Positions 1 to 64,000 of a stretch of 64,000 nucleotides of DNA are shown piece by piece. A program made the position numbers and the translations under genes. The notes under the pieces are model-generated. The model was not told where the DNA came from. It did no database searches and worked only from the letters and a program-made list of their open reading frames with translations. Positions within the stretch are counted from its first letter, which is position 1; each line of letters begins with the position of its first letter. This DNA comes from Chitinophagales bacterium (lineage in GTDB: Bacteria > Bacteroidota > Bacteroidia > Chitinophagales > Saprospiraceae): positions 259,949 through 323,948 of the forward strand of contig JAAFJN010000002.1 of assembly GCA_013298845.1 (NCBI GenBank), written 5' to 3'.

Positions 1-1092
1 AATATAAGAAAAAACGGTGTGGTTAATGTCAAAATCCACCGATTTAAGGGCAGGAATGGCCAATTGGGCACCCAATTGTTTGCGTTCCTGGTAAATTTCG
101 CGGTCGTTGCCCCGGCTGAAATAAATCCGCTCGAAGGAACAGGCTGCCCGGGGCGGGATATTGTCCCAATAGGGCACTTCTTCCACGATACCATTGTATT
201 TCATAACCAACGCGTGCCCTGGTTTCAGTTCGTGTACGTTGGGAAAACGAACATTAAACACCGTTTGAATGGCCGGGCGTTCGGAAGCCGCCACAATTAC
301 CTCATCGTCCATATACCAATAAGCCGGGCGAATACCGTGGGGGTCGCGCACCATAAAGGCGTCGCCGTGGCCAATCATGCCACCAAACACAAAACCGCCG
401 TCAAATTTTTTACAGGAACGTTGCAGCAGGCGCTGAATATCGAGGTTATCAAAAATGAGTTTATTCAGTTCGTCGTGGTTTTGGCTATCGGGTTTATACC
501 AGGTGAAAAGCCGTTGAATTTCGGCATCCAAAAAGTGGCCGATTTTTTCCAACACCGTCACGGTATCACTTTTTTCCTTTGGATACTGGCCCAATTCCAC
601 CAATTCGGCGAATAATTCGTCCACGTTGGTGAGGTTAAAATTACCGGCGAGCAGGAGGTTGCGCGAAATCCAGTTATTTTGTCGGTGAAAAGGGTGTACC
701 CGTTCGATGCTATTGTCGCCGTGGGTACCGTAGCGCAGGTGGCCCATGAGGACCTCACCGGCGTAAGCGGCGTGCTCTTTGAGCCATTCGGTATCGTCGA
801 ATTTGTCCACCGGCACCTCGGCAATTCTCGCCCAAACCATGTTAAACAGGTCGTCGAGGTAGTTATTCGCATTGCTGCGTTTACGGCTGATGTAACGGCG
901 TCCGGGTTGCGAATTGAGTTTGATGGTTGCCAAACCGGCACCATCCTGGCCCCGGTTGCGCATTTTTTGCATCAATAACTGCAATTTTTGAATACCGTAG
1001 AAGGGTGTACCGTATTTTTGGTGGTAGTAATCAAGTGGTTTGCGTAGTCGAAGAAGGGTTATCCCGCATTCGTGGTGAATAGCATCGCTCAT
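1..1092 (-). CDS. purF: Amidophosphoribosyltransferase (PurF-type), C-terminus cut by window edge
   Basis: The first enzyme of purine synthesis transfers glutamine amide nitrogen to PRPP in the cytoplasm. I read an open frame of 364 codons from the ATG at 1092 to base 1. It starts MSDAIHHECGI, so the expected N-terminal nucleophile cysteine is residue 9 behind a short extension; some PurF proteins carry a propeptide that is removed. Further on are NRGQDGAG and NLLLAGNFN, typical of the class II glutamine amidotransferase domain, then segments such as FVFGGMIGHGD and ERPAIQTVF. The phosphoribosyltransferase half lies outside the window. It resembles the long Bacteroidota PurF paralog; whether this copy is the main biosynthetic enzyme cannot be decided here. 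Confidence 0.82.
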   Translation of the reverse strand, partial: MSDAIHHECGITLLRLRKPLDYYHQKYGTPFYGIQKLQLLMQKMRNRGQDGAGLATIKLNSQPGRRYISRKRSNANNYLDDLFNMVWARIAEVPVDKFDDTEWLKEHAAYAGEVLMGHLRYGTHGDNSIERVHPFHRQNNWISRNLLLAGNFNLTNVDELFAELVELGQYPKEKSDTVTVLEKIGHFLDAEIQRLFTWYKPDSQNHDELNKLIFDNLDIQRLLQRSCKKFDGGFVFGGMIGHGDAFMVRDPHGIRPAYWYMDDEVIVAASERPAIQTVFNVRFPNVHELKPGHALVMKYNGIVEEVPYWDNIPPRAACSFERIYFSRGNDREIYQERKQLGAQLAIPALKSVDFDINHTVFSYI

Positions 1093-1182
1093 GGCACAAA
1101 GGTACGAGATGTTTTTGAGTTGGCGATACTGCCCCGGTCGAATTTGTCAACTTTGTCGCGGATACGATATTAAGGGCGCGCC

Positions 1183-1680
1183 TCAGGCGTTTCCGACCGA
1201 CAAACCGCCGTGCTCATTCAAGGCCACCAAAATGCGTTTTTCACCAAAATCAAACAACAAAGCGTCGTTCATGTACAGGTTTGATTCCGGGTCTTTGGAC
1301 AATTGAATACTTTGCAGGGGCGCACCGCTCACCTCCATCCACAATGCCGAAGCCGAAGCGGGTAATTGACGCACCGCAGGTTGACCGCCGTTGCGTTCCA
1401 TCAGGGTACGGGCATGCGCGATGAGGGCCGTGGCTTCGGTAATTTTTATTTCTTCGGAATCTTCGCCGGACGTGAGAATAAGGGCATTTTCGGAGGCAAA
1501 CAACAATTCAATGTACAACAAAAAACGCTGTTCGGGCGTAGCGATATTGTACCAAAAATAGTAGTTGACATCGGCGAGTTGCTCCCCTTCGAGGTTGCGA
1601 AATACTTCTAATTCTTCGAGTTTAAAAAAACCGTACGGGGTTGGATCCTGGTCAGTGTGTTGTGTCATAAGTGGGGGCAA
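1183..1680 (-). CDS. Hypothetical protein, about 161-165 residues
   Basis: I do not recognise this protein. It is acidic, with no signal peptide or membrane segment. The N-terminal third is rich in aromatic residues (YYFWYNIATPEQRFLLY), the middle is helical and charged, and the end (KRILVALNEHGG) looks like a beta strand. Two start codons are possible: 1680 (MPPLMTQ) or 1668 (MTQHTDQ); the second is the more natural start. It lies 90 bases downstream of the start region of the purF-like gene, which is on the same strand but runs away from it, so the two need not share a transcript. It could be a Bacteroidota family of unknown function. Confidence 0.6.
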   Translation of the reverse strand: MPPLMTQHTDQDPTPYGFFKLEELEVFRNLEGEQLADVNYYFWYNIATPEQRFLLYIELLFASENALILTSGEDSEEIKITEATALIAHARTLMERNGGQPAVRQLPASASALWMEVSGAPLQSIQLSKDPESNLYMNDALLFDFGEKRILVALNEHGGLSVGNA

Positions 1681-1721
1681 AAGTACGGCGTTGGGGTTAG
1701 TTATTAAAGTTCCCCGTGCAG

Positions 1722-2852
1722 TTACTGGCGGTATTCTTTATCCGTTACCGGTTCTAACCATTTCACCGCCCCTTTTTCCTGCTGTACTCCAATCGCAATA
1801 TGGGTCAGTTCGCTGTCGGGGGCGGCACCGTGCCAATGCACAACCCCAGGTTCGCATTTAATAATATCACCTTTCCGAATTTCCATAACGGGTTTGCCCA
1901 GTTCCTGATAACGGCCTTTTCCGTTGGTCACCAATAAAATTTGCCCACCCGGATGCGCGTGCCAGTGGGTTCGGGCACCGGGTTCAAACGTGACATTACC
2001 CGCATTGGTGTTAAAAATGGTGTCGGTATGAACCAACATGTGTAACCAAACGGTACCCGTGAAATGGTTACTGGCAACTTTTTCGCCCTTATGGAAAATC
2101 TCGGACGCAACTGTTTGGTAGGGTTTGGTCGTGGTTTGGTTTGAACCAAGCAGTTCATTTAACACTGTTTTTGCGTTTTCTGCTTCTTTTTCGCCCAAAG
2201 TAATATGAATAACATCCACAAACTCGTATAGAGCATTGGGCGTTAACCCCACATTCAGGCAAATTGAAAAATGGCTGCGCAACATTGGCTCAGCCCGACC
2301 AATGGCACTCAGCACCGAAATAGTCACCAATTCCCGTTCAGCGTAAGACAAGATATTTCGTTCAAAAATATCGGCAAATAAATGTTCTTTCAAAAAAGTA
2401 TCAATCACCGGAGCAAAAACCGAATAACCCGTGAGCGGGCGATCCTGCGGGGCTTTGGTTAATTCGTTTAATATTTTTTTACCTCTTTCGTATTTGCTGC
2501 CGCGCTGCTGAATAGGGTCGGCATCGGGGCCAATGGAATCCCGAATACCCCGTAGTTTCCTGTCTTCTAATACCTCCATAAAAGTCTGTAATCCCCTGAT
2601 ACTGCGCGGAAAACCGCAATAAGCATAGGTATGTACCAGACATTCTCGAATTTTAAGGACAGTTAAACCAGTATCCAACCCTTTGGCCAACGCCGTTTTC
2701 AACGCACCCAAATTCCCCTGAGCAGTAAGAGCGGCAATGGCAATTATACTTTTTTGTTGCTCTTGCAGGGCATTGCCGGTTTGATGATTTTGGCCAAACA
2801 GGTTAGCAACAATTGTCAGCAACAATGCGGTTAGAAATATTTTTTGTCTCAT
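1722..2852 (-). CDS. Exported carboxymuconolactone decarboxylase-cupin fusion
   Basis: 376 residues. The start at 2852 (MRQKIF) is chosen because a signal peptide ending LFGQ follows directly; the frame stays open 22 codons further but without signal-like sequence. Two CMD/AhpD-like helical units follow (about residues 35-120 and 140-235, including ELVTISVLSAIGRAEPMLR). Neither has the AhpD CxxC pair, so peroxidase activity is unlikely. The C-terminal third is a cupin with metal-ligand histidines in HWHAHPGGQ and GVVHWHG. Known proteins of this architecture are linked to dioxygenase or lactone chemistry. It is the last gene of a minus-strand run of exported hydrolases, so it may act on their products in the periplasm. 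The exact substrate is unknown. Confidence 0.8.
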   Translation of the reverse strand: MRQKIFLTALLLTIVANLFGQNHQTGNALQEQQKSIIAIAALTAQGNLGALKTALAKGLDTGLTVLKIRECLVHTYAYCGFPRSIRGLQTFMEVLEDRKLRGIRDSIGPDADPIQQRGSKYERGKKILNELTKAPQDRPLTGYSVFAPVIDTFLKEHLFADIFERNILSYAERELVTISVLSAIGRAEPMLRSHFSICLNVGLTPNALYEFVDVIHITLGEKEAENAKTVLNELLGSNQTTTKPYQTVASEIFHKGEKVASNHFTGTVWLHMLVHTDTIFNTNAGNVTFEPGARTHWHAHPGGQILLVTNGKGRYQELGKPVMEIRKGDIIKCEPGVVHWHGAAPDSELTHIAIGVQQEKGAVKWLEPVTDKEYRQ

Positions 2853-2862
2853 TGGAACAGAT

Positions 2863-4509
2863 TTAGATACCTCTTGATTGTAAACGCCCGCGCAACTGAT
2901 CGGATTTAAGAATAACATCGAGCCTAGCCCGGCGGGGATCAGGTTTGGCTACGGGTTGGCCACTGGTTTCGATATCCATAATTTGTTCCTGGGGCACCGA
3001 ATACCGTGGCCACTGCGGCAATTCGGGGCGGTTAGGATCGCCATTTTTGGCAAAATTCACCCAATAAGCGTTCATCAACTGCCCTACTTTTTCGTCGTCC
3101 GGGGTTGTTTCTTTTATTCCCCGACGCGTATTGAGGCGGTTAAAAACATAAGCGACCTCCGAGCCATGACCGGCGCCATATTTCATCCGTTCCCGCATCG
3201 CAGGCGGCACATAAGAGAATTGGTACGAATACACCGGTTTGCCGATGGTCAAAAATGCCCTTGCGGTCATACGTGCCGGTTCAGCCCAAACCCAATCTGA
3301 ATTAAATTGGGTGATCACTTCGGCAAATTCCTTATTTCCATCCGGGTCGTAAGCGGCTTTAGCGTCGCCTTCCAATGCCCCAAACAGGGTAAAAAGCGCC
3401 TCTTTGGAAGCAGCGGTATTTACAAAACTGCCCCCAATTTCCGCGCTGTTTGATCCAATCATCAAGGGAACTTTAGCCTGTCGCCCGGCTTTGTACGCAC
3501 TTTCGGCCGTTTCAACAACGAGTTTACCATCGAGAATAGGGCCGGAATAAATACGCGGGCCACCTTGCCCGTCGGTTTCCTGGCCACCGTCCACAATATC
3601 TTCCACTTTTAGGGCGCGTAATTTTGCCAAAGCAGATGCGTCGCGGCCTTCGATTCCGTGTTTTTTAGCAAAATTAAGCCCCGTCATTTCCGCCGATACC
3701 GGGTAAAAACGGTCTGCATTTTCTTTGTTCAACGGTCTGCCGGTAAGTACACCGTCTCGGCCGCCGCTGGATTGGCAAATGGCTTTGTGAAAAAGTCCTT
3801 TTGCCGCCGGAATCGTCAGGAGTGAATGCACCGAAACACCCCCGGCAGAGAACCCAAATATGGTGACATTTTGGGGATCACCGCCAACCGCTGTAATATT
3901 CCCTTGTACCCATTTCAAGGCCGCAATCTGGTCCATATAACCATAATTACCTTTAAATTCGTCGGGATATTCCTGGTTTAAGGCAGGGTGCGCAAAAAAG
4001 CCGAGCCTTCCAAGCCGGTAATTGATGGTGACTAAAATAACGCCTTGTTTGGCAAACTGGTCGCCAAAGGTTTCCGATTCGGCACCGCTGCCGCCCACAA
4101 AACCACCGCCGTGAATCCAAACCATGACGGGCAACTTTGCTTTTGCTTTGGTACCGACCGGTGCCCATATATTGAGGTAAAGGCAATCTTCCGACGAGCC
4201 TTTTACAATGGTGCCGGGTGCACCACCCCAGCCAGCCTGGGCGCAGCCGGGACCAAATTCCACCGCATCACGAACGCCGTCCCACGCCACAACGGGTTGC
4301 GGAGGACGCCACCGGAACGGCCCAACGGGTGGCGCCGCAAAGGGAATGCCTTTAAAAATGGCGATTCCGTCTTGCGTTGCACCACGAAGTTTTCCCGATT
4401 GGGTCTGAATAACCGGGTGGGTACTATCTCCGGCAGATACGGGACCGGGCTGTACTTTTGGCGTACAGGACAGCATTAAAAATGCCAGAAGAATGGTCAA
4501 ATTTTTCAT
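2863..4509 (-). CDS. Type B carboxylesterase lipoprotein
   Basis: 548 residues. The N-terminus MKNLTILLAFLMLSC is a lipoprotein signal with the lipid-accepting Cys at 15. The alpha/beta-hydrolase fold is clear: oxyanion-hole motif WIHGGGFVGG (about 131-140), nucleophile elbow GFSAGG with Ser221 (the family usually has GESAGG, so the Glu is Phe here), an acidic residue in GSNSAEIGG, and the catalytic His in GAGHGSEVAY. It should hydrolyse carboxylic esters at the cell envelope. The stop lies 10 bases upstream of the CMD-cupin start and 20 bases separate it from the NTF2-like gene, so it belongs to one operon with them. Length fits para-nitrobenzyl-esterase-like family members. Confidence 0.9.
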   Translation of the reverse strand: MKNLTILLAFLMLSCTPKVQPGPVSAGDSTHPVIQTQSGKLRGATQDGIAIFKGIPFAAPPVGPFRWRPPQPVVAWDGVRDAVEFGPGCAQAGWGGAPGTIVKGSSEDCLYLNIWAPVGTKAKAKLPVMVWIHGGGFVGGSGAESETFGDQFAKQGVILVTINYRLGRLGFFAHPALNQEYPDEFKGNYGYMDQIAALKWVQGNITAVGGDPQNVTIFGFSAGGVSVHSLLTIPAAKGLFHKAICQSSGGRDGVLTGRPLNKENADRFYPVSAEMTGLNFAKKHGIEGRDASALAKLRALKVEDIVDGGQETDGQGGPRIYSGPILDGKLVVETAESAYKAGRQAKVPLMIGSNSAEIGGSFVNTAASKEALFTLFGALEGDAKAAYDPDGNKEFAEVITQFNSDWVWAEPARMTARAFLTIGKPVYSYQFSYVPPAMRERMKYGAGHGSEVAYVFNRLNTRRGIKETTPDDEKVGQLMNAYWVNFAKNGDPNRPELPQWPRYSVPQEQIMDIETSGQPVAKPDPRRARLDVILKSDQLRGRLQSRGI

Positions 4510-4529
4510 ATTTTTCTTGTTTTGGGGCG

Positions 4530-4985
4530 TTAGTGCTCAAGGGCATGGGTATCCCGGACGCTGCTGAAGGTTAAATCTAACAATTGCAGCAGTTTACCCT
4601 GTCGCTTGTACACTTCCGTTACGGTAAACTGCGTGGTCACATCTTCCCCTCTGACGTGGGCGAAAAGTGTAATGCGATTCCACACGATAAAGGTGTTGTT
4701 ATCAAAATACTTTACTACGGTATCGTGTACATCGGCTTTTTTGTACCAAATACTCCCCGATTTGATAATTTCAAGTTCTCTGGCTTTGCCCCAGGTACCG
4801 CTCATGTGTACAAAACGGGCGTTTTCGTGAAATAATGGTTCCAGTTTGGCCAAATCTTTATCCGCCATCCATTGCCATTTATCCTTGGACAATTGAATAA
4901 CTTCCGCTTCGGAATAGTATTTTTTGGTGGTGCTGCACTGAGCAAAAAGCAGGACAAAAAGTGCCCCAAGCAATGCGTTTTTCAT
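4530..4985 (-). CDS. NTF2-like (SnoaL/DUF4440-type) lipoprotein
   Basis: 151 residues from the start MKNALLG at 4985; the frame extends 15 codons upstream but only this start gives a lipoprotein signal (LLFAQC, Cys about 17). After a helix (SEAEVIQLSKDKWQWMADKD) comes the cone-shaped NTF2 fold with alternating beta strands (NTFIVWNRITLFAHVRG, VTEVYKRQGKLLQLL). Proteins of this class are small ligand-binding or hydrolase/isomerase folds; no certain catalytic residue can be named. It sits between the carboxylesterase and an alpha/beta hydrolase on the same strand and probably acts on the same compound. Confidence 0.78.
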   Translation of the reverse strand: MKNALLGALFVLLFAQCSTTKKYYSEAEVIQLSKDKWQWMADKDLAKLEPLFHENARFVHMSGTWGKARELEIIKSGSIWYKKADVHDTVVKYFDNNTFIVWNRITLFAHVRGEDVTTQFTVTEVYKRQGKLLQLLDLTFSSVRDTHALEH

Positions 4986-5069
4986 ACAATGTTTATTATT
5001 GGTCAGAAATTTTTTATGCCAAAAAAGCATGGAAAATCTGTTGTTGTGATAAGAATTCCGGTGGGTTTA

Positions 5070-6122
5070 CTACAGGTGTTTTTTCAAAAAATCTTGCAGT
5101 TTTTCCACGGCTTTATCCACATATTGAGGCACATAATATGTTTGGATATGGGTAGCATCCGGAATCAGGAATAGTTCTTTTTCTTTGGTTCCGGTGGCGA
5201 GTGCGAAGGCTGCATCGGTCATATAATACGAGTCGGATTTGCTACCGACCATCATTAACAAGGGCTGATTGATTAAATCCATGTTTGTAGCGGCATCAAA
5301 TTCCATCAGATCGAGCAAACTACTCAGGGTGTACCGAAACGTAGAATTGGGGTGTGCGTGGGTACGGTTGTAATAATAATGCCCTTCCCGATACAAATCA
5401 AACGGCATTTTATCGGCTTGTTCATCGGTTGTTTTGGTTTCGTTGGCGTACGCAACGGGGCCACCGGCAGCCTCCTGTGCACGCGCATCGGAAGCCTGCT
5501 TTAAACGTTGCTGAATTGTAGCAACCCCGGAGTTCATAAATCCATTTCTCCGCACTACACCGGAATTAAACATGCTCAGGGTAGCCACGGCTTTGAACCG
5601 TTTGTCCGTTTGGGCCGCTTTGAGGGCATAACCACCGCCGCCACAAATGCCCAACAAACCGAGTTGATTGGGGTTTACACCGGCATATTGGCCAATAAAA
5701 TCGGCCATTCCGCGAATATCTTCTATCCGAAAAGCCGGTTTATCTACGTTGCGCGGAGTCCCGCCGCTGGCACCCTGGTAGGCCGCATCGGCGGCAATGG
5801 TGATATAGCCCAGTTCGGCCAGGCGCTGCGCGTATAATCCGGCAACTTGTTCTTTCACGCCACCATTCGGATGGGCAACCACCACCGCCGGGTAACTTTT
5901 GGTGGTATCGTAATGCGCGGGTGTATAAACATTGGCCGCAATGAGCAATCCGTTCAGTTGATACGTTACTGGATGGATATTCACCTTGCCCGCAACATTT
6001 TCTGTAATGGCATTTTGATAAACCAGCCCAAAGGGATTGCGCGTGCCGGTTTGGCTAAAAGCGATATTGCCCAACATTGTCATAGTAGCAATTGATAAAA
6101 ATTTGATAAGTAGTTTTTTCAT
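5070..6122 (-). CDS. Exported alpha/beta hydrolase with a cysteine nucleophile
   Basis: 350 residues, signal peptide ending IAFSQ (about 24). The hydrolase core shows PAVVVAHPNGG (oxyanion hole, about 79-88), nucleophile elbow GICGGGGY with Cys160 in the nucleophile position, an Asp in MMVGSKSDSYY and a His in PDATHIQ near the end. A Cys-Asp-His triad is known from dienelactone-hydrolase-like enzymes, so this may prefer lactones or small esters. It ends two bases after the neighbouring hydrolase gene begins its stop (genes at 6122 and 6124), so the two are almost certainly cotranscribed. Substrate unknown. Confidence 0.87.
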   Translation of the reverse strand: MKKLLIKFLSIATMTMLGNIAFSQTGTRNPFGLVYQNAITENVAGKVNIHPVTYQLNGLLIAANVYTPAHYDTTKSYPAVVVAHPNGGVKEQVAGLYAQRLAELGYITIAADAAYQGASGGTPRNVDKPAFRIEDIRGMADFIGQYAGVNPNQLGLLGICGGGGYALKAAQTDKRFKAVATLSMFNSGVVRRNGFMNSGVATIQQRLKQASDARAQEAAGGPVAYANETKTTDEQADKMPFDLYREGHYYYNRTHAHPNSTFRYTLSSLLDLMEFDAATNMDLINQPLLMMVGSKSDSYYMTDAAFALATGTKEKELFLIPDATHIQTYYVPQYVDKAVEKLQDFLKKHL

Positions 6123-6123
6123 A

Positions 6124-7224
6124 TTAGCGGTCTAATTTTTTTTCTGAAAGCCATGTCGACATCAATTTGGCGATTTCAACGTTATTTAAATCTGAAAATG
6201 GGAAATGTGTATTTCCTTTTACGCCAATTTCGGGCAAATGCACCACCCTTACGTCGCCGCCGTGCCGATTGACACAATCTCGCCACCGTTTTGCCATGGC
6301 CAACCGTACCCGCCAGCCGTCCGGGCCTGGGGCATTGGTGGGTTCTGAGGCAATAAAATCGCCGTAATAAATGATAATGGGAATTTTGGTTAGCCGCTGA
6401 AACTCCGCCATCGGGATACCTACGGCTTCCAACGTGCCCCCTGCGCTGGGCATTGGGGCGGGTACCTCACCTTCGGGGAACAAAAAGCCGCTCCCGGGTT
6501 CGTAAGAAACAATGGCCTTCACACGTGGATTGTTGACGGCGGTGCGCCAACCCATGCCACCGGAGTGAGAATGGGTGACTAAAATACCATCGCCGATTTG
6601 ATCAAACAAGGCCGATACCGCCGCCGCATTTACCGCAATATCAATGCTCCCTACGTTGGGGACCATTTGCCGAAAATACTGGTTGAGCGTCGCAGAATCG
6701 CGGGCAAACTGAACCCCATCGAAGTAATTGGGCCAAATCCCGACGCGAAAAGTACCAAACCATCCCTGTTCGTCGGGAGTAGGTGTGATGGTGCCTTCGG
6801 CGGTGCCACGCGCCGCGTTTCCCCGCCGGGGTTGGTCGAGCAAATACACCGGATATTGCTGGCGCAGGAATATATTTTGGAAACCTTCGCGGCCATCGGG
6901 GGTTGTTTCCCAGGTTTTGGAAAACTGACCAACACCATGCCACATCACCAAAGGATATTTGCGGGCTTTTACGGGTATCTGATAAAACACATAAGCGTGA
7001 TCGCCACGGTAGGTTTGACCCGCCGGTGTAGGTTTATAAGGGTCAAATACCCCCGGATTGGTGATTATTGTGCCACCTACGGCAAAACTCCCCTGCTGCT
7101 GAATCATCAGCGGACCAGTGTTCCAACTTGTTTTGTTACTGGCACAGCCCATGCTCAACAGAACCATAACTGATAACCACCAATATACTTCCGGGCGACG
7201 GGATGACATTTGAAATTGAACCAT
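6124..7224 (-). CDS. Alpha/beta hydrolase lipoprotein
   Basis: 366 residues; starts at 7224 or 7209 (MSSRRPEV) are both possible, each leading into the lipoprotein signal VLLSMGC. Core motifs are VMWHGVGQFSKTW (oxyanion-hole strand-turn), THSHSGGMGWR (Ser nucleophile after His), and a late His in KGNTHFPFSD. It is the first gene of the minus-strand hydrolase run, just behind the divergent AraC regulator. It belongs to a broad family often seen in Bacteroidota and Proteobacteria without a fixed substrate. The operon context points to ester cleavage at the outer face of a membrane. Confidence 0.84.
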   Translation of the reverse strand: MVQFQMSSRRPEVYWWLSVMVLLSMGCASNKTSWNTGPLMIQQQGSFAVGGTIITNPGVFDPYKPTPAGQTYRGDHAYVFYQIPVKARKYPLVMWHGVGQFSKTWETTPDGREGFQNIFLRQQYPVYLLDQPRRGNAARGTAEGTITPTPDEQGWFGTFRVGIWPNYFDGVQFARDSATLNQYFRQMVPNVGSIDIAVNAAAVSALFDQIGDGILVTHSHSGGMGWRTAVNNPRVKAIVSYEPGSGFLFPEGEVPAPMPSAGGTLEAVGIPMAEFQRLTKIPIIIYYGDFIASEPTNAPGPDGWRVRLAMAKRWRDCVNRHGGDVRVVHLPEIGVKGNTHFPFSDLNNVEIAKLMSTWLSEKKLDR

Positions 7225-7429
7225 TTTTTTCGCGTTAGATACTTTTCAGGTACAACATCCGGCGGCAAAGGCCACTGGACAACCTTGTAATTGAGACCAC
7301 AAAGTTCGGGGCCTGAAGCGAGCGGGCACCTACACGAATTACTGGTATTTCTACCAAAATTACAGGTTCTGGTTTGGGGTACGGCTAAAGTGCCCCGAAG
7401 TGTTTAAATTTGTGACAAAATGACAAAAA
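7225..7429. promoter_or_regulatory. Divergent promoter region between hydrolase operon and AraC regulator
   Basis: A 205-base gap between oppositely directed starts. On the plus strand TAAATTTG at 7405-7412 fits the Bacteroidota -7 consensus TAnnTTTG, 17 bases before the araC-type ATG at 7430. A TTTG at 7373-7376 is too far upstream to be an ideal -33 element. No operator palindrome is obvious by eye. An AraC-type protein placed this way commonly controls the divergent operon, but that is inference. Confidence 0.4.
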
Positions 7430-8326
7430 ATGAAGCAGGAACATACATTTAACGCCATTGCAACATACAATAATTTTAACAACCACGAAACACTACACCC
7501 GCTGGTGAGTATTTTGGATTATTCAAAAGCGCATCCGAGGAGCCAGTCGAAGATGCACTTTGGCATATATTGTATCGTTCTGAAGGAAGTAAAATGCGGA
7601 GATTTGAAATATGGTCGGCACTATTACGATTATCAGCATGGCACCCTTGTCTTTATTTCTCCGGGGCAGGTTATCGAAGTTGAAAACGACGGCGAATTAT
7701 ACCAACCTTTGGGCCACGCGCTGGCCTTTCACCCCGATTTGCTAAAAGGCACCGCATTGGCTACCAGCCTGAGCAAACACCAGTTTTTTGGGTATAATAC
7801 CAGCGAGGCCCTTCACTTGTCGGAACGGGAGCGGCAAATTATTTTGGATTGTTTTTCAAAAATACAATTTGAGTTACAACAATCCATTGACAAGCACAGC
7901 AAAAAACTAATTACATCGAACATAGAACTGTTTTTGAGTTACTGCGAGCGGTTTTACGACCGTCAATTTTGCACCAGAGACCACGTTAACAAGGGTATTG
8001 TGGAAAAATTTGAGGCATTGCTCCACGCTTATTTTTTATCCGAAAAACCACAGGAAACGGGATTACCAACGGTTGCTTATTGCGCCCATGAATTGAATTT
8101 GTCCGTTAATTATTTTGGCGATCTTATCAAAAAAGAAACCGGCAAATCGGCACAGGAGCACATACAAAGTAAAATTATAGAAATTGCCAAAAACAAAATT
8201 TTCGACATCCACAAAACGGTTAATGATGTTTCTTATGAATTAGGGTTTAAATACCCGCAGCATTTTAGCCGGTTATTTAAACAAAAAACCGGGGTGTCGC
8301 CGAGTGAATATCGAACGGAGCATTAA
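7430..8326 (+). CDS. AraC family transcriptional regulator
   Basis: 298 residues. The N-terminal part (about 1-180) is a cupin-like sensor domain with strands such as GTLVFISPGQVIEVEND. The C-terminal two helix-turn-helix units (about 195-298) include VAYCAHELNLSVNYFGDLIK and the family signature VNDVSYELGFKYPQHFSRLF, then KQKTGVSPSEYR. Such proteins bind a small molecule and activate an adjacent operon. The gene is divergent from the five-gene hydrolase run, the most likely target. AT content is higher than in neighbouring genes, which fits an accessory island. Confidence 0.92.
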   Translation: MKQEHTFNAIATYNNFNNHETLHPLVSILDYSKAHPRSQSKMHFGIYCIVLKEVKCGDLKYGRHYYDYQHGTLVFISPGQVIEVENDGELYQPLGHALAFHPDLLKGTALATSLSKHQFFGYNTSEALHLSERERQIILDCFSKIQFELQQSIDKHSKKLITSNIELFLSYCERFYDRQFCTRDHVNKGIVEKFEALLHAYFLSEKPQETGLPTVAYCAHELNLSVNYFGDLIKKETGKSAQEHIQSKIIEIAKNKIFDIHKTVNDVSYELGFKYPQHFSRLFKQKTGVSPSEYRTEH

Positions 8327-8362
8327 GAGCATGTCTAAACTGTGAACAGTTGAGAAAAAGCA

Positions 8363-8913
8363 TTACAATTTAACTCTGGTAAAAAATGTGGATTTTACCG
8401 GTTCCAATATTTTGGTAAAAGTTTTGTCCCCCTCGCTTCTACCAAACAAACCTAAATAAGTATAAGTGACGGTGATTTTAGGGTGCACGATTGCTTCGTA
8501 GACGTAAGAACGTACCTTAAGGGTGGTGCTATTTGATACCGTTGTTACCCTTGAATTGGTAGTAGTAGCGTGTTTTGTTCGGCGGCCTAATCTTGTAGAA
8601 ACCATATTCCCAGAGCCGGTTTTTGTTTGTGTTGTTGAAGTAGAAGTAATATGCTGTTCGCCACTGACATCATCAATTCGCTCCTGTAACGTTAATGTGT
8701 CGTATTCAATTAAAATGCGAATTCTTTTGTTTCTACTCCTTTATCGTGAAAAAGCAGCACCGTAGCCTCCGAGGGGATTGGGATACAGTTGTGGCACTCC
8801 GGATACCCGGATACCACTTCAGCAAAAACCGGAGTTGAAGGATTGGTCAGGCGGTAAACAACCCACGCAGACCCGGCCAAGCAGAGGCATAAAAACAAGG
8901 TTTTGGATTTCAT
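8363..8913 (-). pseudogene. Small exported protein, frameshifted
   Basis: Two frames look like one gene. Frame 1 runs from the ATG at 8913 (signal-like MKSKTLFLCLCLAGSAW) to a stop at 8710, ending FHDKGVETKEFAF. A second frame is open from 8740 to the stop at 8363 but has no ATG, GTG or TTG until 8605; it reads IRILIEYDTLTLQERID and continues through a Thr-rich middle to FFTRVKL. Restoring one A in the A-rich run near 8720-8725 gives a smooth join, VETKE then IRILIEYD, and a protein of about 183 residues. This is either a real frameshift mutation or a homopolymer error. Function unknown; the Cys pair in PECHNC is notable. Confidence 0.65.
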
Positions 8914-9031
8914 AAGAGAGGTGTCGTTTTAAAAATGGTGTTCTGAATACTTAATTGAATACCCCAATGCCCCAGCAGTTTTGTCACCCGTGCCCGCTCT
9001 TTTTCGGTTAAAGTTAAATTAACCCCCTCCC

Positions 9032-9649
9032 CTATTTCCACCCCAAAATATCCAACCGTTCCGCGCACAAGGCCAAATCCGTGGGGTCGTTGGTGGCAAT
9101 AACGCAGAGCCGCTCCGCCGAATATTGCCGGTACAAGGCGTGAAACCAGGCCACTGCGTTGGTATCGAGGTTGGTGGAAGGTTCATCGAGCAGCAGAATG
9201 GGCGTGTCGGAACAAATGGCGGTGGCCAACTTTACCCGCTGCTTCATACCGGAGGAGAAAAAACGAATTTCTTTTTCGCGGGCTTTGGGCAATTGCAAAA
9301 TATCCAATACCGCTTCTTTGTCCAAACCCGGCAGCAGCGGCTTGAGGCGAATGTGAAAATCCAGGGCTTCTTCTAATGTAAATTCCTCGATGAGTTCGAT
9401 GTAGGGCGCGGCGTAAGACACGTACCGGTACACCTCATCGGGCGAAACGGCAGTGCCCTGGGCAGAAAAAGTTATTTTCCCCTTCGACAAAGACAGGTGC
9501 CCCGACAAAACTTTCATCAGGGTGGACTTGCCGGAGCCGTTTGGTCCCAACAGTGCCGTACTGGTATTGGGGGCAAAATGGTGCGTTAGTCCGCGAAATA
9601 TCCAGTCGAAACGAAAGCGTTTACCGGCATCGGTCAGCGTTATTTCCAT
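9032..9649 (-). CDS. ABC transporter ATP-binding protein, orphan
   Basis: 205 residues from the ATG at 9649 (MEITLTDAGKRF); longer frames upstream have no homologous look. Motifs: Walker A GPNGSGKST (about 36-44), signature FSSGMKQRVKLA, Walker B ILLLDEPSTNLD. The switch position normally held by His reads CVIATNDP, so Asn replaces the H-loop His. Short single-domain ATPases like this occur in CcmA-type and related exporters, but no permease lies beside it. It is divergent from a secreted unknown protein with only 49 bases between the starts. Confidence 0.88.
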   Translation of the reverse strand: MEITLTDAGKRFRFDWIFRGLTHHFAPNTSTALLGPNGSGKSTLMKVLSGHLSLSKGKITFSAQGTAVSPDEVYRYVSYAAPYIELIEEFTLEEALDFHIRLKPLLPGLDKEAVLDILQLPKAREKEIRFFSSGMKQRVKLATAICSDTPILLLDEPSTNLDTNAVAWFHALYRQYSAERLCVIATNDPTDLALCAERLDILGWK

Positions 9650-9659
9650 TAAAGTATCG

Positions 9660-9667
9660 TATTTTTG
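9660..9667 (+). promoter_or_regulatory. Candidate -7 promoter element for the secreted protein/yigZ pair
   Basis: TATTTTTG matches TAnnTTTG and stands 31 bases before the ATG at 9699 in a 49-base divergent gap. No convincing -33 TTTG is seen at the usual distance. Confidence 0.4.
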
Positions 9668-9698
9668 CGCCGCAAATTTGCTACAATTTGCCCGAAAT

Positions 9699-10679
9699 AT
9701 GCATAAATTTATCTGGACTTTCATCTTTGGCCTGTTCGCGGGCGGTATTTTGGCCCAACCAACCACCCAAGTGGCCGACCAAACCTTCAAAGTAGATGGC
9801 ATTCACGAGTTTCATTACGCTTTTGCGGAAGGCGACCAAGTGACCTTGTACATCCAACTCATTGCGGGGCGGCGGCTCAAAACCGTGGAAATTATTGGTC
9901 TGCCCGACAATACCTTGTTCCGCTCTTACGAATTGGATACGGCTTTGACCAAAACCATCACCATTCCGGCCACGGGTGCGTACCTGTTGCGGGTGACCGA
10001 ACAGGGCATGGGCAAAAAAATCTGCCGGTTTACCCTGGCGCGGACGGGTTTTTCAAAAATAGATACCCGCATCGGGTGGGATATGAAGCAACAACCCGGT
10101 TTTCAGGTGTTGCGCCGCCAAATCCGCACGGGCACCAAAACCGAAATCCACTCGGTGAGCGGACAGGTGACGGTAACGGGCAGCAGCATGGGGATTCGGA
10201 ACAACCGCACATCATACCGCTTCGAACTACCGGCCAATACCGTTCGGTGGGCATATCGCGTGGGGGTCAGCCAATCGGTGCAGGAAGCGCGCCAACGCGA
10301 TGCCGCGCAGTTCAACGACCTGATCCGCAAGGGTTCAACCAAGTTAATGGCCATTCACCCCGAAACGGCACTGGCGGCGTTTGCGCTGGGTATGGCCGTT
10401 CAAATGACCACCTCTACCGGGGGCGAAGACATCGAATATGCGCTGGTGGACCCGCCAAATTTGCAAAAATTCCTGGACGGTGAAAACAAATACGACGCGC
10501 ACATCTGGCAAGGGGCCGTCAGTGTTGATGCCCAACGGCGTTATGCACCCCTCGCGGGTAGTTATGCTTTTGCCTTAAAAAACAACAACCTCGTGGACGA
10601 TGTAAACGTCAGTATTGACATTGAAGCCATTACCGAAACGCCTTTGTTTGAGGAAGAAATTTACCTTTCGCCCCGATGA
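9699..10679 (+). CDS. Secreted protein of unknown function
   Basis: 326 residues from the ATG at 9699; the signal peptide FGLFAGGILAQ ends about residue 20. The frame is open far upstream, but that part overlaps the opposite ABC gene and lacks protein character. The mature part starts with a beta-rich domain (DQTFKVDGIHEFHYAFAEGD, about 25-115) of the kind used for binding, followed by an alpha/beta region (HPETALAAFALGMAVQM). The end is again beta-rich (AGSYAFALKNNNLVDDVNV). I cannot assign a family. Its stop overlaps the yigZ start in ATGA, so the two are translated from one message. Confidence 0.75.
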   Translation: MHKFIWTFIFGLFAGGILAQPTTQVADQTFKVDGIHEFHYAFAEGDQVTLYIQLIAGRRLKTVEIIGLPDNTLFRSYELDTALTKTITIPATGAYLLRVTEQGMGKKICRFTLARTGFSKIDTRIGWDMKQQPGFQVLRRQIRTGTKTEIHSVSGQVTVTGSSMGIRNNRTSYRFELPANTVRWAYRVGVSQSVQEARQRDAAQFNDLIRKGSTKLMAIHPETALAAFALGMAVQMTTSTGGEDIEYALVDPPNLQKFLDGENKYDAHIWQGAVSVDAQRRYAPLAGSYAFALKNNNLVDDVNVSIDIEAITETPLFEEEIYLSPR

Positions 10680-11317
10680 GTGATACCTATTTAACCCTAA
10701 AAGGCCCGTCGGAAGGGGAATTTAAGGACCGTGCGAGCAAATTTTTGGCCTACGCCTGGCCCGTTCAAACGGAAGCGGCGATTGCGGAACATCTGGAACG
10801 CCTGCGCAAAACGCATTTTAAGGCCAATCACCATTGCTACGCGTGGCGGTTGGGGCGTACCGGCACCCAATTTCGCGCCAACGACGATGGTGAACCTTCG
10901 GGAACGGCGGGGCGGCCCATTCTGGCGCAAATAGACGCGGCGGGCCTCACCGATACCCTTGTGGTGGTGGTGCGTTATTTTGGCGGTACGCTGCTGGGCG
11001 CATCGGGGTTAATTAATGCGTACCGCGAATCGGCCATTGCCGCGATACAAGCGGCCGAGATTGAAGAAGTCATTTTGTACGATACCATTCATTTCGACCT
11101 CGATTATGCCCAAATGCCCGATCTGATTCAGGCCATTCATCAATTGGGCATTATCATTCGCAAAGAGGAGTTTGGCGAACGGGCCGCAATTGATATTGCC
11201 ATCCGTCAACGCGATACGGAACAAAAATTATTACAACTAAAAGCCAAAATCTGGAAAGTCAGCCCCGATGAAGCCCTGACGCTGGAATGGCCTTTTTTAG
11301 TGAAGAGTGAAGAGTGA
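10676..11317 (+). CDS. yigZ: YigZ/IMPACT family protein
   Basis: 213 residues. The N-terminal UPF0029/IMPACT domain has the hallmark NDDGEPSGTAGRPIL (about 63-77) and VVVVRYFGGTLLGASGL (about 88-104); the C-terminal ferredoxin-like domain follows (FDLDYAQMPDLIQ). Bacterial YigZ is a conserved protein of uncertain role; eukaryotic IMPACT regulates the Gcn2 kinase. The start overlaps the preceding stop by four bases. Oddly, the last codons (VKSEE and the TGA at 11315-11317) are supplied by a GTGAAGA heptamer array, so the natural C-terminus may have been replaced. Confidence 0.9.
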   Translation: MSDTYLTLKGPSEGEFKDRASKFLAYAWPVQTEAAIAEHLERLRKTHFKANHHCYAWRLGRTGTQFRANDDGEPSGTAGRPILAQIDAAGLTDTLVVVVRYFGGTLLGASGLINAYRESAIAAIQAAEIEEVILYDTIHFDLDYAQMPDLIQAIHQLGIIIRKEEFGERAAIDIAIRQRDTEQKLLQLKAKIWKVSPDEALTLEWPFLVKSEE

Positions 11318-11541
11318 AGAGTGAAGAGTGAAAAATGAAGAGTGAATAATTTGCCCGTTGTAGAGTATTCTTCTGACCACGAATTCCTAAAGAATACACT
11401 TAAATTCACTAATCATAGAGCATTCATTTTAAATGGTTTAAGTTTTTTAACGAAAAAAAAACGCTCCAACGAGCAAATTCTTCGTTTTTCACTCATCACT
11501 CTTCACTCTTCGTTTTTCACTCTTCACTCATCACTTTTCAC
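11300..11541. repeat. Inverted pair of heptamer arrays around a core (MITE-like element)
   Basis: Left arm 11300-11348: seven units, GTGAAGA four times, then GTGAAAA, ATGAAGA, GTGAATA. Right arm 11486-11541: eight units of the complement (TTTTCAC, TCATCAC, TCTTCAC). Inside the arms AATTTGCCCGTTGTAGAG near 11349 is an imperfect inverted match to CGCTCCAACGAGCAAATT near 11474-11491. The core contains AAGAATACACTTAAATTCAC and GAGCATTCATTTT, which reappear in the element at 63.6 kb. The left arm overlaps the yigZ stop; the right arm ends 9 bases before the rsmF ATG, so it forms the rsmF leader. Confidence 0.85.
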
Positions 11542-11550
11542 TATAAAAAA

Positions 11551-12921
11551 ATGTTGCCACAGCACTTTAAGACACAAATGCGCCGTCAGTTGGGAGCGGC
11601 AGAATGGGAAGCGCTGGAGGCAGCGTTGCAAACACCCGCCCCGGTGAGTATCCGGTTGAACCGGCAAAAAGCACCTGCTGACCGGTCATTATTACCCACG
11701 CCCGATGGTGCGGTGGCTTGGCATCCCGACGGGTATTATTTGTCGGAACGGCCCGTTTTTACGTTAGATCCGCTGTTTCACGCGGGTGCGTATTACGTGC
11801 AGGAGGCCTCTTCGATGTTTTTGCACGAGGTGCTGCGGCAAAGTGGTCGCAGCGGTCAATCGCTCAAGGTGCTGGATCTTTGTGCGGCACCGGGCGGCAA
11901 AACAACGCTGTTGTACGACGCTGTGCAGGCTCAATTATCGGCCAACGAAATTGTGCCCAATCGCGCCGCTATTTTGCGCGAAAACCTGGAAAAATGGGGC
12001 ATTCCCGACGCTGCCATTACTTCTTCCGACCCGATGGCTTATGAAGCTCTTATCGAGTGGTTCGACTTAATCGTGGTAGATGCTCCGTGCAGCGGTGAAG
12101 GGATGTTCCGCAAAGACCCCGACGCCATTAAAGAATGGTCGCCGGAAAACGTGGAGGTGTGCGTGGCCCGCCAAAGCCGCATTTTAGACATTGCCAAACG
12201 CGCATTGGCACCCGGTGGTTTGTTGGTGTACAGCACCTGCACCTTTAACCCACACGAAAATGAGGAACAAATGGAGCGTCATTTTGGCAACGACGATTAC
12301 CGCGAAATCACCCTGGCGTTCGACCCCGAAGCGGGCATTATGGCTTGTAGCACAGGGTTGCGCTTTTTGCCGCATCGGGTGCGCGGCGAAGGGTTTTACA
12401 TTGCGGCTTTTGAAAAAAAAGACCACAGCGGACCAAGACCTAAATTGCACCCATCGGCCGGATTTAAACACCTGACGGCTCTGCCCAAACGCCTGTACGG
12501 TGCCATTACCCCCTGGCTCGCTCACCCCGAAGATTACGGTTTATGGCAAACGCCATCGGGCGATGTACTGGCACTGCCCCTCGCCCGGGAACCGGAATTG
12601 CTGTTGTTGGATAAACACATCAAAAGCAAGTGGTTTGGCACGCACATTGGCACCTTAAAAGGCAATGATCTGATTCCGGCGCACGCACTGGCCCTGAGCC
12701 ATTTGGCCAACAATAGTATTCAGACCCTCGAACTTAGCCGCGAACAAGCGCTTATTTTTCTAAAAAAAGAAACTTTTGACCTACCAGATTCAACGCCTAA
12801 GGGCTGGACCGTGGCGCAATACAACGGACTGCCGTTGGGTTGGATTAAAGTACTACCCAACCGGATGAACAACTATTTACCCCCCGAACGAAGGATTAGG
12901 ATGGAAGTTCGCGGTGCTTAA
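11551..12921 (+). CDS. rsmF: RsmF-like 16S rRNA m5C methyltransferase
   Basis: 456 residues. This is a NOL1/NOP2/Sun family SAM-dependent RNA cytosine-5 methyltransferase. SAM-binding motif I is VLDLCAAPGGKTT (about 109-121), followed by the two family cysteines in VDAPCSGEGMFR and YSTCTFNPHENE. A PUA-like C-terminal region with short RsmF-type domains follows (LPLGWIKVLPNRMNNYLPPE). It should modify 16S rRNA during small-subunit maturation. The expected target C1407 is taken from E. coli RsmF and not shown here. Its 5' leader is made of repeat sequence. Confidence 0.9.
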   Translation: MLPQHFKTQMRRQLGAAEWEALEAALQTPAPVSIRLNRQKAPADRSLLPTPDGAVAWHPDGYYLSERPVFTLDPLFHAGAYYVQEASSMFLHEVLRQSGRSGQSLKVLDLCAAPGGKTTLLYDAVQAQLSANEIVPNRAAILRENLEKWGIPDAAITSSDPMAYEALIEWFDLIVVDAPCSGEGMFRKDPDAIKEWSPENVEVCVARQSRILDIAKRALAPGGLLVYSTCTFNPHENEEQMERHFGNDDYREITLAFDPEAGIMACSTGLRFLPHRVRGEGFYIAAFEKKDHSGPRPKLHPSAGFKHLTALPKRLYGAITPWLAHPEDYGLWQTPSGDVLALPLAREPELLLLDKHIKSKWFGTHIGTLKGNDLIPAHALALSHLANNSIQTLELSREQALIFLKKETFDLPDSTPKGWTVAQYNGLPLGWIKVLPNRMNNYLPPERRIRMEVRGA

Positions 12922-13249
12922 TAACAGTACATTGACTTATTTTTGCAATCGGAAACGCCCGAAGGTTATCCTGTCGCGTTTACGCAAACTCGATCAGGAG
13001 ACGCAACATCAAATCAACGCCATGCCTATACATTACGACATTGAAACGGATTTTTTGTACCAACAAGGTATCGAAAAAGGTATCGAAAAAGGTATCGAAA
13101 AAGGTGCAGAAAAAAACAAAAAAGAAACAGTGATCAACATGCTGCAAATGGGAAAATATTCCCTCTACGAGATCACCGTAATATTGGGCGTAACCAAAGA
13201 ATTCGTGCTTAATATCGCCAAAGAGCACCAATTGAATGTTCCTGATTAA
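12914..13249 (+). pseudogene. C-terminal remnant of an Rpn/PD-(D/E)XK nuclease-transposase family protein
   Basis: Only about 110 codons remain, opening at a GTG that overlaps the end of rsmF. The part VILSRLRKLDQETQHQINAM then PIHYDIETDFLYQQG matches the typical tail of Rpn-like recombination-promoting nucleases, followed by the charged IEKG repeats and the terminal helices INMLQMGKYSLYEITVILG. The N-terminal catalytic domain is missing. It may be an inactive relic or a short expressed fragment. The adjacent terminator suggests at least transcription. Confidence 0.6.
13067..13114 (+). repeat. 12-bp in-frame tandem repeat (GGTATCGAAAAA)
   Basis: Three perfect copies at 13067-13102 and one variant (GGTGCAGAAAAA) encode the repeated Gly-Ile-Glu-Lys of the nuclease remnant. 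Such runs are usual near the C-terminus of Rpn-like proteins and can expand or shrink by slippage without shifting the frame. Confidence 0.85.
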
Positions 13250-13260
13250 CGCATTATAAC

Positions 13261-13296
13261 ACAAAAGCCATCCCGATTGCTCGGAATGGCTTTTGT
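13261..13296. terminator. Bidirectional intrinsic terminator
   Basis: ACAAAAGCCATCCCGA, loop TTGC, TCGGAATGGCTTTTGT: 16-base arms with one mismatch. The A-rich left base and T-rich right base give U-tracts in both directions. It lies between the plus-strand nuclease remnant and the end of the minus-strand helicase gene, so it can serve both convergent transcripts. Confidence 0.8.
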
Positions 13297-13337
13297 TTAT
13301 ATACTTCGACTGGAATATCAGCGGAGAAAACGGGTAA

Positions 13338-15077
13338 TTAGTACGCCATTTTTTTCTTGCGTACATCACCACCGCGGCCGCGGCCTTCCGGTTTTCCGTA
13401 TTTGGAACCACCGAATTTACTACCACCGCCACTGCCTTTTTCATAAGGCGCTTTCTCTTTACGAGCAGCGGCTTCGTCCACGCGTACGCGGCGACCGTTG
13501 ATTGTAAATTCTTCGAGACCAAAACGAACGGGAGTCACAAACTCCGGATCAATATCAAAGTGCATGTACGCCCGGTTGATGTCAATGGTGCCAACGGCGG
13601 TACCCGGTACTTTAAACTCCTGCGTAACCAGACGGAGGAATTCTTTTTTGGTTACACCATCCATATCACCGATGTTGATGAACAAGCGCACGTAATTAGA
13701 ACGCGGACCACCAGCGGCTTCTCCGTCGCGCTTTTTGCGGTCGGAACGAGCATTGATGTTAATATCGGGTGCATTGCGGTAGTACGACAAAAAGCGATTA
13801 AACTCCACACTGGCAAAACGTTTAATCAATTCTTCTTTGGTCAAATCTTTCAGTTCTTCAAAAATGCGGGGCAAAAACGGATCAATTTCGTGATCAATTA
13901 CTTCCTGCACGTGAATATTTTGAACGATGTGGAACAACTGCTTTTCGCACACTTCTACGCCATTGGGAATGGGCAAACGCTGGAAATTCGCTTTGGTTTT
14001 GCGAGCAATCTGCATGATTTTTTCCTCAAACTTAGGCGTAATTATGCTGATACTCACCCCCGTACGACCTGCGCGGCCAGTACGGCCAGAACGGTGCGTA
14101 TAGACCTCAATTTCGTCGGGCATACCGTAGTTAATTACGTGGCTGATTTCGCTCACGTCAATACCACGGGCCGCCACGTCGGTAGCGATGAGGAGTTGCA
14201 GGTTGCGCTCGCGGAAGCGGTTCATCACGCGGTCGCGGTCGCTTTGGGCCAAGTCACCGTGCAAGGCATCGGCGTTATAACCATCGCGAATCATTTGTTC
14301 GGCCACTTCTTTGGTGTCGTTTTTGGTACGGCAGAAAATAAGGCCGTAGATACCGGGATTAGCATCTACAACGCGTTTGAGCGCATCGTAGCGATCTTCC
14401 GAACGACAGATATAGTATTGGTGCTCGATATTTTGGTTCGTTTCGTTTTTGCCGCCTACGCGCAACTCTTCCGGGTTGGACATGTAGTTATTGGCCATAC
14501 GGCGAACTTCATCGGGCATGGTTGCCGAGAACAACCAAATAGATTTACGATCGGTAACGGCACCCAAAATGGCTTCAAGAGATTCCTGAAAACCCATATT
14601 GAGCATTTCATCGGCCTCATCAAGGACGATACGGGCCACATTGTCGAGTTTAGCGGCGCGACGTTCGATGAGATCCACCAAACGGCCGGGAGTGGCTACT
14701 ACGATTTGTGCACCAGCCTTAATTTGGCTGATTTGTTGGGTAATACCAGCACCGCCGTACACGGCAACTACTTTGTACTGGTGAGCGAACTTCGAGTAAT
14801 TGACCAGGTCGCTGGCTACTTGTACGCAGAGTTCGCGGGTTGGGCACAACACCACTGCCTGAATACCTTTGGCGTGTGGGTCGATGCGTTGGAGGAGAGG
14901 GAGACCAAAAGCGGCGGTTTTGCCGGTACCTGTTTGCGCCAGTGCGATAAAATCGCGGTCGCCATCCAAGGCGACGGGAATTACGAGCGATTGAACAGTG
15001 GTAGGGTTCTCAAAGCCTAACTGAGAGATACCCTGTAATAGTTCGGGACCAAGCCCCAAATCTTGAAAAGTGGACAT
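13338..15077 (-). CDS. DEAD-box ATP-dependent RNA helicase with DbpA-type RNA-binding domain
   Basis: 579 residues from the ATG at 15077 (MSTFQDLGLG); the frame continues upstream without homology. Helicase motifs in order: Q motif near FENPTTVQ, Walker A AQTGTGKTAA (about 46-55), DEAD box VLDEADEMLNMGF, SAT, and motif VI HRSGRTGRAGRTG. A DbpA-like RNA-binding domain follows (NYVRLFINIGDMDGVT, about 475-550) and a Gly/Arg/Lys-rich tail (GRGRGGDVRKKKMAY). It matches the CsdA/DeaD group that remodels rRNA and mRNA, often at low temperature. A long leader of about 290 bases lies upstream, usual for cold-regulated helicase genes. Confidence 0.93.
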   Translation of the reverse strand: MSTFQDLGLGPELLQGISQLGFENPTTVQSLVIPVALDGDRDFIALAQTGTGKTAAFGLPLLQRIDPHAKGIQAVVLCPTRELCVQVASDLVNYSKFAHQYKVVAVYGGAGITQQISQIKAGAQIVVATPGRLVDLIERRAAKLDNVARIVLDEADEMLNMGFQESLEAILGAVTDRKSIWLFSATMPDEVRRMANNYMSNPEELRVGGKNETNQNIEHQYYICRSEDRYDALKRVVDANPGIYGLIFCRTKNDTKEVAEQMIRDGYNADALHGDLAQSDRDRVMNRFRERNLQLLIATDVAARGIDVSEISHVINYGMPDEIEVYTHRSGRTGRAGRTGVSISIITPKFEEKIMQIARKTKANFQRLPIPNGVEVCEKQLFHIVQNIHVQEVIDHEIDPFLPRIFEELKDLTKEELIKRFASVEFNRFLSYYRNAPDININARSDRKKRDGEAAGGPRSNYVRLFINIGDMDGVTKKEFLRLVTQEFKVPGTAVGTIDINRAYMHFDIDPEFVTPVRFGLEEFTINGRRVRVDEAAARKEKAPYEKGSGGGSKFGGSKYGKPEGRGRGGDVRKKKMAY

Positions 15078-15370
15078 TAAAAAAGTTGTGTTGCCAAAAA
15101 AATGGCGATGGGCTAATGTCGTTTGAACGACGGCACTAACGAGATGAATAATGTGCCATAGCGCCGGTATCGGACAATGTGTGATAGGACACACACAGAG
15201 GGGCGGATGCTCAATTGAATCTGAGGGTGGGCGATCAACAACGCCACTTTTTAAATACCCATATCCTCTCTGAACGCGAAGACGAAGATATTCAAAGGCT
15301 CAAATATTCAGTAATGCCCCGAACTTTTACCAAAAATGCGCTTGGGCGCAAGAAACTGCCGGACGGACAG
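15078..15370 (-). other. Long untranslated leader/intergenic stretch upstream of the helicase
   Basis: Between the helicase ATG and the ribosomal-operon terminator there is about 290 bases without a supported gene. Short open frames exist on both strands, but none has a recognisable product. A structured 5' leader for the helicase is possible; I see no classical riboswitch motif. Confidence 0.35.
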
Positions 15371-15428
15371 AAAAAAGCGAGGAGCTTGCCAAAGGTGTCT
15401 AGACCTTTAAAGACATGCTCCTCGCTTT
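15371..15428 (-). terminator. Intrinsic terminator of the rpmB-rpmG-DUF4295 operon
   Basis: Arms AAAGCGAGGAGC (15374-15385) and GCTCCTCGCTTT (15417-15428) enclose a second small hairpin AAAGGT/ACCTTT. On the minus strand the stem is followed by TTTTTT. It lies 25 bases downstream of the DUF4295 stop. Confidence 0.8.
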
Positions 15429-15452
15429 GGCTGCAAAATAAATTTGCAAAAA

Positions 15453-15632
15453 TTATTTTACATCAGCAAAAAAATCTTTCACCTTATCTTTGTGAACGAT
15501 TTGTTGCTTGTATGAGTAGCGACCGGTTACCGGATCTTTAACGGCTTTAATAACCTTAACGTGGTCTTTACCAGAACCAGCGTTAGCAGCACGTTGAGCA
15601 ACGCGGGCGTTTTTAGATACTTTCTTTGCCAT
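15453..15632 (-). CDS. DUF4295 family small basic protein
   Basis: 59 residues: starts MAKKVSKNARVAQRAANAG and ends KVKDFFADVK. It is Lys-rich like a ribosomal protein and is the usual third gene after rpmB and rpmG in Bacteroidota. Its role is unknown; a ribosome-associated function is inferred from the constant gene order. The gene is too short for many ORF callers. It is followed by a strong terminator. Confidence 0.9.
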   Translation of the reverse strand: MAKKVSKNARVAQRAANAGSGKDHVKVIKAVKDPVTGRYSYKQQIVHKDKVKDFFADVK

Positions 15633-15690
15633 GACGCAGAGTGTAGTTAAAAATTATGAAATACATCCGCAAGTATATGCGGTGTGCATA

Positions 15691-15879
15691 TTACTTGATT
15701 TCGCGGTGTACAGTGTACTTGCGCATAATCGAGTTGTATTTTTTCAACTCGAGGCGCTCCGTAGTATTCTTACGGTTCTTCTGTGTCACGTAGCGTGATG
15801 TACCGGGCAAACCACTTGTCTTGTGCTCAGTACATTCCAGAATAATCTGAATGCGGTTACCTTTACTTTTCTTAGCCAT
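15691..15879 (-). CDS. rpmG: 50S ribosomal protein L33
   Basis: 62 residues, with the family core [11 protein letters not shown] and [19 protein letters not shown]. Only one Cys is present, so this is a zinc-independent (C-minus) form without the usual CxxC pairs. It is part of the large subunit near the E site. Second gene of the rpmB-rpmG-DUF4295 operon, 74 bases after rpmB. Confidence 0.97.
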
Positions 15880-15953
15880 TGCTGGATTGAATTTAAATAT
15901 TTAATACGCAGCCCCGATAAAAGGACTTGATATTAGTGTTCTGCCAACGAATA

Positions 15954-16211
15954 TTAGCAGCCTGGTTCAGAGTGAAAAACGATGTCGCCTTTCTTCTCCA
16001 ATTTCTTAATGAAAGAGTAAATGCCCAATTTGCTGATGGTGCGAATTGCAGCAGCACTCACCTTCAACGTTACCCATTCACCTGTCTCAGGAATGAAAAA
16101 ACGTTTTGTGTGCAAATTTGGAAGAAAACGACGCTTCGTCTTGCGGTTCGAGTGCGAAACGTGGTTTCCCGTGATCGGCTTCTTACCCGTCAAATCACAA
16201 ACTTTTGCCAT
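15954..16211 (-). CDS. rpmB: 50S ribosomal protein L28
   Basis: 85 residues beginning MAKVCDLTGKKPITGNHVSH, the classic L28 start with GxxVSHSNRKTKRRFLPNL following. It is an RNA-binding protein of the 50S subunit. First protein gene of the operon, 70 bases downstream of tRNA-Arg on the same strand; tRNA and ribosomal genes may share a transcript. Confidence 0.97.
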   Translation of the reverse strand: MAKVCDLTGKKPITGNHVSHSNRKTKRRFLPNLHTKRFFIPETGEWVTLKVSAAAIRTISKLGIYSFIKKLEKKGDIVFHSEPGC

Positions 16212-16281
16212 GATTTTATATCAGTCAATTAGTGTATAAAAATGAAGTGTGCAAACTTTTTATCGCTTACACACTTCCTTG

Positions 16282-16357
16282 TGGTGACTCCGAGAGGACT
16301 CGAACCTCTAACCTTCTGATCCGTAGTCAGATGCTCTATCCATTAAGCTACGGAGCC
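16282..16357 (-). tRNA. tRNA-Arg (anticodon ACG), CCA encoded
   Basis: On the minus strand the 7-bp acceptor stem is GGCTCCG/CGGAGTC with one G-T pair, the D stem GCTT/GAGC, the anticodon stem TCTGA/TCAGA with loop CTACGGA (anticodon ACG, normally modified to ICG), and the T arm AGAGG-TTCGAGT-CCTCT. Discriminator A is followed by an encoded CCA at 16282-16284. It reads CGU, CGC and CGA codons. No duplicated 3' end suggesting an integrated element was seen nearby. Confidence 0.97.
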
Positions 16358-16417
16358 AATCCCTTATTTTCGGGACGCAAAGGTAAAGGTATTCCAATTA
16401 AATCACCAAATTCTTTT

Positions 16418-18064
16418 TTAAATTTTTACGATTTTTTTTCCGAAGAAATTTTTACCCGTACCAAACTGCAAAAAATAAACCCCTGAAGGCCATTTCTCCA
16501 TGTCAATGTACTTGATTTTTGCCTCAAATTCTGGTGGTGCAAACGTATCATCGTACATTATTTTTCCCGAAGCCTCAAAGATACGAAGAATATATTTGTC
16601 CTCATAATCCGGTGCCTGATATCTCATCTCTAATCTGTCACGTACCGGGTTGGGACGAATATCTAAAATCTCCAGTTCACCCACTACACCCGTGCATAAC
16701 TCCATAATGTCCTGAATGACCAAGTCAACGTCGAGGCGACCTTCGTGCGCTGTAATACCCGCCAAAGTGGGTTCGGCGCGTAAATTATTAAATACAGCAT
16801 CCCGCACGCGGCGCGCGCACGCCACCGGATTAGTAATGGCATCGGCTACGTAACCGGAGCATTTAACGCTGTATATTAATCCAATGGCCCCCGAAGTATG
16901 CGGGCACGCCGCCGAGGTTCCGCCAAATGTACCGTGCCAAATCGTATCGCTCTGGGTAATTTGCCGGTTGATCGTCGTGTATGTGCCACTACCCGGCGAA
17001 CCAAAGTCAATGGATGTTGCCCCAAAACCGGCGTTGAGCATTTTTTTGCCGGTATTGGCATCCACATTGGTCACGGTCATCAAAAATTCGCTGTTGCAGG
17101 TGGTGGGCATATCGCCGTCGGCATCTACATCGCGATTGGCATTGGCGGTAGCCGCTACGCTTAATACCCCAATTTTCCCCAAAGAATCGTACACGGCGCA
17201 CCAAAGCGGATAAGCATCGGCGCGTGCGTTGTCAATTCCGAAAGAGGCATTGGTAACGACCACAAAAGCGCCTTTTTGGCGATTGGAGGTATTGTACAAA
17301 CGACGCATTTCACCCGCGTAAGAATAAGCGGCAATTATTTCGCTTTCCAAAGCCACGTTTACAATGGGCAATACCCGCACGTTCCAGTTAACCCCGGTTA
17401 CCCCAAAGTTATCGTCACCGCGCGCTCCGATAATACCGCACACCGATGTGCCGTGGCTACTTCCCGTTCCGTTGCCATCGCCTTTGCCGGCAGCAGCATC
17501 CCAGCCGAGAAAATCATCCACGTAACCGTTATTATCGTCATCAATGTTGTTATCGGGAACTTCACCGTAGTTGCGCCAATAAACGGGCCACAAATCGGGG
17601 TGTTCTTTTTGCATTCCTTTTTCCAACACTGCCACGACAATGGTATCACCGGCTTGGGTAAGTCCACCCGTGGTGTTTTCCCAGGCGCGGGTAAGCCCAA
17701 TCAGGTTCATATCGCGCTGTTCGTTCCACAGCGGGTCATTAGGTGTTAATGTGCGTTCGTCCACTTGATGATCCCATTGAACAATGGCCACTTCGGGCAA
17801 ACGATTCACTTGTTGTACAATTTGCGCAGTGCGGCCTTCGCAGGCAGCGGGCGACAATGACACCTTATATATATGCCATTGCGGGGCAATTGGGCGGATG
17901 TCAATCACGGGTGTGGCAGCGGCGCGGGCGATTTGAGGCCATAAGGTCTCGGTATTGGTACCCGGTACCACCTGAATTAGCAACGTTCCGGGGACAATCT
18001 GTTGGGCAGATCCCTGAATGAAGCCAAATACCCCTAAGCAGAAAAAGAGGATGGTTCTTTTCAT
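16418..18064 (-). CDS. Secreted S8 (subtilisin-like) peptidase with T9SS sorting domain
   Basis: 548 residues from the ATG at 18064, where a signal peptide (MKRTILFFCLGVFGF to GSAQ) starts. The catalytic His204 (SSHGTSVCG) and Ser384 (GGTSAACPH) of the S8 triad are present. The first triad motif, normally DTG or DSG, reads VAVLEKGMQKEHPDL, so Glu148 replaces Asp. A calcium-loop-like stretch DNNIDDDNNGYVDD follows. The C-terminal 80 residues (IRPNPVRDRLEMRY to FFGKKIVKI) are a type A T9SS sorting signal, so the protein should be exported across the outer membrane. A -7 element is visible at 18100. Activity may be reduced by the Asp change. Confidence 0.9.
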   Translation of the reverse strand: MKRTILFFCLGVFGFIQGSAQQIVPGTLLIQVVPGTNTETLWPQIARAAATPVIDIRPIAPQWHIYKVSLSPAACEGRTAQIVQQVNRLPEVAIVQWDHQVDERTLTPNDPLWNEQRDMNLIGLTRAWENTTGGLTQAGDTIVVAVLEKGMQKEHPDLWPVYWRNYGEVPDNNIDDDNNGYVDDFLGWDAAAGKGDGNGTGSSHGTSVCGIIGARGDDNFGVTGVNWNVRVLPIVNVALESEIIAAYSYAGEMRRLYNTSNRQKGAFVVVTNASFGIDNARADAYPLWCAVYDSLGKIGVLSVAATANANRDVDADGDMPTTCNSEFLMTVTNVDANTGKKMLNAGFGATSIDFGSPGSGTYTTINRQITQSDTIWHGTFGGTSAACPHTSGAIGLIYSVKCSGYVADAITNPVACARRVRDAVFNNLRAEPTLAGITAHEGRLDVDLVIQDIMELCTGVVGELEILDIRPNPVRDRLEMRYQAPDYEDKYILRIFEASGKIMYDDTFAPPEFEAKIKYIDMEKWPSGVYFLQFGTGKNFFGKKIVKI

Positions 18065-18099
18065 TGTGAAAAAAATTGAATAAAATGAAGAAATAAGCG

Positions 18100-18107
18100 C
18101 AAAGATA
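18100..18107 (-). promoter_or_regulatory. Candidate -7 promoter element for the S8 peptidase
   Basis: On the minus strand TATCTTTG followed by CGC matches TAnnTTTG, about 35 bases before the ATG at 18064. No clear -33 TTTG is present. Confidence 0.45.
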
Positions 18108-18235
18108 AAAGTCTTTGCTAAGCAGTACTCGAGTTGGCTTGCTTCATTGGTGTTTTTTGACATTTAAAGGTTGCTTAGTCGCAATGAAATAATAAGTTCG
18201 CGTTCGTTATTCTTGCCAACGGAGGTTAAAAAATC

Positions 18236-18243
18236 TACCTTTG
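18236..18243 (+). promoter_or_regulatory. -7 promoter element immediately before lpxD
   Basis: TACCTTTG at 18236-18243 matches TAnnTTTG; CTTG at 18212-18215 is a plausible -33 with a 20-base spacer. The ATG follows at 18248, so transcription would start at or next to the start codon. Confidence 0.55.
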
Positions 18244-18247
18244 CCCC

Positions 18248-19165
18248 ATGCAATTTCCAAATCCCATTCCGGTTCGGGAACTCGCCCGACAATACAACGC
18301 CCAAATCATTGGTGACGACAACCTGTTGGCCACCGGTATAAACGAAATTCACAAGGTTTCGGTTGGCGACATCGCGTTTTCTGACGTGAAAAAATACTTC
18401 GATAAAACGCTGAACAGCGCGGCAACGGTGATTTTACTCAACGAACCCACCGAATGCCCACCCGGCAAAGTGATTCTGGTCGTAGAGCAGCCGTTTGAGG
18501 TCTATGACGATATCATACGCAGTTATCGCCCGTTCGAGGCACTCACTGCCGCCCGACACCCCGGTGCCGTTGTGCACCCGACGGCTATTATCGAACACGG
18601 GGTAATTTTGGCCAATCACGTCCATATCGGAGCCAACACCATTATTGGGGCCAATACTGTTGTGCACGAATACAGCATTATCGGTGACCATGTCGTTATA
18701 GGAGCGAACTGCGCCATTGGCTGCGACGCTTTTTATTTCAAAAAAACCACCGAAGGCACGTTTACGCCCTGGCGTTCGGGAGGGCGAACTATTATTCACG
18801 ATCATGTTCACATTGGGGCCGGGTGTACGATCTCGAAAGGGGTCAGTGGCGACACGGTGATTGGCAAAGGTTCTAAACTGGACTGCCAAATTCACATTGG
18901 GCACGGGGCGGTGATTGGCGAAAACTGCCTTTTTGCGGCGCAAGTGGGCATTGGTGGCAAAACCATCGTGGAAGATAACGTTGTTTTGTACGGACAAGTC
19001 GGTATCGCGCAGGCGTTGAACATCGGGAAAGGAGCAGTCGTATTGGCCAAATCGGGCGTATCAAAATCGCTGGAAGGTGGCAAAACGTATTTTGGCATTC
19101 CGGCCGAAGAAGTACGGACCAAATACCGCGAATTGGCCGCACTCCGGCAGTTGGGGAGAAAGTGA
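18248..19165 (+). CDS. lpxD: LpxD-like UDP-3-O-acylglucosamine N-acyltransferase
   Basis: 305 residues. Residues 1-100 form the uridine-binding domain; residues 105-290 are hexapeptide repeats of a left-handed beta helix (HPTAIIEHGVILANHVHIGA, GANTIIGANTVVHEYSIIG). The catalytic His lies in the LpxD-type segment IHIGHGAVIGEN. The enzyme adds the N-linked 3-hydroxyacyl chain in lipid A synthesis at the cytoplasmic face. It is somewhat shorter than E. coli LpxD, and no lpxA, lpxC or fabZ is beside it, so it may be a second paralog. The stop codon TGA (19163-19165) belongs to the first heptamer of a repeat array. Confidence 0.88.
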   Translation: MQFPNPIPVRELARQYNAQIIGDDNLLATGINEIHKVSVGDIAFSDVKKYFDKTLNSAATVILLNEPTECPPGKVILVVEQPFEVYDDIIRSYRPFEALTAARHPGAVVHPTAIIEHGVILANHVHIGANTIIGANTVVHEYSIIGDHVVIGANCAIGCDAFYFKKTTEGTFTPWRSGGRTIIHDHVHIGAGCTISKGVSGDTVIGKGSKLDCQIHIGHGAVIGENCLFAAQVGIGGKTIVEDNVVLYGQVGIAQALNIGKGAVVLAKSGVSKSLEGGKTYFGIPAEEVRTKYRELAALRQLGRK

Positions 19166-19252
19166 AAAGTGAAGAGTGAAAAGTGAAGAGTGAAGAGTGA
19201 AGAGTGAAAAGTGAAGAGTGAAGAGTGAAGAGTGAAAAGTGAAGAGTTAAGA
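19162..19252 (+). repeat. Heptanucleotide array at the 3' end of lpxD
   Basis: Thirteen contiguous 7-base units: twelve are GTGAAGA or GTGAAAA and the last is GTTAAGA. The first unit provides the lpxD stop. The period of seven moves TGA through all three frames within 21 bases. The complementary strand has no stop codon in any frame. Confidence 0.95.
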
Positions 19253-19284
19253 GTGTAGCGTTTTGGACATTTTTATTCAACAAT

Positions 19285-19650
19285 ATGAAAAAAGAGACTT
19301 TTGTTGCGCTTTTGGCGCTTGTTTTGGGCATTTATGCCTGCCAACAACCGATGCAGGGAACTGCGCAGGAGGCGGTACCGGAAGAGAAAGTAGCCAAAAT
19401 TATCGCCGAAATCGCGTTGGCGGAAGGTGCCGTTTCGGCCCTGACGGGTTTTAAACGGGATAGTTTTGTCCATTCATACTACAAACAAATTTACGAGATC
19501 AACGGCATTACGCTGGAGGACTACGAAAAATACCTGCGCATTTTGGCCAATGACACCGAACGCCTCGAAGGGGTGGTGAAAAAAGCCGAGCAGTATTTAA
19601 AGGACAAACAACCAGCCCCTACCGCCCAAGATTCGATCCCCAAAAAATGA
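19285..19650 (+). CDS. DUF4296 family lipoprotein
   Basis: 121 residues. Lipoprotein signal LALVLGIYAC with Cys at about 19. The mature part is helical: AKIIAEIALAEGAVSALTG, then YYKQIYEINGITLEDYEKYL and a charged coiled stretch ending PIPKK-like SIPKK. DUF4296 proteins are found in Bacteroidota and have no known function. The stop overlaps the next start in ATGA, so it is coupled to the DUF2520 gene. Confidence 0.85.
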   Translation: MKKETFVALLALVLGIYACQQPMQGTAQEAVPEEKVAKIIAEIALAEGAVSALTGFKRDSFVHSYYKQIYEINGITLEDYEKYLRILANDTERLEGVVKKAEQYLKDKQPAPTAQDSIPKK

Positions 19651-20426
19651 TGACTACACCCAAAATTATCATTGTCGGTACGGGGAAAGTGGCCTACCGT
19701 CTCGGCAAACGCCTAAAAACCAAAGGTTTACCCATTTCACAGGTATTTGGCCGAAATCCGGAACACGCAGAAACCTTAGCCACCGAACTTAATTGCCGCT
19801 GGACCACCAACACCGATAACCTGCTTCCTGATGCCGACTGGGTACTACTGGCGGTCAGCGACGACGCCATTGAACAGGTGGCAGCGCAACTCGCCGATGC
19901 CCTGCCGCTGGCGTTGGTTACGCACACTTCCGGGGCTACGCCGGGCCACGTACTGGCGCCGTTTTTTCGGCGGTGCGGGGTATTTTATCCCCTCCAATCA
20001 TTCACCAAAGAGCGACAACCGGTGTGGTCCAAAATCCCGTTCTGCGTGGACGCCTCCTCCCCCGAAGACGTGCTTTTTTTAAAAAAAATGGCCAAAGTAG
20101 TGGGCAATCTGGTGTATAAAGTGGACGACCAACAACGCGCTACCCTACACGTTGCGGCGGTTTTTGCCAATAATTTCACCAACCATTGCTTTAGTATTGC
20201 CGAAAAAATACTGGAAGAAGCCGATTTACCCTACGAAATGCTGCATCCACTCATGGAAGAGACGTTGGCCAAAGCAATTACTGATTCTCCGGCAAAAATG
20301 CAAACCGGTCCCGCCGTTCGGGGTGACAAGGATACCATCGAACGACATTTGACGTTGTTAAATCAACACCCCGAATGGAAAAAAATTTACGCGTTGATTT
20401 CGGAGGATATTCTCCGAAATAAATGA
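19647..20426 (+). CDS. Rossmann-like/DUF2520 domain protein
   Basis: 259 residues. The N-terminal NAD(P)-type Rossmann fold has IIIVGTGKVAYRLGKRL (about 7-23) and WVLLAVSDDAIEQVAAQL. The C-terminal DUF2520 domain is helical (HVAAVFANNFTNHCF, GPAVRGDKDTIERHLTLL). It resembles pyrroline-5-carboxylate or ketopantoate reductases in fold, but the substrate is not known. Its last 36 codons are duplicated 2.8 kb downstream, just before the antiporter gene, suggesting that the two genes once were adjacent. Confidence 0.88.
   Translation: MMTTPKIIIVGTGKVAYRLGKRLKTKGLPISQVFGRNPEHAETLATELNCRWTTNTDNLLPDADWVLLAVSDDAIEQVAAQLADALPLALVTHTSGATPGHVLAPFFRRCGVFYPLQSFTKERQPVWSKIPFCVDASSPEDVLFLKKMAKVVGNLVYKVDDQQRATLHVAAVFANNFTNHCFSIAEKILEEADLPYEMLHPLMEETLAKAITDSPAKMQTGPAVRGDKDTIERHLTLLNQHPEWKKIYALISEDILRNK
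20316..20424 (+). repeat. Left copy of a 109-bp direct repeat (3' end of DUF2520 gene)
   Basis: Matches 23119-23227 at constant offset 2803 without gaps. The first 30 bases hold five substitutions (AAG/AGA, ATC/ATT, GAA/GAG, CGA/CGG); the following 79 bases are identical. Confidence 0.95.
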
Positions 20427-20608
20427 AAAGTAAATCACCGATTCATATTTCCGATTCATCGAGCCTTCCGTGTACGCTTGGCAGTGGATTATACGGCCCG
20501 CAGGCAGGAAACAAAAGACATTTAGATTGTGCTTGTAATTTCTCTACATAAAATTCTGCTCCTGCATTCAAATGATAAAATTTACTACCTTGATTCGTAT
20601 TATTCACT

Positions 20609-20616
20609 TATCTTTG
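20609..20616 (+). promoter_or_regulatory. Candidate -7 promoter element of the inserted T9SS gene
   Basis: TATCTTTG fits TAnnTTTG, 38 bases before the ATG at 20655. A CTTG at 20589-20592 lies 16 bases upstream, somewhat close for a -33 element. The gene thus seems to carry its own promoter inside the duplicated boundaries. Confidence 0.45.
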
Positions 20617-20654
20617 CCAACTATCTTTTTATTTACACCAAATACATTCTTTTT

Positions 20655-23060
20655 ATGAAAAATTTTACTTGTTCACTCTGTTTTATTACCCTTTTATTGG
20701 TTTTCTCCAAAACGATTGGAGCGCAAGGATGGGAAAATCTTGTTTCTGATCCGGCTTTTAATGGTATTAATTTTACTTTTTACGCCATTCAGGGACCCAA
20801 TGACGGGATTCGCCTTGTTCAAAAAGATTACCCCATAGTGGAACCTTATATTATATGGAACTATGATTTAAACGGAGAATTTATTGGAAACAATGGGATT
20901 CCTGGCACAAATGATTGGAAACTAATTCAGTCTGACAATTCAAGCGCAACCTACTGGCAGAATAACGGCCATACAATTAAAAAACTAAACGCTAACAATC
21001 AAGTAGAGTGGGACTATGATGCGCCGGCTAGCACAGGTCTCTTTCTCGTAGATAAAGGCCCTCATAGTAGTACTTATATCCGTTACTATGATAGCAATGG
21101 TAAAGGCATTTTAGATGTTGTAAATAAAGATGGCAGTTTGGTGCATCATTATATTTTTGATAATTTGTTCGGACATATCGTACCTACAAGTGATTTGGGA
21201 GTCATCCATACTTACGGATCTAACTCACTGCTAGTACCCTGGACAAAGTTTGACAGTGAAGGCAATGAAGTGTGGACAAAGGAATTCAATGATAGTGATA
21301 TAATTTTATGTGGGGGATCTGATGGGTCAATTTATTTTTTTACTTTAGGTAAATACTTAACAAAAATAGATACCACAGGAAATCTATTATGGTCAAACTA
21401 CACTACGACCGATAACTATAACAATTTGCATGTTATTGAATTGTCTGATGGGAATCTGGCATTATATATCACAAGATCCGATAATTTTGGAGGTGGTTTT
21501 ATGGAAGTTGAAAAGTTAAACGCGCAAACTGGTGATCCTATTTGGCAAAAAAGATCAAGTAATCTTCCTTCAAGCGTTACGAAAACAATTGGTTTCTTTG
21601 AAATGGCGGATGGCGGTTTACTTATTGCTGGTGAGGTATATCCCCTTACGGATAAACGATTCTTTATGATGCGCACTGACGCAAACGGCAACACCTTTAG
21701 TAATCAAATCAAAGGAACGATTTACCAAGACAAAAATTCGGATTGCCAATGGCAAAATACCGAACAAACCCTGAAACAAACTTCGGTTATTGCGCAGTCC
21801 GGAACCAAGACTTTTTCGGCAACCACGGATGCACAAGGAAATTTTTCCATGAACGTTGGGAGTGGTAATTATCAAATCAGTTATGGTCAATTGGGATCGT
21901 ATTGGGATTTTTGTACCAGCCCGGCCTTAACACTCGCAACGGAAAATGATACTGTGGTGTTTAATGCCGGTGCGATTACCCTTGCCGACTGCCCGGAGTT
22001 GGTCGTTTCGGTCGGGAGTAATGTTTTCAGGCGGTGTTTTGACAATAACTATCTCCACATCAACTACCAAAATATCGGCACTGCCCCGGCCGAAAATGCG
22101 TATATAGATTTGCTTCTCGATCCCCAATTAGAGTTTCTCTCTTCATCGCCCGTTGCGGCAACTCAGGTGGGATCGGTATATCGCTTCGAGTTAGGTACTT
22201 TGGACATTAACGAAAGTGGGCAGATCGCCGTCAACTTCAAAGTGGATTGCGATGCCGAAATTGGGGAGATTTTATGCGTTAATGCGCAAATTCATCCCGA
22301 TACAAGTTGTTTACCCGTATTACCAAGAAGCACAGAGAACTCATTTTGTCTGCCGGTAGTCGCCTCTTATGACCCCAATGACAAAACGGCTTTTATTGAT
22401 GGCAAGCCCGAAACGACAAAAATTTTACCGAATCAACCATTGGAATACCTGATCCGATTTCAAAATACGGGCAACGACACGGCTTTCAATATCGTGATTT
22501 TGGATACCCTCACTTCTTATCTAAACGCCGCTTCGGTATTGCCCGGCGCGTCAAGTCATCCTTATACATTTGGGTTGGTAAAAGGGCATATTTTGAAGTT
22601 TTCCTTTAGAAATATCTTATTGCCCGATTCCAACACCAACGAAGTCGCTTCGCATGGTTTTGTCAAATTTAGCGTCTTGCAAAATGCGACGAACGCGATT
22701 GGTGATCAACTCAAAAACAGCGCGGCGATCTATTTCGATTACAACGCCCCAATTATCACCAATGAAACGAATTTGCAAATCTCCATTCCAAGCCGAACCA
22801 ACGACGTGGGTAATCGGGTTGCTGCGCAGATATTTCCGGTTCCGGCGCGCGACAAAGCCCAAGTGATATTCAACGATACTCACGCCGGCACGGTGATATG
22901 GCGCCTGTCCGACGGACGCGGGCAATTGGTATCGTCGGGGCAATCATCCGCGGCTACGGTTTTTGACATTCCTCGAAAAGGTTTGCCAAGTGGCATTTAC
23001 TATTGTCAGTTCTTATTGGAAAACGGGCAAAATGTGTTTGGGAAAGTGATATTTGATTGA
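20655..23060 (+). CDS. Large secreted protein with SdrD-B-like, DUF11-like and T9SS sorting domains
   Basis: 801 residues from the ATG at 20655 (MKNFTCSLCF), which begins a signal peptide ending TIGAQ; the frame is open 42 codons upstream without signal. Residues 20-355 look like a beta-propeller of repeated WxxxFDSEGNEVW or DTTGNLLW-type blades. A prealbumin-like SdrD-B segment follows (IKGTIYQDKNSDCQW), then DUF11/DUF7619-like adhesion repeats (YDPNDKTAFIDG, LEYLIRFQNTGNDTAFNIV). The C-terminus (FPVPARDKAQVIF to NVFGKVIFD) is a type A T9SS signal. It is likely surface-attached or released; the ligand is unknown. The first 1 kb is visibly richer in AT than the rest, and the gene is bracketed by the 109-bp repeat. 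Confidence 0.85.
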   Translation: MKNFTCSLCFITLLLVFSKTIGAQGWENLVSDPAFNGINFTFYAIQGPNDGIRLVQKDYPIVEPYIIWNYDLNGEFIGNNGIPGTNDWKLIQSDNSSATYWQNNGHTIKKLNANNQVEWDYDAPASTGLFLVDKGPHSSTYIRYYDSNGKGILDVVNKDGSLVHHYIFDNLFGHIVPTSDLGVIHTYGSNSLLVPWTKFDSEGNEVWTKEFNDSDIILCGGSDGSIYFFTLGKYLTKIDTTGNLLWSNYTTTDNYNNLHVIELSDGNLALYITRSDNFGGGFMEVEKLNAQTGDPIWQKRSSNLPSSVTKTIGFFEMADGGLLIAGEVYPLTDKRFFMMRTDANGNTFSNQIKGTIYQDKNSDCQWQNTEQTLKQTSVIAQSGTKTFSATTDAQGNFSMNVGSGNYQISYGQLGSYWDFCTSPALTLATENDTVVFNAGAITLADCPELVVSVGSNVFRRCFDNNYLHINYQNIGTAPAENAYIDLLLDPQLEFLSSSPVAATQVGSVYRFELGTLDINESGQIAVNFKVDCDAEIGEILCVNAQIHPDTSCLPVLPRSTENSFCLPVVASYDPNDKTAFIDGKPETTKILPNQPLEYLIRFQNTGNDTAFNIVILDTLTSYLNAASVLPGASSHPYTFGLVKGHILKFSFRNILLPDSNTNEVASHGFVKFSVLQNATNAIGDQLKNSAAIYFDYNAPIITNETNLQISIPSRTNDVGNRVAAQIFPVPARDKAQVIFNDTHAGTVIWRLSDGRGQLVSSGQSSAATVFDIPRKGLPSGIYYCQFLLENGQNVFGKVIFD

Positions 23061-23085
23061 TGAATAGATAATGGTTTCAACAAGA

Positions 23086-23130
23086 GTCATCCCGAATTTT
23101 GTCACCGCATGGTGCGCTGTTCGGGGTGAC
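23086..23130. repeat. Imperfect inverted repeat at the junction of the duplicated segment
   Basis: GTCATCCCGAA (23086-23096) pairs with TTCGGGGTGAC (23120-23130) with one mismatch, and an inner CACC/GGTG pair surrounds GCAT. The right arm overlaps the start of the DUF2520 duplicate. This looks like a REP-type palindrome. Confidence 0.7.
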
Positions 23131-23227
23131 AGAGATACCATTGAGCGGCATTTGACGTTGTTAAATCAACACCCCGAATGGAAAAAAATTTACGCGTTGA
23201 TTTCGGAGGATATTCTCCGAAATAAAT
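23119..23227 (+). pseudogene. Second copy of the DUF2520 3' end
   Basis: It encodes VRGDRDTIERHLTLLNQHPE and so on to EDILRNK and a stop TAA at 23227-23229, the same peptide as the intact gene except Lys to Arg once. All other differences are silent. No start codon or Rossmann part is present. The antiporter ATG lies 16 bases after this stop, the distance expected for an ancestral DUF2520-antiporter operon. Confidence 0.85.
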
Positions 23228-23245
23228 AAACCACACTGCCCGCCC

Positions 23246-24508
23246 ATGCCCACGTCCATTATCATTATTGTTTTTGGCCTTTTTATCTTTTTAGGGCATT
23301 ATCTCAACGGCATTTTTGAACGCAAAAGTATCCCCGATGTATTGGGGCTTATGTTTATCGGTATGATGCTGGGACCGGTACTACATTGGGTAGATCCCAC
23401 GTCTTTTGGGCAGTTTGGCTCCCTGTTCAGCAATTTTGTGTTGATATTTATTTTGTTTGAAAGCGGCACCGATCTCAAAATTTCGGAAGTAAAAGAATCT
23501 TTTAAGACTTCAGCGGGTATTACAACGCTGGGTTTTCTGGTGACCTGGCTCACCATTGCGGTGCTATGTAAGGTTATTTTTTGGCTGCCCACCTTGTCCT
23601 GCCTGTTTATCGGGTCGGCCCTGGGTGGTACGTCTTCGGCGGTAGTGGTAGGTTTGGTCAAAAAGATTGCGGTTCGCCCCAAAACTGCCACGACGCTCAT
23701 CATGGAATCGGCGGAAACGGATATTTTTACGCTGGGTATTCCGTTGAGCATTCTCGGCCTGATGATGACCGGCAATATGCAACCCAACGTGGTCATTTCG
23801 CAGTTTATTTCTTCGCTGATTATTGCACTGGTCATCGGGATTGGGGGGGCGTTTTTGTGGTCTTTGATACTCAACAAATTTCCCACCCTGAAAGCCACTA
23901 AGTTTTCGACGCCGGCTTTTTTGTTTATTTTATACGGCGTGGCCGAATACCTGAACTGGAGCGGACCACTTACCGCATTGTCGTTTGGTATTGCCATTGG
24001 GAACCTTCAATATTTTGAACCGAAACTGATTGAACGCATTGTACCCAACCAAAATATTGTTTTACCCGAAGACGAAAAGCGTTTTTTTAGCGAAATAGTG
24101 TTTTTGCTGCGCACGTTTTTCTTTATTTTTATTGGTGTCAGCATTCAAATTGACCGGCTCGACTGGCTATTGTGGGGCGCCACCATTACCCTGGCTTTGT
24201 ACGTTATGCGCATCTTGGCGGTGCGCATTATTATTCAACGGGATACGCCACTGCTGGATAAAACCGTAATGTCCATTATGATTCCAAAAGGTTTGGGGGC
24301 GGCAGTAATCTCTACCCTCCCCCTCCGCGAAGGCCACCCGGACGGCGCCATCATTCAATCCATTGGATTTTCGATTATTGTATTTAGCACTATTTATTGC
24401 GTTTTGCTGTTTTTTCTCACCAAAACGGGCATTTGTTTGCCTTTTTACGGTTTAATTTTTGGCAAAGACAAGGTAGAAGCACCGGAAACCGCTCCCCCAA
24501 CTGCTTAA
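23246..24508 (+). CDS. Cation:proton antiporter, CPA family
   Basis: 420 residues with about twelve hydrophobic segments over the whole length (IIIIVFGLFIFLGHYL at the start; CVLLFFLTKTGICLPF near the end). The segment GTSSAVVVGLVKK and the acidic MESAETDIFTLG (about 150-162) fall where CPA transporters have their ion-binding acidic residues, and a Gly-rich IGIGGAF follows. It should exchange Na+ or K+ for H+ across the inner membrane. The KefC-type Rossmann regulatory domain is absent. It ends 12 bases from the convergent lipoprotein gene. Confidence 0.88.
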   Translation: MPTSIIIIVFGLFIFLGHYLNGIFERKSIPDVLGLMFIGMMLGPVLHWVDPTSFGQFGSLFSNFVLIFILFESGTDLKISEVKESFKTSAGITTLGFLVTWLTIAVLCKVIFWLPTLSCLFIGSALGGTSSAVVVGLVKKIAVRPKTATTLIMESAETDIFTLGIPLSILGLMMTGNMQPNVVISQFISSLIIALVIGIGGAFLWSLILNKFPTLKATKFSTPAFLFILYGVAEYLNWSGPLTALSFGIAIGNLQYFEPKLIERIVPNQNIVLPEDEKRFFSEIVFLLRTFFFIFIGVSIQIDRLDWLLWGATITLALYVMRILAVRIIIQRDTPLLDKTVMSIMIPKGLGAAVISTLPLREGHPDGAIIQSIGFSIIVFSTIYCVLLFFLTKTGICLPFYGLIFGKDKVEAPETAPPTA

Positions 24509-24520
24509 TTGGATTATACC

Positions 24521-25564
24521 TTAACACCCGCCCATTGCCTCTACGATAAAAACCATTTCATTAACTACGCTGATACGAATCATCCGGTACTCGTCGCTCA
24601 ACGGATGCACCAATTCCCAGGTTTTTCCGCCGTCGGCAGAACGGGAAACGCCTTTTGTATGGTTACAAAACAAATATTTACCCGCCATTTTAAGGTCATA
24701 AATCCGTTGCGCCGGCAGCAGATTTTCGGCCATTCTCCGCCACGTTTTGCCGCCATCTTCCGACATGCGCACAACACTGGTTCGGTTTTCGGGTGCCTCA
24801 AAAGTTGCCCCCCAAGTTTGTTCACCTTGGTGAATGGTCAAAAAAGCGCCATTTAACGTGCTAAAACGAGCAAGTTCGCCCGTTGTCGTCAAAGTACGCT
24901 CCCAGGTTTCGCCGCCGTCGGCAGAACGCATAATACCTTTGGCCGTTGCGGCTAAAATATCATTCCCGGAAACCAACAAACCATACACAATGCCCTGCTC
25001 ACCCACGTGCTTCCACGTTTTTCCCTGGTCTTTGGTTAAAAAAATACCCGGATCACAAGCCGCCAAAATAGCACCACGTACTTCGACCACATCGTGGACA
25101 ATTTTACCGTGCAAATAGTCTAAGGCCAGTTGCCACATACCCGTACCCGGCATTTCCTGGTACAAATTAAAATCAGCGGTAAAAGCGTACAAACCCGATT
25201 TGCCGGGAAATACACTATGCATCCGGCCGTCTAATCCCGTTAATTTTTCCCAAACCGGCACGGCAGGAGCCATTGTCACGGTGCTGCGATACACCCCTTT
25301 TTCGGAAGCCAAAATTAATTGATCATCGTTGGTCAGTAACTTGACCACACTAATACTGTCGGGCAAACCCAGACTGGCATCCACCCAGGAATCACCGCCA
25401 TCGGAGGATTGCCAAACAATCCCTTTAGGCGCCGTCGCTGGCGTGGTTGTTGCCAAAGCCGTAGGAACCGCCGTGTGGGCATCGGCCAGCGGGGCGACAT
25501 TGATATTGCCCGGTTGACAGGCTATCAGGCACGGAAAAACAAATAAAAAAGTGGGAATGCGCAT
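24521..25564 (-). CDS. BNR/Asp-box (YCF48-like) beta-propeller lipoprotein
   Basis: 347 residues. Lipoprotein signal LFVFPCLIAC with Cys at 16. The mature protein has repeated Asp-box motifs of the type SxDGGxTW: SSDGGDSW (about 53), TKDQGKTW, SADGGETW, SEDGGKTW, SADGGKTW. These form blades of a sialidase-like propeller, but the catalytic residues of sialidases are not evident, so a binding or scaffold role at the outer membrane is likelier. A candidate -7 element lies at 25596-25603. Confidence 0.85.
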   Translation of the reverse strand: MRIPTFLFVFPCLIACQPGNINVAPLADAHTAVPTALATTTPATAPKGIVWQSSDGGDSWVDASLGLPDSISVVKLLTNDDQLILASEKGVYRSTVTMAPAVPVWEKLTGLDGRMHSVFPGKSGLYAFTADFNLYQEMPGTGMWQLALDYLHGKIVHDVVEVRGAILAACDPGIFLTKDQGKTWKHVGEQGIVYGLLVSGNDILAATAKGIMRSADGGETWERTLTTTGELARFSTLNGAFLTIHQGEQTWGATFEAPENRTSVVRMSEDGGKTWRRMAENLLPAQRIYDLKMAGKYLFCNHTKGVSRSADGGKTWELVHPLSDEYRMIRISVVNEMVFIVEAMGGC

Positions 25565-25595
25565 GTGTCTTTTTACGTTTGATAAATGAATACCA

Positions 25596-25603
25596 CAAAG
25601 TTA
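25596..25603 (-). promoter_or_regulatory. Candidate -7 promoter element for the Asp-box lipoprotein
   Basis: TAACTTTG on the minus strand, 31 bases upstream of the ATG at 25564; fits TAnnTTTG. Confidence 0.4.
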
Positions 25604-25664
25604 CAGGCCAATGGCACTCCAAGACTTTTTGAAGTGTAAAACAATGTAAAAGTATGTTTTTGGG

Positions 25665-26207
25665 CTAAACGGCCAAACAAGCGGCACGCAATTGTTTCAT
25701 GTATTGCAAGCCTTTTTCGCGGGAAAAAGCGATATTACGATCGGGAATACCCTCCGCATCGGGGTAATGCTCTATGGCAGCAGTTATGCTGTCTTCGCGG
25801 AGCAAATGGATCATGGGAAAAATGGAACGGTTGGTAAAGTTGGCCGGATCATCGGCTTTGGCATCGGCAAAACAGTATTCGGGGTGAAAACTGGCAATTT
25901 GATAAACGCCATCGTACTCATGTTCCGCAGCGAGGTCTTCGGCCAGCGAAACGAGGTGCAGGTATTCCTCAAAATCAGCGTAATGGTCGGCAAAAATAAT
26001 AAAAGTAGTTTCTACGGTTTCCGAAGCATCCAAAAAATGGATTTCGTCCATAAACGTGTGCAAATTGAGTTCCAAATCAGGCTCATTCACTACCACGTAC
26101 CGAATACTGTCGCGCAAAACGGCTTTAGCCGCAAACGGGCAAAAATTACAACCTATAACTACTGATTGAATCCACTCCTTGGTTTGTGCAATAATTTTAT
26201 CTTCCAT
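25665..26207 (-). CDS. DUF1415 family protein
   Basis: 180 residues, cytoplasmic. The signature VIGCNFCPFA (about 17-26) near the N-terminus, with two cysteines, and HLLREDSITAAIEHYPDAEG near the end fit DUF1415. The function is unknown. The nearest gene upstream on the same strand is argS, which runs in the same direction but is separated by a repeat region of about 180 bases, so the two are probably transcribed separately. TACCTTTG on the minus strand at 26294-26301 is a candidate -7 element. Confidence 0.88.
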   Translation of the reverse strand: MEDKIIAQTKEWIQSVVIGCNFCPFAAKAVLRDSIRYVVVNEPDLELNLHTFMDEIHFLDASETVETTFIIFADHYADFEEYLHLVSLAEDLAAEHEYDGVYQIASFHPEYCFADAKADDPANFTNRSIFPMIHLLREDSITAAIEHYPDAEGIPDRNIAFSREKGLQYMKQLRAACLAV

Positions 26208-26293
26208 CAGGAAACATATCGAGCCTTTTCAAATTCCGTTCACGTTTGAAAGAGGCTATTCGTGTTTCAGGAAGGCATTATTTGCCAGTGCAA

Positions 26294-26301
26294 CAAAGGT
26301 A
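26294..26301 (-). promoter_or_regulatory. Candidate -7 promoter element for the DUF1415 gene
   Basis: TACCTTTG on the minus strand fits TAnnTTTG; the leader to the ATG at 26207 would be about 87 bases. Confidence 0.4.
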
Positions 26302-26312
26302 ACCTTTTTTTA

Positions 26313-26384
26313 GTGAAAATTGAAGAGTGAAGAGAGAAGAGTGATGAGAGATAAGATTTTTACTCATCACTCATCTCTCATAAC
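26313..26384. repeat. Degenerate inverted heptamer arrays downstream of argS
   Basis: Left arm 26313-26354 has six units (GTGAAAA, TTGAAGA, GTGAAGA, GAGAAGA, GTGATGA, GAGATAA). Right arm 26364-26384 has TCATCAC, TCATCTC, TCATAAC. The right arm starts five bases after the argS stop and, on the argS strand, reads GTGATGA-like. Confidence 0.8.
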
Positions 26385-26388
26385 TTCC

Positions 26389-28236
26389 CTACATTCTTTC
26401 CGGCATGTCAATACCGAGTAATTTCATGCCCGATTCCAGCACTTTACCCGTAGCTTTGCTCAGTTGCAACCGGAATGCCCGTGCTTCGGGTGTTTCGGCG
26501 GACATCACTTTTACATCGTGCCAAAAACGGTTAAATTCTTTAGCCAAATTGTAGCAATACGACGCCAAATGCGAAGGATCATATTCGTCAGCGGCCTGTT
26601 GAACGGCAGCCGGATATTCGTACAACGCCTTTAAAAGTTCTTTTTCAATGGGCAAAATATCGGTGTAACCGTTAAAATTGCTCATGTCAATTTGTTCGGC
26701 GCTCACCCGTTTCATAAGGCCGTGCGTCCGAACAAACGAATATTGGATAAACGGTCCCGTTTGTCCCAGCAACTCCACCGATTCTTCCGGGTTAAATACC
26801 ATCCGTTTGCGCGGATTTACCCGCAGCATAAAGAATTTGAGGGCCGCCAATCCAATTTTTTGAATCGTGTCTTGTTGTTCTTCGGGCGAAAGTTCGGCGA
26901 TTTTTTCGGCGCTGGCTTCTTTGGCGAGGCGTTCCACTTCGTCCATGAGGTCATCGGCGTCCACAACGGTGCCTTCCCGGGTTTTCATTCTGGCACCGTG
27001 GGGCAGTTCTACCATGCCGTACGACAAGTGATACAACCCGGCGGCGTAGGGTTCTTCAAAACGTTTCAGAATCTCGAATAACACCGAGAAGTGATAGTTT
27101 TGCTCATCGGCCACGGTATAAACTACTTTTTCGGCTCCAAAATCTTCGTAGCGCATCCGGGCAGTACCGAGGTCTTGGGTGATGTACACCGAAGTGCCGT
27201 CGGAGCGGAGCACCAATTTGTGGTCGTACCCGGCATCGGTGAGGTCAATCCACACCGAACTATCTTCTTTTTGGTAAAAAATGCCCTTGTTAATGCCTTC
27301 TTCGACGAGGTCTTTGCCCAACAAATAGGTATTGCTTTCGAAGTATAACTTGTCAAAAGCCACGCCCATGCGGTGGTACGTGGTATCAAAACCGGCGTAC
27401 ACCCAATTGTTCATCTGTTGCCAAAGGGCCACGGTATCCGGGTCACCGGCTTCCCATTTCAGGAGCATATCGCGCACCTCGGCCCCGAGTTTGGAATGGG
27501 TATTAAACCATTTGTTTTTGTATTCGCCGAAAAATTCTTTTTCGGTGAGTTCGGTTTTGGTCCGGCTGGCAAAAAGCGCTTTTGCTTCGTCGGTATCTTG
27601 CCAGGCGGCGTATTCGGCGCGGCTTTTGTTTTCAAACAGAACGTAATAATCGCCCACAAAATGGTCGCTTTTAATGCCTTCGCTTTCGGGCGTTTTGCCT
27701 TCGCCGAAGGTTAGCCAGGCGTACATACTTTTACAAATGGCCACGCCCCGGTCGTTGATGATCTGAACTTTAACCACATCGTACCCCACGGCATCGAGGA
27801 TTTGGCTGCATGACCAGCCGAGCAGGCAGTTCCGCACGTGCCCGAGGTGGAGCGGTTTATTGGTGTTGGGCGACGAGTATTCGACCATCACCTTGCGGCC
27901 ATTCCGAGGCTGCCGACCGTAATCGGCGTTGTTGTTCATATCGGCCAAAAAATCCAGCCACCAGGTATTGCTGATTTCGAGGTTTAAAAAGCCTTTAATC
28001 ACGTTAAAACCTTTTACAAAAGGCATATTTTCTTGCAAATAAGCGCCAATTTCGGCACCGGTTGCTTCGGGGGCTTTTTTGGCAGCGCGCACAAACGGGA
28101 AAATCACAATGGTGTAATCGCCCGTGAATTCGGATGGGGTAGGGTTTACCTGCACCGCATTGGCTTCGGTGGGCGTGGCGTAAAGTTGGGAAACGGCCGT
28201 TGCAACGGCGGATTTGATGTGGTCTAAAATGCTCAT
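26389..28236 (-). CDS. argS: Arginine--tRNA ligase
   Basis: 615 residues. The class I synthetase charges tRNA-Arg with arginine in the cytoplasm. Visible: N-terminal Add-1 domain (to about 105), HIGH-type motif PLHLGHVRN (about 128-136), the KMSKS-equivalent region HGARMKTREGT, and the C-terminal helical anticodon-binding domain ending LESGMKLLGIDMPERM. The start overlaps the mnmH stop in ATGA, so mnmH and argS form a translationally coupled pair. Confidence 0.97.
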   Translation of the reverse strand: MSILDHIKSAVATAVSQLYATPTEANAVQVNPTPSEFTGDYTIVIFPFVRAAKKAPEATGAEIGAYLQENMPFVKGFNVIKGFLNLEISNTWWLDFLADMNNNADYGRQPRNGRKVMVEYSSPNTNKPLHLGHVRNCLLGWSCSQILDAVGYDVVKVQIINDRGVAICKSMYAWLTFGEGKTPESEGIKSDHFVGDYYVLFENKSRAEYAAWQDTDEAKALFASRTKTELTEKEFFGEYKNKWFNTHSKLGAEVRDMLLKWEAGDPDTVALWQQMNNWVYAGFDTTYHRMGVAFDKLYFESNTYLLGKDLVEEGINKGIFYQKEDSSVWIDLTDAGYDHKLVLRSDGTSVYITQDLGTARMRYEDFGAEKVVYTVADEQNYHFSVLFEILKRFEEPYAAGLYHLSYGMVELPHGARMKTREGTVVDADDLMDEVERLAKEASAEKIAELSPEEQQDTIQKIGLAALKFFMLRVNPRKRMVFNPEESVELLGQTGPFIQYSFVRTHGLMKRVSAEQIDMSNFNGYTDILPIEKELLKALYEYPAAVQQAADEYDPSHLASYCYNLAKEFNRFWHDVKVMSAETPEARAFRLQLSKATGKVLESGMKLLGIDMPERM

Positions 28237-29255
28237 TGTTCTGCGATCAGTGCGCGGGCAATCTCCGTCGGGTCGCCGCTGTCAAAATTGCGGACACGGA
28301 TGTCCGGCGAAATATTATTATCCAGGCAATGCTGGTATGTTTTGTCGTAATACTCCAAGGCAATGGCCGCTGCGGAGCGGAAATCGCCGTTTTGGAGGGC
28401 TTCGAGGGCGTTTTTATGGCGAAGGCCGCCCAGTTTGGTGGCTATTTTATCAAAAGCCAATTGGAGGTTTTCGGTGTCTTCCAGCACGTAATCGGCCAAA
28501 AGGTTGTCCATTCGGGCTTCGTAGGGGATATTGATGTGCAAGAGGGGCGCGGCTTTCATGTTTTTCCAAAAGCCATCGGGGATAAATACCCGCCCGATGC
28601 TGCGACTTTCATTTTCTACCCAAACGCGGCGGCCGGGGTCAATGGTTCCCAGGACACGGTGTAAATCGTTTTCAAATTGCTCGACGGTGGGTTGTGGTTG
28701 CTCGCCAATAAAACCAAAAGCGGAACCTTTGTGGTGGGCCAGGGCTTCCAGATCAATTGTTTGTTCGCCCAATGCCCGCAAAGCGTGGATGATTTTGGTT
28801 TTTCCCGTTCCGGTGGGGCCACCGACCACCCGAATATCCAATTGCGGCGCGGAAAAATAATCCAATACCCATTGGCGATAGGTTTTATAGCCGCCGATGA
28901 GCGTCACTACCTCGAAACCGGCTCCTTGCAGCAGCCAGGCCATACTGCCGCTGCGTTGGCCGCCCCGCCAACAATGCACCGCAATGCGTTTATCGGGCGC
29001 TAATTTCAGGGCTTGTTTGACAAAAACCGCCATTTTGGGGCCTACAAACTCCAAGCCGAGAATAAAAGCCGAGTCTTTGCCAATTTGTTTGTAACGGGTG
29101 CCTACTTTGGCCCGTTCGTCGTCGGTGAACAAAGGAAACGACACGGCTCCCGGAATGTGCCCTTGCGCAAATTCGCCGGGAGAACGCACATCCAATACCG
29201 GAAGCGCGCCCGTTGCTGGCAAAAAAGCCGCAATATCGAGCCTTTGTAAACCCAT
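28233..29255 (-). CDS. mnmH: tRNA 2-selenouridine synthase (MnmH/SelU)
   Basis: 340 residues. The N-terminal rhodanese domain (about 1-120) carries the catalytic Cys in AVHCWRGGQRSGS. The C-terminal P-loop domain has GGPTGTGKTKIIHAL (about 142-156). The enzyme replaces sulfur with selenium in 2-thiouridine at the wobble position of tRNAs for Lys, Glu and Gln, through a geranylated intermediate. No selD is in the window, so selenium use cannot be confirmed. Coupling to argS places two tRNA genes in one operon. Confidence 0.94.
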   Translation of the reverse strand: MGLQRLDIAAFLPATGALPVLDVRSPGEFAQGHIPGAVSFPLFTDDERAKVGTRYKQIGKDSAFILGLEFVGPKMAVFVKQALKLAPDKRIAVHCWRGGQRSGSMAWLLQGAGFEVVTLIGGYKTYRQWVLDYFSAPQLDIRVVGGPTGTGKTKIIHALRALGEQTIDLEALAHHKGSAFGFIGEQPQPTVEQFENDLHRVLGTIDPGRRVWVENESRSIGRVFIPDGFWKNMKAAPLLHINIPYEARMDNLLADYVLEDTENLQLAFDKIATKLGGLRHKNALEALQNGDFRSAAAIALEYYDKTYQHCLDNNISPDIRVRNFDSGDPTEIARALIAEQ

Positions 29256-29309
29256 TTTTTCAGTGATGAGGTTATGGTGGTGTTATGCCTCCTTTAATGT
29301 CTCCGCCCT

Positions 29310-29370
29310 CCATTCTCCGTTCTCCGTAGCGACGGGTTTGAAACCCGTCGCTACGGAGAACGGAAAACGG
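29310..29370. repeat. Long near-perfect palindrome after secA
   Basis: TTCTCCGTAGCGACGGGTTT (29320-29339), one-base centre, then its exact complement at 29341-29360; outer ten bases pair with two mismatches. It begins eight bases beyond the secA stop. No T-run follows on the secA strand, so it is not a standard intrinsic terminator, although the stem could protect the mRNA end. It resembles REP-type elements. Confidence 0.85.
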
Positions 29371-29377
29371 AAAAAAA

Positions 29378-32737
<3,360 letters not shown>

Positions 32738-32795
32738 GGTATGTTTATTTATCTTGTCTGACAGTTTAGGGAATATCCCCTCGCTCCAAAAGCCG

Positions 32796-32803
32796 CAAAG
32801 TTA
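32796..32803 (-). promoter_or_regulatory. Candidate -7 promoter element for secA
   Basis: TAACTTTG then CGGC on the minus strand, about 58 bases before the ATG at 32737. Confidence 0.45.
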
Positions 32804-32899
32804 CAGCAAGTCGGGCTTATTTCGTTTAGCATATTTTGTTCCAAATGATTTTTAGTGCCAAAATGGCATAACTTCCTTTTTATTTCGGTCGAAACGTAC

Positions 32900-32918
32900 A
32901 GCCGAACCCCGTTCGGCT
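32900..32918. repeat. Small hairpin between secA and the CPBP gene
   Basis: AGCCGAAC-CCC-GTTCGGCT, perfect 8-base arms. On the minus strand it lies 58 bases downstream of the CPBP stop, but no T-run follows, so its role as terminator is uncertain. Confidence 0.6.
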
Positions 32919-32976
32919 CGCGTTAAACGGGCCGCTACGTTCGCACTATGTCAAACGCCTCATCAAACGGGGGACG

Positions 32977-33921
32977 CTACTGTTCGTCCTGCGTCAAGCG
33001 GGGTTGGGTACTCCAAATCATTCGCCCAATCCAAAGCGTTGCGGCCAAAGACGCGACTGCTACGCCCACCGGTACGTGAATATCGTTTTCCGCCAAATCC
33101 ACCGAACTCATGTCCTGGCCGTACAAAAACTGCGCCGCCACCTGAATGCCGTTGTTTAAAAAGTGCAACAAAACGGGTACCCAAAAATTGCCCGTTTGCC
33201 AATACACCCAACCCAAAATAACGCCCAACAACCAACGCGGCAAAAAACCATCCATTTGAAAATGCAACAAACTAAAAATAGCACCCGATACCACTACGGC
33301 GGTGATGGGGGCCAGGCGGCGCATCAGTTGATTTTGAATAATGCCCCGGAACAGCAGTTCTTCACCCAGAGCCGGAACAATGGCAATTAAGGTCAAATTG
33401 GCCAAAAAAGCCCAGCCGTCGGGCATGCGCATGAGGGCTTTAATGGCTTTATTGGCCTGTTCGGCGGTGGTTTGTAACTCCGCCGGAATGGGCAGCCATT
33501 TGTTAATTTCGTAAGTCGAAAATACCAGCGGCATGGAAGCGGCCAACAGGGCAATGCTCCATCCGAGGGTGGTCATGGGCGGAAATACCCGCAGTGATAC
33601 CCGCCGGGGAACATCGGGGGCGGCATTCCTTAATATATACAAGGTGGCGAGCGATGGCAGTAAAAAGACCAATATCTGGTTAAGACCGGCCATCAAACGC
33701 ACTTTCCATACGTCCGAATCGGGGGAACTATCGTCTAATTGGCCCGAAAGCACTTCCGTGCTCCAGCCCAGTCCCGTTTCCAGCAATTTGGTAAAAACCA
33801 GAGTGAGAAATATACCCGCGAGGCAAAGCATCAGGGTGATAGACAGCACTTGCCTTACCCGCACTTCGTTGGGCCGCAGCCATTTATTTTCCAAGAAATC
33901 GTTGTTGTTCAAATCATCCAT
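32977..33921 (-). CDS. CPBP (CAAX/Abi-type) intramembrane metalloprotease
   Basis: 314 residues with about eight membrane segments (LSITLMLCLAGIFLTLVF; TLGWSIALLAASMPLVF). The three CPBP motifs are present: GEELLFRGII (about 185-194), SLLHFQMDGFLPRW and VLLHFLNNG. Glu, Arg and His residues in these motifs form the active site in Rce1-like proteases. The substrate in bacteria is usually unknown; some take part in bacteriocin self-immunity. No bacteriocin gene is adjacent. It is divergent from pdxJ with 43 bases between starts. Confidence 0.9.
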   Translation of the reverse strand: MDDLNNNDFLENKWLRPNEVRVRQVLSITLMLCLAGIFLTLVFTKLLETGLGWSTEVLSGQLDDSSPDSDVWKVRLMAGLNQILVFLLPSLATLYILRNAAPDVPRRVSLRVFPPMTTLGWSIALLAASMPLVFSTYEINKWLPIPAELQTTAEQANKAIKALMRMPDGWAFLANLTLIAIVPALGEELLFRGIIQNQLMRRLAPITAVVVSGAIFSLLHFQMDGFLPRWLLGVILGWVYWQTGNFWVPVLLHFLNNGIQVAAQFLYGQDMSSVDLAENDIHVPVGVAVASLAATLWIGRMIWSTQPRLTQDEQ

Positions 33922-33964
33922 TGTTCAAAAACCTGTTACTTTGCCCCGCAAAATTAGATTAAAT

Positions 33965-34678
33965 ATGGCAAGACTTAGTGTTAATGTAAATAAAGTCGCA
34001 TTGTTGCGCAATTCTCGCGGCAGCAACCTGCCCAATTTGGTGCAAGTGGCCAAAGACTGCGAATCGTTTGGTGCCCAGGGAATCACCGTGCACCCGCGCC
34101 CCGATCAGCGCCATATCCGTTACGACGATGTGCCACTGTTGCGCGCCGTTGTCACTACCGAATTTAATATCGAAGGAAATCCCGACGCGGAGTTTATGAA
34201 ATTGGTGCTCGATAATCCGCCCCACCAATGCACCCTTGTCCCCGATGCCGTGGATCAACTCACCAGCGACCACGGTTGGGATACCATCCGGTACGCCGAC
34301 CGCCTGCGCGATATCATCACCGAATTGCACAAAAGTAACATCCGGGTGTCCATGTTTGTTGACCCCGACCCCGCAATGGTTGAAGGTGCTAAAGCCGTGG
34401 GGGCCGACCGCATTGAATTGTACACCGGGCCTTTTGCCCACGATTTTAACACCAATCCCGAAGCAGCGATGGCACCGTACACCTTGGCTGCCCGCGTGGC
34501 CGGTGAAATTGGGTTGGGGGTAAACGCCGGTCACGACCTGAATCTGGATAATTTGCGGTATTTTAAAGAAAACTGCCCCGAACTGGTGGAAGTGAGCATC
34601 GGGCACGCCCTCATTTCCGATGCTTTGTACTATGGCTTGTCGAATACCATTCAAATGTATTTGCGGTTGTTGAAATAA
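33965..34678 (+). CDS. pdxJ: Pyridoxine 5'-phosphate synthase
   Basis: 237 residues from the ATG at 33965 (MARLSVNVNKVALLRN); the frame is open upstream because it runs opposite the CPBP gene. Conserved segments: GAQGITVHPRPDQRHIRYDD (about 37-56), EFNIEGNP, VSMFVDPDP and LGVNAGHDLN. The TIM-barrel enzyme condenses 3-amino-2-oxopropyl phosphate and deoxyxylulose phosphate to pyridoxine phosphate. It stands alone, without pdxA nearby. Confidence 0.97.
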   Translation: MARLSVNVNKVALLRNSRGSNLPNLVQVAKDCESFGAQGITVHPRPDQRHIRYDDVPLLRAVVTTEFNIEGNPDAEFMKLVLDNPPHQCTLVPDAVDQLTSDHGWDTIRYADRLRDIITELHKSNIRVSMFVDPDPAMVEGAKAVGADRIELYTGPFAHDFNTNPEAAMAPYTLAARVAGEIGLGVNAGHDLNLDNLRYFKENCPELVEVSIGHALISDALYYGLSNTIQMYLRLLK

Positions 34679-34744
34679 GGGAGGAGAGCCGTTTTTTCAA
34701 TTTTTACCGTCCCAAACCGGGATTTTTTGTACTTTCGCGCCCTT

Positions 34745-37700
34745 ATGAGATTAAAAACGCTGGAACTGAAAGGTTTTAAGTCATTTGCCAACGAAACCGT
34801 TATCCATTTTAACTCCGACGTAACGGGCGTAGTAGGCCCCAACGGGTCGGGTAAAAGTAATGTGGTGGACGCCGTGCGCTGGGTGTTGGGTGAGCAAAAA
34901 AGTGGCCAATTGCGCCTCGATAAAATGTCGTCGGTGATTTTTAACGGCACTAAAAAACGCAAAGAAGCCCAAATTGCGCAGGTGACGCTTACTTTTGAAA
35001 ACACCAAAAATATCCTCCCCACCGAATACGCAAACGTCAGTATCAGCCGGATGCTCTACCGCTCCGGCGAGAGCGAATACCGCCTCAACGGGGTGCCCTG
35101 CCGCCTCAAAGACATCACGTCGTTGTTCCTCGATACCGGTATCGGGCCGGATAGTTACGCCATTATCGCCCTGAACATGGTCGAAGACCTGCTCAGCGAC
35201 CGCGAACACTCGCGCCGCCGCATGTTCGAACAGGCCGCCGGGGTGAGCAAATACAAAGCCCGCAAAAACGAAACCCGCCAAAAGTTGGAAGCCACCGCTG
35301 CAGACCTCGATCGCGTGGAAGACCTTTTGTTTGAAATTGAAGATCAATTAAAAAAACTCGAAAAACAGGCGGCGCGTACCCAAAAATTTTACGAATTAAA
35401 GGACGAATACAAAAAACTCAGCGTGGAATTGGCCATTCAAAATCTCGCTTTGCACAAAAAATCGTACAAGGAAACGGAAGGCCAAATTGCCCGCGAACAG
35501 GATAATTATCGCACCATAGAAGCCCAGGCCCGCCAGGCCGAAGCCGCCACCGAAGCCCTGCGCAAAACCCACCTCGACAAAGAAACGTCCCTCAGCGAAC
35601 AACAACAGGACGTGAATCGCCTCACCGGACGGATTCGGGGGAAAGAAAACGAAAAGGGCATGTTGGAGCAAAAACGCTCCTTTATTGACCAGGATCTCCG
35701 CCGACTTAACGACCAGATCGAAAAAGCGGTGGAAGCCATTCGGCAATTGGAAATGGAAGTGGAGGGTTACCAAACCGACCTGAACTACGAAAAAAGGGTA
35801 GAGGTGGAACTGGAAGAAGCCCTCGACGAGGCCAAAAAACAACTCGAAAAAGTGCGCTCCGACCATAATTTGCTCAAAGGCAACCTCGATGAGTTTGTTA
35901 AAGAGCAACAGGTGATCGAAAAAACCATCGTCGAACTCGAAAAACAACGCGCCGTGCAGGCTAACCAAATCGAAAACCTGCGCCGCGACGTGGAACGCAC
36001 CCTCAGCGATGTATCCGTGCGCCGCGAAGAAATGAAAGGTTTGGCCACCAAAATCGCCGATTTGGACAAAACCGAGGCCGAACAACTCAAAAAAATTGAA
36101 CAACTCGAAACCGCCGAAAACAAACGCAAACAGGAACTCGAAACCACCGAAAAGGAAATAGAGGCGCTGACCAAAAAACTGGCCGACCACAACCGTATCC
36201 TCGATGCCAAACGCAACGAGTATAAATTGACCAAAAGTATGGTCGAAAGCCTCGAAGGTTTTCCCGAAAGTATCAAGTTCCTCAGTCAGCAGAAAGATTG
36301 GGCCAAAAACTGCCCGCTGCTTTCCGATCTGATTTACGTAAAAGAAGATTTTCGGGTGGTCATCGAAAACTACTTAGAGCGGTATCTCAACTTTTACGTT
36401 GTACCCAACACCGAGTCGGCGGTGCAAGCAATTCAGTTATTAAGCCGCAGCCAAAAAGGGCGCGCCAACTTTTTCCTGCTCGATGCTTTTGCGCAGTACG
36501 AGCCGCCGCTGTCGCTGCTTGCCGTTGGGGTACGCGCCATAGATTTGGTGGAAGTGGACCCGCATTACCGCAAATTGGTGGAATACCTGCTCGCCGATGT
36601 GATTATCGTGGACGATATGACGGCTTCGCAAATTGCCGCTCAGGAAGGCATGACTTACCTCGCGCAATCGGGTGCTTTAACCCGTCGTAAATTTTCCATG
36701 TCGGGTGGTTCGGTGGGGCTTTTTGAAGGCAAAAAAATTGGCCGCAAAAAAAACCTCGAAATCCTCGATGGCGATATTCGCAAATACGAATCCGCCGAAA
36801 CGGATTTTAATAACCGTCTTTCGGTCCTGCGCACCAAATTGCAAAGTCTCAAAGATGCCGACCAAAGTGCAGCCCTCACCCGTGCACGCGGCGATTGGGG
36901 TGGTATCCAAACCGAAAAATCGGGTTTACAGGCCCGTATGGACAATATCGCCTTGTTTGTTAAAAACTTTGACGAACAGGCGGCGGCCAGCGGTGATTTG
37001 ATCAAACAACTCGAATTGAGCAATAAATCGCTGGTGCTTCAATTGGCCGAAAATCAAAAATCCGTTACCGCCGTGCAGGAGCGCCTTTCCAGCGCCGATG
37101 GTTCTTTCCGCGACGTGGCCGAGCAATTGAGCCTTTTTAGCCAAACGTTTAACCAAAAAAATATCGAGTTTATTCGCCAGCAAAACAAAGTAACGGCCTT
37201 CCAGCAGGAACTGAGTTTTCGCGAAAAACGCCTCAGTGAATTACAGGCCCAAACGGCCCAAAACCGCACGACCCAAACCCGCCACAACGACGAAATGACG
37301 TTTGTGGTGAGCGAAATAACCCGTTTAACCGAAGAATTGCGCCAGGGTTACGCCGAAAAAAAGACCCGCGAAGCCCAATTGTCGGAGGTGGAACAAACCT
37401 ATTTTAAAGCGCGCAACGAAATTCACCAATTGGAGAATGAGCAACGCGATTTGTTCCGCAAACAACAGGATGTGCAGGCGTTGATTAACCGGTTAAAAGA
37501 AAAATTCAGCGACGTTAAATTTGAAATTACGGCCATTGGCGAACGCCTCCGCGCGGAATTTGGCATGTCGGTCAACGATGTCATCAACGACGAACCCAAT
37601 CCGCTGTTTCAGCGCGAATCGTTGGAAAAAGAGGTGAATAACCTCAAACGCCGCCTCGATACTTACGGCGAAATTAACCCGCTGGCCATTGAGGCGTACA

Positions 37701-38293
37701 ACGAAATTAAGGAGCGTTATGACACGATTTCGGCGCAGCGCAACGATATTTTGGAGGCCAAAGTCAACCTCGAACAAACGATGAAGGAAATTGAAGAAAC
37801 GGCTACGGCGCGTTTTTTGGAGTCGTTTGCGCAGGTGCGCACCAATTTTATCGAGGTGTTCCGCACCCTGTTTACCGAAGAAGATACCGCCGATTTGGTG
37901 CTCACGCAGCCCGATAACCCGCTGGAATCGGATATTAATATTATCGCCAAGCCCAAAGGCAAACGCCCACAAAGCATCGCCCAATTGTCGGGTGGCGAAA
38001 AAACGTTGACGGCCACGGCCCTTTTGTTTGCGTTGTACCTGCTCAAACCGGCGCCTTTTTGCATCTTTGACGAGGTTGATGCGCCATTGGATGACGCGAA
38101 TGTGGAAAAATTCAACAATATTATCCGTAAATTCTCGTCCGAATCGCAGTTTATTGTCGTAACGCACAACAAGGCCACCATGGCCGCCGTGGATACGATT
38201 TACGGCGTGTACATGCCCGAACAAGGCGTTTCGGCGGTGACCCCGGTGGATTTCCGGCAATTGAACCACGAGGCGTTGGTGTTTGAATCGTAA
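34745..38293 (+). CDS. smc: Chromosome segregation ATPase SMC
   Basis: 1182 residues from the ATG at 34745 (MRLKTLELKGFKSFAN). Domains in order: N-terminal ABC half with Walker A VGPNGSGKSN (about 32-41), coiled coil about 170-500, hinge about 510-680 (KNCPLLSDLIYVKED to GGSVGLFEGKK), second coiled coil, and C-terminal ABC half with signature LSGGEKTLTA and Walker B CIFDEVDAPLDD. It condenses and segregates the chromosome with ScpA/ScpB. TACTTTCG about ten bases before the start resembles a -7 element. Confidence 0.98.
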   Translation: MRLKTLELKGFKSFANETVIHFNSDVTGVVGPNGSGKSNVVDAVRWVLGEQKSGQLRLDKMSSVIFNGTKKRKEAQIAQVTLTFENTKNILPTEYANVSISRMLYRSGESEYRLNGVPCRLKDITSLFLDTGIGPDSYAIIALNMVEDLLSDREHSRRRMFEQAAGVSKYKARKNETRQKLEATAADLDRVEDLLFEIEDQLKKLEKQAARTQKFYELKDEYKKLSVELAIQNLALHKKSYKETEGQIAREQDNYRTIEAQARQAEAATEALRKTHLDKETSLSEQQQDVNRLTGRIRGKENEKGMLEQKRSFIDQDLRRLNDQIEKAVEAIRQLEMEVEGYQTDLNYEKRVEVELEEALDEAKKQLEKVRSDHNLLKGNLDEFVKEQQVIEKTIVELEKQRAVQANQIENLRRDVERTLSDVSVRREEMKGLATKIADLDKTEAEQLKKIEQLETAENKRKQELETTEKEIEALTKKLADHNRILDAKRNEYKLTKSMVESLEGFPESIKFLSQQKDWAKNCPLLSDLIYVKEDFRVVIENYLERYLNFYVVPNTESAVQAIQLLSRSQKGRANFFLLDAFAQYEPPLSLLAVGVRAIDLVEVDPHYRKLVEYLLADVIIVDDMTASQIAAQEGMTYLAQSGALTRRKFSMSGGSVGLFEGKKIGRKKNLEILDGDIRKYESAETDFNNRLSVLRTKLQSLKDADQSAALTRARGDWGGIQTEKSGLQARMDNIALFVKNFDEQAAASGDLIKQLELSNKSLVLQLAENQKSVTAVQERLSSADGSFRDVAEQLSLFSQTFNQKNIEFIRQQNKVTAFQQELSFREKRLSELQAQTAQNRTTQTRHNDEMTFVVSEITRLTEELRQGYAEKKTREAQLSEVEQTYFKARNEIHQLENEQRDLFRKQQDVQALINRLKEKFSDVKFEITAIGERLRAEFGMSVNDVINDEPNPLFQRESLEKEVNNLKRRLDTYGEINPLAIEAYNEIKERYDTISAQRNDILEAKVNLEQTMKEIEETATARFLESFAQVRTNFIEVFRTLFTEEDTADLVLTQPDNPLESDINIIAKPKGKRPQSIAQLSGGEKTLTATALLFALYLLKPAPFCIFDEVDAPLDDANVEKFNNIIRKFSSESQFIVVTHNKATMAAVDTIYGVYMPEQGVSAVTPVDFRQLNHEALVFES

Positions 38294-38319
38294 CGTGGGC
38301 GTGGAATTGTGGGTATAAC

Positions 38320-38359
38320 CGTGATGTAGAGGCGCACGGCCGTGCGCCTCTACATCACG
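38320..38359. repeat. Perfect 40-bp palindrome after smc
   Basis: Arms CGTGATGTAGAGGCGCACGG and its exact complement meet without a spacer. It begins 27 bases after the smc stop and has no T-run. Similar short GC-rich palindromes are common as dispersed elements in Bacteroidota and cyanobacteria; this one may also stabilise the mRNA end. Confidence 0.85.
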
Positions 38360-38408
38360 TACGTGCGTCCCGTTTGCGTATCACAATGGTTTATCAATAA
38401 CAAATAAC

Positions 38409-39125
38409 ATGAAATACATCCTCTGCATTTTGGCAATAATGGGATTATTGGCCCACAACATTTCTGCCCAATCGGTTTCATTGGACGACGCGGAAATCAT
38501 TCAACCGCCTGAGTTTCCCGGTGGTACTGTGGCTTTGTCAAATTATTTGATAAAATACCTCAAATACCCCGCAATAGCCCGCAAAAACGGGGTACAGGGA
38601 ACGGTGGTCACGCAATTTATCATAGATACTACGGGGCAAGTCACCGATGTGGTGGCCGTGAAAAAAATTGGTTCGGGCTGCGACGAAGAGGCGATTCGGG
38701 TCATTAAATCCATGCCTAAATGGAAACCTGCCCGTCGCCCAAATGGCCAAAAAGTGGCCATTCAATACACCATTCCCGTTCGGTTTTACCTCGCCGACGA
38801 CGACGAGGCCCAAACCCATTGGTATAAAGATATAGCGGTAAAACCCCGTTCGCCGGTAGGTGATTTGGCTGCCGTTACCGATGCTTTGCGCCAAAAAGTA
38901 ACCCTCACCAAGCGGGAAAAAAAGAGCATAAAAGGCAAAAAAATTCCGATTTCGTTTGCCGTTAGTCCTACTGGAGCCGTGCTCCAATGCGATGCCAACA
39001 GCAGTATTCCGCGCCCGATTGTGGACAAATACTGCGCTGCGTTAAAAGCAATGGGCGAATGGACACCCGGCCAGCACAATAACCAACCCGTACAGACCGT
39101 CGTTGATCTGGAAATTCCCAAATGA
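38409..39125 (+). CDS. TonB-family C-terminal domain protein
   Basis: 238 residues. Signal peptide MKYILCILAIMGLLAHN to ISAQ. Residues 35-137 are a TonB C-terminal domain: PEFPGGTVALSNYLIKYLKY, ARKNGVQGTVVTQFIID, SMPKWKPARRPNGQKVAIQY. A second, partial TonB-like half follows (KIPISFAVSPTGAVLQCD, MGEWTPGQHNNQPVQ). No N-terminal membrane anchor and proline-rich linker typical of true TonB is present, so it is likely a periplasmic TonB-domain protein and not the energy transducer itself. The stop overlaps the glycosyltransferase start. Confidence 0.85.
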   Translation: MKYILCILAIMGLLAHNISAQSVSLDDAEIIQPPEFPGGTVALSNYLIKYLKYPAIARKNGVQGTVVTQFIIDTTGQVTDVVAVKKIGSGCDEEAIRVIKSMPKWKPARRPNGQKVAIQYTIPVRFYLADDDEAQTHWYKDIAVKPRSPVGDLAAVTDALRQKVTLTKREKKSIKGKKIPISFAVSPTGAVLQCDANSSIPRPIVDKYCAALKAMGEWTPGQHNNQPVQTVVDLEIPK

Positions 39126-40336
39126 CTTTTGTATTTTTTACCTTATTTAGAACCGATAACCCGTACTCGTCCATTAGTTTGAGTATGGCCCGGGAATTGG
39201 CCAAAAAACACCCCGTTATTTACGTAAACCACCCGTATTCTTTCAAAGACGTGGTTTCGGGGTTAAAATCGGGTGATTTGGTGCTGCGGCAGCGGTTATG
39301 GGCCTTGTTGACGTTTCAAAACCGTTACGAAACGGTGGATACCATTCCGCAGAATTTTGTGGCCGTTCAGCCCCCTGTGACCTTGCCCATCAATTGGTTG
39401 CCCGACGGCGCGTTGTACCGTTTTTTGCAAAAAATCAACAACGGCATTGTGGCGCGGAGTATTCGGCGGGCGTTAAAACGGCAAAAAACCACCGATTTTG
39501 TGTATATCAACTGCTACGATCCGTTTTTTTTGGGCGCGTTGCCGCCGTCCTTGGGGGCCAAAATGAGCATTTACCACTGCATTGATGACATTAGCCAAAA
39601 TGAATACACCGCACGGCACGGCGAACGCCTCGAAAATGAAGCCTGCCAAAACGCCGATCTTACGTTGGTGACTTCCTCCAATTTATACGCTTTAAAAAAG
39701 CCTTTTGCCAAAAATATTGTCCATTTTTTCAACGCCGCCGACGTGGACAATTTTAAAAAAGTGCTCACCGAAACCTACCCGAAACCCGCCGAATTGGTCG
39801 GAAAAACGGGCAAAGTCATTGGTTTTGTGGGTAACTTGGACGAATTGCGCATTGATTATCCGCTGTTAAAAAAAGTGGCCGAAGACCATCCCGACAAAAC
39901 GGTGTTGCTGGTGGGACCCGTGAACAGCCCCGAACCGGCGGCCATCGGCCTCGACCGATTGCCCAACGTTGTTTTTGCCGGTAGCCGCCGCCTGCACGAG
40001 TTGCCGCCCCTGCTCCAGCATATGGACGTGGTGATGATCCCATTTTTAAAAAATACCCTGACCAAAAGCATTTATCCGCTCAAAATCAACGAATATTTGG
40101 CCGCTGGCCGCCCCGTAGTCGCCACTTCTTTCTCCGACGATATTCGCTTTTTTGAATTTTGTGCCTATATCGCCGATGACCACGCAGCGTTTTCCGCCGA
40201 CCTCCAACGCGCCATTGACGAAGACAGTCCCGAAAAAATAACCGAACGCACCCAAATCGCCGCGTGCAATACGTGGGCGATGCGCATTATACAATTGCAG
40301 CACCTCATCGAAGAATACCAGCCGCATGGATCCTAA
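39122..40336 (+). CDS. Glycosyltransferase family 1/4-type protein
   Basis: 404 residues. The N-terminal half contains FVFFTLFRTDNPYSS and YHCIDDISQNEY; the C-terminal half has VIGFVGNLDELRIDYPLL and the donor-sugar region PLKINEYLAAGRPVVATSF, where Lys-Glu replace the usual ExxxxxxxE. Such proteins transfer sugars from nucleotide sugars to surface polysaccharides. No polysaccharide cluster is nearby. Four bases overlap with the TonB-type gene and eleven with the next small ORF. Confidence 0.85.
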   Translation: MTFVFFTLFRTDNPYSSISLSMARELAKKHPVIYVNHPYSFKDVVSGLKSGDLVLRQRLWALLTFQNRYETVDTIPQNFVAVQPPVTLPINWLPDGALYRFLQKINNGIVARSIRRALKRQKTTDFVYINCYDPFFLGALPPSLGAKMSIYHCIDDISQNEYTARHGERLENEACQNADLTLVTSSNLYALKKPFAKNIVHFFNAADVDNFKKVLTETYPKPAELVGKTGKVIGFVGNLDELRIDYPLLKKVAEDHPDKTVLLVGPVNSPEPAAIGLDRLPNVVFAGSRRLHELPPLLQHMDVVMIPFLKNTLTKSIYPLKINEYLAAGRPVVATSFSDDIRFFEFCAYIADDHAAFSADLQRAIDEDSPEKITERTQIAACNTWAMRIIQLQHLIEEYQPHGS

Positions 40337-40439
40337 AAAAGTACCGCTCACTCCCTATCAGCGCATGATTGAAACGCTGGTACACGCCATGATTATCGTG
40401 ACGTTGCTGGGCATTTTTTTGAAAATTTTGCTTTTTTGA
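40326..40439 (+). CDS. Small membrane protein, 37 residues
   Basis: MDPKKVPLTPYQRMIETL followed by VHAMIIVTLLGIFLKILFF. A short cytoplasmic amphipathic part precedes one membrane helix. The start lies inside the glycosyltransferase end (overlap 11 bases) in another frame, so it is probably translated by coupling. The composition and strict reading frame argue for a real gene; no function can be named. Confidence 0.6.
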   Translation: MDPKKVPLTPYQRMIETLVHAMIIVTLLGIFLKILLF

Positions 40440-40443
40440 AGGC

Positions 40444-40457
40444 AAAAGACATCAGAC
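40444..40457 (-). repeat. Two units of the second heptamer family
   Basis: On the minus strand GTCTGAT and GTCTTTT, the same type as the array at 63811-63852. The rest of the gap 40440-40637 holds a small hairpin CGAGATG-TG-CATCTCG at 40491-40506 and a TCATCAC heptamer relic near 40594; no gene is seen. Confidence 0.5.
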
Positions 40458-40609
40458 TTTGGCAAGTCGTCGTCGTCGTACGTAACGCGACGAGATGTGC
40501 ATCTCGGAGGCACGGAGAGATGACATATCAAAGCGGCCACTGCACCCAAAGTGCGCCATTTTTTACACTAGATAGCAAAAGTGGTATCCTAACTCATCAC
40601 TCCTAATAT

Positions 40610-40617
40610 TACCTTTG
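40610..40617 (+). promoter_or_regulatory. Candidate -7 promoter element for the FKBP gene
   Basis: TACCTTTG fits TAnnTTTG, 21 bases before the ATG at 40638. Confidence 0.45.
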
Positions 40618-40637
40618 CCCAAATTTATTTTAAAACT

Positions 40638-41072
40638 ATGTCAGTAGCAGAAAGATTACGTTTAATGTTTGAAGAAAAAGCCACCGCTAACCTCAAAGCA
40701 GGTTTGGAGTTTTTGGCCGAAAATGCCAAAAAAGAAGGTGTTGTAAGCCTCCCAAGCGGGCTTCAATACGAAATTATCCACGAAGGTGACGGTGTAAAAC
40801 CCACCGCTACCCAAACCGTTACCTGCCATTACCACGGCACTACCATCACCGGCGAGGTGTTTGACAGTTCGGTGCAGCGTGGCCAACCCGCTTCTTTTCC
40901 ACTCAATCGCGTGATTGCGGGTTGGACTGAAGGGTTACAATTAATGGCGACCGGTAGCAAATGGCGTTTGTTTATTCCGTCCCAACTCGCTTACGGCGAT
41001 CGCCAGGTGAGTGCGGCCATTGGGCCAAATTCTACGTTGATTTTTGAGGTGGAATTGCTGCGGGTACAGTAA
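40638..41072 (+). CDS. FKBP-type peptidyl-prolyl cis-trans isomerase
   Basis: 144 residues, no signal peptide, so cytoplasmic. Residues 1-45 form the helical dimerisation-type extension (AERLRLMFEEKATANLKAGL). The FKBP domain follows: VTCHYHGTTITGEVFDSS (about 60-77), VIAGWTEGLQLMATGSKWRL and IPSQLAYGDR, then NSTLIFEVELLRVQ. It speeds proline isomerisation in protein folding; closest in layout to the FklB/Mip group. Confidence 0.93.
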   Translation: MSVAERLRLMFEEKATANLKAGLEFLAENAKKEGVVSLPSGLQYEIIHEGDGVKPTATQTVTCHYHGTTITGEVFDSSVQRGQPASFPLNRVIAGWTEGLQLMATGSKWRLFIPSQLAYGDRQVSAAIGPNSTLIFEVELLRVQ

Positions 41073-41087
41073 ATTTTTGCACAAAAA

Positions 41088-41118
41088 AGCCCGTACCACG
41101 GTAATCGTGATACGGGCT
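41088..41118 (-). terminator. Intrinsic terminator of the fasciclin gene
   Basis: AGCCCGTACCACG, loop GTAAT, CGTGATACGGGCT. On the minus strand the stem is followed by TTTTT, 32 bases after the fasciclin stop at 41150. A near copy lies at 41822. Confidence 0.85.
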
Positions 41119-41149
41119 ACATGATCAATTGGTACAGTTCGGGAATGGC

Positions 41150-41707
41150 CTATTTCGGCAACAAAACAGTGTCAATGGAGTGGATAACACCGTTGGACTG
41201 GTATACATCGTACGTGCTGACGTTCGCCATATTGCCATTTTCATCTTTCACAATGATGTTGCGGGTGCCGTTCATCATAAAGGTCAAGGTTCCGCCGCTG
41301 ACTGTTTTCAAGGTGTTATTTCCTTTTTTCAACATGCCGCTCAGCGTTTTGAAATCGTACTTGCCCGATACCACGTGGTAGGTTAGTACTTTTGTCAAAG
41401 TTGCTTTGTTTTCAGGTTTCAACAGCGTTTCTACGGTGCCCGCCGGCAAATTTTCAAAGGCATCGTTTACGGGAGCGAATACCGTAAATGGACCGGCGCT
41501 TTTCAGGGTCTCTACCAAACCGGCGGCCTGTACTGCGGCCACAAGTGTGGTGTGTGCTTTTGAGTTTACAGCGTTTTCAACGATGTTTTTTTTGGGAAAC
41601 ATGGCCTCTCCGCCCACTTGAACTGTTCCTGATTGGGCGTTTGCAGAGAACGCGGTAGCAAATGCAAATGCAAGAACAACGCTTGCTTTTTGAACTAAAA
41701 ATTTCAT
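41150..41707 (-). CDS. Secreted fasciclin-domain protein
   Basis: 185 residues from the ATG at 41707, where a clean signal peptide begins (MKFLVQKASVVLAFAFATAF to ANAQ). The single FAS1 domain shows TLVAAVQAAGLVETLKSAGP, FTVFAPVNDAFENLPAG and YHVVSGKYD, then GVIHSIDTVLLPK. FAS1 proteins mediate adhesion or act as secreted stress-related proteins; the exact role is unknown. The gene is bracketed by two very similar hairpins. Confidence 0.93.
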   Translation of the reverse strand: MKFLVQKASVVLAFAFATAFSANAQSGTVQVGGEAMFPKKNIVENAVNSKAHTTLVAAVQAAGLVETLKSAGPFTVFAPVNDAFENLPAGTVETLLKPENKATLTKVLTYHVVSGKYDFKTLSGMLKKGNNTLKTVSGGTLTFMMNGTRNIIVKDENGNMANVSTYDVYQSNGVIHSIDTVLLPK

Positions 41708-41821
41708 TGTAAATTGGTTAAAAATTGAAAAGTTAGAGATTGTCATTAAATACTTGACGCCATTATTTACGAGCAAAGCCGGAGCGCGTTTTTTTAAAGT
41801 CGCAAATTTTTTTAAAAAAAA

Positions 41822-41851
41822 GCCCGCACCACGTTGCATCGTGATACGGGC
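41822..41851 (-). terminator. Intrinsic terminator of the ABC permease-M1 peptidase gene
   Basis: GCCCGCACCACG, loop TTGCAT part, CGTGATACGGGC; on the minus strand eight T follow. It lies 72 bases beyond the stop of the fused gene and is almost the same sequence as the 41088 hairpin. Confidence 0.8.
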
Positions 41852-41922
41852 AATCAAAAGATATTTTACAAAATCTATTATCCTTCTATATACGCCAAAA
41901 GGTGGCGAATTTCATCGTCCTG

Positions 41923-44900
41923 TTACTCCAAGTCTTTCATGTTATCCTCCGGACTGCGGTCCACCAACAACGAGAACGGGTCAATGCCCGCTTTGTCGGG
42001 TTTGGCATCGGTAACAAAAGTGAATGTTTGTTCCTTTTGGGTGATTTTTACCCGTTGACGATACAAGGTTTTGCCGTAGGTTTTACCTTCTTCGGGCTCG
42101 GCAAAAGCCCCAATTTCGACAAAATCATTAATGTCCACAAAACTTTGTTTACCCATTTCGTCGGATTTGATTTTGGCAAATTCCACCTTAATCGTCACCT
42201 CCCATTTGCCATTGCCCAAGTCTTTGGCCGATGCTTCGCGGCAGCGGTTTTCGAACAGGGTAATTTCTTCAAACAAGTCTTTAACGATATAGTCCAACGA
42301 ATCGGGGGTTTGGGCGTAGAACTGGTCCAGCGCGTCCATACTGTTCGGATACGGCGGGTTTTTGTACCGGAATTGCTCCAAAAACGTTCGTAAAGCCGCG
42401 TTTACCCGGTCTTCACCAATCAACTCTTTGAGGTGGTACATTTGTACGCTGCCTTTGTTGTAGTGGATATAACCTTGTCCTTCGCAGGTGTGCAGTGGCA
42501 ATTCGCGCTCCGTTTCGCGCCCGCGTCCGCGCAGGTAGCGGTCCATTTCGTAGCGCAGAAACTTGCGCATTTGGTCGCGGCCATATTCGTGTTCCATGAC
42601 CATCAATGCGCTCCATTGGGCAAATGTTTCCACCAAAAACTCACCGCCCTGCATCTCGGCCCCACATTCCTGGTGGCCCCAATATTGGTGCCCGATTTCG
42701 TGCGCGGCCACGTAAAACATCATGTCAATATCGGCGTCTTTGTCCTTAAAATCCTGGATAAAGCCCACCCCTTCGGAATAAGGCATGGTGCCGGGAAACG
42801 ATTGGGCAAACTCCGAAAAGCGCGGAAATTCCACAATTCGGCACTGTTTATGGTAGTACGGCCCGAAGTTTTTGGTGAAATAATCCAGCGATTTTTCCAT
42901 GGCGTGCAACATGCGCTCCACGTTTTCGGAGTGGTCTTTGTGGTAATACACTTCTAATTGTACCCCGTTCCAGTCGCGGCGGGCCACTTCGTAGCGGGCA
43001 CTCATGAACGAGTAAAAATTAAACGAAACGTGGTCGAGTTTATACTGGAAGCAGCGGCGACCGTTTTCCTGCCATTCGCGGAGGAGTGAGCCGGGGCCAA
43101 TGGCAATTTGGTCGGGGGCCGTACGAATGATGGTTTCTACGTTGACCCAATCGCTGTTAATCCCGATGTACGCCTCCCGAAGGTGCACCGAATCCTGGCG
43201 GTTAAGGGCCGGGCGGCGGGTTTTTTCGGGCAGCCCCATTTTTTTACGGTCGTTTTTGTCGCTGAGTTCATTGTTCCCCATGTACCCAAACATCGGGATA
43301 ATGTCCGTGTTATCAATAAAGGTACCGTTTTGGGCCACCCGTGTCCATTTGGCTTCGTTGCCAAAACCTTTTGGGTCAAAATTATTGGTAAACTCCAACT
43401 CCATCGAATCGCCGGGCATGAGCGCGGGTTCAATTTTGTACATGCGCCAGTACAACAGCGAGTCGTTGTGGAGCAGCGAAATGCGGCTGTTTTTGAGGTC
43501 AAAGGTGCCGTTGCGCGGTACGTTTACAAACAACGTATCAATGGGTTTGTCGTAAATATTGCGCGTTTTGAACCGGCCGTTGACGTGTAATGTGCGCGTT
43601 TCGGGGTACAAATCAATGTCGTATTTCACGTCGTACACCCGCGGTTGGTAACGTCCTTCGTATTGTTTGTACCGCTGTTCGTATTTCATTTGGCGGTTTT
43701 CCCGCACTTCGTTGGTCACGTAATTGTTCAATACCTGCGTGTTGTAAAACGTCCAGCCGCCCACGCCCAGCCACAGGGCAATGGCCCCGAAGCCAAAAGT
43801 GCGGTATTGCCGCCATTCCAGACGGGCATTGGCAAAACGTTCTTTCCACGAATTCATGCGGCCGCGTGGCCACATCAAAATGGTCGCCAATGCCAGCAAC
43901 GTCGAAAACAACAGCCAGTATCCGTTAAACCACACCAATTCTTTTAAAAATGGCTGATAACCGTAGAAATCGGAAAGGGTATAACCGGGTGTGCCGTTAA
44001 ATTTAATCATGTTGCTCTCCACGTCCAGGGCCGACCACCCAAAGGAATTGAGCGCCAACAGTACCACCACAATAAAAAAGCCGAGGTACATATTGGGCGA
44101 TAAGGCGTGCACCAAAAACGACAGGGCCAAAATAGCCGCAAACGACAACATGTCCATCAGCAGCAATTCTCGGATGTACACGCCCCAGTCGTGACGGTAA
44201 TAACCCATCGTTTTTTGCATCAACACGGCGGCCAGTATCACAATCACCTGCAACACCACGAGCAAACCCAGCACCGAAAAATATTTACCCAACATCACCG
44301 TCCAGTTTTTGGTGGGTAAAGCGTCGTTAATGTCGCTCATGCCGTTGTTGCGCTCTTTCCAAATGATGTATCCGCTGAAATACACCATAATAATCATGGT
44401 AAAGAGGTAAAACGATCCGCGTATGTTATTAACCATGGTGTACGTTACAGGTAACTCGTGTGTACCGTACGATTCATTGGCAAACATCAGGTTGGGAATA
44501 CAGTTGAGCAATCCCAACAATGCCAGTACGATAAAACCAACGCTGCGCACAATGCCCAGCCATTCGGTTTTTAGTTGGCTCCAAAATTGGCTCAATACCA
44601 CCCCAATGCCCGTAGCCGGGGCGACTTTGGGCACCATGCTCAGGTCTTGTACGTTGTTGATGACCTCTTTTTGGCTTTTCTTTTGGTTTTTTTTCTCGGC
44701 GGTACCCGATTTATGGTCGGAAAAATCGAAACGACGGTAACCGATGTACAAAATAACCAGGCCCAAAGCCATCCAAATCAGGCGGTTAATGAGCAACGTC
44801 CCCTGAAGACCGAGCGACAGGGTGTTTTTATCCTCGACGGTCCAATATTTGGATTCGAGCGAAAAAGCCCCCAGCGCAAACGGATCGAGCAGCGCGGCCA

Positions 44901-45519
44901 ACTGTTCGTTTTTAATGTCCTTGGTCAGGGTTCCGGCAATAATATACGCCACCAGCAGGGCGGCGGCCGTGATAAAGGCGTACAAGGTAGAGCGGGTATT
45001 GATCGAAATGGCGTAAATAATACAACCCGCGAATAAAATATTGGGCAAACCAAACACCAAAAATCCGTTCAGGTGCCCCGACAATTCCAGCGGGCCAAAA
45101 CGATTGGCATTTTGCCATTCAAAAATGCTGTTTAATCCTGCGCCCACCGACATTCCCAATGTAATGCCGAATAAAGGAATTAGGGCCAGCACCAAGGCTC
45201 CCAAAAAATGGCCAAAGTAGTAATCGCTTTTGCTAATGGGTTTGGAAAAAATAATTTGGCTCGTTTTTTTCTCAAAATCCCGAATGGCCGCCGAGTTTAA
45301 AAACGCCGTGGCAATAAACAGGCCGAAAAGGGAAAATATGCCAAACCAGTTTTGGGCGACAAAAGGCGCGTTTTTGTGGATATTACCAAAACTGCCCCCA
45401 ATGGAAATATTGTCGGAAATAGTGCCCCCAAAGCACATGAGTGCAATCATGAACAAAAACACCCAAGGCATCGGCGAACGGAGGCCGCCGCGTAGTTCAA
45501 AGTTGAAAAATGTCAGCAT
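41923..45519 (-). CDS. ABC-2 type permease fused to an M1 family aminopeptidase
   Basis: 1198 residues. The N-terminal half has two groups of six membrane segments of ABC-2 type (PWVFLFMIALMCFGG; SVGFIVLALLGLLNCIPNLM; GFFIVVVLLALNSF), so the permease is doubled. After about residue 610 comes a soluble domain with the gluzincin motif HEIGHQYWGH beginning at about 940 and the third ligand Glu in VETFAQW about 20 residues later; upstream NFDPKGFG and the beta sandwich fit M1 aminopeptidases. The fusion is known from Bacteroidota annotation; transport substrate and peptide target are unknown. It forms an operon with the ATPase gene 18 bases upstream. Confidence 0.92.
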   Translation of the reverse strand: MLTFFNFELRGGLRSPMPWVFLFMIALMCFGGTISDNISIGGSFGNIHKNAPFVAQNWFGIFSLFGLFIATAFLNSAAIRDFEKKTSQIIFSKPISKSDYYFGHFLGALVLALIPLFGITLGMSVGAGLNSIFEWQNANRFGPLELSGHLNGFLVFGLPNILFAGCIIYAISINTRSTLYAFITAAALLVAYIIAGTLTKDIKNEQLAALLDPFALGAFSLESKYWTVEDKNTLSLGLQGTLLINRLIWMALGLVILYIGYRRFDFSDHKSGTAEKKNQKKSQKEVINNVQDLSMVPKVAPATGIGVVLSQFWSQLKTEWLGIVRSVGFIVLALLGLLNCIPNLMFANESYGTHELPVTYTMVNNIRGSFYLFTMIIMVYFSGYIIWKERNNGMSDINDALPTKNWTVMLGKYFSVLGLLVVLQVIVILAAVLMQKTMGYYRHDWGVYIRELLLMDMLSFAAILALSFLVHALSPNMYLGFFIVVVLLALNSFGWSALDVESNMIKFNGTPGYTLSDFYGYQPFLKELVWFNGYWLLFSTLLALATILMWPRGRMNSWKERFANARLEWRQYRTFGFGAIALWLGVGGWTFYNTQVLNNYVTNEVRENRQMKYEQRYKQYEGRYQPRVYDVKYDIDLYPETRTLHVNGRFKTRNIYDKPIDTLFVNVPRNGTFDLKNSRISLLHNDSLLYWRMYKIEPALMPGDSMELEFTNNFDPKGFGNEAKWTRVAQNGTFIDNTDIIPMFGYMGNNELSDKNDRKKMGLPEKTRRPALNRQDSVHLREAYIGINSDWVNVETIIRTAPDQIAIGPGSLLREWQENGRRCFQYKLDHVSFNFYSFMSARYEVARRDWNGVQLEVYYHKDHSENVERMLHAMEKSLDYFTKNFGPYYHKQCRIVEFPRFSEFAQSFPGTMPYSEGVGFIQDFKDKDADIDMMFYVAAHEIGHQYWGHQECGAEMQGGEFLVETFAQWSALMVMEHEYGRDQMRKFLRYEMDRYLRGRGRETERELPLHTCEGQGYIHYNKGSVQMYHLKELIGEDRVNAALRTFLEQFRYKNPPYPNSMDALDQFYAQTPDSLDYIVKDLFEEITLFENRCREASAKDLGNGKWEVTIKVEFAKIKSDEMGKQSFVDINDFVEIGAFAEPEEGKTYGKTLYRQRVKITQKEQTFTFVTDAKPDKAGIDPFSLLVDRSPEDNMKDLE

Positions 45520-45537
45520 TGTTGAGTTGTTTGAGTG

Positions 45538-46416
45538 TTATTGGTCCACGCCGTTGATGGCGGAGAAAAATACTTCTTCGAGGCTGGCTTCGGCGGGAAT
45601 AAAATCGTTGCCCGGGTCATCTTCGCTGAGGATGTGGATAACTGGCTTGCCGCCAATGAGTTTGTTGGAAATTAATTTGGCGCCGTAAAGTTTTTGAGTG
45701 GCTTCCAGATCGGCTTTTTGAATGGTTTTTTTCCAAATTTTACCGTATAAACGCGCCAAAGCGGCGTCGGGGGTGCCCGAGTACAATACGCGACCGCCGT
45801 TGATAATGGCCATATTAGAGCACAATTCTTTTACGTCTTCAACGATGTGGGTACTGAGGATCACAATGACGTTTTCCCCAATTTCGGATAAAAGATTGTA
45901 AAAACGGTTGCGCTCACCGGGGTCGAGGCCCGCCGTTGGTTCATCTACGATAATCAGTTGCGGGTCTCCCAGCAGTGCCTGCGCAATACCAAATCGCTGC
46001 CGCATCCCGCCGGAATAAGAAGATACGGCTTTTTTGCGGTGCTCCCACAGGTTAACGCGTTGCAACAAGCCTTCGACCACACTTTTACGGCTGCCGGAAG
46101 GAATACCTTTTAATATGGCCAGGTGATCGAGCATTTCGAGGGCCGATACCCGTGGGTACACCCCAAACTCTTGTGGCAGGTAACCCAACGTGCGCCGAAC
46201 GGTATCTTTATCCCGCAATACATCAATGTCGCCCAGGGTGACAGTGCCGTGGTCGGCATCCTGTAAGGTAGCAAGGGTGCGCATAAGTGTGCTTTTGCCC
46301 GCGCCGTTGGGGCCAAGCAATCCGTACATTCCGGTTGGAATGTCCAGCGAAACATCCTGTAGCGCCGCGACGCCGTTGGAATAGGTTTTGGACAAGTTGC
46401 GAATGGTGAGTTGCAT
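45538..46416 (-). CDS. ABC transporter ATP-binding protein for the permease-peptidase fusion
   Basis: 292 residues. Walker A GPNGAGKST (about 34-42), Q loop LPQEFG, signature SYSGGMRQRFGIA, Walker B LIIVDEPTAGLDPGERNR, H loop ILSTHIVEDV. The extra C-terminal 70 residues (KKTIQKADLEATQKLYG) are usual in ABC-2/CcmA-type exporters. Only 18 bases separate its stop from the fused permease start, so the two make one complex: two ATPases with one doubled permease. Confidence 0.95.
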   Translation of the reverse strand: MQLTIRNLSKTYSNGVAALQDVSLDIPTGMYGLLGPNGAGKSTLMRTLATLQDADHGTVTLGDIDVLRDKDTVRRTLGYLPQEFGVYPRVSALEMLDHLAILKGIPSGSRKSVVEGLLQRVNLWEHRKKAVSSYSGGMRQRFGIAQALLGDPQLIIVDEPTAGLDPGERNRFYNLLSEIGENVIVILSTHIVEDVKELCSNMAIINGGRVLYSGTPDAALARLYGKIWKKTIQKADLEATQKLYGAKLISNKLIGGKPVIHILSEDDPGNDFIPAEASLEEVFFSAINGVDQ

Positions 46417-46653
46417 ATTATTTGAATGATAGTGTACAAATAGCGTTATAAATGGGGGGGGTAAATACTTTCGTCAAGGAAAGTTTCACAAATGACGCAA
46501 AAGGCCCCTGTTAAGTGTCAAACAATAGAGGAAAGATGGAAATTGATGGATGAAATTATTATTTTTGAACGGTTTTTCAACATTGTACACGCCGTATGAA
46601 ACCTGCGCTGTACCTTTACGGGAGTTATATTCACTCAAAAACATCATTGATTA

Positions 46654-47130
46654 ATGAACTATTGGTTTAGATTTCAGTTTATCGCCTTATTGGCACTCGT
46701 ATCGTTTACTGCCTCTGCCCAAACGGATTGGGAATGGTCACAGCACCACATCGCCTTCACTTTGGCCGATGATTTCAAACCGGTTACCAATACCGGCGAC
46801 GAATTTACCGCAAAAGGCGATGGCATGGATTTTAGTATTTTCCCATTTGGCGATCAGGAAATTGATCATTCCAGCATCGCAGATTACACCATCGAAATTG
46901 CCAAATCAGTAGAGTTAGAACAAGTAGATGACGCTGATGTCATTGAAATGAATGGTTTGAAAGGTGCTTACGTAGAAGGTTATAAAGAAGGTCATCGCGT
47001 TGTGTTGTTAGGATTTATTGACCCCGAGTCTGAGACTAACTTTTTTGCGGTAATTACTTTTGCGGATGATGATGCAGAAGCGGAGAAAGAAGCCATTCGG
47101 ATGATTAGAAGTTTTCGTAAAAAAGGATAA
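46654..47130 (+). CDS. Secreted protein of unknown function
   Basis: 158 residues with signal peptide MNYWFRFQFIALLALVSF to ASAQ. The mature part is acidic and folds as alternating strands and helices (HHIAFTLADDFKPVTNTGD, GYKEGHRVVLLGFIDPE, AEKEAIRMIRSF). I do not recognise the family. It lies 70 bases upstream of the ECF sigma gene on the same strand and could belong to its regulon. The 237-base gap before it holds only AT-rich promoter-like sequence. Confidence 0.75.
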   Translation: MNYWFRFQFIALLALVSFTASAQTDWEWSQHHIAFTLADDFKPVTNTGDEFTAKGDGMDFSIFPFGDQEIDHSSIADYTIEIAKSVELEQVDDADVIEMNGLKGAYVEGYKEGHRVVLLGFIDPESETNFFAVITFADDDAEAEKEAIRMIRSFRKKG

Positions 47131-47200
47131 AATAATTTTTTCCCGATTTAAGAAAACCAAATCCACACAAACACTCGTAAATATCGCTGTCAAATAAATA

Positions 47201-47737
47201 ATGCAAGACCAGCTCATTCAACAATTGCAGAGTAGGGATAGTGTTGCCATCGGGCGACTCTATGACGCTTATGGTGCTGCCCTTTTTGGGGTGGTGCTGC
47301 GTATTGTTGGATCAAAAGAACTGGCGGAGCAAGTGTTGCAAGATACGTTTTTGAAGGCTTGGAAAAATGGCGAATCATACGACCCCTCAAAAGGTCAGTT
47401 GTTTACCTGGTTGGTCAATATTGCCCGTAACACGGCAATTGATGCCACGCGGTCGGCCCATTTCAAAAATCAAAAACATACCAGCGATATTACTACACTG
47501 TATCAACAACCCGATAGTGGCTCCATGAATCCGGAACACGTAGGTGTGCGTGAGCTCATCGAAAAACTGGATGAAAAGTACCGGAAATTGGTAGATTTGG
47601 TGTATTTTCAAGGATATACCCAAGAGGAAGTGGCCGAAACCACGGGCATTCCTCTTGGGACTATAAAAACCCGGTTGCGCTACGCCATCACGGAACTCCG
47701 TCGTTACTTTATTTTTATTTGGTTTTTTATGCAATAA
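47201..47737 (+). CDS. ECF family RNA polymerase sigma factor
   Basis: 178 residues. Sigma region 2 (about 12-85) includes YDAYGAALFGVVLRI and LFTWLVNIARNTAIDATRS; region 4 (about 120-172) has ELIEKLDEKYRKLVDLVY and the helix-turn-helix GYTQEEVAETTGIPLGTIKT. It directs RNA polymerase to a small regulon and is held inactive by the anti-sigma factor encoded 9 bases downstream. Closest to the RskA-partnered (SigK-like) group. Confidence 0.93.
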   Translation: MQDQLIQQLQSRDSVAIGRLYDAYGAALFGVVLRIVGSKELAEQVLQDTFLKAWKNGESYDPSKGQLFTWLVNIARNTAIDATRSAHFKNQKHTSDITTLYQQPDSGSMNPEHVGVRELIEKLDEKYRKLVDLVYFQGYTQEEVAETTGIPLGTIKTRLRYAITELRRYFIFIWFFMQ

Positions 47738-47746
47738 ACATAAGCA

Positions 47747-48556
47747 ATGAACTTCGAATCTTATATACGATCAGGCATTTTGGAGTCTTACGCACTCGGG
47801 TTGGGTACACCCGCCGAGCGCGCCGAGGTGGAGCGCAACATTGCGCAATACCCCGTATTGGCTGCCGAATTGAAAGCCATCGAGGATTCGCTCGCCGCTT
47901 ATGCCCAGGCACACGCCATTGCTCCACCAGATGGTCTGAAAAGTAAAATTCTGGAGAAAATCGAGTCGGAAATGAAAGCCCCCACGCCCGAACCTACCCC
48001 TGATCCTCCTTCTTCGGAGGGCGGTAGCGGCGGCGGTTGGACCCTTAAATCACTGTTGCCTTGGTTTATTGCCGGCATTGCAGTTGCTTTGGGGGTTGCA
48101 TTGTGGACCAGCAAAACCGAATATCGCGAGCAACAGGCTTTGATGCGCACGATGGAGCAACAATTGAAAGATTGTAAATCAGACAGTATGCTGCAACAGC
48201 AGTTACGACAAGATATGGCTTTCATCAACGATCCGGCTACCCGCCGGATTGATATGCTGGGCGACGTGGGCGGACAACTCTCGGTGTATCTCAATGCCTC
48301 CCAACAGGCAGTATTTGCCACCACCGCCCGGATGAAACCACTCCCGGCCAACCAAGACTATCAATTGTGGGTAATTGTAGAAGGTAACCCGAATCCGGTT
48401 CCGTTGGAAGTATTCCAGCCCGGCAGCGATCCTTTAGCACTTGTCCCCGTCTCTTTCCGCGAAAAAGTACAAGCTTTCGCCGTATCACTCGAACCCAAAG
48501 GTGGCAGCCCCGACGGTAAACCCACCCAAGTGCTCATGATTGGAGCATTAAGTTAG
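47747..48556 (+). CDS. RskA-type anti-sigma factor
   Basis: 269 residues. Cytoplasmic part about 1-100 (GILESYALGLGTPAERAEVE, a typical RskA start) without the zinc-binding HxxxCxxC motif; one membrane helix LLPWFIAGIAVALGVALW (about 102-119); and a periplasmic RskA domain (LNASQQAVFATTARMKPLPA, QLWVIVEGNPNPVPLEVF). It should sequester the adjacent sigma factor until proteolysis releases it. A perfect 14-bp tandem repeat starts two bases after the stop. Confidence 0.92.
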   Translation: MNFESYIRSGILESYALGLGTPAERAEVERNIAQYPVLAAELKAIEDSLAAYAQAHAIAPPDGLKSKILEKIESEMKAPTPEPTPDPPSSEGGSGGGWTLKSLLPWFIAGIAVALGVALWTSKTEYREQQALMRTMEQQLKDCKSDSMLQQQLRQDMAFINDPATRRIDMLGDVGGQLSVYLNASQQAVFATTARMKPLPANQDYQLWVIVEGNPNPVPLEVFQPGSDPLALVPVSFREKVQAFAVSLEPKGGSPDGKPTQVLMIGALS

Positions 48557-48558
48557 GA

Positions 48559-48670
48559 GTGAAAAGTGATGAGTGAAAAGTGATGAGTGAAAAGTGATGA
48601 GTGAAAAGTGATGAGTGAAAAGTGATGAGTGAAAAGTGATGAGTGAAAAGTGATGAGTGAAAAGTGATGA
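48559..48670 (+). repeat. Perfect 14-bp tandem array (GTGAAAAGTGATGA x 8)
   Basis: Eight identical 14-base units, each two heptamers, with no variation over 112 bases. It begins two bases after the anti-sigma stop codon, in the sense of that gene. Perfect copies suggest recent expansion, so the copy number may vary between strains. Confidence 0.97.
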
Positions 48671-48693
48671 ATTGATACTGTTTTATACAAAAA

Positions 48694-48726
48694 AGCCATA
48701 GCATCCTGGATGCTATGGCTTTTTTT
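48694..48726. terminator. Strong bidirectional intrinsic terminator
   Basis: AGCCATAGCATCC-T-GGATGCTATGGCT with 13 perfect pairs, followed by TTTTTT and preceded by AAAA. It ends the sigma/anti-sigma transcript and can act on the opposite transcript too. Confidence 0.92.
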
Positions 48727-48833
48727 GATGCGCCCCGCACTATTGGCGTTATAGGTTATACAAAAATCCGTGAAAATCCGTGTCCAATCCTATCACAAAC
48801 GACCGATACCCAACTCATCACTTCAAAAAAAAC

Positions 48834-48896
48834 TCTTCACTTTTCACTCTTCACTTTTCACTTTTCACTCTTCACTTTTCACTCCTCACTCATCAC
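48834..48896 (-). repeat. Heptamer array overlapping the end of the FAD oxidoreductase gene
   Basis: Nine units of the complement type (TCTTCAC, TTTTCAC, TCCTCAC, TCATCAC). On the minus strand these are GTGA heptamers, same sense as the FAD gene, and its stop codon at 48879-48881 lies inside the array. Together with 48559-48670 it forms an inverted pair around the terminator. Confidence 0.93.
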
Positions 48897-50024
48897 TAAC
48901 TCCGCCCCTTCGCTGCCGACCAGCGAGCCAATGGCCACGCCCATGCCGCTCATGCGTACAGCGACCGTTATAGAGGGTGACACCCGTTCGATAATTGGTT
49001 TTTTTACCGGCCCAAGGCCCAATATACCCGTCCACCACATTTCCGGGGCTAGTTGTTGATCGGGACAAATAACGTTGTGCAGGAGGTCCAGCAACGCCGC
49101 CCGAATTTTTTCATTGGGGCCAAACGCATCCGTTGTTTCCGTTTCCCGGTCCAAATTGCGCCCGCCACCCAGTAAAATACGCCCGTCAATGTTGCGGAAA
49201 TAAAAATACCCGCGATCGTAGTGGAAACACCCCTCCACCTTGAGGCCCGGAACCGGCGGCGTAATGAGCACCTGATTGCGGGCGGGCACTACTGCCAACG
49301 CCGGTAATAACCGCGCCGCAAAGCCATTGGTACACACCAGTAATTTTCGGGCCGATAACGACCACCCGTGTTGGGTCTCCAAGATGGCCCGGTTGCCTTC
49401 GTCGTGCAGCGCCGTCACTTGGATTCCGTTGAGCAGTTCAATTCCCAACGCCTGCGCCCGCGTCAGCAACGCCGACATCATTTTACCCGTGTGGATTTGC
49501 CCCTCTGCCTGGTTGAGAAGCAGGTGCCGAACGCCTTTAAACCCAAATTTGGGCAATTGCTGATCGGCAACCGTGTACACTTCCCGGTGTCCGGTAATGT
49601 CCCCGGCGATTTGGTTAAAGGCCGCTATGTGCGCGCAACATTGTTCAAAATCATCGGTATCCTGCTCGGTAAACATTTCGTAACCGCCGTGCCCTTTGTA
49701 ATCAATGGGCGCATCTCCGGTGATGGCGCGGAGGCGTTGCAACCCTTTCCAACGGCGTTCGACGGTGTGCCACACCTCCATTTCGGGCATGTGCGTCATG
49801 TCGTCCAAGAGTTCGGTCATGGAGCCGAAACAGGCAAAGCCAGCGTTGCGTGTACTGGCACCCACCGGCAGCCCGCCGCGTTCCACCACCACAACCCGCA
49901 GGGCAGCATCGAGTTCTTTGAGCCGAATGGCGGCCGTTAAACCCACCAGTCCACTGCCCAAAATGGCCACATCAATGCCGCTGAGGAACGATTCCCGCTC
50001 CCAATAACTCAGTTCGTATTGCAT
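48879..50024 (-). CDS. FAD-dependent oxidoreductase (DAO family)
   Basis: 381 residues. Dinucleotide-binding VAILGSGLVGLTAAIRL (about 19-35), then VVVVERGGLPVGASTRNAGF, and the DAO-type segments ALLTRAQALGIELLNG and FYFRNIDGRILLGGGRNLD. It probably oxidises a secondary amine or amino acid with FAD; the substrate is not known. The last residues (MSEE) and stop come from the heptamer array, so the natural tail may be replaced. It ends 11 bases before the TPR membrane protein gene region starts on the same strand. Confidence 0.88.
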   Translation of the reverse strand: MQYELSYWERESFLSGIDVAILGSGLVGLTAAIRLKELDAALRVVVVERGGLPVGASTRNAGFACFGSMTELLDDMTHMPEMEVWHTVERRWKGLQRLRAITGDAPIDYKGHGGYEMFTEQDTDDFEQCCAHIAAFNQIAGDITGHREVYTVADQQLPKFGFKGVRHLLLNQAEGQIHTGKMMSALLTRAQALGIELLNGIQVTALHDEGNRAILETQHGWSLSARKLLVCTNGFAARLLPALAVVPARNQVLITPPVPGLKVEGCFHYDRGYFYFRNIDGRILLGGGRNLDRETETTDAFGPNEKIRAALLDLLHNVICPDQQLAPEMWWTGILGLGPVKKPIIERVSPSITVAVRMSGMGVAIGSLVGSEGAELVMSEE

Positions 50025-50035
50025 GGCCGGGAGCG

Positions 50036-52111
50036 TTATTTGGCCAGAATCTGACGGTCCATATCTTGCATTCCGCTGCCTTTGGCGGCGGCGCGTTGGT
50101 AATCGGCCTGAGCGGCGGCTTTGTTGCCCGCCAACCCTTGCGCACGGGCGCGTTCGAGGTAAGCCAACCCAAAATCAGGGTTGATTTCCAAGGCTTTGGT
50201 CAGGTCTTCGATGGATTCTTTGTATTGAGCCTTTACCCGGCGCAACATGCCGCGTTCGTACAGCATATTGGCATCAAAAGGTTCATAGCGAAGAAAATTG
50301 GTATAATCGGCAATGGCTTCGTCAAATTTACCGAGGTTATAATACACGATAGAGCGGTTAAAATAACCATTTTTATTGTCCGGGTCAGCGGTAATGCCCT
50401 CGTTCATATCCGCCAAAGCGGCTTCAAATTGGCCCGCCATGCCTTTGGCTGCGCCCCGGTTAATGAGCGCTTCGGCGCGGGTTTTGGGTTTATTGGCCGA
50501 TAATTCAACCGATTTATTGTAGTCGGTGAGGGCTTTTTGCAAATAATCAGCCGATTGCGCCTGGGGCAATTTGCCGCCCGCCGCCATGTCAAAATAGGTT
50601 TTTCCCCGGCTATTGTACAATTCAGGGTTGGTTTTATCAATTTCTACCGCCGTAGTGTAATCGGCGAGTGCTTTGGCCATTTCTCCTTTTTTGCGCAAAT
50701 ATTGCCCGCGATTCCAAAAGGGTAGCGACGACGTTGGCCGGTTGGTTGCGGGGTCAATTTCGTATTTCATGACGTGCGACCACAAGGTTTCGCCGTTGCG
50801 CCAAACTTCCACCTGTTGCGTTGTGATATAGGCAAACAGCAGCAACACAACCGCCGCTGCGGCGTTTACCGGCGTATTATTGGGGCGGTTTTGGGTATAA
50901 TTTTGGTATAAAAAAGCCACCAACGCGAATAATCCAAAATACGGAACGTACGTAAAACGATCCGCCAAATAACCTTGTCCGGCACCGAACAACTGCAATA
51001 CGGGGGCAACATTTAAAAAGAAAAACAAAATGCCAAATACCCATTCGCGGCGGTCTTTTTTCCACAACCAATACGTTGCGTAGCCTACCGCTGCAAACAC
51101 AATGGGCGAAAGATAGACGTACACCGGCAGGTTTTTGGGATAGGCGTACAGCGGCGACATCGGGTTGGGAATGAACAGTTTATACACGTAAACGCTGAAG
51201 GACCAGGTCGCAATGCAAGCGCGATCGAGCAAATTAAAACCAGTGATGGAATCATCGGTGGAGCCTTGTACGTTCAGCGTATAGATATTGGCCAAACCCA
51301 TTGCTACCGAGGCCAGCAACAGCGGCACTTTTTCTACCACAAGGCGGGTAGACCATTCGCGGCGCATCAGGTAATCTACCACAAACATGGACACGACCAA
51401 GGTCACGGCTTGTACTTTGGAATACAACGAAAGCACCGCCAACGCCATTGAAAGCACAAAAAACAGGCTGGCGCGTGATGTTTCGGCCAGTTTTCGGTAG
51501 CGGATATAACATTCCAGCGAGGCAAAGAAAAAGGCCGCAAACAAAACGTCTTTGCGTTCTGTGGCCCATGCTACTGATTCTACGCGCATCGGGTGGATAC
51601 CCATGAGTAAACCGCCAATCAGCGCCGCCCACGGACCGAGGCCCAGCAACATCAGGCAGCGCATGGCAAAAAATACGACTGCCAGGTGCAACAACAGATT
51701 GTTGGTGTGCACGGTGCGCGCATATTTGGCCAACTCGTCTTTTTTCTTAAAATCAGCGCCGGTAAAGCGTTTTTCCAAGGCAAAAGTAAAAATAGGCATT
51801 GGGTTATAGTTACCAATCACATTGCCTTTTTCCAAACTAAAAATATTGGAAAAGGTCGTTCCCAACGGTTGTTGGTCGGCGTGAATGACGTTGGTATTTT
51901 CGGTGATATTGGGGTCATCGTCCCAGTTGACAAATTCATTGTCGAGCGAAGGCCAATAACAAATGGCCGTAATGACCAAGGCCAGTGCAATTTGTAACCA
52001 ACCAGACGAGGACCCGGGTCCTTTGGATTCGTGGGGTGGGGTGACTTTGTTGTTCCCGGCGGCGGGTTGGGTTTTGCGGGGTGCAGTTGATTTTGTATAA
52101 TTCTTGGCCAT
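50036..52111 (-). CDS. GT-C type membrane protein with C-terminal TPR repeats (TMTC-like)
   Basis: 691 residues from the ATG at 52111 (MAKNYTKSTAPRK). After a basic, Pro-rich N-terminus come about ten membrane segments; the first loop has DNEFVNWDDDPNITEN, the acidic motif expected in GT-C lipid-linked sugar transferases. The C-terminal 250 residues are TPR units (ALADYTTAVEIDKTNPELYN, FNRSIVYYNLGKFDEAIADY, SIEDLTKALEINPDFGLAYL). The layout matches eukaryotic TMTC O-mannosyltransferases and bacterial relatives, so protein glycosylation is possible but not shown. A -7 element is seen at 52130. Confidence 0.8.
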   Translation of the reverse strand: MAKNYTKSTAPRKTQPAAGNNKVTPPHESKGPGSSSGWLQIALALVITAICYWPSLDNEFVNWDDDPNITENTNVIHADQQPLGTTFSNIFSLEKGNVIGNYNPMPIFTFALEKRFTGADFKKKDELAKYARTVHTNNLLLHLAVVFFAMRCLMLLGLGPWAALIGGLLMGIHPMRVESVAWATERKDVLFAAFFFASLECYIRYRKLAETSRASLFFVLSMALAVLSLYSKVQAVTLVVSMFVVDYLMRREWSTRLVVEKVPLLLASVAMGLANIYTLNVQGSTDDSITGFNLLDRACIATWSFSVYVYKLFIPNPMSPLYAYPKNLPVYVYLSPIVFAAVGYATYWLWKKDRREWVFGILFFFLNVAPVLQLFGAGQGYLADRFTYVPYFGLFALVAFLYQNYTQNRPNNTPVNAAAAVVLLLFAYITTQQVEVWRNGETLWSHVMKYEIDPATNRPTSSLPFWNRGQYLRKKGEMAKALADYTTAVEIDKTNPELYNSRGKTYFDMAAGGKLPQAQSADYLQKALTDYNKSVELSANKPKTRAEALINRGAAKGMAGQFEAALADMNEGITADPDNKNGYFNRSIVYYNLGKFDEAIADYTNFLRYEPFDANMLYERGMLRRVKAQYKESIEDLTKALEINPDFGLAYLERARAQGLAGNKAAAQADYQRAAAKGSGMQDMDRQILAK

Positions 52112-52129
52112 TGCAAATGTTTTGTCGGG

Positions 52130-52137
52130 CAAAAGTA
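52130..52137 (-). promoter_or_regulatory. Candidate -7 promoter element for the TPR membrane protein
   Basis: TACTTTTG on the minus strand fits TAnnTTTG, 18 bases upstream of the ATG at 52111. Confidence 0.45.
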
Positions 52138-52246
52138 CGCTTTGTTCCCAAATTTTATAGCCTGCAATGCCTTGTTGTTGTATATTTGCCCTTTCGCAAA
52201 TTTTTTGAACACAGCCCCCCAATTGGCGTTTATCACATTGGTTTTG

Positions 52247-52327
52247 TACTGAGCGTCGCCAGGTTTTGTGCACCACATTAGGGAATCGTCCTGTATTTTT
52301 ATGCACAAAACCTGTCGTGTCGAAGTA
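52247..52327. repeat. REP-like inverted repeat upstream of hisA
   Basis: TACTGAGCGTCGC starts the left arm, which ends CAGGTTTTGTGCA (52260-52272); the right arm TGCACAAAACCTG (52302-52314) pairs with it exactly and ends GTCGAAGTA. The left end is the same as that of an element at 63390. Confidence 0.75.
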
Positions 52328-52361
52328 CGAGGCCGTAAAATCCTTAAATTTTACACTTCTC

Positions 52362-53084
52362 ATGCAAATTGTACCCGCTTTTGATATTATGGACGGCCGA
52401 TTGGTACGGCTGCGCCAAGGGGATTTTGGTCAAAAAACCGAATATCCCGCCGATCCGCTCGAATTAGCCCGCGAAATGGAAGCCGCCGGGATCAAACGCC
52501 TGCACATGGTGGACCTCGATGGTGCCCGCGACGGCAAACCGGTGCACCTGCCGCTGTTGGCTAAAATTGCCGGTCATACCCGCCTGACCATTGACTACGG
52601 CGGTGGTTTGCGCTCGATGGCCGCCCTCCGCCAAGTATGGGATGCCGGTGCCGCTCTGTTTTCGGTGGGCAGCGTAGCCGTGAAAGCCCCCGACGAATTT
52701 CGCGCGTGGGTAGAGCGTTTTGGTGCCGAAAAATTCCTCGTGGGTGCCGATGTGCGCAACCGCCAATTGGCCGTGCACGGCTGGAAAGAACAAACCGGCC
52801 TCGATGTATTGGAATTTATCGAACGGGTAAATGCCCTCGGCGTACAGAAATTTTCGGTGACGGATATTGCCCACGATGGTGAACTCAATGGGCCATCGCT
52901 GGAACTGTACCGCTCCATTCGCGAGCGTTTCCCCGATGTGGAACTCACCGCCAGCGGGGGCGTGAGCGAACCCGCCGACTTTGAAACGTTGCGCGATTTG
53001 GGCTGCGCGGGTGTTATTGTGGGTAAAGCGTTTTTTGAAGGCTTGATTCCCATGAAATTTTTTAGTGTTTACAGTAAAGCGTAA
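52362..53084 (+). CDS. hisA: HisA: phosphoribosylformimino-AICAR ribotide isomerase
   Basis: 240 residues from the ATG at 52362 (MQIVPAFDIMDGRLVRL). TIM-barrel features: first-strand Asp in FDIMDGR, phosphate-binding YGGGLRS and ASGGVSEPADFE, and VGADVRN/VTDIAHDGELNG with the second catalytic Asp. It is the fourth step of histidine synthesis. No other his gene is in the window, so it is detached from the usual his operon. Eight bases separate its stop from uvrB. Confidence 0.93.
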   Translation: MQIVPAFDIMDGRLVRLRQGDFGQKTEYPADPLELAREMEAAGIKRLHMVDLDGARDGKPVHLPLLAKIAGHTRLTIDYGGGLRSMAALRQVWDAGAALFSVGSVAVKAPDEFRAWVERFGAEKFLVGADVRNRQLAVHGWKEQTGLDVLEFIERVNALGVQKFSVTDIAHDGELNGPSLELYRSIRERFPDVELTASGGVSEPADFETLRDLGCAGVIVGKAFFEGLIPMKFFSVYSKA

Positions 53085-53092
53085 TCTGCAAC

Positions 53093-55114
53093 TTGGAATT
53101 TAAACTCACATCCAATTATAAACCCACGGGAGACCAACCCGTGGCGATTCAGCAATTGGTAGAAGGTATCGATCAGGGGGACCGCGCACAGGTTTTGTTG
53201 GGCGTAACCGGCTCCGGTAAAACCTTTACCATGGCCAATGTCATTGCCAAAGTGAATCGGCCTACGCTCATTTTGACCCACAATAAAACCCTCACCGCGC
53301 AACTTTACGGCGAATTTCAAAATTTTTTTCCCGAAAACGCCGTGGAGTACTTCGTGAGTTATTACGATTATTACCAGCCCGAAGCCTACGTGGCGGTGTC
53401 GGATACCTACATTGAAAAAGACCTCCAGATCAACGATTTGGTGGATAAACTGCGTCTCAAAGCGACGTCTACACTATTGTCGGGGCGGCGCGATATTATT
53501 ATTGTGGCTTCGGTATCGTGTATTTACGGTATGGGTAACCCCGATGATTACAAATCGGGTATTATTCGCATTGAGAAAGGCCAAAAAATACCCCGTACCC
53601 AATTCCTGTACGCGCTCACCGATAGTCTTTATTCGCGCACGGAAGTGGAATTTGGCCGCGCCAATTTTCGGGTAAAAGGTGATACCGTGGACATTAATTT
53701 GCCGTACGCCGATTGGGGTTATCGCGTCATTTTTTGGGGCGACGAAATCGAAACCATCGAAACCATCGAAAAAGAAACGGGCAAACGCCTCCAAAGTATA
53801 GACGAAGCGGCCATTTATCCCGCTAATCTGTACATTGCGCCCAAAGACCGTATCCATCAGATTATCAATGAGATACAGGATGAAATGGCCCAGCAGGAAA
53901 AGTATTTCATCCGCGAGGGCCGTTCTCTCGAAGCCAAACGGATTCGCGAACGCACTTCTTTTGACCTTGAAATGATTCGTGAGTTGGGGTATTGCAGCGG
54001 TATTGAAAACTATTCCCGCTTTTTTGATCGGCGCGAGCCGGGTGCCCGTCCGTTTTGTTTGATGGATTATTTCCCCGATGATTTTTTGTTGATTGTGGAC
54101 GAAAGCCACGTTACTGTGCCGCAATTGCGCGGTATGTGGGGAGGCGACCGCGCGCGCAAACAAATGTTGGTGAACTACGGTTTCCGCCTGCCATCGGCCA
54201 TTGATAACCGCCCGCAAAGTTTTGAAGAGTTTGAATCCCTGATCAATCAGGTGGTATTTGTAAGTGCAACCCCCGCCAATTACGAGTTGGAAAAAACCGA
54301 AGGCATCGTAGTGGAGCAGTTGGTGCGCCCAACCGGGTTGTTAGATCCGCCGATTGAAGTGCGCCCGTCGCTCAATCAAATTGACGATTTGATGGAGGAA
54401 ATTCAAAAAAGAATTGACGTCAACGAACGAACTTTGGTCACTACGCTCACCAAACGAATGGCCGAAGAATTGGCCGCTTATCTCATTCGCCTCAACATCA
54501 AGTGCCGTTATATTCACTCGGAGGTAGAAACCCTGGAGCGCGTGGAAATTATCCGCGACCTGCGCCTCGGCGAATACGATGTTTTGATCGGGGTTAACCT
54601 TCTGCGCGAAGGTCTGGATATGCCGGAAGTGTCATTGGTGGCCATTTTGGACGCCGATAAAGAAGGTTTTTTGCGCAATGCCCGCTCTTTAACCCAAACG
54701 GCCGGCCGCGCCGCCCGTAATTCCAACGGTTTGGTTATTTTTTACGCCGATAAAGTTACCGACGCGATGCAGGATACCATTGACGAAACCAATCGCCGCC
54801 GTTCCATCCAAATTGCCTACAACGAAGAGCACGGCATTACGCCGCGCACCGTTTCGCGCACGCGAGAGGAGATTATGAACCAGCGCAGTATCCTCGATGT
54901 GCGCGGTACCGAACCCACGGCTTACATTGAGAAAGAAGAAATTAACCTCGCCGCCGAACCAATTTTGGCCTACGCCAGTCGCGGACAATTGGAAAAAATG
55001 ATCCAACAAGCGGAGGACAATATGAAAAAAGCCGCCAAAGACCTCGATTTCCTTTCCGCCGCCCAGTATCGCGACGAAATGAATGCTTTGAAAAAAATGT
55101 TGAAAAGTGAATAG
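53093..55114 (+). CDS. uvrB: UvrABC system protein B
   Basis: 673 residues. The start is a TTG at 53093: a stop lies at 53075 in frame and the first later ATG is inside the ATPase domain. It reads EFKLTSNYKPTGDQP, Walker A LGVTGSGKTFTMAN (about 37-50), the damage-probing beta hairpin YYDYYQPEAYV, helicase motif VDESHVTVPQL, LTQTAGRAARN, and a C-terminal UVR motif (MIQQAEDNMKKAAKDLDF). It verifies DNA damage in nucleotide excision repair. The last codons (LKSE and TAG) overlap a heptamer-like sequence. Confidence 0.97.
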   Translation: MEFKLTSNYKPTGDQPVAIQQLVEGIDQGDRAQVLLGVTGSGKTFTMANVIAKVNRPTLILTHNKTLTAQLYGEFQNFFPENAVEYFVSYYDYYQPEAYVAVSDTYIEKDLQINDLVDKLRLKATSTLLSGRRDIIIVASVSCIYGMGNPDDYKSGIIRIEKGQKIPRTQFLYALTDSLYSRTEVEFGRANFRVKGDTVDINLPYADWGYRVIFWGDEIETIETIEKETGKRLQSIDEAAIYPANLYIAPKDRIHQIINEIQDEMAQQEKYFIREGRSLEAKRIRERTSFDLEMIRELGYCSGIENYSRFFDRREPGARPFCLMDYFPDDFLLIVDESHVTVPQLRGMWGGDRARKQMLVNYGFRLPSAIDNRPQSFEEFESLINQVVFVSATPANYELEKTEGIVVEQLVRPTGLLDPPIEVRPSLNQIDDLMEEIQKRIDVNERTLVTTLTKRMAEELAAYLIRLNIKCRYIHSEVETLERVEIIRDLRLGEYDVLIGVNLLREGLDMPEVSLVAILDADKEGFLRNARSLTQTAGRAARNSNGLVIFYADKVTDAMQDTIDETNRRRSIQIAYNEEHGITPRTVSRTREEIMNQRSILDVRGTEPTAYIEKEEINLAAEPILAYASRGQLEKMIQQAEDNMKKAAKDLDFLSAAQYRDEMNALKKMLKSE

Positions 55115-55145
55115 GTTTTTAGTGATGTCTCTCATCACTCATATC
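55107..55145. repeat. Short degenerate heptamer pair at the uvrB 3' end
   Basis: GTGAATA at 55107 includes part of the uvrB stop; GTGATGT near 55122 and TCATCAC at 55132 form a small inverted pair. It lies in the 34-base gap between convergent uvrB and photolyase genes. Confidence 0.5.
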
Positions 55146-55148
55146 TCT

Positions 55149-56573
55149 TTACTGCGCCCATTTATCAATGCGGACGACGGCTTTGGGGTATTGGGTCATT
55201 TTATACGCCATGCGTTGAGCGTTGTTGAGCAGATCGGGGCGATGGATGAATTCTTTGGGCACCAACCGAAGTTCGGGGCACCAAATTCGGACAAAATCGC
55301 CGTTTAAATCGTAGTTTTTAGCCTGGGTCAGGATATTAAAATAACGGTCTTCGCGCGGGTCACTGCCCACCCCGGCCACGTAATTCCAGTTCCCCCAGTT
55401 GCTGCACGGATCATAATCGAGCAAAAGACTCTCGAAGTATTCGGCGCCCATTTGCCAATTTACTTTTAAATCGCGCACCAAAAACGACGCCACATTTTGG
55501 CGGCCCCGGTTGCTCATCCAGCCGGTTTCGGCCAGTTCACGCATGTTGGCATCCACAAAAGGTACGCCGGTGCGCCCCTCGGCCCACACGTTAAACATCT
55601 CGTAGTTATTGCGGAGTTGTTTGAGCGATTTGTTGTGGGTTCCTCCTTTCAAAAAAATGCGATTGCCGTGTTTTTTGCCCATTAAACGGAAAAAATCGCG
55701 CCAAAGCAGTTCAAAAAACAACCAATACGTACTTTCATTACTGGTGCGCTCGGCTTCGTAGCGGCGTAATTCGGCGTATATGTACTTGGGTGACAAACAG
55801 CCGGTGGCCAACCAAGGCGAGAACTTGGAGGAATAATCCGGCCCGATGAGGCCGTTTCGGGTTTGTTTGTAGGTGGCCACGGCGTTGGAACCCCACAAAT
55901 AATGTTTTAGCCGTTTAATGCCCTCGGTTTCGCCGCCTTTAAAATCAAGGGCCGCGGAAGCCGACGTCGTAAAGGGTTCGTGACCGAAATCAATTAAATC
56001 AGGAACGTTGCCCAATTCTACCTCTGCGGGCAGGGCGGGCATACTCACCGGCGTAGGCAAGGGCGGACGAATGGCCGTTACCCCTTCCGTTTCTTTTCTA
56101 AAATGCGAAAACACATCGGGGATATGTTGCACCGGAGCGGGTAAATCTTGCGTGTGGTAGAGCATTTTGCCCCGGGTAAAAATCAATTCGATGCCACAAT
56201 CCCAAAGTTTTTTTTCCAGTTTATCCTGTACCAACACCTCCTCGTGGGTGCGTTCGCGGTTGCAAAAAACCCACGAACAATGGTGTGCTTTGGCCATATC
56301 GGCCACAATTTCTTCGGGTATTCCGACCCGAACGACCAAATCTGAACCAATACGGCGCAAATTTTCTTTCAAATTGCGAATGCACTCGAGGATAAATTTG
56401 GCTCTGAATTTTCCGGTTTTTGCAAAGCCAAACCGCGTTTGGCCCCGAAAAATACGTTCGTCAAAAATGTAAACCGGGATAACTTCGTCGGCCATGCGCA
56501 GGGCATTGGTAATCGCTTCATTATCGTGCAATCTCAAATCATTGCGAAACCATACTATGGCGCGTCTTCTCAT
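55149..56573 (-). CDS. DASH-type cryptochrome/deoxyribodipyrimidine photolyase
   Basis: 474 residues. N-terminal photolyase domain starting AIVWFRNDLRLHDNEAI (about 5-21) binds the antenna folate. The FAD-binding domain (about 220-450) has GVPFVDANMRELAETGWM, SNRGRQNVASFLVRD and the DASH-like DYDPCSNWGNWNYVAGVG then DPREDRYFN. It uses blue light to repair cyclobutane pyrimidine dimers, in DASH proteins preferably in single-stranded DNA. It is convergent with uvrB, so two UV-repair genes stand side by side. Confidence 0.94.
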   Translation of the reverse strand: MRRRAIVWFRNDLRLHDNEAITNALRMADEVIPVYIFDERIFRGQTRFGFAKTGKFRAKFILECIRNLKENLRRIGSDLVVRVGIPEEIVADMAKAHHCSWVFCNRERTHEEVLVQDKLEKKLWDCGIELIFTRGKMLYHTQDLPAPVQHIPDVFSHFRKETEGVTAIRPPLPTPVSMPALPAEVELGNVPDLIDFGHEPFTTSASAALDFKGGETEGIKRLKHYLWGSNAVATYKQTRNGLIGPDYSSKFSPWLATGCLSPKYIYAELRRYEAERTSNESTYWLFFELLWRDFFRLMGKKHGNRIFLKGGTHNKSLKQLRNNYEMFNVWAEGRTGVPFVDANMRELAETGWMSNRGRQNVASFLVRDLKVNWQMGAEYFESLLLDYDPCSNWGNWNYVAGVGSDPREDRYFNILTQAKNYDLNGDFVRIWCPELRLVPKEFIHRPDLLNNAQRMAYKMTQYPKAVVRIDKWAQ

Positions 56574-56669
56574 GTTAGGTAGTGATGGATGATGGTTGAA
56601 CGGGGACTGGCTTTACAACTAAAAAATGCTTTTTTTGTTTGGGTTTTTGACATTTTTCTTTGTAATACT

Positions 56670-57614
56670 ATGGCAAAATTTGCACCTCGAATTAAAGGCG
56701 ACCAACGTGAACTGGGGTTGGGTCGGCATATTACAACCCAGGGTCGGCTGATTAATGCCGACGGCTCGTTTAATGTTATCCGGCACAGCAATAGTTTTTG
56801 GGACAACGCCTACTACGACCTGGTAACCATGTCGAATTGGCGGTTTTTCCTGATGATTTTTTTCACGTTTACCACCATCAATGCGCTTTTTGCGTCGTTG
56901 TACCTATTGGGCGGCACCGAACAACTGTCGAGCACCCCCACCAATTCGTATTTTGACGCCTGGATGCACGCTTTTTTCTTTAGTTCCCAAACCATTACGA
57001 CCGTGGGATACGGGCACATTAGCCCCACCAGTTTTAGCGCGAGTTTGCTGGCTTCGCTCGAATCGTTTTTTGGGCTGTTGTTTTTTGCGCTGATTTCCGG
57101 GTTGTTGTACGGGCGTTTTAGCCGTCCGGTGGCCAAAGTACTTTTTAGTCAAAATGCCCTGATTTCCCCGTTTCAGAACGGTACGGCTTTCATGTTTCGG
57201 ATGGTGAATCCGCGCCGGAGCGAATTGGTGGAGGCCGAAGTAGAAGTATCGCTGGCCATTAACCAACGCGACGAAGAAACGGGCGAAATTGCCCGGCGGT
57301 TTTTCCGGCTGGACTTAGAGATTAGCCGGATTGCCTTTTTTAGCATGGCATGGACCATTGTGCACGCCATTAATGCCAATAGCCCGCTCTACGGCCTCAC
57401 CGAAGAGCAATTGATGGATGCCAACGCCGAGTTTTTAATTTTGTTAAAAGGCACCGACGAATCGAACGAACAAATGGTACACGCCCGCAAATCGTACATT
57501 TCCGCCGAAGTGGTGTGGAATGCCAAATTTTCGCCCATGATGGGCCGGACCAAAGACCAAGTTAAAATGGAAGTGCATTCGCATAAAGTGGGCGAATACG
57601 AACATCTGAACTAA
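56670..57614 (+). CDS. KirBac-type inward rectifier potassium channel
   Basis: 314 residues from the ATG at 56670 (MAKFAPRIKGDQ). A slide helix precedes TM1 (FFLMIFFTFTTINALFASLY), the pore helix and selectivity filter TITTVGYGH (about 107-115), and TM2 (LASLESFFGLLFFALISGLLY). The C-terminal 180 residues form the cytoplasmic immunoglobulin-like Kir domain (AFMFRMVNPRRSELVEAEVE). It conducts K+ across the inner membrane. The stop lies 2 bases from the end of convergent gnd. Confidence 0.95.
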   Translation: MAKFAPRIKGDQRELGLGRHITTQGRLINADGSFNVIRHSNSFWDNAYYDLVTMSNWRFFLMIFFTFTTINALFASLYLLGGTEQLSSTPTNSYFDAWMHAFFFSSQTITTVGYGHISPTSFSASLLASLESFFGLLFFALISGLLYGRFSRPVAKVLFSQNALISPFQNGTAFMFRMVNPRRSELVEAEVEVSLAINQRDEETGEIARRFFRLDLEISRIAFFSMAWTIVHAINANSPLYGLTEEQLMDANAEFLILLKGTDESNEQMVHARKSYISAEVVWNAKFSPMMGRTKDQVKMEVHSHKVGEYEHLN

Positions 57615-57616
57615 GT

Positions 57617-59041
57617 TTATACCGGCCGAAAACCACCCGTCACCACTTCCCCGGTATCGCGGCGGCGGTAGGTATGCGCCCCAAAATAATCGCGCTGCGC
57701 CTGAATGACGTTCATCGCCGAATCGGCGTTGATATACCCATTTAAAAACTGAATGGCCGCCGATAAACAAGGCGTGTCTAAACCGTCGGACATGGCGACA
57801 ACGATGGTTTGAACGAGGAAAAACCGCGTCAGGTGCGCTCGTTGGCACAAAATAGGATCTTGCAACAAACGTTCGCCGGTGTTTAAAATACCGGGCAAAT
57901 CTTCCATCAAACGGGAACGAATAATGCAACCATTGGTCCAGATGCGCGCAATTTCGGGCAGATTAAGTGCCCATTGATAGGTAATGGAGGCCACCTGAAT
58001 TAAGTGAAAACCCTGGTGGTGGTTGACAATACGCGCCAGTTGGTAAGCGTGGCGCACGTATTCGTCGCTCATGATGTATTGGGCGCGATTTTGGTCGTTA
58101 ATGGGACTTTCGTGCGGAATTTTCCCGGCGGCTTCGCGGCGCTCAGTGGCTACTGCCGACAAATACCGGGCAAACAACGCTTCGCTGATCATGGTGGCCG
58201 ATACGCCCAGTTCGGCGGCGGCGGCGGTGGCCCAACCACCGGTTCCTTTGCTGGAAGCGGCGTCTTCCACAAGATCGAGTAACCAGCCATCGCCGGATTT
58301 TACCCGCAAAATATCCACCGTGATTTCGAGCAGATAACTGGCCACGTCCGTTTGCAACCACGCCTCAAAAATATCGGCAATAGCATCGGGGGAATATTGA
58401 AAAGTGCGGCGGAATAAAGCGTACACCTCAGCGATGAGTTGCATTTCGGCGTACTCGATGCCGTTGTGCACCATTTTGACAAAATGTCCGGCTCCGCCAT
58501 TGCCCACGTAGGCACAGCAAGGGGCACCGTTTTTGTCTTTGGCCGCAATCCGTTCCAGGTGTTCTTTTACCGCTTCGTAGGCTTCGGGGGCACCGCCGGG
58601 CATGATAGAAGGCCCTTTGAGCGCACCCTCTTCGCCGCCCGATACGCCGCAGCCCATAAAGTGAAGACCACGGGCGGCCAAAGCGTCCATGCGCCGTTGG
58701 GTATCTTTATAATGGGCGTTGCCGCCGTCCATGATAATATCGCCGGGCGCGAGCAGCGGCACCAGTTCGTCAATAACAGCATCAGTGGGGGCACCGGCAT
58801 TGACCATGAGGAAAATACGGCGCGGCAATTCGAGGGCCTGCACAAATGCACCGAGGTCTTCAAAACCCTCGGCCGCTTGCAGTTCGGGGTATTGTTGGAT
58901 AAACTGAACGGCCACGCGTTCTTCTTTTCCCGCCACAAAACGGTTGTACAAGGCCAAAGAAGTACCTTTCCCTGCCAGGTTACGCGCCAGGCTTTTGCCC
59001 ATCACGCCCAGCCCAATTAAACCAAATGCTTTTTTTGACAT
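57617..59041 (-). CDS. gnd: 6-phosphogluconate dehydrogenase, decarboxylating
   Basis: 474 residues from the ATG at 59041 (MSKKAFGLIGLGVMG). Rossmann motif GLIGLGVMGKSLARNL (about 6-21), the substrate loop MDGGNAHYKDTQRR, GVSGGEEGALKGPSIMPGG, catalytic Lys and Asn in GHFVKMVHNGIEYAEMQ, and the C-terminal GAHTYRR. It produces ribulose-5-phosphate and NAD(P)H in the pentose phosphate pathway. The length matches the homodimeric form. zwf and pgl are not in the window. Confidence 0.97.
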   Translation of the reverse strand: MSKKAFGLIGLGVMGKSLARNLAGKGTSLALYNRFVAGKEERVAVQFIQQYPELQAAEGFEDLGAFVQALELPRRIFLMVNAGAPTDAVIDELVPLLAPGDIIMDGGNAHYKDTQRRMDALAARGLHFMGCGVSGGEEGALKGPSIMPGGAPEAYEAVKEHLERIAAKDKNGAPCCAYVGNGGAGHFVKMVHNGIEYAEMQLIAEVYALFRRTFQYSPDAIADIFEAWLQTDVASYLLEITVDILRVKSGDGWLLDLVEDAASSKGTGGWATAAAAELGVSATMISEALFARYLSAVATERREAAGKIPHESPINDQNRAQYIMSDEYVRHAYQLARIVNHHQGFHLIQVASITYQWALNLPEIARIWTNGCIIRSRLMEDLPGILNTGERLLQDPILCQRAHLTRFFLVQTIVVAMSDGLDTPCLSAAIQFLNGYINADSAMNVIQAQRDYFGAHTYRRRDTGEVVTGGFRPV

Positions 59042-59186
59042 AACGTTTGTTCGTATTGTTGGGTGCAAAGGTCTTTATTTGTTTAGGAAAATAAACGAAC
59101 TGCCGAAAATATTTGCCCAAAAAACAAAAAGGCGGTTCATTTGAGGGGCAAACCGCCGCATCATAACAAAACCCACCCTGAATCGT

Positions 59187-60221
59187 ATGCTTAAATCTTT
59201 TATTCCCACGGTTATTTGTCTGGCCTTTATCATTCCCACCTTGTGCAGCAATTGCGGCAGCACCCGTTACGCGCCCGAACGGATGGTGGGCGTTACGATG
59301 GTGGCCCCCCGCATGGCCTCCGATACCAATCCGTTGGTGGCAGCCCGCGAGATGGGTTTTGGTTGGACGGCTTTTGTGCCTTACGCATTTGTGCGCCGCG
59401 ACAGCGCCCGGGTGCAATACGAAGAGGTGGAGCAACGCATTATGTGGGGCGAAAGTGTGGCCGGTATTAAACACAGCATCCGGTGGGCGCGGGAGCAGGG
59501 CATGAAAGTCATGTTGAAGCCGCAGGTGTGGTGTGGGCGCACCTGGATTGGCGCTTTGACGTTTAATAACGAGCAGGACTGGGCCATTTTTGAAGAAAGT
59601 TACCGCCGATACATCCTCATTATGGCCAAAACGGCCGAAAGCGAAGGGGTAGAACTATTGTGCATCGGTACCGAATTAAGCCCGCAGGCGCTGGCCCGAA
59701 CGGCCTATTGGCAACAATTAATTGCCGAAATCCGGCGGGTGTACCGGGGCAAAATCACGTATTCGGCCAATTGGGACAACTGGGACCGTTTCCCGTATTG
59801 GAGCGACCTTGACTATATCGGGTTAGGCAGTTATTTCCCGCTGGATTCGGCGGCCATGCCCGATAAAAACGATCTTAAAAAAGCCTGGAAACCCGTTGTA
59901 AAACGCATTGGTATGCACGCCGATTCGTTAAAAAAATCGGTTTTATTCACCGAAATGGGTTATTTGGGGGTGCCGGGTTGCTGCGGAAAACTGTGGGAAC
60001 TGGAACCTCGGCGCGATACGTTGCCGGTATCCGCCGAATGCCAGGCCCGGGCTTTTGAAGTACTGCTGGAGGTATTTTCGGAGCAGCATTGGTGGTCGGG
60101 TGGCTTTGTGTGGAAATACCATCCCACGCATTTGATGAAACCGCGTTACGGCGATAAAGATTACGATATTCAGGGAAAACCAGCAGGCAAAGTTTTTGAA
60201 AGTTTTTTGAAGATGAAATAA
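59187..60221 (+). CDS. Exported GH113-like glycoside hydrolase
   Basis: 344 residues with signal peptide MLKSFIPTVICLAFIIPTLC; a Cys-containing SNCGS follows, but it is not a standard lipobox. The TIM barrel has KVMLKPQVWCGRTWIG, the acid/base Glu in LCIGTELSPQALA (about 160) and the nucleophile Glu in LFTEMGYLG (about 250). Family GH113 includes beta-mannanases. The fold call is fairly firm; substrate specificity is not. It stands between gnd and the DUF6157 gene with its own promoter region. Confidence 0.83.
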   Translation: MLKSFIPTVICLAFIIPTLCSNCGSTRYAPERMVGVTMVAPRMASDTNPLVAAREMGFGWTAFVPYAFVRRDSARVQYEEVEQRIMWGESVAGIKHSIRWAREQGMKVMLKPQVWCGRTWIGALTFNNEQDWAIFEESYRRYILIMAKTAESEGVELLCIGTELSPQALARTAYWQQLIAEIRRVYRGKITYSANWDNWDRFPYWSDLDYIGLGSYFPLDSAAMPDKNDLKKAWKPVVKRIGMHADSLKKSVLFTEMGYLGVPGCCGKLWELEPRRDTLPVSAECQARAFEVLLEVFSEQHWWSGGFVWKYHPTHLMKPRYGDKDYDIQGKPAGKVFESFLKMK

Positions 60222-60241
60222 ACTTCCCAAAACTTTTTATT

Positions 60242-60249
60242 TATTTTTG
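60242..60249 (+). promoter_or_regulatory. Candidate -7 promoter element for the DUF6157 gene
   Basis: TATTTTTG then CGGCGC fits TAnnTTTG; the ATG follows at 60277, 27 bases downstream. Confidence 0.4.
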
Positions 60250-60276
60250 CGGCGCTGTTTTTAAAACAAAACCTTC

Positions 60277-60684
60277 ATGCACACCACAAATTATTACAAT
60301 ACTTTTATTGAAATTGCCGATGATTGCCCCCTGTCACAAGGCGAAGTGCCACCGGTAAAAGGCGACAAAAAATCAGTTGCCAACCAGCAATTTGACATGA
60401 TTCAGCAGGCCCCTTATCAATTCACGTCCGACGATGTGATTTTTAGTACCTACGCCGAGCGCAACGGTATTGTGGGGAACCTGACCCACGAACGCGAATT
60501 GTTTTTTTCCAAGGGGCAGGCCTGTTTGCGCGCCTCGCCGCTGGGCAAACGTTATGGCTGGGGAGTTCACCACAACGAGGAAGGGAAAGTGGCCATTTAT
60601 GCCGCCGGAACGCCCGAATATGAACAAATGCTCCAAAATCCCGCCCTGAAACGGGTGAAAGCGGTTCGGAGTAAAAAGGCTTAA
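60277..60684 (+). CDS. DUF6157 family protein
   Basis: 135 residues, cytoplasmic. Typical features are the start TTNYYNTFIEIADDCP, then KSVANQQFDMIQQAPYQFTS, DDVIF and LTHERELFFSKGQACLRASP, and GKRYGWGVHHNEEGK. Members are widespread in bacteria and of unknown function. Two bases separate it from the DUF1697 gene, so the two are probably one operon. Confidence 0.88.
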   Translation: MHTTNYYNTFIEIADDCPLSQGEVPPVKGDKKSVANQQFDMIQQAPYQFTSDDVIFSTYAERNGIVGNLTHERELFFSKGQACLRASPLGKRYGWGVHHNEEGKVAIYAAGTPEYEQMLQNPALKRVKAVRSKKA

Positions 60685-60686
60685 CC

Positions 60687-61211
60687 ATGAACAAAAAATA
60701 CCTGGCATTTCTGCGCGGCATCAACGTGGGGAATATTCGCATCAAAATGACCGATTTGCAACGCGCTTTTGAACAAATGGGCTTTACGGGCGTGCGCACG
60801 TATTTGCAAACGGGCAACGTGGTTTTTAAGACCGAACAGGACGCGCCCGAAATTAAGGCCATTTTGGAAAAAGGACTCACCGAAACCTTTCATTACGAGG
60901 CATTTGTGCAAATTTACCCCTTCGAGGTATTGGCCCCCATCATTGACCAATATCCTTTTGAACGGACGGAAAACCACCACGCTTACGTTATTTTTGTGGA
61001 AACGGAACATGCGCAGCAAGAACTCCTCGCACTGGCGAATGGCCTTGAACCGGCCTCGGACGAACAAATAGTTGCCGGTCCCGGGGTGGTGTACTGGCAG
61101 GTGGCGCGCGGCGAAAGTACCAATACGCCCTTTGCCAAAATCACGGGTAAAGCCAAATACAAAAGCAGCACCACCGTACGCAACGTTAATACCCTCGAAA
61201 AAATGCTTTAA
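60687..61211 (+). CDS. DUF1697 family protein
   Basis: 174 residues, cytoplasmic. The hallmark start YLAFLRGINVGNIRIKM and GVRTYLQTGNVVF (about 31-43) define DUF1697, and the C-terminal KITGKAKYKSSTTVRNVNT is conserved too. No biochemical role is established. It follows the DUF6157 gene at a distance of two bases. Confidence 0.92.
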   Translation: MNKKYLAFLRGINVGNIRIKMTDLQRAFEQMGFTGVRTYLQTGNVVFKTEQDAPEIKAILEKGLTETFHYEAFVQIYPFEVLAPIIDQYPFERTENHHAYVIFVETEHAQQELLALANGLEPASDEQIVAGPGVVYWQVARGESTNTPFAKITGKAKYKSSTTVRNVNTLEKML

Positions 61212-61383
61212 TCAACGCGGCCGAACGTCCGAAAACGGACACCTTCGTGCAAAAGCGAACAATTTGCACCGTTGTTTTTTGGCACAAACAATTGATTATC
61301 AATAGATTTATATTTTGGCACTACTTTGGACTTCATTCATACAGCACAGGTAATTACAACAATTAAAAAACGCCACCTGCTTT

Positions 61384-62631
61384 ATGGATCGAGTTATTAA
61401 AAAGAAATTTTTTACCCCGCAACGGATTGGAATGGGCATTGGGGCGCTGGCTTTTGTGGCCTTTAGCGTGTACAGCATTTTTTTGTCGGGCAAACAAAGT
61501 ACGCTGAATGTCAACAAAGAACGCATCACTATTTCGGACGTAAAAAATGGCGTATTCGACGAGTTTATCGTTGTTACCGGGGTCGTTCAACCGCTCAAAA
61601 CGTACCGCTTGGATGCCATTGAAGGCGGTTACGTTGCCCAAAAACTGGTAGACGGCGGCGCCACGGTCAAACAAGGCGATCTGATCCTCAAATTGGATAA
61701 CCAGCGCCTCATGCTGGATTTTATGAACCGCGAAACCGAGATGAACCGCCTCATCAATGAGTTGGAAAATACGCGCCTTAGCCTTCGTCAAAATAAATTT
61801 GCGCTCCGCCGTACCCTTTCCGAACTGGATTTTCAAATTAAACAGGCCAAAATTGACGCCGACCGCAGCGAAAAACTGTACGCCGATAAAGTAGTGAGCG
61901 AGCAGGAGTTTCAGCGCAATAAAATTACCCTCGACCGCCTCACCGAACAGCGTTCGATTGAAATTGAAAACGAAAAATTTCAGGAAGAAAACAGCCTGAT
62001 TCAGATCCGCCAACTGGAAGGCACCCTCGCACGGACTCGCGACAATCTCTCGATGATGCGCCAAAACCTCGAAAATTTGTCGGTAAAAGCCCCGGTTTCG
62101 GGCTTATTATCGCGGGTGGACGTAGAAATTGGGGCCAGCATTACGGCCGGGCAAAACATCGGCCAAATTGACGACCTCAATGGTTTCAAAATGCGCATTG
62201 AGGTAGATGAACACTATATTTCCCGGATTTTCCCCGGTCTCGAAGGCTCTTTTGAGTTCAACGGCAAAACCCACCGCCTCGCGGTACAAAAAGTGTATCC
62301 CGAGGTTACCAACGGCCGTTTTCAGGTGGATATGACCTTCTCTGATGCCATCCCTGATGGTATTCGCCGCGGCCAATCGGTGCCCGTTCGGTTGCAACTG
62401 GGCAAACCCGCGCAGGCCATGTTGTTGCCCACCGGCGGATTTTTCAGCGATACCGGCGGCAATTGGGTGTACGTCCTGAACGGCAACGGCGACCGCGCCG
62501 AAAAACGCCAAATCTCGTTGGGCCGTAAAAACCCCCAATATTTTGAAGTACTCAGCGGCCTTTCGGACGGCGAACGCGTCATTACCAGTTCTTACAGTTC
62601 CTTTGGTGAAAAGGACGTCCTCATCTTTTAA
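61384..62631 (+). CDS. HlyD/MacA-like periplasmic adaptor of an ABC exporter
   Basis: 415 residues. One N-terminal membrane segment (IGMGIGALAFVAFSVYSIFL, about 14-33), a lipoyl-like half (GVVQPLKTYRLDAIEGG, DGGATVKQGDLILKL), a long alpha-helical hairpin about 115-230, the second lipoyl half (VKAPVSGLLSRVDVEIGAS), and beta-barrel/membrane-proximal domains (GQSVPVRLQLGKPA). It would bridge inner-membrane permease and outer-membrane channel. The ATPase gene follows 14 bases downstream. The substrate is not known. Confidence 0.92.
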   Translation: MDRVIKKKFFTPQRIGMGIGALAFVAFSVYSIFLSGKQSTLNVNKERITISDVKNGVFDEFIVVTGVVQPLKTYRLDAIEGGYVAQKLVDGGATVKQGDLILKLDNQRLMLDFMNRETEMNRLINELENTRLSLRQNKFALRRTLSELDFQIKQAKIDADRSEKLYADKVVSEQEFQRNKITLDRLTEQRSIEIENEKFQEENSLIQIRQLEGTLARTRDNLSMMRQNLENLSVKAPVSGLLSRVDVEIGASITAGQNIGQIDDLNGFKMRIEVDEHYISRIFPGLEGSFEFNGKTHRLAVQKVYPEVTNGRFQVDMTFSDAIPDGIRRGQSVPVRLQLGKPAQAMLLPTGGFFSDTGGNWVYVLNGNGDRAEKRQISLGRKNPQYFEVLSGLSDGERVITSSYSSFGEKDVLIF

Positions 62632-62645
62632 ATCTATACCAACAC

Positions 62646-63320
62646 ATGATACGCACCGTCAATTTACAGAAGATTTTCACCACCGAAGAAGTGGAAACCA
62701 CGGCCCTCAACGGCATCAACATAGAAATTAACCCCGGCGAATTTGTGGCAATTATGGGTCCTTCCGGCTGCGGAAAATCCACTTTGCTGAATATTTTGGG
62801 TTTGTTGGACAATCCCTCCGATGGTCAGTACGACTTTTTTGGCACCGAGGTCGCCAAAATGAGCGAACGCCAGCGCGCCAACCTCCGCAAGGGAAATATC
62901 GGGTTTGTATTTCAGTCGTTTAACCTGATTGACGAACTGACGGTGTACGAAAACGTAGAATTGCCGTTGCTTTACCTCAAAACTCCGGCGGCCGAACGCA
63001 AACGCAAAGTGGAAGAAGCCCTGGAGCGCATGAATATTATGCACCGCCGCAACCACTTCCCGCAGCAATTATCGGGTGGTCAGCAACAGCGGGTGGCCAT
63101 TGCCCGCGCCGTTATTGCCGATCCCAAGGTGATTTTGGCCGATGAACCGACGGGTAACCTCGATTCGGTAAACGGTCAGGAAGTAATGAACCTGTTGACC
63201 CAACTGAATCAGGCGGGTACCACGGTGATTATGGTGACGCACTCTACCCACGATTCGGGTTTTGCCCACCGCGTGATTAACCTGTTCGACGGCAAAGTCG
63301 TTACCGAACAATTCCATTGA
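62646..63320 (+). CDS. MacB/LolD-type ABC transporter ATP-binding protein
   Basis: 224 residues. Walker [14 protein letters not shown] (about 37-49), Q loop [15 protein letters not shown], signature [15 protein letters not shown], Walker [15 protein letters not shown] loop VTHSTHDS. This is the MacB/LolD subfamily, which works with FtsX-like permeases and HlyD-type adaptors. The cognate permease is not in the window; it probably lies beyond the right edge. A repeat region of about 540 bases splits it from the next ATPase gene. Confidence 0.94.
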
Positions 63321-63389
63321 TTTTTTACTGGTGAATCCGGCCACAATATATTTAAGCTATGATTACAAAACTTATTGCCGCATTGTTTA

Positions 63390-63471
63390 TACTGAGCGTC
63401 GCTTGGGCTTGTGCATTCCAATACGGGGAAATCCCAATATTTCCACGCACAAACCCCGCTGAGTCGAAGTA
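63390..63471. repeat. REP-like imperfect inverted repeat
   Basis: Begins TACTGAGCGTCGC, as does the 52247 element; inner GGGCTTGTGCA pairs loosely with CGCACAAACCCC, and it ends GAGTCGAAGTA. A 54-codon open frame over it is probably an accident of the repeat. Confidence 0.6.
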
Positions 63472-63566
63472 TAAGGTGGTTTGTCAAAAACATCCTTCTG
63501 CCTTGAGTGAAGTACGCATATAAAATAGATTAGTGTTATGAAAACGAAAACCAACCTCTTTTTTTA

Positions 63567-63740
63567 GTGAAAAGTGAAGAGTGAAGAGTGTAGAGTGAAG
63601 AGTGAAGAGTGAAAAATTTGCTCTTCGCAGAGTGCTTTCACCACTAAGGGTATAAGAATACACTAAGATTCACTAAGCGTAGAGTGTTCATTTTGAATTT
63701 TTTAAAAAATATTTTTCACTCTTCACTATACACTTTTCAC
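63567..63740. repeat. Second copy of the MITE-like heptamer element
   Basis: Left arm 63567-63615: seven units (GTGAAAA, GTGAAGA, GTGAAGA, GTGTAGA, GTGAAGA, GTGAAGA, GTGAAAA). Right arm 63713-63740: four units of the complement. The core shares AAGAATACACTAA, ATTCACTAA and TTCATTTT with the 11.3 kb element, and both left arms run into AATTTGC. Confidence 0.85.
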
Positions 63741-63786
63741 TGCTCTACGCTTAGTGTCTCTTACATTTTCTTACAACCTTAGTGGT
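63640..63786. repeat. Large interrupted inverted repeat inside and beside the element
   Basis: Left arm 63640-63686 starts ACCACTAAGG and ends CACTAAGCGTAGAGTG; right arm 63742-63786 is GCTCTACGCTTAGTG to CCTTAGTGGT, its imperfect complement. The reverse heptamer array sits in the loop. Confidence 0.8.
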
Positions 63787-63810
63787 AAAAAAACGACGCT
63801 ACGACGAGCA

Positions 63811-63852
63811 GTCTAATGTCTTTTGTCTAATGTCTTTTGTCAAACGTCTTAA
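63811..63852 (+). repeat. Second heptamer family (GTCTAAT/GTCTTTT)
   Basis: Six units: GTCTAAT, GTCTTTT, GTCTAAT, GTCTTTT, GTCAAAC, GTCTTAA. Two related units occur reversed at 40444-40457. It ends 7 bases before the ATG of the last gene. Confidence 0.75.
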
Positions 63853-63859
63853 AAAAAAC

Positions 63860-64000
63860 ATGATCAATTTAAAAAATATAGAACGCTATTACCAAAATGG
63901 GGCGCAAAAAACGTACGTATTGCGCTATATCACCACCCAAATTAAAGAAGGGGAGTTTGTGAGCATTATGGGTCCTTCGGGGTCGGGAAAGAGTACATTG
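63860..64000 (+). CDS. ABC transporter ATP-binding protein, cut by window edge
   Basis: 47 codons from the ATG at 63860: NLKNIERYYQNGAQKTYVL, then IKEGEFVSIMGPSGSGKSTL with the Walker A motif. The start closely follows the MacB/LolD pattern, like the ATPase gene upstream, so the locus seems to encode two ATPases for related exporters. Everything after Walker A lies outside the window. Confidence 0.88.
   Translation, partial: MINLKNIERYYQNGAQKTYVLRYITTQIKEGEFVSIMGPSGSGKSTL

Follow-up and report, generated by a model that had tools for sequence, protein, structure and literature searches.

Heptanucleotide arrays at coding edges in a member of the Saprospiraceae as possible arms of intergenic inverted-repeat elements

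The lpxD gene (CDS 18248-19165) in the 64,000-nucleotide stretch of DNA analysed here (the window) has its stop codon inside the first unit of a GTGANNA heptamer array at 19162-19252, which raises the question of whether such arrays sit at gene ends because they supply stop codons. The first-pass annotation had proposed this for the lpxD array and for arrays at yigZ, argS, an anti-sigma gene, a FAD oxidoreductase gene and uvrB, each in the sense of the gene that it ends. The lpxD array is present as described, and the three-unit pattern GTGANNAGTGANNAGTGA has 39 exact matches in the window and 0 in 100/100 dinucleotide shuffles. The arrays at the yigZ, anti-sigma and FAD genes also match their description; those at argS and uvrB are present but both degenerate, where uvrB alone had been called weak. 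Family models confirmed the gene names YigZ, LpxD, ArgS, anti-sigma and UvrB, and FAD-oxidoreductase models match the FAD gene, but below their cut-offs. The earlier description lacked the mirror partners at 11486-11541, 48834-48896 and 63713-63740, the degenerate ones at argS and uvrB, and two further heptamer units (29300-29374 and 63811-63850). The features of the window are:

11300-11348, plus strand: left arm of 7 units, GTGAARA and variants; provides the yigZ stop (CDS 10676-11317)
11349-11485, no strand: core with the repeat module GCCCGTTGTAGAGTATT, a module found again in other gaps
11486-11541, minus strand: right arm (reverse complement of GTGANNA), 9 bases short of ATG 11551 of an RsmF-like methyltransferase gene
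19162-19252, plus strand: single arm 3' of lpxD; 13 units, of which 12 are exact GTGANNA and the last is GTTAAGA
26312-26348, plus strand: degenerate left arm with a T-run before it
26361-26386, minus strand: degenerate right arm adjoining the argS stop (CDS 26389-28236, minus strand; ends by eye)
29300-29374, no strand: inward-facing TTCTCCG heptamer pair flanking the palindrome GTAGCGACGGGTTTGAAACCCGTCGCTAC (by eye)
48552-48670, plus strand: left arm of 17 units, the last 16 a perfect (GTGAAAAGTGATGA)8
48671-48833, no strand: core, with a palindrome at about 48690-48727 that has A-run and T-run ends and is terminator-like by eye
48834-48896, minus strand: right arm of 9 units; provides the FAD oxidoreductase stop (CDS 48879-50024, minus strand)
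55107-55152, no strand: highly degenerate pair, flanked by uvrB (stop 55112-55114) and a minus-strand DASH cryptochrome gene (stop 55149; ends by eye)
63567-63615, plus strand: left arm of 7 units, preceded by TTTTTTTA
63713-63740, minus strand: right arm of 4 units
63811-63850, minus strand: AGAC-family array (outward AGACATT/AGACAAA) upstream of an ATG near 63860 (by eye; the family name is our own coinage)

The arm at 19162-19252 is without a mirror arm, the next ATG being at 19285, and the arm at 48552-48670 overlaps the anti-sigma stop codon (CDS end 48556). Arms adjoin starts as well as stops, a point absent from the earlier description: the one at 11486-11541 ends 9 bases upstream of ATG 11551. 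An intrinsic terminator scan of the 48671-48833 core reported none, despite the palindrome visible by eye, and Rfam at gathering thresholds returned only a tRNA in the whole window. A very short frame at about 63538-63567, ATG...TTTTTTTAG, leads into the array; by eye, it may be what is left of a gene start that the array cut off.

We examined arm geometry in a sample of one genome (G000; 1,261,365 of 6,367,938 bases, 19.8%, the window included), with genes called by a home-made dicodon caller whose starts are rough and whose stops are firmer. Some sampled stretches were chosen where matches were already listed, so array densities are biased; the geometry should not be. The whole genome, in 89 contigs, has 397 forward and 511 reverse matches to GTGANNAGTGANNAGTGA, overlapping ones counted, and a backwards-pattern control (447/550 vs 397/511) is uninformative because the reversed pattern hits the same arrays. 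Among tandem arrays of periods 2-40 in 824 kb, period 7 accounts for 37, all noncoding, and periods 14, 21, 28 and 35 for 31, 10, 11 and 8. The other periods that are not multiples of 7 have 0-7 arrays each (at most 7 for period 24 and 5 for period 15), with none at periods 2-6, 8, 10, 11 and 13 in the same 824 kb. Tandem 7-nt units in excess of chance are thus present, as in heptameric simple sequence repeats.

The sample contains 62 GTGANNA arms, 46 of which have a mirror partner within 450 bp and 16 of which stand alone. Mirrored pairs always place GTGANNA on the left and its reverse complement on the right, facing inward; the reverse order was found 0 times. None of the 62 arms lies inside a called CDS. 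Of 58 usable arms, 50 have a coding edge no more than 25 bp from their outer end and 0 from their inner end; the CDS edge nearest to any inner end is 32 bp away. The first-pass annotation had suggested a comparison with random positions: when the arms were placed at random in their own gaps, 12.0 outer ends on average, and at most 21, fell within 25 bp. The outer edge is a 3' end for 43 arms, a 5' end for 18 and not called for one. Arms at 3' ends lie at -22 to +10 bp in 40/43 cases, and within 25 bp of 3' ends 40 arms are in the sense of the adjoining gene and 0 are antisense, in support of that annotation. Of the 18 arms at 5' ends, 7 leave a spacer of 7-9 bases to the called start, or 8 arms when ATG 11551 is taken as the start, and the spacer is usually an A-run by eye. 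Divergent gaps hold 3/58 arms; divergent pairs make up 153/943 neighbouring gene pairs.

The same polarity is found with other heptamers. G000 also carries GAACAYC and AGAC arrays, and the congener G027 carries GTGAGAR, GTTATNN and AGTCC arrays. Over five families in the two species, 103/107 edges with an array within 30 bp read outward (G000: GTGA 54/55, GAACAYC 11/12, AGAC 4/4; G027: GTTAT 12/13, GTGA 18/19, AGTCC 4/4). These counts drop unassignable arrays (22 in G000, 1 in G027), and a further 21 and 14 arrays, respectively, lie away from edges. The 49/52 edges counted as non-GTGA are to be read as consistency and not as prediction, because the outward strand was named from partly the same data. 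Units also differ at the same place in different congeners: 3' of lpxD there is GTGAARA in G000 and GTTATTA/GTTATCC in G006, which makes the origin and turnover of the arrays testable. After one same neighbour gene of the lpxD region, G027 and G030 have a GTGAGAA mirrored pair (L082) and a GTTATTC array (L083), and in the congener G007, which lacks GTGA arrays, a heptamer array of GTTGTTC units is present instead at C1:230744-230863.

Arrays of five GTGANNA units occur in 50/395 genomes sampled from the phylum. A collection of named genomes, which may lack the window's own genome, holds at least 116 GTGANNA stretches, 80 of them listed with titles; the matches listed come from Bacteroidota, Acidobacteria, Planctomycetota, Geobacter, Clostridia, one cyanobacterium and others. 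We placed 134 arrays among these matches against mechanical ORFs, after 11 more at ends had been dropped. Among the matches listed, 56 3' edges are outward and 5 inward, a count confounded by ORFs that read through the stop-free strand; there are 11 inward pairs and 0 outward pairs. Arrays inside mechanical ORFs, again among the matches listed, are antisense in 18 cases and sense in 0. In 15/19 rows the distance to the ORF start is at most 200 bases, which looks like start-side arms swallowed by over-long ORFs. The GTTATCN unit is present in 13/395 genomes and follows the outward rule more weakly, with 15 outward and 7 inward edges.

The arrays also bear on how proteins end. The stop codon lies within the array in 18/43 3'-end arms, and the overlaps between array and CDS are 4 bases (4 arms), 11 (3) and 18 (7), which are the three possible frames and account for 14/18 arms. 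The YigZ protein ends in WPFLVKSEE, and SEE is absent from all 13 relatives. LpxD ends in QLGRK, a different and shorter tail than in five relatives (those among 19 loci for which the lpxD frame was picked out), whose proteins continue from QLP/MLP several residues further. Both the YigZ and the LpxD tail are encoded by the array. Since both tails differ from those of relatives, the arrays appear to have replaced the native C-termini of YigZ and LpxD. The first-pass annotation had named two outcomes that would count against it, namely arrays without a 3'-end or strand preference and orthologs ending in the same SEE residues, and neither occurred. The arrays illustrate a way for noncoding repeats to rewrite protein C-termini and stop codons.

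Comparison of related genomes shows how the arrays change. G008 and G023 are sibling species with about 90-95% identity in aligned flanks. We probed 17 of 27 arms listed in G008 and found 13 flanks in G023 (12 loci, two of the flanks being arms of one gap); all 13 have a heptamer array at the corresponding edge, and in most the number of units has changed, a change between relatives that is also characteristic of heptameric simple sequence repeats. These comparisons revealed small rearrangements at the outer array boundary. Four more loci were compared, picked because arrays are present in both species. At one locus both arms differ alike, with GTGATGA in G008 and AATGATG in G023, which hints at a coupling between arms; at L192/L199 only one arm seems to differ (by eye). 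The cores mostly align (by eye), although those of L184 and L187 do not. Nested TTTTAGTGA pieces occur at the outer ends of GTGA arrays in G008 (L187, L191, L172) and G023 (L162), a pattern that suggests that sequence has turned over repeatedly right where the gene ends or begins. In G003, whose LpxD is the closest among the congeners (81%), no four-unit GTGANNA match occurs. Probes found 7/13 loci there, of which 1/7 is syntenic across the gap (93 bp vs 237) and contains a short degenerate heptamer stretch (by eye); the far-side gene was found in 2/7 only, and we draw no inference about breakpoints. No empty site was seen in the relatives compared (in G003, 7 loci found), which counts against the joint origin of the arms proposed below.

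Paired arms nearly always belong to one family. Inward-facing neighbours are of the same family in 27/29 cases in G000 and 14/15 in G027 (permutation means 17.9 and 5.4; none of 10,000 permutations reached either count), and 49 neighbouring array pairs comprise 44 inward, 5 tandem and 0 outward. In 23 GTGA pairs, the two arms are barely more alike than arms taken across pairs (composition p 0.047, complementarity p 0.12), which makes arm-to-arm covariation a weak sign of pairing, and arm lengths are not correlated (rho 0.25, p 0.25). Given this weak likeness and the uncorrelated lengths, joint origin followed by independent change fits better than continued selection for pairing.

Any explanation has to account for arrays that stand at coding edges, read outward, mostly form one-family pairs around a core and differ by whole units between sibling species. 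The stop-cassette proposal starts from the TGA codons that arrays bring in all frames: at 3' ends such arrays would be favoured by selection or tolerated, with orientation as a consequence. GTGA arrays have the required property, since in G000 they close all three frames outward in 64/65 cases and on the other strand in 1/65, and both the stops within arrays at 3' ends and the (confounded) excess of outward 3' edges among the matches listed agree with it. Outward polarity is, however, equally present at start codons, where no stop is needed (14/15 GTGA edges in G000). The mean number of frames closed on the outward and the other strand is 2.98 vs 0.37 (G000) and 2.83 vs 0.38 (G027) for GTGA, 1.0 vs 0.14 for GAACAYC, 1.39 vs 2.83 for GTTAT, 2.67 vs 1.67 for AGTCC and 2.0 vs 2.0 for AGAC. 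Stop content per strand thus varies by family and polarity does not follow stop codons in general: GTTATNN, whose stops are chiefly on the opposite strand, is outward at 12/13 edges, and GAACAYC, with about one frame closed, at 11/12. As a general cause of orientation the proposal is largely refuted, and we consider it improbable overall; supplying stops looks like a side effect of the array layout. A function in RNA is somewhat less improbable, though still unlikely: paired arms would form hairpins in untranslated regions that protect, process or insulate the neighbouring mRNAs. The gap at 11293-11551 folds at -88.5 kcal/mol (z -10.7; 0/200 shuffles as good), both arms of a gap come from one family, and divergent gaps hold few arms. 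A reversed arm order would pair equally well, yet it is absent; degenerate positions and arm lengths are unmatched between arms; and 16/62 arms are single.

We regard it as almost equally unlikely that the arms are the terminal inverted repeats of a MITE-like element moved by a transposase. In favour, 7/16 G000 cores have a relative elsewhere in an 864-kb sample (best 93% over 81 bp, C4:85042 vs C4:111598). The module GCCCGTTGTAGAGCGTT has 17 intergenic matches in 1.26 Mb, against 3 matches in shuffled sequence of 724 kb; an array lies no further than 60 bp away on the outer side of 7/17 and on one side or the other of 9/17. The other 9/16 cores are without a relative in the sample, and this shared inner motif was rejected as an obligate terminal repeat because arrays are absent nearby at 8/17 intergenic matches. 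Y1 transposase domains occur in 47/60 genomes, including the window's own, but their counts do not track the abundance of arrays (G018 carries arrays yet lacks a Y1 domain), so we rejected this transposase as the driver; a Y1 transposase tracking the repeats, as in REP/RAYT systems, was not seen in a search that covered the Y1 domain family. Reverse transcriptase was likewise rejected as a driver, since RVT_1 counts do not track arrays. Two side observations concern the cores. GAACAYC elements (G000 C5:24092-24333, C1:86262-86455, C4:110546-110749) appear by eye to have a common core of about 150 bp, and look more like mobile elements than GTGA ones do. A CACTAAG-rich repeat module lies in or beside heptamer gaps (11390-11441, 63654-63705, G000 C4:3921-3994 and C2:96899-97178), as if repeats were nested within repeats. 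A further alternative, and by far the least probable to us, is DNA-end repair in which a unit is added in a template-directed manner to both 3' ends of a break, giving X...X' with any unit. By reasoning alone it would predict the geometry, the one-family rule and the independence of sequence. We know of no enzyme for such addition, though, and RVT_1 matches are absent in the array-rich G006, G008 and G027; moreover, cores align between siblings, some cores look native, and no breaks were observed.

The reading that we prefer, at somewhat less than an even chance, is that each array is an arm of an intergenic heptamer inverted-repeat element whose arms arise together, slip by 7 bp and incidentally supply stops. 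A single event at the DNA level would create or bring in both arms of a gap as a palindrome, and their polarity would be kept by descent. Arm lengths would then change independently through 7-bp replication slippage, and single-base unit variants could spread to give species dialects. At a 3' end, an in-array stop would be tolerated and become the gene's stop, with the last few residues rewritten; at a start, the arm would end before reaching the A-rich stretch that precedes the ATG. The long hairpin in the untranslated region would be a by-product of the paired arms. The unpaired arms (16/62), the core relatives (7/16, which favour a mobile element) and the possible coupling between arms count against this element with co-arising arms. 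Inheritance alone also does not explain a polarity that is common to several units and to the published ones of Xanthomonas and Nostoc. A broader process that is agnostic to sequence and builds 7-nt arrays outward from both coding edges, with any unit and in several phyla, is a long shot in our estimation. If true, for example as templated addition or copying at DNA ends beside the intergenic gap, it would turn the quadruplex accounts (Xanthomonas, Nostoc) and the regulatory account (TAACTGA) into local readings.

Heptamer repeats are known from several lineages. Cyanobacterial STRR heptamers are reportedly degenerate 7-nt arrays, and the Nostoc tRNA-Leu intron is said to contain heptanucleotide hairpins with complementary arms. 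Heptamer elements have been described in Geobacter (PMC2700814), and heptamers are the commonest long simple repeats according to Mrazek (2007, as cited in PMC4679880 and PMC4692102). The polymerase-slippage account of that work shares the period of 7 with our arrays and, as cited in those two papers, does not address orientation or pairing. The first-pass annotation had held the 3'-end bias to be undescribed; similar placement has in fact been published for other heptamers (PMC4692102; PMC4679880), while for units without G-tracts we found no precedent. In the literature searched, with most subscription papers outside the search, we found no account of this geometry for such units and no paper joining heptamer, tandem repeat and Saprospiraceae.

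TAACTGA heptamers form intergenic arrays for which a stop-codon constraint was stated, and they are present in five Bacteroidetes (MacGregor, 2015; PMC4679880). In the Beggiatoaceae genome BOGUAY, TAACTGA forms 169 sets of direct repeats, each with two to six copies, and a single inverted repeat; most of the repeats lie just upstream of starts (PMC4679880). This placement, as given there, equals the outward orientation of GTTATCA, and GTTATCN in G027 is the same unit; G000 has 0 three-unit GTTATCN matches and does not carry it. In Microcystis aeruginosa the orientation of 22 intergenic TAACTGA sets is mixed, with 6 directed toward starts, 8 directed away and 8 between stops (PMC4679880), which speaks against a universal outward rule.

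The closest parallel is that of the GGGAATC heptamers of Xanthomonas and the GGGGA(C/T)T heptamers of Nostoc, which are mostly intergenic (Rehm et al., 2015; PMC4692102). They are reported to lie on the sense strand near stops, which they overlap, and antisense upstream of starts; convergent cases number 70 and 75 in the two Xanthomonas studied, and few repeats lie between divergent genes. In a sister species 83% have the same context with a variable unit number. Their G-tracts form quadruplexes in vitro, and no regulatory role is reported for them (PMC4692102). Our arrays are alike in being sense at stops, antisense upstream of starts (103/107) and present in convergent pairs (PMC4692102). 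Unlike those heptamers, GTGANNA, GAACAYC, GTTATNN, AGTCC and AGAC contain no GGG, and because G-tracts are absent we do not assign them to the same family. One-family pairing and independence from stop codons, both tested here, set the present analysis apart from that of Rehm et al. (2015; PMC4692102). Heptamers at ORF edges have so far been tied to quadruplexes or to sequence-specific RNA regulators. The same polarity without G-tracts, and with stops on either strand, means that neither a quadruplex nor a particular sequence is required. The ORF-edge heptamers described here have a geometry that depends neither on G-tracts nor on stop codons.
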